Positions 1 through 21,274 of a stretch of DNA of 21,274 nucleotides are shown in pieces. The notes under the pieces were generated by a model that worked only from the letters and a program-made list of their open reading frames with translations, was not told the origin of the DNA and did not search any database. The position numbers and the translations under genes are program-made. The stretch is from Firmicutes bacterium UBA3941. GTDB taxonomy: Bacteria > Bacillota > Clostridia > Caldicoprobacterales > UBA3941. The stretch covers positions 791-22,064 of the forward strand of contig DGDX01000053.1 in NCBI GenBank assembly GCA_002385665.1, written 5' to 3'. Position 1 is the first letter of the stretch. Each line of letters starts with the position of its first letter.

Positions 1-51
1 TAGATTCCCGGAAGGCTGAACACCGCTAAATATAATCTTCTTCTGGCTCAT
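1..51 (-). CDS. trpS: Tryptophan-tRNA ligase, N-terminal 17 codons (partial)
   Basis: Only the first 17 codons lie in the window; the gene runs off the left edge on the minus strand. The reading is MSQKKIIFSGVQPSGNL. The segment IFSGVQPSGNL is the typical N-terminus of bacterial tryptophanyl-tRNA synthetase, a class I enzyme whose beta-strand 1 leads into the ATP-binding loop (established knowledge). The enzyme charges tRNA-Trp in the cytoplasm. The start is the ATG at 49-51; a purine-rich AAAAGGA lies upstream at a rather long spacing, and an in-frame TAA just before the ATG excludes a longer start. It is divergent from pdxS, with about 165 bp between them. Confidence is limited only by the short length. 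Confidence 0.8.
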   Translation of the reverse strand, partial: MSQKKIIFSGVQPSGNL

Positions 52-153
52 TATAATGACACATCCTTTTGTATTATGTGAATTCTATTGTAGCACCAAC
101 CCCGGAAGGAATTCAAGAGCCTACAAAATAGTTTAAATTTTTATCAGGTGAAT

Positions 154-182
154 TATTCAAATATCCTATTTTGTGGTATAGT
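154..182 (+). promoter_or_regulatory. Weak candidate sigma-A promoter of pdxS
   Basis: A TATAGT hexamer at 177-182 could be the -10 element. The hexamer 17 bp upstream (TATTCA, 154-159) is a poor -35 match. It lies 34 bp before the pdxS start. No binding site for a known pyridoxine regulator was recognised. Confidence 0.3.
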
Positions 183-216
183 ATATATTGAAATATATTA
201 ATTCGGGAGTGATTAG

Positions 217-1089
217 ATGAGCAAGAACTATGAACAATATAAACCTATCCTAGATAAGTTAATGGGCGGAGTGATAATGGATGTTACTACTCCGGAACAG
301 GCAAAAATAGCAGAGGAAGCCGGTGCCTGCTCGGTCATGGCTTTGGAAAGGATTCCGGCGGATATCCGGGCAGCAGGCGGAGTTTCCAGAATGAGCGATC
401 CAAAGATGATTAGGAGTATACAGGAAACAGTTTCACTTCCAGTCATGGCAAAGGTACGCATAGGCCATTTTGTGGAAGCTCGAATATTGGAGGCTATCGG
501 TATTGATTTTATCGATGAAAGTGAAGTCCTAACTCCAGCTGACGATAAGTATCACATCGATAAGAATGCCTTTAAGACTCCCTTTGTATGCGGAGCCAAG
601 AATCTGGGTGAGGCCTTAAGAAGGATCAATGAAGGTGCAGCAATGATACGAACAAAGGGTGAACCGGGAACCGGCGATATCGTTCAGGCCGTTCGTCATA
701 TGAGGGCCATCAATCAGGAGATTGCAACCTTAAAAGGGCTTAGGGAAGATGAACTGTATTTCTACTCCAAAGAACTTCAAGTCCCCTACGAACTGGTTAA
801 ATATGTTCACGAAAACGGCGCATTGCCCGTGCCCAACTTTGCAGCCGGCGGTGTGGCAACTCCTGCAGACGCAGCCCTGATGATGCACTTAGGTGCAGAC
901 GGTGTGTTTGTTGGTTCCGGTATATTTAAATCCGGGGATCCTGCCAAGAGGGCAAAGGCCATAGTTGAAGCAGTGGCCAATTACAAGGATTTTAAACTCA
1001 TTGCAAAGCTTTCTGAAGACCTGGGAGAAGCAATGGTAGGAATAAATGAGGAAGAAATTGAAGTCATAATGGCAAACCGGGGAATATAA
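217..1089 (+). CDS. pdxS: Pyridoxal 5'-phosphate synthase, PdxS subunit
   Basis: PdxS condenses ribose 5-phosphate, glyceraldehyde 3-phosphate and ammonia to make pyridoxal 5'-phosphate in the DXP-independent vitamin B6 pathway. The 290-residue protein has the family's normal length and a near-consensus sequence throughout. Visible are the conserved Asp22 in IMDVT, the catalytic lysines Lys79 (VMAKVRIGH) and Lys147 (RTKGEPGTG), and the phosphate-binding [10 protein letters not shown] and [12 protein letters not shown] segments of the TIM barrel. The ATG start follows GGGAG at 205-209. PdxS normally forms a 12+12 complex with the glutaminase PdxT, which supplies ammonia and usually follows in the same operon. 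Here no pdxT follows: a hairpin and the convergent bofA come next. PdxT may be encoded elsewhere, or free ammonium may be used (inference). Confidence 0.97.
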
Positions 1090-1102
1090 TAATATTCTAT
1101 GG

Positions 1103-1131
1103 ATCCCATGCCCCTGGAGGGAGCATGGGAT
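1103..1131 (+). terminator. Stem-loop after pdxS, probable terminator
   Basis: A perfect 9-bp inverted repeat ATCCCATGC/GCATGGGAT starts 13 bp after the pdxS stop and encloses a further CCC/GGG pairing. The tail TATTATGTATT is U-rich but not a clean run. It lies between convergent pdxS and bofA, so it may act in both directions. Confidence 0.55.
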
Positions 1132-1150
1132 TATTATGTATTAAGCTACT

Positions 1151-1429
1151 TTAGTGTTCTAATATGTATTGAAGCAACAATATCAATATTATTCCGGGAA
1201 CCCCCAGAAAACCAACTATTAAAGCGGTTATGGGGTTGATAGCTACCGTTATATTAATTAATCCCCCGACAAGATTGAGAATCCACAGGATAATGCCCCC
1301 CAAAATCCCATTATAAATGAATTTAAGGAGCTTTTTCAGCGGTACCAGGAGCAGCCATCCAACCAGATATAGGAGTACCAAGCCTGCAGCATAACCAATA
1401 ACAACACCAAAGGGAATTCCCAAATCCAT
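1151..1429 (-). CDS. bofA: Pro-sigma-K processing inhibitor BofA-like membrane protein
   Basis: BofA is a small integral membrane protein that, with SpoIVFA, holds the SpoIVFB protease inactive in the mother cell until the forespore signals, thereby timing sigma-K activation (known in Bacillus subtilis). The 92-residue product is almost wholly hydrophobic, with an N-terminal membrane segment (about residues 6-26) and a C-terminal segment beginning VAINPITALIVGFLGVPGI; the NPITALIVGFLGVPG motif is a hallmark of the family. I chose the ATG at 1427-1429; an in-frame TTG at 1450 would add seven residues but has no better ribosome binding site. It follows yaaL by 110-130 bp on the same strand, the order seen in many Firmicutes, but recR is missing here. 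Confidence 0.85.
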   Translation of the reverse strand: MDLGIPFGVVIGYAAGLVLLYLVGWLLLVPLKKLLKFIYNGILGGIILWILNLVGGLINITVAINPITALIVGFLGVPGIILILLLQYILEH

Positions 1430-1559
1430 ATCCCAGACCCCATTTCGCAAAGTGGTTCACTAAATGTATATGGATAGGCATTCCCTTTTATGACTCCTTA
1501 TTTAATAACAAGGCACACCTTGGTTTTCTCCATCCTGACCATCATCTATATGACAGTAT

Positions 1560-1799
1560 TTAGTTAAAACCTTTGCTTGGCTCTTCCTGAAGAATCTGTT
1601 TGTTTTGAAAGCCCAATTTACGTGCCTGCTTAATTAGATACATGTACTTTAGCTTGGCAGCTTCCATCTGGTATATGGCATAATCAACCAGATCCGGATC
1701 GCTTACAAGCTCAAAATAGTTTTGGGCTTGCAACCATTCGCTCCGGGCTTGGGTCAATATTGCCAGGAATTCTGCCTTCTCCCTGGGATCTTCCAACAT
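1560..1799 (-). CDS. yaaL: YaaL family protein (DUF2508)
   Basis: A 79-residue soluble, helix-rich, charged protein of the DUF2508/YaaL family, whose function is unknown. The signature is the central DPDLVDYAIYQMEAAKLKYM, followed by a basic helix LIKQARKLGF. In many Firmicutes yaaL sits between recR and bofA; here it precedes bofA, but the upstream gene is an unrelated lipoprotein. The ATG follows an excellent GGGGAGG site. That site lies in the left arm of a long inverted repeat (1805-1921), so translation could be controlled by RNA pairing if transcription starts upstream of the repeat. Confidence 0.85.
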   Translation of the reverse strand: MLEDPREKAEFLAILTQARSEWLQAQNYFELVSDPDLVDYAIYQMEAAKLKYMYLIKQARKLGFQNKQILQEEPSKGFN

Positions 1800-1804
1800 A
1801 TTAA

Positions 1805-1921
1805 AACCTCCCCTTATACGCAGATTAATTATATTCCATTATCATCTAGTCACTATTGTTGCCATTATTGTGCATTCTAAACCGCAAATTCATAGATAGT
1901 AATGGAATATAAGGGGAGGTT
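1805..1921 (-). repeat. Imperfect inverted repeat in the yaaL leader covering its ribosome binding site
   Basis: The left arm (1805-1847) and right arm (1894-1921) are inverted copies. The outer 14 bases AACCTCCCCTTATA (1805-1818) match the complement of the right arm exactly, and the inner 14 bases (1834-1847) match 12 of 14. The left arm carries 15 extra bases (1819-1833) flanked by TTATA direct repeats, which suggests slippage. In a minus-strand transcript the right arm would act as an anti-Shine-Dalgarno against the yaaL GGGGAGG. A TATAAT at 1828-1833 inside the extra bases could instead be a -10 element, giving a short leader without the pairing. Confidence 0.65.
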
Positions 1922-1963
1922 CAGGCTCAGTTATGTAGTTTCCTTTGGTGACCGGCTATTGGT

Positions 1964-2365
1964 TTATGACTCCTTGGTTAAATTAATGGTCACTATCTGA
2001 TTATCAAAGGTCATGGATTCCTTATCTATTGTAACATCAAAAAATAAAGGCGTATCGCCATCATCATCGTCACCTATTTGTAGCTTATCTTCTTCAAGCC
2101 ACTCATAATTTACGCTGTTCATCATAATATTGACCTTTTCCTTGTTTATGAATTCAATTGTGCTGTCCGGTTCAAACACTATGCCGATCAGCATTTGCTG
2201 AAGCCCTGTAAACATATCATCGCTGACTTCCTTAAACTCTAAGTCATCTACCTTCCATTTCCCTATAACCTTTTTCGAGTACCCGCCGGACGAGCATCCT
2301 GTAAAAAACGAAACAGATAATGACAAAACAATGAATAATACAATAGTCCTATTCCTCAACTTCAT
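1964..2365 (-). CDS. Small lipoprotein with a lipocalin-like body
   Basis: A 133-residue protein with a lipoprotein signal peptide: basic MKLRNR, a hydrophobic stretch, and a lipobox ending FFTGC with the lipidated cysteine at residue 24, followed by SSGG. The mature part begins VIGKWKVDDLEF and alternates strands in the manner of the DUF5640/lipocalin-like domains of Gram-positive lipoproteins; this family call is tentative and no ligand can be inferred. The start is the ATG at 2363-2365, which has a clear GGAGGG site; a longer in-frame start at 2440 would put 25 atypical residues before the signal peptide and would lie upstream of the promoter. It is probably monocistronic, with its own promoter and two operator-like palindromes directly upstream. 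Confidence 0.75.
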   Translation of the reverse strand: MKLRNRTIVLFIVLSLSVSFFTGCSSGGYSKKVIGKWKVDDLEFKEVSDDMFTGLQQMLIGIVFEPDSTIEFINKEKVNIMMNSVNYEWLEEDKLQIGDDDDGDTPLFFDVTIDKESMTFDNQIVTINLTKES

Positions 2366-2388
2366 TCTATACCCTCCAAAAATAAGAT

Positions 2389-2439
2389 CACATTCTGCAC
2401 AATGTAGCATATTATAGCACATTATGCAGAATGTGACCA
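2389..2439 (-). promoter_or_regulatory. Lipoprotein promoter with two matching palindromic operators
   Basis: A consensus TATAAT -10 (2411-2416) has TGGTCA (2434-2439) 17 bp upstream as -35. Two 18-bp palindromes of the form CACATTnTGCAnAATGTR flank the -10: one at 2418-2435 (arms CACATT/AATGTG, perfect) in the spacer, and one at 2389-2406 over the expected transcription start. Together they also form a 17-bp inverted repeat with one mismatch (2388-2404 and 2420-2436). This is a typical repressor arrangement; the regulator is not identified. Confidence 0.6.
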
Positions 2440-2461
2440 TGATTACTTTAAAGGGTGTTAC

Positions 2462-3946
2462 CTAACTGTTAAACTTCCATACCATATCATTCCACAGCAA
2501 TTCCTTTTTAAATCCGATTATATCGGTATCCTTGTTGATATGGAGAAACTCAATTCCAGCCATTTCAGCAAAGTCCCTCATGTGCTCTGCTGTCAGAGCG
2601 TAGCTCATTACAGTATGATGGGCTCCTCCTGCCAGAATCCAGGCCTCGGCTGAAGTCCTTAAGTTGGGCATGGGCTCCCACATCACCCTGGCTACAGGAA
2701 GTTTGGGCATATCCTTAAGAGGGGCTTTGGCTTTTACATCATTGACTATCATGCGCATACGCCCTCCCATATCTATCAATGATACGAGAATGGCATCCCC
2801 TTCCTGTCCTTCAAAGACCATCCGTGCGGGATTTTCACGGTTACCTATCCCCAGGGGATGAACCTCAATGGCCGGCCTTCCGGCGGCAATGGAGGGACAA
2901 ACCTCCAGCATATGGGCCCCCAGGATAAGTTCATTGCCCTTTTCCAGATGATATGTATAGTCCTCCATAAAGGTGGTACCTCCTGGCAAGCCTGAGGCCA
3001 TGACCTTCATAACCCTGGTCAGGGCAGAAGTCTTCCAATCCCCTTCACCACCAAAGCCATAGCCCCTGGCCATTAATCTTTGGACGGCCAGTCCGGGCAG
3101 CTGTTTAAGGCCGTGTAAATCCTCGAAAGTAGTGGTAAAGGCTCCAAATTCCCCTTCTTCAAGAAATTTTGTCATACCCAGCTCAATTCTGGCCTGATAG
3201 CTAATGGAATCCCTGTCAGAGGTATTTATGTCATACAGGCTGGCGTATTCTTCCATAAGAGATGCTATATCTTTATCTGAAACTCCGTCTATATACTCTA
3301 CCAGATCCCCTACCGGATGATAGTTGACTGACCAACCAAATTTGATTTGGGCTTCCACCTTATCCCCTTCGGTAACGGCTACTTCCCGCATATTGTCACC
3401 AAAGCGGGCAAGCTTTAGGGAACGGGATTCGCTTAAGCCTATGGCGGATCTCATCCATCCTCCTATGGATTCGTGAACTTCCCTATCCTCCCAATGTCCC
3501 ACGACAACCTTTCTCGGAATCCTCAATCTCGCTCCAATGAAGCCATGCTCCCTGTCCCCATGGGCTGATTGGTTGAGATTCATAAAATCCATATCGATCT
3601 CATCCCAGGGAATCTCCCTGTTAAATTGGGTGTTTAGATGTAAAAGCGGTTTATTCAATATAGAAAGCCCCGCAATCCACATCTTTGAGGGTGAAAATGT
3701 ATGCATCCAGGTGATAACACCTGCACAATTTTTATGGAAATTGGCCTCCTCCATAACCCTGGTAATCTGGGAAGGAGTTGTAACTATACCCTTAAAGACC
3801 ACCTTGCCGCATATAGCTTCAGACTGGTCCAAAGCCTGAGCGATAATTTGGGAATGCTCCTTTACCTGTACTAACGTCTCTTCTCCGTAAAGGTGCTGGC
3901 TTCCCGTCACAAACCAAAACTCGTATTGCTTTAAATCTGCCATCAT
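2462..3946 (-). CDS. araA: L-arabinose isomerase
   Basis: AraA converts L-arabinose to L-ribulose in the cytoplasm, the first step of arabinose catabolism, and needs Mn2+. The 494-residue protein has the standard family length and conserved sequence from FWFVTGSQHLYG at the N-terminus onward. The metal and catalytic residues are present: Glu301 in FGGEGDW, Glu328 in FMEDY, His345 in LGAHMLE and His444 in GGAHHTV. Two adjacent ATG codons (3944-3946 and 3941-3943) follow a strong GGAGGG; the first gives 5 nt of spacing and the second 8, so the product may be one residue shorter. No araB or araD adjoins it; the neighbours are a lipoprotein gene and deoD. Copy A of the repeated leader element (3986-4063) ends 39 nt before the start and may control it. 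Confidence 0.97.
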   Translation of the reverse strand: MMADLKQYEFWFVTGSQHLYGEETLVQVKEHSQIIAQALDQSEAICGKVVFKGIVTTPSQITRVMEEANFHKNCAGVITWMHTFSPSKMWIAGLSILNKPLLHLNTQFNREIPWDEIDMDFMNLNQSAHGDREHGFIGARLRIPRKVVVGHWEDREVHESIGGWMRSAIGLSESRSLKLARFGDNMREVAVTEGDKVEAQIKFGWSVNYHPVGDLVEYIDGVSDKDIASLMEEYASLYDINTSDRDSISYQARIELGMTKFLEEGEFGAFTTTFEDLHGLKQLPGLAVQRLMARGYGFGGEGDWKTSALTRVMKVMASGLPGGTTFMEDYTYHLEKGNELILGAHMLEVCPSIAAGRPAIEVHPLGIGNRENPARMVFEGQEGDAILVSLIDMGGRMRMIVNDVKAKAPLKDMPKLPVARVMWEPMPNLRTSAEAWILAGGAHHTVMSYALTAEHMRDFAEMAGIEFLHINKDTDIIGFKKELLWNDMVWKFNS

Positions 3947-3985
3947 ACGTCCCTCCTTGAACCTAAAAATTTAATACCATAACGC

Positions 3986-4063
3986 GTTGTGCCAGTCAAT
4001 CATATGCCGGTAATGGCTATTTATCGCTACTTCCGACATCCGCTTATCAATAGCTCCTTACCT
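3986..4063 (-). ncRNA. Repeated structured leader element, copy A (upstream of araA)
   Basis: A 78-nt stretch read on the minus strand is homologous to the plus-strand stretch 10448-10535 before ogt: 62 of 78 aligned bases are identical, with a single 10-nt indel. It can fold with helix P1 (4062-4058 GGTAA with 4013-4009 TTACC), a small internal loop, and helix P2 (4054-4046 GCTATTGAT with 4024-4016 ATAAATAGC, one mismatch). The loop holds the conserved block AAGCGGATG-TCGGAAG, and the 3' flank ends CTGGCACAAC. I do not recognise a known riboswitch. It occupies half of the gap between deoD and araA. Confidence 0.6.
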
Positions 4064-4101
4064 AAGGTTATGAACTAGCACATGAGGTTACCATAATATC
4101 T

Positions 4102-4809
4102 TTATTCTACAATACCAAGGGCAAGCTCTATCATCTGGGTAAATGTGGTCTGTCTCTCTTCACTGGTACATGCCTCACCTGTAAAGGGCAGGTCCGAAAT
4201 GGTGCAGATGCATAGGGCATTCTTCCCCGCTCTTGCTGCATTCATGTAGAGGGCTGCAGCTTCCATTTCAACGGCTAAAACCCCCATCTTCTTCCACTTA
4301 CCAAGACTCTCAGAGTCATCATAGAAGGTATCCGAGGTGAAGATATTACCCACCTTTATATTAAGGTCCTTTTTTCTTGCCATATTTACCGCCCTCTCCA
4401 GCAAGGAATAGCTGGCTATAGGTGCAAAGGTGCCGGGCAGGTCATATTGGTGTGCATAATTGGAATTGGTACATGCTCCCATGGCTATCACAATATCCCG
4501 AATCTCTACATCATCCCTAATTCCACCTGCTGATCCGACCCGGATGATGTTTTCCACACCATAGAAGTTATAAAGTTCATAGGTATAGATTCCCACCGAA
4601 GGCATACCCATACCGTGGCCCATGGTAGAAACCCTTACCCCCTTATAATATCCTGTAAATCCCAACATCCCCCTTACATCGTTAAAGCATTTGGCATCCT
4701 CTAAATAGTTTTCTGCAATGAACCTGGCTCTTAGGGGATCTCCCGGCATTATAACGGTGGGAGCAATTTCCCCCATCTTTGCCCGATTATGAGGTGTCGG
4801 TACTGACAC
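4102..4809 (-). CDS. deoD: Purine nucleoside phosphorylase, hexameric DeoD type
   Basis: DeoD cleaves purine (deoxy)ribonucleosides with phosphate to give the free base and (deoxy)ribose 1-phosphate in the salvage pathway. The 235-residue length is that of the hexameric family (phosphorylase family 1). Visible motifs are the phosphate-binding GDPLRARF (residues 23-30) and RVGSAGG (90-96), the ribose-binding EMEAAALY (181-188), and Asp206 in TISDLPF, which corresponds to the catalytic Asp204 of the E. coli enzyme. The start is a GTG at 4807-4809, seven bases after AAAGGAG. It sits between araA and an alcohol dehydrogenase on the same strand with gaps of about 155 and 176 bp, so a shared operon is possible but not shown. 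Confidence 0.96.
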   Translation of the reverse strand: MSVPTPHNRAKMGEIAPTVIMPGDPLRARFIAENYLEDAKCFNDVRGMLGFTGYYKGVRVSTMGHGMGMPSVGIYTYELYNFYGVENIIRVGSAGGIRDDVEIRDIVIAMGACTNSNYAHQYDLPGTFAPIASYSLLERAVNMARKKDLNIKVGNIFTSDTFYDDSESLGKWKKMGVLAVEMEAAALYMNAARAGKNALCICTISDLPFTGEACTSEERQTTFTQMIELALGIVE

Positions 4810-4859
4810 AGCAATTCTCCTTTCTTTTAAATGGCGTTTTTAGCGTTTCCTAAAGAACA

Positions 4860-4879
4860 GGGCGGCTAAAAAGCCGCCC
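4860..4879 (-). terminator. GC-rich hairpin between the alcohol dehydrogenase and deoD
   Basis: A perfect 8-bp stem GGGCGGCT/AGCCGCCC closes a 4-base loop. On the minus strand it is followed by CTGTTCTTT rather than a U-run, so it may be a weak terminator or an intercistronic stabilising hairpin. A second weaker stem, CCCCTAT/ATAGGGG (4942-4948 with 4965-4971), lies just after the dehydrogenase stop. Confidence 0.45.
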
Positions 4880-4985
4880 ACATACATTACGTCCTTTATA
4901 ACAAAACCTCAAGACTGACGGTTTTTGTACCTTTTTATTATCCCCTATATTTATTTATTCTACCATAGGGGCTAAACACAGTCCA

Positions 4986-6158
4986 TTACAGTGCCAGCCT
5001 GTAGATCTTCTCAATATCCTCATTATACAAGGGAACGAAATTACCCAGATGCTCCCCTTCCTTCAATCCAATATTCTTGACCATAAAGGGAATGTCCTCT
5101 TCCCTGGCACCTAACTCTCTAAAGTTGAGAGGCAGGCCGAGGGATCCCCAGAACTCTTCCAGCCTCTTAATTCCTTCAAGAGCTGTGTTTTCGGGATTGG
5201 CATAGTCCATATGGCATCCCCAAACCCGGACTGCTATTTGGGCAAAGCGGTTAACATCGTGCTTCATAACGTATTTCATCCAGGCAGGAACCATTACAGC
5301 CAAACCTGCACCATGGGCAACGTCATAAAGGGCGGAAAGTTCGTGCTCCATACCATGGCTGCTCCAATCCTGCTCCCGTCCAACCCCGCATAGATTGTTG
5401 TGGGCTACCATACCGGCCCACATGATGTTGGCTCTGGCACCATAATCCTCGGGATTCTTTATAGCCTTGGGTGCTTCCTTTATCATGGTCAGCAGTACGG
5501 CTTCGCAAAGCCTATCGGTGACCTCAACGTCCTTCGTATTGGTAAAATAGCGTTCGAAGACATGGGCCATTATGTCGGCAACACCGTTGGCGGTCTGCTC
5601 AGGAGGTAAAGTAAAGGTCAGCTCCGGATTCAGTATTGAAAATACAGGACGGATGGCGTCTCCGGATGCTCCCCTCTTGAGCATTCCATCTTCATGGGTA
5701 ATGACCGAGCTGGAAGAACCCTCACTGCCTGCAGCTGCCAGGGTTAGTATTGTACCTACTGGCAGAGCCTCTGTAATGATCATATCCTTTGAGTAAAAAT
5801 CCCAAAAGTCCCCATCATAGGGTACACCGGCAGCGATGGCCTTGGCAGAGTCGATGGCACTACCTCCGCCGACAGCCAAAATGAAATCAACGCCTTCCTT
5901 GCGACAAAGATCAATACCTTCATATACTAAACCACTTCTGGGATTTGGCATTGCGCCACCTAGTTCGATGTAGGGTATGTCGGAGGCTTCCAATGAGGCT
6001 TTAACCCTGTCCAGGAGCCCTGATCTCTTTACAGAGCCACCGCCGTAATGTATAAGAACCTTGGTTCCCCCAAAGCGGGTTACATAATGACCTGCCTCAT
6101 TTTCGGTACCACGACCGAAGACAAAGTATGTAGGACTATAAAATGTAAAATTATCCAT
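4986..6158 (-). CDS. Iron-containing alcohol dehydrogenase (BdhA/YugJ-type butanol dehydrogenase)
   Basis: A cytoplasmic group III alcohol dehydrogenase that reduces aldehydes to alcohols (or the reverse) with NAD(P)H. The 390-residue length and the N-terminal MDNFTFYSPTYFVFGRG are typical of the butanol dehydrogenase/YqhD branch. The cofactor motif AVGGGSAIDSAK (95-106) and the metal ligands Asp195, His199 (ADIMAHVFE), His268 (SSHGMEHEL) and His282 (DVAHGAG) are all present. The ATG follows GGAGGG at good spacing, and a TATAAT at 6203-6208 is a plausible -10, though no good -35 was found. In a fermentative anaerobe it would dispose of reducing power as ethanol or butanol (inference). Substrate and NADH/NADPH preference cannot be read from the sequence. 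Confidence 0.93.
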   Translation of the reverse strand: MDNFTFYSPTYFVFGRGTENEAGHYVTRFGGTKVLIHYGGGSVKRSGLLDRVKASLEASDIPYIELGGAMPNPRSGLVYEGIDLCRKEGVDFILAVGGGSAIDSAKAIAAGVPYDGDFWDFYSKDMIITEALPVGTILTLAAAGSEGSSSSVITHEDGMLKRGASGDAIRPVFSILNPELTFTLPPEQTANGVADIMAHVFERYFTNTKDVEVTDRLCEAVLLTMIKEAPKAIKNPEDYGARANIMWAGMVAHNNLCGVGREQDWSSHGMEHELSALYDVAHGAGLAVMVPAWMKYVMKHDVNRFAQIAVRVWGCHMDYANPENTALEGIKRLEEFWGSLGLPLNFRELGAREEDIPFMVKNIGLKEGEHLGNFVPLYNEDIEKIYRLAL

Positions 6159-6246
6159 GCAAAACCCTCCTATATTGATTCTTCATTGGTAGTTATAATC
6201 TAATTATACACTATTATCGGGGAATTGACACGCTCAAAGTAATAAT

Positions 6247-6280
6247 AAAGGGCATATCCACTCCCGGGAATACGCCCTTT
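6247..6280 (-). terminator. Terminator-like hairpin after feoC
   Basis: Arms AAAGGGCATAT (6247-6257) and ATACGCCCTTT (6270-6280) pair at 10 of 11 positions around a loop containing the palindrome TCCCGGGA. On the minus strand the tail is ATTATTACTTT. It lies 60 bp beyond the feoC stop and before the alcohol dehydrogenase promoter, and probably ends the feo transcript. Confidence 0.55.
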
Positions 6281-6339
6281 GTATTTACAGATTATTTGTT
6301 TTTAGAGCGAGCAATAGCAATTACCCACTTAAGTTAATC

Positions 6340-6615
6340 CTACATATCCAAAAACCTCTTACCCTTATCGGTGATAGTCAAGGTGGTAATAGGCCTTCCT
6401 CCTGTCACAGGCCCCATACACCCGTTCTTAAAGCTTGGACAGGAACTGCATTTGCTTATTGTAATATTCTCCTCTTTTATATAGCCCATCTTCTCCAATT
6501 TGGATAGGATATGGTTTACAACCTCCTGGCTGGTATCAAGCCTTCTGGCCAGGTGTTCCCTGGAATAGACGTTCATGGCGTTAACTTCCCTCAAGGTATT
6601 GAGCAGTATGCTCAT
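6340..6615 (-). CDS. feoC: FeoC-like winged-helix protein with cysteine cluster
   Basis: A 91-residue protein: an N-terminal winged-helix domain (residues 1-50, with the recognition-helix region DTSQEVVNHILSKLEKMGYI) is followed by a cysteine-containing wing with Cys56, Cys59 and Cys66 in KCSSCPSFKNGC. This matches the FeoC-like transcriptional regulator family, members of which bind an Fe-S cluster in some bacteria and interact with FeoB (known). The ATG at 6613-6615 follows GGGAGG and lies 18 bp after the feoB stop, so it is the third gene of the operon. Iron- or redox-dependent regulation of FeoB is an inference from context. After the cysteine motif a second short segment, ITTLTITDKGKRFLDM, continues the wing. 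Confidence 0.82.
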   Translation of the reverse strand: MSILLNTLREVNAMNVYSREHLARRLDTSQEVVNHILSKLEKMGYIKEENITISKCSSCPSFKNGCMGPVTGGRPITTLTITDKGKRFLDM

Positions 6616-6633
6616 CTTACATTCCTCCCAGCA

Positions 6634-8652
6634 TTATGCGAGTCCAAACAACCTTCCAACCTGATAGACCAAAACCGCTCCGGTCCAACCAATCAGGAAG
6701 GTATAGACAGCTGAAAACCAGGCCCAGCGTTTGGAATTGGTTTCCTTGTAGATTGTAGCAATGGTAGCAGCACATGGGGTGTACAAGAGGCTCATTATGA
6801 GGAAGGCGTATGCACTTAAGGGGGTAAATACTCCTTGGATGGAGGTTATGAGTCTGGCACCCTCTTCTACCCCTGCATAGACCATACCCAAGGTTCCTAC
6901 CACAGCCTCTTTTGCTGCAATCCCTGCAAAGAGTCCCACGGATGCCTGCCATGTACCAAACCCGGCAGGCCTAAAGATTGGTGCGATAAAGCTACCTATA
7001 ATTCCCAAAATACTGTCCTCGCTATAGGGTTCTACACCATAGGGTAGTATGGATAGGATCCATAGGAGGCTGACCACCAGGAATATAACCGTCCCGGCCC
7101 TGTGAACAAAGGACCATACCTGCTCCCACATATAAAGGCCGATTCCTTTGATGGTGGGCATTCTATAAGGGGGTAATTCCATAATAAAGAAGGATTCCTC
7201 TCCCCTGAATACTTTGGAGAAAATTTTTCCCATAGTTAAGGCAACGATTATGCCTATTGCATACAGGCTAAACAGTACCAGTCCCCCGTGTTTCGGGAAA
7301 AAGGCCGCTATAAACACCATATATATGGGAAGTCTGGCACCACAGGACATAAAGGGATTTATAAGTATGGCAATCATCCTGTCCTTTTTGTTCTCCAGGG
7401 TTCTGGTAGACATAACGCCGGGAACATTACATCCTGTGCCTATAATCATGGATATGAAGGTCTTCCCATGAAGCCCCAAGGCCCTCATGGATCTGTCCAT
7501 TATATAGGCCGCCCTGGCCATATATCCACTGTCTTCCAGGATACCGAACATCATATACATGACCATGATGAGGGGTATGAATTCCAAAACAGCACCGACA
7601 CCGCCAAAAAGGCCGTCGATGATGAACAGGTTCAGGATTTCCGGTGAATTGACAGCCTCAAGCCAGCCAGCAACCAGTTCTCCCAGTTTCTCTATTCCAC
7701 CAGCCAAGGCTTCCCCTAATATATCCTGACCAATGGTAAAGGTAAGCTGATAGATTATAAACATAATAAGGGCAAAGATGGGAATACCAAAGTATTTATG
7801 GGTGACCACCCTGTCGATCTTATCGCTTATGGTATCTATTTCCTCTTTAGGCCTGACTACCGCCTTACTAACAACTTGGTTAATGAATTCATATCTCTTA
7901 TCCAAAATCACCATTTCCGGTTCCATTCCGGATGTGGCAAGGATCTCATCCGTGGTCTTCTTGACCTCGGCTAATACCCCTTCTTTGAAAGCTGCATTAT
8001 CCTGGTACTTTCCGATTACATCCTCATCATTTTCCAAGAGCTTTATCGCCAGCCATCTGGAGGGGTATTCCCTGTCTATTTGGTGTCTTTCGATAATGTC
8101 CTTTAAAAAAGCAACCTTTTCATCTATCTCTTTCCCATAGCTGATATCTCTTATATGATTCTTCCTGCCTATGGTCTCTGCTGTTTTTTGCATTAACTGG
8201 TCAATTCCCCTACCCTTGGAGGCAACTGTGGGAACAACCGGTATTCCCAACTCCTTGGACAATCTTTCATAATCCACTTTAATCTGTCTTTTCTCAGCAT
8301 CATCCACCATATTCAATGCTATGATTACTTTGGCGCCCATCTCCATAAGCAGGGTTGTCAGATAGAGGTTTCTCTCCAGATTGGTTGCATCTACAACGTT
8401 TATAATAATATCATGATCGCCTTTTAATATAAAATCCCTGGCTATGGCTTCGTCTTCGGAGTATCCCCCCAAGCCGTAGGTGCCAGGCAAATCTATAACG
8501 GAATATTCCCTGTTCTGGAATTTTATAATGCCTTCCTTCTTTTCTACCGTCACTCCCGGCCAGTTACCCACATGCTGGTTGGTGCCGGTCAAAGCGTTGA
8601 AAATGGTAGTCTTACCGCTATTGGGATTACCTACTAATGCTATTGTCTGCAT
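6634..8652 (-). CDS. feoB: Ferrous iron transport protein B
   Basis: FeoB is the G-protein-coupled permease that brings Fe2+ across the cytoplasmic membrane. The 672-residue protein has the expected order: G domain (residues 1-165) with G1 GNPNSGKT (8-15), the G2/switch region WPGVTVEKKEG, G3 DLPGTYGL (54-61) and G4 NMVD (114-117); a helical GDI-like spacer; then a membrane domain with two Gate regions carrying the conserved cysteines in GTGCNVPGV and FMSCGARLP, and a further cysteine in LYTPCAA. The ATG follows GGGGGG and overlaps the end of feoA by 26 bp, which suggests translational coupling. The operon has a Fur box upstream of feoA. The whole gene looks intact. Confidence 0.98.
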   Translation of the reverse strand: MQTIALVGNPNSGKTTIFNALTGTNQHVGNWPGVTVEKKEGIIKFQNREYSVIDLPGTYGLGGYSEDEAIARDFILKGDHDIIINVVDATNLERNLYLTTLLMEMGAKVIIALNMVDDAEKRQIKVDYERLSKELGIPVVPTVASKGRGIDQLMQKTAETIGRKNHIRDISYGKEIDEKVAFLKDIIERHQIDREYPSRWLAIKLLENDEDVIGKYQDNAAFKEGVLAEVKKTTDEILATSGMEPEMVILDKRYEFINQVVSKAVVRPKEEIDTISDKIDRVVTHKYFGIPIFALIMFIIYQLTFTIGQDILGEALAGGIEKLGELVAGWLEAVNSPEILNLFIIDGLFGGVGAVLEFIPLIMVMYMMFGILEDSGYMARAAYIMDRSMRALGLHGKTFISMIIGTGCNVPGVMSTRTLENKKDRMIAILINPFMSCGARLPIYMVFIAAFFPKHGGLVLFSLYAIGIIVALTMGKIFSKVFRGEESFFIMELPPYRMPTIKGIGLYMWEQVWSFVHRAGTVIFLVVSLLWILSILPYGVEPYSEDSILGIIGSFIAPIFRPAGFGTWQASVGLFAGIAAKEAVVGTLGMVYAGVEEGARLITSIQGVFTPLSAYAFLIMSLLYTPCAATIATIYKETNSKRWAWFSAVYTFLIGWTGAVLVYQVGRLFGLA

Positions 8653-8926
8653 ACTTCATGCCCCCCTTATCCCATGCCTCTGCATTTTGCATACTCGGCT
8701 CCTTTAACTGCACCATAATCTTCCTGGCCAGTCCCCATCCCAGAGCTATTTTACTGCCTGCGAGACTAACGATAATGGGCCCTATATCATTTTTTACGAT
8801 GCAGACCTCGCTTCCCCTGTTAAATCCCATTTCAAACAGTCTAATAGTAGCTGTTCTGCCACCGTTTATACCAGTAATAATACCTTTTTCTCCAACAGCA
8901 AGAGAATCCAGAGTTCTTATTTCCAT
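8627..8926 (-). CDS. feoA: Ferrous iron transport protein A
   Basis: FeoA is a small cytoplasmic SH3-like beta-barrel protein required for FeoB function. The 99-residue product has the core pattern of the family: TLDSLAVGEKGIITGINGG, then LFEMGFNRGSEVCIVKNDIGP and a closing IALGWGLARKIMVQL. The usual family length is about 75 residues; here about 24 extra polar residues (from KEPSMQ to the end) lie beyond the domain, the last nine codons within feoB. The tail probably reflects the overlap rather than a domain. The ATG follows AGGGGG. It is the first gene of the operon, with a leader of about 130 nt between the Fur-controlled promoter and the start. Confidence 0.93.
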   Translation of the reverse strand: MEIRTLDSLAVGEKGIITGINGGRTATIRLFEMGFNRGSEVCIVKNDIGPIIVSLAGSKIALGWGLARKIMVQLKEPSMQNAEAWDKGGMKYADNSISR

Positions 8927-8986
8927 ATCCCATCCCCCTAATTTCCGACATCATTTGCTTCTATTCCTCTTTGATTACGGGCATAC

Positions 8987-9054
8987 TTTATGCCTAATAA
9001 ATCCATGTAGGACCTTAGGCATAAAACATGTAGATTCCCATGTAGGTGAATCTA
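8987..9054 (-). promoter_or_regulatory. Structured 5' leader of the feo operon
   Basis: Read on the minus strand, the leader contains two perfect hairpins. The first has 7-bp arms TTAGATTC-type (9048-9054 with 9031-9037), and the second has 11-bp arms TTTATGCCTAA/TTAGGCATAAA (9015-9025 with 8987-8997). Each loop shows CCTACATGG, and a third CTACATG lies between the two stems. Neither forms a terminator, and I do not recognise a known riboswitch. The gap 8927-9274 thus holds this leader, the feo promoter and the terminator of the chitinase-like gene; I see no gene in it. Confidence 0.55.
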
Positions 9055-9057
9055 ATT

Positions 9058-9076
9058 GATAACGATTATCATTATA
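9058..9076 (-). promoter_or_regulatory. Fur box of the feo operon
   Basis: GATAACGATTATCATTATA matches the classical 19-bp Fur consensus at 17 positions. It covers the -10 region of the feo promoter, so iron-loaded Fur would block transcription when iron is plentiful. Confidence 0.85.
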
Positions 9077-9093
9077 TTATATATTACATCCAA
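9065..9093 (-). promoter_or_regulatory. feoABC promoter
   Basis: TTGGAT (-35, 9088-9093) and GATAAT (-10, 9065-9070) are 17 bp apart on the minus strand. The -10 is buried in the Fur box. The expected transcript start near 9058 gives a leader of about 130 nt. Confidence 0.65.
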
Positions 9094-9129
9094 TTATTTC
9101 ACATGTCAAGATGTTTTGGTGTGTATAGC

Positions 9130-9182
9130 AAAAAAATACGCCATCTGATTCACCCCTCTTATTCGGGGATGTCAAATGACGC
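9130..9182 (-). terminator. Rho-independent terminator of the GH18 gene
   Basis: A strong two-tier hairpin: outer arms CGTCATTTGA (9172-9181) and TCAGATGGCG (9139-9148) pair fully with two G-U pairs, and an inner CCCC/GGGG (9165-9168 with 9153-9156) stacks on top. On the minus strand it is followed by TATTTTTTT. It lies about 90 bp after the GH18 stop. Confidence 0.85.
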
Positions 9183-9274
9183 ATAATATCCGTATATGAA
9201 ATTTCTATAAAAGGCTAAAGCTTTCCCTTTAGTTTGGATTGTCACATTTGGTCAAAATTATTGGGATGGTGTAG

Positions 9275-10318
9275 TTAAGACCTGAGCCCATCATACAGTT
9301 TCTGGAGCAATGTACCCGTTTTATCCGAGGAGTACTCCCAAAACATTACTCCTCCAAGGCCGGTCTTTTTAATATAATCCACCTTATAACCGATGGATTC
9401 CTCGTCATCGTAGGATATAAAAATATCTCCATTGTAGAGGTAGGGTGCCTTGGCATCCTCGTCCCAATACCTGGTAAATCCGTTTTTGTTTATTAAATTG
9501 GCAGATAAATTGGTATAGGAGGTATCAAGCCCTCCGGCTCCGGGAACCCCTTCCTGCCCTAATCCATTATTTCCCCCGGATACTCCGGACCAGGCACGGC
9601 CATAAAAAGCTACTCCCAATACCAGTTTGGATGCAGGTATGCCCTGAGCCATAAATAGTCTCATGGACTTATCGCTACTGCTTCCCGGAGTAATCTTGGA
9701 TTCATAAAGATGAGTATGGTGCCCTGTTCGCTTGTCTACACCCGTAGCAAAATCATAGGTCATGATATTTATAAAGTCCAGGTATTCCTGTACCTTTCCC
9801 ATCTCGGTACCGTCAATAAAGTATTGTCCTGCGCCAGCTGCAATGGTGAGTAAATAATGCCTATTGTCGCGCTTGCCCTCCTCATCCAGACGTTGGCGAA
9901 GCTGTTTCAGCATTAGAGTGAAATTTACCTTGTCTTCAGGCCTTGACACTATGCCTGCCGCCGATGAGCATGGATATTCCCAGTCGATGTCAACACCGTC
10001 AAAGTCATATTCCTTCATGAATTCCACTGCAGTATCGGCGAACAGCTCCCTTGAATCCTCTGTCAGAGCTGCATCGGAAAAACCATCGGCTCCCCAACCA
10101 CCGATAGATATAAGGGTCTTTAGGTGTGGATTTTGGGCTTTTATCTCCTTCAAGAGATGAATTTTCCCCAAATTACGATCCAAAACCTTTGCTACTACCC
10201 TGCCATCTTCTATGGTGGCAAATGCATAGTTTATGTGGGTGAGCTTTTTGGCATCCACATCCTGGACCTTCCAATCAGCCCAATCGGCTAAATATGCAAT
10301 AATCTTGTATCCATCCAT
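9275..10318 (-). CDS. Glycoside hydrolase family 18 (chitinase-like), no signal peptide
   Basis: A single-domain GH18 TIM barrel of 347 residues. The N-terminal strand KIIAYLADWADW, the SIGGWG motif (71-76), the catalytic FDGVDIDWEYP (106-116, with proton donor Glu114 and Asp110/Asp112) and the substrate-binding IMTYDF (185-190) and GGVMFWEY are all present. GH18 enzymes hydrolyse chitin or related N-acetylglucosamine polymers by substrate-assisted catalysis (known). The protein begins MDGYKIIAYL directly at the barrel after GGAGGG, without a signal peptide, carbohydrate-binding module or LysM domain, so it is predicted to be cytoplasmic and may act on imported chito-oligosaccharides or a spore-related target (inference). 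Strong terminator downstream; divergent from ogt. A non-chitinase GH18 activity is possible. Confidence 0.9.
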   Translation of the reverse strand: MDGYKIIAYLADWADWKVQDVDAKKLTHINYAFATIEDGRVVAKVLDRNLGKIHLLKEIKAQNPHLKTLISIGGWGADGFSDAALTEDSRELFADTAVEFMKEYDFDGVDIDWEYPCSSAAGIVSRPEDKVNFTLMLKQLRQRLDEEGKRDNRHYLLTIAAGAGQYFIDGTEMGKVQEYLDFINIMTYDFATGVDKRTGHHTHLYESKITPGSSSDKSMRLFMAQGIPASKLVLGVAFYGRAWSGVSGGNNGLGQEGVPGAGGLDTSYTNLSANLINKNGFTRYWDEDAKAPYLYNGDIFISYDDEESIGYKVDYIKKTGLGGVMFWEYSSDKTGTLLQKLYDGLRS

Positions 10319-10447
10319 GACAAATACCCTCCTTTACTGTATTATACCATAATCTGCCTCAAAATAGGTGATAATTGGGATCCTTCCATTGTAGAATAAT
10401 AGTTATTTTGATAAAATTATCGTAATTCGTCAGTTAAGACACGATAT

Positions 10448-10535
10448 AGGTAATGGGCTATTGAAAAGCGGATGACTTTATGTGTCGGAAGAAGTGTTCA
10501 ACGGCCATTGCCGATATATGTATGTCTGGCAAAAC
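10448..10535 (+). ncRNA. Repeated structured leader element, copy B (upstream of ogt)
   Basis: An 88-nt plus-strand stretch homologous to copy A (minus strand, 3986-4063), with ten extra bases at 10475-10484 in the apical loop. It folds with P1 (10449-10453 GGTAA with 10508-10512 TTGCC, one G-U pair) and P2 (10457-10465 GCTATTGAA with 10497-10505 TTCAACGGC, one mismatch). The innermost P2 pair is A-U here and U-A in copy A, a compensatory change. It ends 51 nt before the ogt start, in the same orientation as the gene. Confidence 0.6.
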
Positions 10536-10586
10536 AACTTGAATTGTCCACATTAAGCTTAAAATGGAGGAAAGGAAGGGTTAATT

Positions 10587-11060
10587 ATGGGTAAAGCTTT
10601 ATATTATGATAGTCCAATCGGTAGGCTGATGATTTGTGAAAATGGCAGCAGCATTACACATGTCCTATTCGAAGGTAGTCTCCTTCCCGAGGGTTATACC
10701 ATAGAGGAATCACCGGTTTTAATAGAAGCTGCCCAGCAGTTGGATGAATATTTTAAAGGCCGGCGACGGAAATTTGATCTCAGTCTTAATCCTGCAGGCA
10801 CGGAGTTTATGAAAAAGGTGTGGGCCAGTCTATTGAAGATCCCCTACGGTCAAAGGCGGAGCTATAAGGATATTGCCGAATCCATTGGCAAAAACAAAGC
10901 ATACAGGGCTGTAGGCATGGCAAATAACAGGAACCCCATACCCATATTTATACCCTGTCACCGGGTTGTAGGGGCAGACGGATCCCTGGTGGGTTACGGC
11001 GGAGGCCTTGAAATAAAGACCTTTCTTTTGAATTTGGAAATGGAGAATAGTCAGCTATAA
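10587..11060 (+). CDS. ogt: Methylated-DNA-protein-cysteine methyltransferase
   Basis: A suicide DNA repair enzyme that moves the methyl (alkyl) group from O6-methylguanine to its own cysteine. The 157 residues comprise the small N-terminal domain (about 1-70) and the C-terminal DNA-binding/active-site domain. The active-site motif PCHRVVG places the acceptor at Cys124; the YGQRRSYKDIAESIG helix-turn-helix region and Arg107 in AYRAVGMANNRNP are the arginine finger and recognition helix. The ATG follows AAGGAAGGG. It stands alone on the plus strand, divergent from the GH18 gene and convergent with pcm 13 bp away. Copy B of the repeated leader element lies in its 5' region. It lacks the Ada regulatory domain. 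Confidence 0.95.
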   Translation: MGKALYYDSPIGRLMICENGSSITHVLFEGSLLPEGYTIEESPVLIEAAQQLDEYFKGRRRKFDLSLNPAGTEFMKKVWASLLKIPYGQRRSYKDIAESIGKNKAYRAVGMANNRNPIPIFIPCHRVVGADGSLVGYGGGLEIKTFLLNLEMENSQL

Positions 11061-11073
11061 TGGAAGTATAGGG

Positions 11074-11673
11074 CTATTCCACCATGGGCACAAACCTTAC
11101 AAAGCTTTTGTCTTCTTCTATCATTGTGTTCCCTGACTTAATTATTAGCTTGAGGATCTGGGTCTGATCCCTGTCCCCTACCGGTACCACCATTCTACCC
11201 TTATCCTTTAGTTGCTCTACCAATTTGGGTGGGACTTCTGGAGGTGCCGCCGTAACCATTATTCTGTCAAAGGGGGCGTACTCCTCCCATCCTTCATAAC
11301 CGCTGCCCAGCTTGTATTGGACATTCCCGATACCCAATTTACTTAGGGCTTGCTTGGCTTCTTCGTGGAGCTCCCGGATTATCTCAATGGTATATACTTC
11401 ATGGGCCAACGCGGCTAGAATGGCGGTCTGATATCCGGATCCCGTGCCAATCTCCAGTACCCTTTCCCTGCCTGTCAGTTCCAGAAGCTGAGTCATATAG
11501 GCTACCAGCGACGGTTGGGATATAGTCTGACCGGATCCTATAGGCAGTGCCGTGTCTGCATAGGCATAGTCTTTTAGACTCTCCGGTAAAAAATCTTCCC
11601 TGGGGATTGAGTTTATTACCTCAATTATCCTTTTATCCTTTATTCCATAGAAAATGTTCTGAGGAAACCTCAA
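11074..11673 (-). CDS. pcm: Protein-L-isoaspartate O-methyltransferase
   Basis: Pcm methylates L-isoaspartyl residues in aged proteins with S-adenosylmethionine so that they can revert to aspartate. The product of about 200 residues has the family's features: REDFLPESLKDYAYADTALPIG near the N-terminus in split form (REDFLP and AYADTALPIGSGQTISQP), motif I VLEIGTGSGYQTA for SAM binding, YTIEIIRELHEEA, and FDRIMVTAAPPEVP. The start is uncertain. A GTG at 11680-11682 overlaps the GGGAGG site itself and so cannot use it; a TTG at 11671-11673 lies 8 nt after GGGAGG, and I prefer it. It converges with ogt; both deal with chemical damage, which may be chance. Confidence 0.92.
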   Translation of the reverse strand: MRFPQNIFYGIKDKRIIEVINSIPREDFLPESLKDYAYADTALPIGSGQTISQPSLVAYMTQLLELTGRERVLEIGTGSGYQTAILAALAHEVYTIEIIRELHEEAKQALSKLGIGNVQYKLGSGYEGWEEYAPFDRIMVTAAPPEVPPKLVEQLKDKGRMVVPVGDRDQTQILKLIIKSGNTMIEEDKSFVRFVPMVE

Positions 11674-11721
11674 ATTCGCCACCTCCCGCCAATCCTCTAT
11701 ATATGATTATCAAATACCCGA

Positions 11722-11771
11722 GGTTTTATAGTTAGGGGACGAGCCGTCCAGCCCTATTTTACCATAAAACC
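11722..11771. repeat. Three-tier hairpin upstream of pcm
   Basis: Nested arms GGTTTTAT/ATAAAACC (11722-11729 with 11764-11771), TAGGG/CCCTA and GGACG/CGTCC fold into one 50-base structure between the GH5 stop and pcm. No U-run follows on either strand, so it is not a clear terminator; it may end or protect the GH5 message or lie in the pcm leader. Confidence 0.45.
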
Positions 11772-11808
11772 CCAGGTTATACATCCTATACACTCAGCAA
11801 TATACTAT

Positions 11809-12984
11809 TTAAAACTTTTTCAATGACTTAAACCAATCAAAACCCTCCAGGAATTCCCCGTGAAGAACACACTGCTCTGTTGCCATGGCATCAGCCTGTT
11901 CCATCAGCGACCTTTTTGCATACTCCACATCCGGTTTAGGTCCACGTCCGGATATATATTCGGCTATCTCTTTAAAGCCCGGAACCAGCCTGACAACATA
12001 GGGTTGGTATTCTATTGTTATCTTTTTATGGGTCCACATGCAAATTCCTATATTGTTTTCCACATGAAGCTTAATATTGTTGGTCCACCATTTTCCGTTG
12101 TTGTCTCCGGTTTCACCATTCCATAGGGGTACATTATGGCGATCCCTCAGATCAAGAAAGATTTGGATATCGGAGATCTCCGGATCCGGCCCATCATACT
12201 TGTACATATGGTATGAATAAGCCATATTGTCATCGAAAGGCTCCAGGTTGGTGAAGTCCCTGGCAAAGTTATCCCCTTCGATGAATAAAATATGGTTTTT
12301 ATCCACTTCACGGATAGCCCTTGTAATAGCCGCGTATAGGTCACGCAGTTCCTTTGTGGTATGCCCCTCGGGTAGTATCACCTCGTTGAGCAGATCGTAA
12401 CCAAAAATGATCGGGTCATCTACATACCTTCTGGCTATCTCCCTCCATAGGTTAATAGTCCATGGCCAATATTGGTCCGGTTCTTCCCATAACCTGGCGG
12501 TGCCGTCGCTGTCGCAAAAATGCCATGGATTCTGTCCACCGGGTGCTGCATGTAGGTCCAGGACGACATATAAGCCGTATTTACGGCACCAGGAGACGAC
12601 CCTTTCGATATCATCGAATCCTGATTCCAGATAACTGCCATCCTTATCAGTCAGGGTCTTATATGTCAAGGGAAGTCGTATATGGTTGGCTCCCCATTTT
12701 GCCATGGTTTTGATATCTTCCTCAGTAGTCCAATTTTCCAGATATCTGTCCCAGAACTTTTTAGCCCATTCATATCCTACTATTTCCTGGATCCCATTAA
12801 AAATATAGGTGGGAGATTCACAGAATTTTTCAGGAAGCTCCGGTCCCCCAAATACTTGCCACATATAACCCTCAGGATAGAATGTACCTCCCAGCCCAAA
12901 ACCCAGGGCTTGGAACCTGTTACCGTCTCCATCCACGATATCCTTACCACGACAATGCAAAAATCCCTTATTCTTATCCATCAT
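11809..12984 (-). CDS. Glycoside hydrolase family 5 protein, cytoplasmic
   Basis: A 391-residue GH5 TIM barrel. Family residues visible are Arg103 (HIRLPL), His145 (LDLHAAPG), the acid/base Glu201 after Asn200 (DLLNEV), His259 (YSYHMYKY) and the nucleophile Glu291 (WNGETG). The N-terminus is MMDKNKGFLHCRGKDIVDGDG, with no signal peptide or membrane anchor, so it is predicted to be cytoplasmic. Two tandem ATGs follow GAGGTG; the first is used here. The subfamily is unclear: an unusual insert between residues 33 and 85 (FYPEGYMW to RYLENW) precedes the barrel. Substrates across GH5 include beta-1,4- and beta-1,3-glucans, mannans and glycosides. It is the last gene of the carbohydrate block, 66 bp after a second GH5 gene. 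Confidence 0.88.
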   Translation of the reverse strand: MMDKNKGFLHCRGKDIVDGDGNRFQALGFGLGGTFYPEGYMWQVFGGPELPEKFCESPTYIFNGIQEIVGYEWAKKFWDRYLENWTTEEDIKTMAKWGANHIRLPLTYKTLTDKDGSYLESGFDDIERVVSWCRKYGLYVVLDLHAAPGGQNPWHFCDSDGTARLWEEPDQYWPWTINLWREIARRYVDDPIIFGYDLLNEVILPEGHTTKELRDLYAAITRAIREVDKNHILFIEGDNFARDFTNLEPFDDNMAYSYHMYKYDGPDPEISDIQIFLDLRDRHNVPLWNGETGDNNGKWWTNNIKLHVENNIGICMWTHKKITIEYQPYVVRLVPGFKEIAEYISGRGPKPDVEYAKRSLMEQADAMATEQCVLHGEFLEGFDWFKSLKKF

Positions 12985-13050
12985 TTTGCTTACACCTCGT
13001 TCAATCCCTAAATATATAATGGTTCCCGCTTATGAAAATAGATCCATTCG

Positions 13051-14151
13051 TTAAGCTATAAACGGAAACCATCCTTTTTGTATACAGTCCCGGAGGCTCC
13101 AGCCCGGACTTTCGGAAAGCAGCTTATAGCTCCAGAATATCCAGCCATCCGTTGCGCTCTCCCAGGTAAAGAGCTGGGCATTTGCAATAGTACTATAGGA
13201 ATGCCTGAGTTCCGCTGCAGTAAAGTCTTCCATACCGGTTATCTTATGCATCAGCGACCATTCACCTATTATAATCGGGAAGAACTGACGCATATAACGC
13301 AGGCCTTCAGCGTATTCTTCCAGCTTCTGCAGATAATGGGAGAGGCGGATAGTCTCCGGTAGATCATGGTCGGTCATTGCCAGATAGATATGGGCATCGA
13401 ACATGATATTCTTATATTCAGGCCCCTGCATAAAACCTTCCCATTCCTTAAGGCGGAAGCCATCGTGGAACATGATTACCTTGTCCTCGTCCAGGTGCTT
13501 GCGCAGCCTATGATAGCCCCGGGTATAGAAATCCCGTAACACTTCCGTAGGCACGCCGCCTGAACCCTTTGCCCGTTCCGGGTCAGAAGGTGGATAGCGT
13601 TTCTTAATGAATTCCCACATAAAGGGAGCAAGAGGCTCGTTAAGCAACTGTATTCCATATAGGGCATCATTATCCTTATAACGCTTTGCCAGCATCTCCA
13701 ACACTTCAAGGGTGCGCTCTATATTCTCTTCTTTTGTGTGCCATTTACAAACCCCGCATATACCGCCGTTATCAAAGCCGTTCTGTGAATCAGGTGCGGT
13801 ATGTAGATCTATTAAAACCTTTAGTCCCGTTTTTTTAGCCCATTCAAAGGCCTTATCAACATATTCAATGCAAGGTACATAGGGTTCACAAAATTCAGGA
13901 CGATCCCCAAAAACAAAATGCGGTACGGGTAAGCGTACGATATTCATTCCAATGTTTTTTATGTAACGAAAATCGTATTCTGTAATATAGCTGTCCCGGT
14001 GTGCTTTTAGGCGTCCCTTTTTTTCATCATCCGATAGTAACAAACATAGGTCGGTTTCATCCTCGGCATCCACTCCATGAAACAGAGGCGGATGCATCCA
14101 TTTTTCAAGTACCAGCCAATTTCCTAAATTGACTCCTCTGATCTTTTCCAT
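13051..14151 (-). CDS. Glycoside hydrolase family 5, exo-beta-1,3-glucanase-like (GH5_9 type)
   Basis: A 366-residue protein starting directly with RGVNLGNWLVLEKWM, the hallmark opening of exo-beta-1,3-glucanases of GH5 subfamily 9 (yeast Exg1-like). The acid/base Glu172 (LLNEPLAPF) and nucleophile Glu297 (IIGEWSL) are present, with LIDLHTAPDSQNGFDN and DAHIYLAM supplying the usual histidines. These enzymes release glucose from non-reducing ends of beta-1,3-glucans (known for the subfamily). There is no signal peptide, so intracellular action on imported laminari-oligosaccharides is likely (inference). The ATG follows GGAGG. It lies between the aldolase and the second GH5 gene. Subfamily assignment rests on the N-terminal motif and is less sure than the family. 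Confidence 0.9.
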   Translation of the reverse strand: MEKIRGVNLGNWLVLEKWMHPPLFHGVDAEDETDLCLLLSDDEKKGRLKAHRDSYITEYDFRYIKNIGMNIVRLPVPHFVFGDRPEFCEPYVPCIEYVDKAFEWAKKTGLKVLIDLHTAPDSQNGFDNGGICGVCKWHTKEENIERTLEVLEMLAKRYKDNDALYGIQLLNEPLAPFMWEFIKKRYPPSDPERAKGSGGVPTEVLRDFYTRGYHRLRKHLDEDKVIMFHDGFRLKEWEGFMQGPEYKNIMFDAHIYLAMTDHDLPETIRLSHYLQKLEEYAEGLRYMRQFFPIIIGEWSLMHKITGMEDFTAAELRHSYSTIANAQLFTWESATDGWIFWSYKLLSESPGWSLRDCIQKGWFPFIA

Positions 14152-14216
14152 AGTTATATAACCTCCTGGTAAATAAATTACCCCTTTGGCTAAAAAATAC
14201 TTCCAACAAAATACTT

Positions 14217-14254
14217 ACGGCTTCCTAATATTACTTTTTATGATAGGAAGCCGT
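14217..14254 (-). terminator. Hairpins between the aldolase and GH5_9-like genes
   Basis: A perfect 11-bp inverted repeat ACGGCTTCCTA/TAGGAAGCCGT (14217-14227 with 14244-14254) encloses a 16-base A/T loop. The minus-strand tail AAGTATTTTG is a poor U-run. A second 9-bp stem (14286-14294 with 14303-14311) lies closer to the aldolase stop. These may attenuate or stabilise rather than fully terminate. Confidence 0.55.
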
Positions 14255-14335
14255 GCCGACATTTTATAATTATTGCCAGTTTGTAACCGTCTATTTTTCT
14301 TAATAAACGGTAATTATCAGCAGATAATTCTACAC

Positions 14336-15190
14336 CTACAGGCGATATGACTTGGGATTTAAGACCCTCAGCTTGGCCTTTATAAACTCCTTAACTTCCT
14401 TTTCCGCCTGGGCCAGGCACCTAAAAATATTGCCCTGTGCCTGATCCTCTTCCATGCATTTCTTCATAGCATTATAAAAGCTTCGATTATATTCGGTAGC
14501 GATATTAAACTTGCTCATCCCGCATTCAATGGATCTCTTTAGCTGATCATCGGGAATATCGGAACCGCCGTGCATAACAAGGGGTACGGGTATGGACTCG
14601 TGGATTTTCTGTATCCGGTCAAAGTCCAATGATGGAGTCGCTACATAGGGGCCATGGCCGTTGCCGACAGCAACTGCCAGACTGTCCGCCCCGGTAATCT
14701 CTATAAACCTTGCTGCATCATCCGGATCTGTAAAGAGACTGGTGTTTGTAAAGTCATCCAGATTGTTGCCTGAACCTACATGTCCCAATTCGGCTTCTAC
14801 CTCTACGCCCATCTTATGGGCTGTATCAACCACTCGCTTTGTCAGTTCGGCATTTTCTTCAAAACTCAAGGTGGAACCGTCTATCATAATGGATGAAAAA
14901 CCGCTTTCAGCACCCTTTATTGCATCTTCATATTTGTTGCTGTGATCTAAATGTAGTCCTACCGGGATGCTGGCCTTAGCTGCCAGTTCCTTGGTAACAG
15001 CCGTTACCACCTCCATGGGCATGTACCTGTCAAACCCTGGATAAAACTGTATTATAACCGGTATCCTCTCTTCTTCTGCAGCCTGTATTGCCCAAGCTAT
15101 TGTTTCATAGTTAAAAATATTAAAGGCAGCCACACCGTATCCGTTTTTTTCGCCGTCTTTCAGTATTGTAGATGTCCTTTCAAGAGGCAT
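14336..15190 (-). CDS. Class II fructose/tagatose-bisphosphate-type aldolase
   Basis: A 284-residue zinc-dependent aldolase (FbaA/GatY/KbaY family) that cleaves a ketose 1,6-bisphosphate or a ketose 1-phosphate into dihydroxyacetone phosphate and an aldehyde. Visible are the catalytic Asp82 and zinc ligand His83 (HLDHS), Glu134 (EAELGHVG), His179 (GNGHGPY) and His207 (VMHGGSDIP), plus the phosphate-binding KFNIATEYN. Start ATG after GGGAGTG, a modest site. It is downstream of the COG2407 isomerase and upstream of the GH5_9 gene, so it likely acts in the sugar pathway of the cluster rather than as the glycolytic aldolase (inference). Substrate choice between fructose, tagatose or another ketose phosphate cannot be decided from the sequence. 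No kinase is seen nearby. Confidence 0.92.
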   Translation of the reverse strand: MPLERTSTILKDGEKNGYGVAAFNIFNYETIAWAIQAAEEERIPVIIQFYPGFDRYMPMEVVTAVTKELAAKASIPVGLHLDHSNKYEDAIKGAESGFSSIMIDGSTLSFEENAELTKRVVDTAHKMGVEVEAELGHVGSGNNLDDFTNTSLFTDPDDAARFIEITGADSLAVAVGNGHGPYVATPSLDFDRIQKIHESIPVPLVMHGGSDIPDDQLKRSIECGMSKFNIATEYNRSFYNAMKKCMEEDQAQGNIFRCLAQAEKEVKEFIKAKLRVLNPKSYRL

Positions 15191-15247
15191 CTTTCGTCAC
15201 TCCCATCTTTATTTAGATCGATTAAAACATCAAATAATTGCCGCAAG

Positions 15248-15295
15248 CAGGTTTAAACGGGCCGGAAGATATTTATCCTCCGCCCGTTTAACCTG
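15248..15295 (-). terminator. Long hairpin between the COG2407 isomerase and aldolase genes
   Basis: Arms CAGGTTTAAACGGGC (15248-15262) and GCCCGTTTAACCTG (15282-15295) pair fully apart from one bulged T, and a further GGAGGATA/TATCTTCC-like pairing fills the interior. No U-run follows on the minus strand, so a processing or mRNA-stabilising role is as likely as termination. Confidence 0.5.
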
Positions 15296-15340
15296 TCGAA
15301 ACCCTCCTCTTGCAGAAGCAGGGGATATCCTTCAGATTTT

Positions 15341-16729
15341 TTATAGGCTCCTGGGTCCTGTCCCTACCTCGTCCCACTTGATGGGTAGATAGCGAGCGGC
15401 TTCCTCGATAGCTCGGCTATATTTACCATATACTCCCGCTACATGGTGGATATAGGGACCAAAGATAAACTTCTCCTCCAAGGATTTCCAGCATGGGGAT
15501 TCAAACCACACATAGGAACCTGTCGTTTCAGGGCCGTCAATTGCCTTACCCTCGGTAGCGATAATGCTGTATTCGCCACCTATATCATCAAATCTCAGGA
15601 TGGTAATATCACCCTTTTTGAGTTCCCATGTTGCCTGCCCATTTATCATTCTGGCCGGTTTATCGGGATCTCTCAGGGAATAGGGGAACGGACCGCAATG
15701 CCATAGTAACTCACCGTTATCGTTTTCAGGATGACGGATGGTCAGATCAGCAAAGAAAACTGCGCTTTCGCCCAAGGTCACGGCTTCGGCAATAACCGAT
15801 GTGACAGCTCCGTTTATATCCATCTCACAGGACAAGGGCAGTCCTAAATCCGCCAATTCGCTCACGATCATACAGGGGGCCACACCTATCTCTCTGGAGA
15901 ATAGGCTCCAGCATTCAAGAGCTCCCGCCTTGCAGCCGGATTCTATCATCATATCCCTGATGGTAATCTTCAGAGCTGCTATTTTAGCCAGCTGCTCTTC
16001 TGTCATCTGGGAACAATCCATACGCTCCTTAAAGCTGTCAATTTCTTCTTGAACCTGGGAACCTTTAGCAGCGGCCAACTCATCTACGCTCCGAAGGATT
16101 GAGGGAACGGAAAAGGGAACTACCTCTACCCCAAACTTCTCTACCATCAGCCCTTCGCTGGCGATAACGCTCATAAAAGGTTGAGGTCTTAAACCGATCT
16201 GGGCTATCTTTAGCCGTTTCATTGCCTTGACCACGTTGGCAGTCCTCAGGAAATTTACATACCCGTTCATAAACTCATCCGTCTCAACGTCAACGTTGTA
16301 GATATAGCTAAAGGTTATCTTGTTGCGGGTTAATACCTTGGTGCTGGCAAACATACCACATTGGGTGTCCCTTCCCCGCTTTTCAAAGGTGTTGGGATAT
16401 TTGTCCCTATTTCCCCATAGAAGAACCGGTACATCAAATTCCCTTGCCACCTTTACCAGGGCCTGCTCTTCCCCAAAGTCACAATGGCAGATAAAGAGGG
16501 CATCTATTTCCGCTTTCTTGAACTTATCCACAACCGGCTGTACTTCATCCAGCTTGAACAGGACGCCACCCTCACATACATCGTCTACGTCCACCAGAGT
16601 TACAAAGTCATCCTTTACCCCCTTGATGGCCTTAAACAGCTTTTCTTTCTCCTCCATGGCAACTTCCAGGCTTAGAAAGCCTCTCTTTACCGGGAGTACA
16701 CCTACAACCAGCTTGTCTCGCTCTCTCAC
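15341..16729 (-). CDS. L-fucose/L-arabinose isomerase family protein (COG2407)
   Basis: A 462-residue protein of the L-fucose isomerase family, which interconverts aldoses and ketoses with a divalent metal. Conserved features include CHCDFGEEQ and LLWGNRD in the N-terminal Rossmann-like part, IGLRPQPFMSVIASEGL, and the C-terminal metal/active-site set Glu272 (LECWSLF), Glu302 and Asp304 (CEMDINGA) and His344 (LWHCGPFPYS). It is shorter than E. coli FucI (about 590) but normal for COG2407. The start is a GTG at 16727-16729 after GGAGGG at 7 nt. It follows a TIM-barrel isomerase gene and precedes the aldolase, suggesting a route from an aldose through a ketose to cleavage. The actual sugar is unknown; members act on fucose, arabinose, galactose-like or sulfo-sugars. 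Confidence 0.88.
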   Translation of the reverse strand: MRERDKLVVGVLPVKRGFLSLEVAMEEKEKLFKAIKGVKDDFVTLVDVDDVCEGGVLFKLDEVQPVVDKFKKAEIDALFICHCDFGEEQALVKVAREFDVPVLLWGNRDKYPNTFEKRGRDTQCGMFASTKVLTRNKITFSYIYNVDVETDEFMNGYVNFLRTANVVKAMKRLKIAQIGLRPQPFMSVIASEGLMVEKFGVEVVPFSVPSILRSVDELAAAKGSQVQEEIDSFKERMDCSQMTEEQLAKIAALKITIRDMMIESGCKAGALECWSLFSREIGVAPCMIVSELADLGLPLSCEMDINGAVTSVIAEAVTLGESAVFFADLTIRHPENDNGELLWHCGPFPYSLRDPDKPARMINGQATWELKKGDITILRFDDIGGEYSIIATEGKAIDGPETTGSYVWFESPCWKSLEEKFIFGPYIHHVAGVYGKYSRAIEEAARYLPIKWDEVGTGPRSL

Positions 16730-16755
16730 ATTAATCCCTCCATAAGCTTTTTGGC

Positions 16756-16789
16756 AGGGCGACGGTTGCCAAGATGTCGCAGTCGCCCT
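16756..16789. repeat. GC-rich hairpin before the COG2407 isomerase gene
   Basis: A perfect 8-bp inverted repeat AGGGCGAC/GTCGCCCT (16756-16763 with 16782-16789) lies 27 bp before the isomerase start. On the plus strand an A/T tract with ATTTTTTATTATTTTT follows 11 bases later; on the minus strand no U-run follows. It may be an intercistronic attenuator. Confidence 0.45.
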
Positions 16790-16864
16790 GACTCAGTAGC
16801 ATTTTTTATTATTTTTAATCAATCCTTTTTAAAGCGTTGATCCCCATATTTTAGGGGCATTGGC

Positions 16865-17662
16865 TTATAGGACCAAACCGGTTTCTTTCATATTGAGGTA
16901 ACTAGCCGTTAAAGATTCCATAGGCGATAGATTGTGCATTTGATCCTGCTCAACAACTGCCCATTCAATGCCAATCTTCTGTGCTGTTTCCAAAACAGGC
17001 AATAATTTTAATTCCCCATTGCCCAGAGTTGTAAAGATGGGAGCCCAGCCGCCTTCCTTTTCACGGTACTCGCCTTTTATATAGTCCTTAACATGGATAG
17101 CATCCAGCCGGTCTTTTATACGCTCCATAACCCTGGTAGGATCCTGGAGACCGTTGGTTACCCAGCCTACATCCAGCAAAATGCTTAGCTTTTCTGTATT
17201 ATATATAAGGTGGTCAAAGCAGGTTATACCGTTAAAACTCACTAAGAAATCCTGATGATGGTTATGATAACGTAACTGTATACCCTCCTCGTCCAACTTG
17301 ACCGCAGCCTTTTCCATAACTTCTATGTCCCTCATAACCTCGTCATATACAGGTTCTTTATTCCAGAATGAACTGTTAATGGAGCATGCCCAAACGGTAG
17401 CTCTATCAGTATTTAATTGCTTGGCCCTCTTAATGATATCCTCGTATTTACCCTCACGTAAACTATCCATATCCGCAGATACGGTCAGGATCTCCAGGCC
17501 CAAGTCATTAAACCTTTTCAGGTTCTCCTCTACATCTCCTTTAAGCAGCGCCTCGCCGCCTTCCATACCCCTGTAGCCAAGGGCGGATAGCTTTTCAACG
17601 TTTCCCCAAAAATCATCATCGTGTCTAATAAAACCAATCCAACCAGCTTTCAACTTTTCCAT
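16865..17662 (-). CDS. Sugar phosphate isomerase/epimerase (AP endonuclease 2/xylose-isomerase-like barrel)
   Basis: A 265-residue TIM barrel of the AP_endonuc_2 (xylose isomerase-like) superfamily, similar in layout to IolE/IolH- and tagatose-epimerase-type proteins. Metal-site positions seen are His133-His135 (YHNHHQDF), Asp164 (LLDVGWV), His190 (IHVKDY) and Glu238 (VVEQDQ). Such proteins isomerise, epimerise or dehydrate sugars and sugar acids in the cytoplasm; the substrate cannot be read here. The ATG follows GGGGG at good spacing. An A/T-rich 269-bp gap separates it from the GH55-like gene and holds a possible promoter (17718-17746), so it may begin a second transcript that includes the COG2407 isomerase, aldolase and both GH5 genes. 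Confidence 0.85.
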   Translation of the reverse strand: MEKLKAGWIGFIRHDDDFWGNVEKLSALGYRGMEGGEALLKGDVEENLKRFNDLGLEILTVSADMDSLREGKYEDIIKRAKQLNTDRATVWACSINSSFWNKEPVYDEVMRDIEVMEKAAVKLDEEGIQLRYHNHHQDFLVSFNGITCFDHLIYNTEKLSILLDVGWVTNGLQDPTRVMERIKDRLDAIHVKDYIKGEYREKEGGWAPIFTTLGNGELKLLPVLETAQKIGIEWAVVEQDQMHNLSPMESLTASYLNMKETGLVL

Positions 17663-17717
17663 GCATAATACCCCCTGTTGTTTAGATATGTTAAGAAAAA
17701 GACATTTTACAAAATCA

Positions 17718-17746
17718 ATTATATCATTTGATTCTGTGTTATAACA
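17718..17746 (-). promoter_or_regulatory. Candidate promoter and palindrome before the sugar isomerase gene
   Basis: TATAAT (17718-17723) is a consensus -10 on the minus strand. At the -35 position, 17 bp upstream, lies a poor hexamer that is part of the perfect 10-bp palindrome TGTTATAACA (17737-17746). A weak -35 covered by a palindrome suits an activated or repressed promoter. The rest of the gap 17747-17931 shows no gene. Confidence 0.4.
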
Positions 17747-17931
17747 GTGTGTTTTTCATAAATACAGTATACTACATTTATCATCAATAGACTATTGTTT
17801 ATTAAATTTATAAGATATCCCTGGCAATCTTTCCTTTATTAACCCGTTATACCGGTATTGGTTCTACCATGGACTTATGACATAGTTAAACCTTTACTAG
17901 ACATTAGCAGCATATAACTTGCCTAATACCT

Positions 17932-20895
17932 CTACTCTTTAATGGATACTGCATACAGTGAAGACCGTGCTGCGATAAATAGGGTGTCCCTGTTCTCGCC
18001 GGCAATAACCACACCGGATGGCCTTTTTGGTACCTTTATCTCGTCCAATAGGTTACCTTCAGGACTGTAGACATATACCTGTCCGTCGGGTATATAGATA
18101 TTGTCCTTATGGTCAATGGCTATATTGCTTTCCCCTTTTTCAGCAAAAATCCTGGGGTTTTCCAGGTAGCCTTTCGAGTCCACATCGAACAGGGCCGTCT
18201 TCTTATTATACTCATCCACTGTATAGAAGGGCTTATTGGGATAAGCCTCCAACAAGTTGGTTGCTCTCATCAAATCATAGCAGACTGGAATAATAGTTAC
18301 TCCATCAGGTGCTACAAAACACCTGGCCGGTTTGTTTACAGAGACCTCCAGGAAGTCGTGTCCGTCCCTCCACCTGTTTGCCGGATGCAAGGCCTTGTAT
18401 ACCTCTTTTACCGAGTCTATATCCGCCTGCTCCAGCACCTGGATACTGGTGTCAGGCTTATTTGGATCTATGGAAATTACCTTGGTTGTGGAATTTACGC
18501 TGTACCAATAGCCGTGGGAGGTCCCCCTTGAATCCTCCGGTTTTGGATATATTTCAAGTTCCCCACCAATCGTAGCTCCTTTAGCCGGAGAATACTCAAT
18601 TACAATGAGTAAGTTATCTTCCGTATCGAAAGCCAGGGTCAATGGCTTATAGGGTATCTCCGTAAGCAGAGCCAAAGAGTTTTCTTTGGCGGACCACTTA
18701 TATATCCTTTTCCACCTGCTGTCGCAGAAGTAGATGTCGCCGCTACTGTCTGCACATATTCCGTCTATAAACTCAAAACCGCCAACCAACTCTCTAAGGG
18801 CATTTTCGGTATTCAAATCAGCACAAATACCGGGTATATTCCCCTTATCCGAACATGCCTTGCCGTCCAGATAAAGTCTGGCTATCTCCCAGGGTCGAAT
18901 TTCCGTATTGGTGCTGACGTCATATAAGGTATTGTCAAAGGTATATTTTATCTGGGTGTAGTTGTGTATATTAAGGAATTCTATATCCTTTGAATTCCAT
19001 GTCTTTATAGCATAGGGATAGGGATTTGTATGCCAAATTACCCTAAACATATAGAGGTTTGCAAAGACCATTTCCTTAGAATTCTGAATCTCCAGGGGCA
19101 GGCAATAGGGACCCTCGGCAACCTCCTCCTCCAGTTGCAGGGCTAATACCTTCCAGTTGGATACGTTCTTAAACCTTACTTCATTGCGTACATGGTGTTC
19201 AACGGACATGGCATAGATCCGGCCTTCCGTAGAAGTATCAGACACGTAGAGTCCGGCAGCCGTATAGGGGCTGGCTGTCCATATATCCTTAAAGGTACCT
19301 CCACCGCCATCGGTTACCCATAGACTCCAGTATTGGGTATCCCACTTATATTCGGGGTTTGCATCCGCAGTACGAGTCTCATTGTATGAGGGCACATAGC
19401 CGCCGTCCTGGCTCATACCCCCATGGCCTCCCAGGAACTTAACATCGTTCATGTAGGAATCTGCCCCTGCCATCCACTTACATCCCACAGCCCGTGGATT
19501 CTTGCCGGCAGTATCCAGGCCTATACCCATAACGATATTGCTGCCGCCTTTTGGGGTTTCCAATAAGGCCTTTGGTCCACCGAGGCCGCCGAAACCTTCT
19601 GTATTATCCTTTAATATAAACCGGGTAGCAATGGGATTCAGTCCAATGATGACGGTATCAGGCTTTAACTCTATGGTATCCGTCACCCGGTAAAAGCCTT
19701 GTGGTGCATAGATAACCCGGTGTTTCGCGATTATATCTCTGATTATTTCGGTATCGTCGGTTTCCCCGTCACCTACCGCCCCCAGCTCTTTCAGATTTGC
19801 CCAGGTCTCGACGCCTGGGATCCGGGGTATATCCTTTTTAGACGGCTCAGGAAAGGACTCCAAGTCCTTAAATCGGCATGTTACCTTCATCTCTGCAGGA
19901 ATCTGCAACCCATCGATATGGTTGCCGTGGACAAAGGTTTCAATCCTGTAGAGCTTATCCGAACCTTCGATGATCTTCCCGCTCTCCCGATATTTTGCAA
20001 TCCGTTTCACCCCACAACAATCAACGTTTCGTAGGTTGATTTGGGTATGGGTATTGAACTCGTTGCTGATTATAAGGGCGGTATCACTAATGTTCTCTAA
20101 TTGGGAATCCTCCATATACAGCTTTTCGTATAGGTTTGGGTCGGTCTCAATGGCTACTGGCACATTGCGTACTGTCATTCTTACTATAGTAAGTCCCGCT
20201 TCCTGGGTTCTAATGGCAGCCCTGCGCTGTCCCTCAAAGTAGGTGTCTACCATCATAAAGGGCCAGCCCGGTGACGTCTTTGTAGTATAGATTCCATACT
20301 CACCGCCAAAGAAACGGACATTTTCCATTTCATTTCCGACATCGAAGATCCCGGCTTTACCCTGGCCAATGTGTATGTCAACATGGGAGACAAAGCTGTG
20401 CTGAGCATAGTGGGTACGAAGAGCAACAGCCGCCGGATTGCCGTCCCGAATCTCAAAATCAATATTGGATATGGCGCTGTAGAAGGTTCCTGCACCTGCG
20501 TCCCTGACAGGTTCTCCGGGCTTTGGCAGTCTATCGGTAAACCAGATCATATAGTTTGCCTGTCCCTTATCATGGGGATCTCCTTCCTGGAAGCCCGGGG
20601 TGTTCTCTCCCAGGATAATAACGGGGCGTTTTTTACCATATCCAATTAACCGTATTCCCTTGCTTATGTAGATTGTCTTACTGATACGATAGGTGCCTTC
20701 AGGCATAAAAACAATACCATAGCCCGACCTTTTCTGGGCTTCATTTATTGCCTGCTGAATAGCATCTGTGTCGTCAGCCACTCCGTCTGCCTTGACCGGA
20801 AAGTTCTCCGGAGTTAAGTAAACGGCCAATGGGTCATGGGGCCGTTTTTCATAGACAGAGGACCCATTTCCATAATAATTGTTTGTTTTGTTCAT
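17932..20895 (-). CDS. GH55-like tandem beta-helix protein fused to an SMP-30-like propeller
   Basis: A 987-residue protein with three parts. Two right-handed beta-helix halves begin with pectate-lyase-3-type motifs: ADGVADDTDAIQQAI (37-51) and GAVGDGETDDTEII (372-385), the tandem layout of GH55 exo-beta-1,3-glucanases. The stretch MSVEHHV (563-569), followed by LQLEEE (587-591) and PYCLPLEI, resembles the VEHH and QTETPYYQ region of fungal GH55 enzymes. From about residue 705 a beta-propeller follows, with GICADSSGDIYFCDS, NIAIDHKDNIYIPDG and a C-terminal AARSSLYAVSI, as in SMP-30/gluconolactonase proteins; the usual metal-binding Glu and Asp positions look altered (DG for EG near 711; ESN for PDG). 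No signal peptide. Start ATG after GAAGGTG. It follows a sugar-binding protein gene. Activity on beta-1,3-glucan is probable but unproven. Confidence 0.78.
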   Translation of the reverse strand: MNKTNNYYGNGSSVYEKRPHDPLAVYLTPENFPVKADGVADDTDAIQQAINEAQKRSGYGIVFMPEGTYRISKTIYISKGIRLIGYGKKRPVIILGENTPGFQEGDPHDKGQANYMIWFTDRLPKPGEPVRDAGAGTFYSAISNIDFEIRDGNPAAVALRTHYAQHSFVSHVDIHIGQGKAGIFDVGNEMENVRFFGGEYGIYTTKTSPGWPFMMVDTYFEGQRRAAIRTQEAGLTIVRMTVRNVPVAIETDPNLYEKLYMEDSQLENISDTALIISNEFNTHTQINLRNVDCCGVKRIAKYRESGKIIEGSDKLYRIETFVHGNHIDGLQIPAEMKVTCRFKDLESFPEPSKKDIPRIPGVETWANLKELGAVGDGETDDTEIIRDIIAKHRVIYAPQGFYRVTDTIELKPDTVIIGLNPIATRFILKDNTEGFGGLGGPKALLETPKGGSNIVMGIGLDTAGKNPRAVGCKWMAGADSYMNDVKFLGGHGGMSQDGGYVPSYNETRTADANPEYKWDTQYWSLWVTDGGGGTFKDIWTASPYTAAGLYVSDTSTEGRIYAMSVEHHVRNEVRFKNVSNWKVLALQLEEEVAEGPYCLPLEIQNSKEMVFANLYMFRVIWHTNPYPYAIKTWNSKDIEFLNIHNYTQIKYTFDNTLYDVSTNTEIRPWEIARLYLDGKACSDKGNIPGICADLNTENALRELVGGFEFIDGICADSSGDIYFCDSRWKRIYKWSAKENSLALLTEIPYKPLTLAFDTEDNLLIVIEYSPAKGATIGGELEIYPKPEDSRGTSHGYWYSVNSTTKVISIDPNKPDTSIQVLEQADIDSVKEVYKALHPANRWRDGHDFLEVSVNKPARCFVAPDGVTIIPVCYDLMRATNLLEAYPNKPFYTVDEYNKKTALFDVDSKGYLENPRIFAEKGESNIAIDHKDNIYIPDGQVYVYSPEGNLLDEIKVPKRPSGVVIAGENRDTLFIAARSSLYAVSIKE

Positions 20896-20926
20896 AAGGC
20901 TGTCACCTTCCTTAAATATAAATTCC

Positions 20927-20947
20927 CCCCTGGTAATACACCAGGGG
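20927..20947 (-). terminator. Hairpin between the sugar-binding protein and GH55-like genes
   Basis: A perfect 8-bp stem CCCCTGGT/ACCAGGGG with a 5-base loop starts 40 bp after the binding-protein stop. The minus-strand tail GGAATTTATATTT is only mildly U-rich. Such hairpins after a binding-protein gene often let part of the transcript through and protect the upstream message. Confidence 0.55.
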
Positions 20948-20986
20948 AGAAATTTATCAATAACATATTATTTTGTATAGTGAGAC

Positions 20987-21274
20987 TTATTTAAGGCCCA
21001 TTTCACCCAGGAAGACATCCCATTGTCTCTCGAACTCTTCCTTGACCTTGTCATAACCGGCTATCTTGGCCTGATTCATAAACTCTTCAAATCCCTTTTC
21101 AGGATCTGCATGTTGACCAAACTTTAATGGATTCAGGTACTGCTCTATAGCAGTCTGCAGTGATGCAACCTCAGCCTCAACACTGGTATTATCCATAGAG
21201 AATGGGCAAGGTGATACGGAAGTAAATCCATCCATAATCTCATGCATCGCTGTTACCTTAGCAGGTACAGTTGG
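20987..21274 (-). CDS. ABC transporter sugar-binding protein, C-terminal part (partial)
   Basis: The reading frame is open to the right edge of the window and continues beyond it (PTVPAKVTAMHEIMDGF at the edge), so only about the last 95 residues are seen. The pattern of a conserved ADPEKGFEEFMNQAKIAGYD segment followed by a helix EEFERQWDVFLGEMG resembles the C-terminus of YtcQ/LipO-type extracellular solute-binding proteins of oligosaccharide ABC importers (family 1). Such proteins are lipid-anchored outside the membrane and hand sugars to two permeases. It would be the first seen gene of the carbohydrate block; the permease genes should lie upstream, outside the window. The family call rests on a short tail. 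Confidence 0.72.
   Translation of the reverse strand, partial: PTVPAKVTAMHEIMDGFTSVSPCPFSMDNTSVEAEVASLQTAIEQYLNPLKFGQHADPEKGFEEFMNQAKIAGYDKVKEEFERQWDVFLGEMGLK

Follow-up and report, generated by a model that had tools for sequence, protein, structure and literature searches.

The window analysed here is a 21,274-bp stretch of contig DGDX01000053.1 (positions 791 to 22,064, forward strand) in the assembly GCA_002385665.1 of Firmicutes bacterium UBA3941. On its minus strand a DeoD-type purine nucleoside phosphorylase gene (PNP, 4102–4809) is followed by araA (2462–3946), and the interval between these genes holds a palindromic stretch, copy A, that resembles a second stretch, copy B, upstream of ogt (10587–11060, plus strand). 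An earlier note on this DNA had aligned 3986–4063 (minus strand) with 10448–10535 (plus strand) and counted 62 identities in 78 positions with one 10-nt gap. Global alignment reproduced these figures, with a score of 41.2 compared to a mean of −3.7 (sd 3.1, maximum 8.0) for dinucleotide shuffles, none of which scored as high in 2000 trials. The distances of 39 and 51 nt to the start codons were confirmed from the table of open reading frames (ORFs). The downstream genes are, as claimed, unrelated, with NCBIfam assignments of L-arabinose isomerase after A and an Ogt-type methyltransferase after B; the DeoD-type PNP is likewise an NCBIfam assignment. The note had recognised no known riboswitch class; the window has no Rfam match at the gathering score. 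It presented the pair as a duplicated structured leader and offered three readings: a cis-regulatory RNA, a small RNA gene or a mobile palindromic repeat.

The coordinates first given for A proved too short. The element occupies 3982–4088 on the minus strand (107 bp, covariance-model match 108.1 bits) and is flanked on both sides by a perfect 7-bp target duplication, TACCATA, located at 3975–3981 on the araA side and, from the sequence, at 4089–4095 on the PNP side. In gene orientation the arrangement is TATGGTA-ACCTC...ACGCGT-TATGGTA, the element starting with AC and ending with GT. Terminal inverted repeats are present (ACCTCTTGTGCTAGT / ACGCGTTGTGCCAGT), the left one at 4074–4088 on the minus strand (ACCTCATGTGCTAGT) and the right one at 3982–3996, which reads ACGCGTTGTGCCAGT on the outward (plus) strand; both resemble the ends of the IS982-type loci L188, L189, L190 and L191. 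Inside them lies an inner palindrome on the minus strand, whose 5′ arm (4037–4062) ends with AAGCGGATG and whose 3′ arm (4009–4036 on the module map) begins with TCGGAAG. The point where the arms meet is a junction at which longer copies carry a nested hairpin, U3. The ORF list contains no ORF belonging to copy A itself.

Copy B (10440–10545, plus strand, outer ends approximate on the module map) is a decayed copy. It matched the covariance model with 34.3 bits (E 6.6e-5 in its own genome) over 10417–10543. The sequence ACTTTATG at 10475–10482 (plus strand) is a remnant of the start of nested U3, which reads ACTTCATTG in longer copies; in a scan for the left junction of U3 with one mismatch allowed, 13 entries from the own genome matched, copy B of the window among them. 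The right outer arm (10516–10535, plus strand, module map) is decayed, and no target duplication of copy B was identified by eye.

The two window stretches are members of a set of about forty scattered copies in this genome (G000). A 178-bp query around copy A gave 43 BLAST matches there, counting the query itself and half-copies. A covariance model built from ten clean copies gave 30 rows at E ≤ 0.01 in the own genome, 27 in the sister species G001, 13 in G003, 5 in G002, 1 in G005 and 0 in G004, where some rows are the two strands of one palindromic copy. Runs of N (scaffold gaps or masked sequence) lie inside or beside the copies L009, L020, L029 and L036, and copy number is probably underestimated for this reason. 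In a wider search, which used filters at the cost of weak matches, the element was found at E ≤ 1e-4 in four of 197 genomes, counting the own genome; all four belong to one taxonomic family, which fits a lineage-specific expansion. BLAST found it in three of 148 genomes, again including the own. An exact 20-mer of the core, searched in a GTDB contig set that may omit the own genome's records, occurred only in the MAG Clostridiales bacterium AS23ysBPME_258 (13 stretches). There were no matches in viral contigs to an exact 24-mer of the junction between the modules U2 and U3, and none to U3 in plasmids and phages.

The positions of these copies bear directly on the reading as a leader, in which an undescribed, riboswitch-like cis-regulatory RNA would control araA and ogt. 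Within the window this reading looks attractive: both copies point the same way as the gene behind them and lie about 36 and 42 nt ahead of its start codon, and Rfam has no match at the gathering score. However, neighbouring ORFs, assigned by a simple script rather than a gene caller and relative to the element's own orientation, were obtained for the 42 places in the own genome, of which 41 are clear of ORFs of at least 100 aa (the exception is L031). Just 22 of 41 have their downstream neighbour in sense, and 11 of 41 are flanked by genes that converge on them, which is what scattered intergenic insertion gives. The earlier note had itself proposed that scatter in any orientation would point to a mobile repeat, and the copies do occur in all orientations to genes. 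The two 301-base regions around the window copies contained no terminator-like site, and the sole promoter-like match in each of them fell outside the element and was no more than shuffles give.

The sister species provides a second test of the leader reading. At the araA–PNP junction of G001, where DNA identity to the window is 91% on the araA side and 93% on the PNP side, copy A is absent. The matched flanks are 19 bp apart, compared to 134 bp in the window, with one diverged copy of the target, the single counterpart of the duplicated TACCATA. Thus the stretch is not conserved at the orthologous gene. A second, clean empty site in G001 corresponds to L022, whose flanks overlap there on a single TAATTTA. 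At the third locus examined, L005, the flanks are on different G001 contigs. At the ogt site of G001 the flanks are kept and the middle differs, with a core-like stretch in opposite orientation (by eye).

The duplication seen at copy A was then measured over 33 curated copies, comprising 17 from the own genome and 16 from G001 (L004 and L014, of 35 listed, were left out because the end anchor failed). The two flanking 7-mers matched at 168 of 231 positions, compared to 143.6 ± 4.1 when partners were shuffled, and 0 of 20,000 shuffles reached the observed value. Nine shifts of the right-hand 7-mer were tried, and the chosen frame is a clear peak. The duplication is perfect in seven of the 33 copies, and the target consensus is the AT-rich TAANTTA. 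An 8-bp duplication had also been considered and was replaced by 7 bp on the basis of the AC...GT ends of IS982 and the curated scan. Copies from G002, G003 and G005, whose ends were loosely paired, gave no duplication signal (109 matches compared to 107.2 shuffled), which may be due to the age of these copies or to poor pairing of their ends. For G000 and G001 the pattern is the one left by insertion with a staggered cut of the DDE type.

The orientations, the absence of copy A from the sister species and its target duplication leave the headline of a duplicated structured leader without support, and a regulatory RNA for araA and ogt is highly improbable. Of the three readings first offered, the mobile palindromic repeat was right. 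An incidental effect of copy A on a same-strand PNP–araA transcript is possible.

Three of the eight aligned sites shared by G000 and G001 show a further peculiarity: by eye, the element or its interior seems inverted relative to the flanks. The inversion covers the element entirely in L008/L133, only the part inside the terminal repeats in L024/L141 (L024 being a right-half copy), and the inner core at the ogt site (window compared with L060/L064). Inversion in place could come from recombination across the hairpin arms or, for L008/L133, from independent insertion.

The shared hairpin of the earlier note stands as a consensus but not as the predicted fold of copy A alone. The minimum-energy structure of A as RNA departs from it, with part of the helices rearranged, and the z-score is weak (−1.60, and −1.29 for copy B), while as DNA copy A folds into a long outer hairpin (z −2.0). 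Over 48 copies (one row per place, opposite-strand duplicates removed) the consensus hairpin has standard pairs in 1115 of 1254 pair cells. Changes on both sides occur in 20 of 28 pairs, compared to 9.3 in shuffles, and in 59 cells compared to 18.4, counts that are inflated by the relatedness of the copies and by an alignment fitted to the model. In G000 and G001 alone, 10 pairs have such changes, compared to 4.8. A difference between genera is a G-C pair that is replaced by A-T in 12 of the 14 copies from G002, G003 and G005 that have a base on both sides. The structural insight of the note, compensatory change in the palindrome, was therefore sound, and it extends across genera. The apical block had looked nearly invariant because the apex is the junction where longer copies carry further hairpins.

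Pairs kept by compensatory change are a point in favour of a leader RNA, and the stem is indeed better kept than free decay predicts, which a plain miniature inverted-repeat transposable element (MITE) does not explain well. Compensatory change in a palindrome does not, however, by itself imply RNA function. Imperfect palindromes are subject to template-switch correction, and this process, selection on an RNA and selection on a DNA fold used in transposition would all produce kept pairs.

The termini suggest a source for the mobility. The IS982 family has the terminal consensus AC(N)6T(N)5TT, with AC as the first dinucleotide in 57 of 69 elements (PMC7335449). The termini of the present family fit AC(N)6T(N)5T(T/C): the left end, ACCTCTTGTGCTAGTT, is a full fit to the consensus, and the right end has TC in place of the final TT. 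Intact IS982 elements with such ends are found in genomes of the same class. L188 and L189 carry them on both sides (TTAACTTGTTGTGCTAGT and TTAATCTAATGTGCTAGT in L188, TAACTCGTTGTGCTAGCT and TAACTCGTTGTGCTACCT in L189), about 1.14 and 1.17 kb apart and with ORFs of 314 and 315 aa respectively. At least one such end was present in four of the six IS982-type loci inspected, with one end in each of L190 and L191 and none in L200 and L212. An IS982 search in 197 relatives gave a match in 32 at E ≤ 1e-3, of which three exceed the curated cut-off.

A trace of this transposase lies closer to hand in G003, a genome of the same family, where the reading frame of an IS982 pseudogene (L177:1459-1960) extends as far as a terminus of the present family's type, ACCTATTGTGCTAGATTA, with the C-terminal side towards the terminus as in L188. 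The fragment matched the IS982 model with E 1e-16 and 61.3 bits, below the full-length cut-off of 130, and a PDB sequence search with it gave nothing credible. In G000 and G001 there were no IS982 transposase matches, which is weak evidence of absence since these assemblies are incomplete (83% and 85%) and have N runs at some copies. A parental transposase in the same genome is something to expect of an active MITE rather than part of its definition. No copy of this family was seen with an intact transposase between its ends.

This leaves room for a DDE transposase other than IS982 as the mover: no transposase bearing these ends was caught in the own genome, and a PF01609 fragment below the cut-off, nearest to IS4/IS701, does lie at a G000 contig edge. 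However, that fragment locus and 11 of the other 12 transposase loci lack such ends, whereas intact IS982 elements in relatives carry them on both sides, and a different DDE enzyme is improbable. Overall, among 13 PF01609 and PF00872 (IS256) loci in G000–G005, such an end was found at one, the IS982 pseudogene of G003, and the remaining 12 are without it. The contig-edge fragment, L178:2-346 at the start of G000 contig 87, is a piece of transposase with which that contig opens, nearest to the IS4/IS701 models and without these ends; it is possibly a collapsed repeat.

Short interspersed repeats such as BOX/RUP and REP/BIME, the REP type being palindromic, offer another comparison. They differ from the present element in their ends and transposase. 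Mobilisation as a REP/BIME-type palindrome by a Y1 (RAYT) transposase would account for a small intergenic palindrome in tens of copies, but PF01797 (Y1) had no matches in the own genome (83% complete), while the control matched in five of 14 genomes. The 7-bp duplication and the terminal inverted repeats point instead to DDE chemistry, and a Y1 mover is barely credible.

The stretch is thus very probably a non-autonomous cut-and-paste element, a MITE derived from IS982. Copy number, terminal repeats, target duplication, two empty sites in the sister species, intergenic scatter and ends in common with intact IS982 elements were observed directly; the course of events proposed behind them is as follows. 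An IS982 transposase acting in trans would recognise the terminal repeats of about 15 bp and excise the element, and insertion at AT-rich TAANTTA targets would then create the 7-bp duplication. This transposase would since have been lost from the own genome or have failed to assemble there. The interior would originally have been a long nested palindrome, from which internal deletions probably produced several short sub-families, each then spreading alone. Copy A would represent such a short form, and copy B a decayed derivative with an internal deletion.

The deletion history rests on the nested interior of the longer copies. Copies range from about 85 to 700 bp, nested hairpins included; 33 of the 35 listed are shorter than 300 bp, with L140 at ~500 and L020 at ~700 bp. 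In the longer copies the apex is extended by additional hairpins, placed between AAGCGGATG and TCGGAAG. Several private junctions are shared by copies that sit at unrelated sites, as in L002 and L122 of G001, in L003 and L004, and in L022, L027, L115, L134 and L147. An alternative history, in which separate hairpins were inserted into one another's loops, fits less well. Internal deletion from a long ancestor is favoured, short of proof, because short copies keep scraps of other inner modules and because another genus already has an element with U2 and U3 that is bounded by terminal inverted repeats. The short forms thus most likely arose by deletion and then moved. A further palindromic module, GGGAGGATGG...CCATCCTCCC, was seen within or beside composites in either orientation (L020:1843-1986, L026:1437-1756 and L016:1365-1430). 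Against Rfam at E ≤ 1, eight composite loci gave two matches, to an animal microRNA and a lncRNA family, both far below gathering, and this module had no credible match.

U3 itself is a three-way-junction hairpin, found for example at L051:2239-2526 (G003), L035:1349-1504 and in L173 (G002). Its two hairpins end in pentaloops, which read AGGAT and AGGAC in L051 and AGGAC twice in most copies of the own genome. Its hairpin fold in L035 has a z-score of −10, and its stems change in a compensatory fashion (by eye, uncounted). Against U3 of L051, three own or G001 copies show 87–93% identity between genera (129/140 aligned bases in L035, 121/139 in L140 and 107/115 in L130). The left arms are less alike (L140 50/64, L130 47/64, L014 47/64), as is the right arm of L130 (42/57), and the PNP gene of the two genera is ~77% identical, below U3.

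A plain MITE does not explain this conservation of U3 across genera. U3 might be a host-protein-binding RNA, or a DNA fold used in transposition, carried by the MITE. A GGA-in-loop regulator of the CsrA kind is one guess at such a protein. Recent exchange between genera is an alternative explanation. It is unlikely, though conceivable, that the long copies serve to carry a structured nucleic acid with a function of its own.

Among the closest known systems is MITECca01, an IS982-derived MITE of Cardinium with 169 copies of ~240 bp and intact parental IS copies in the genome (PMC9769881). Like MITECca01, the present element is non-autonomous and lineage-specific, has IS982-type ends and occurs in many, mostly intergenic copies; unlike it, the copies vary in length (about 85 to 700 bp) and contain nested hairpins, and the parent was not found in the assembly (PMC9769881). 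It shares with the IS982 family 5′-AC ends, AC(N)6T(N)5TT termini and direct repeats, which vary in the family itself (7, 2, 0 and 9 bp among four table rows) (PMC7335449). It differs from IS982 in having no transposase; between three composites and four IS982 loci, the matches that reach significance lie at the ends. Prokaryotic MITEs are typically under 500 bp, and QMITE2 and others have direct repeats of 7–9 bp, terminal repeats, a stable stem-loop and AT-rich intergenic targets (PMC10969869). The present element is like them in these respects, but QMITE2 is a different element, and the likeness is one of description (PMC10969869). No earlier report of this MITE family was found among open PMC papers. 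The kind of element is known and the family is new; within the genomes searched it is confined to one lineage, and its hairpin interior is unusually elaborate.

The outcome is that a candidate riboswitch gives way to a mobile element whose ends, target rule and empty sites are defined and for which an IS family is the probable source. There is also a caution here: a pair of copies in one window, both in sense and apparently covarying, can turn out to be a MITE. Finally, the kept palindrome and conserved core make this family a case for asking whether MITE hairpins are maintained by selection, by hairpin-templated repair or by the mechanism of transposition.
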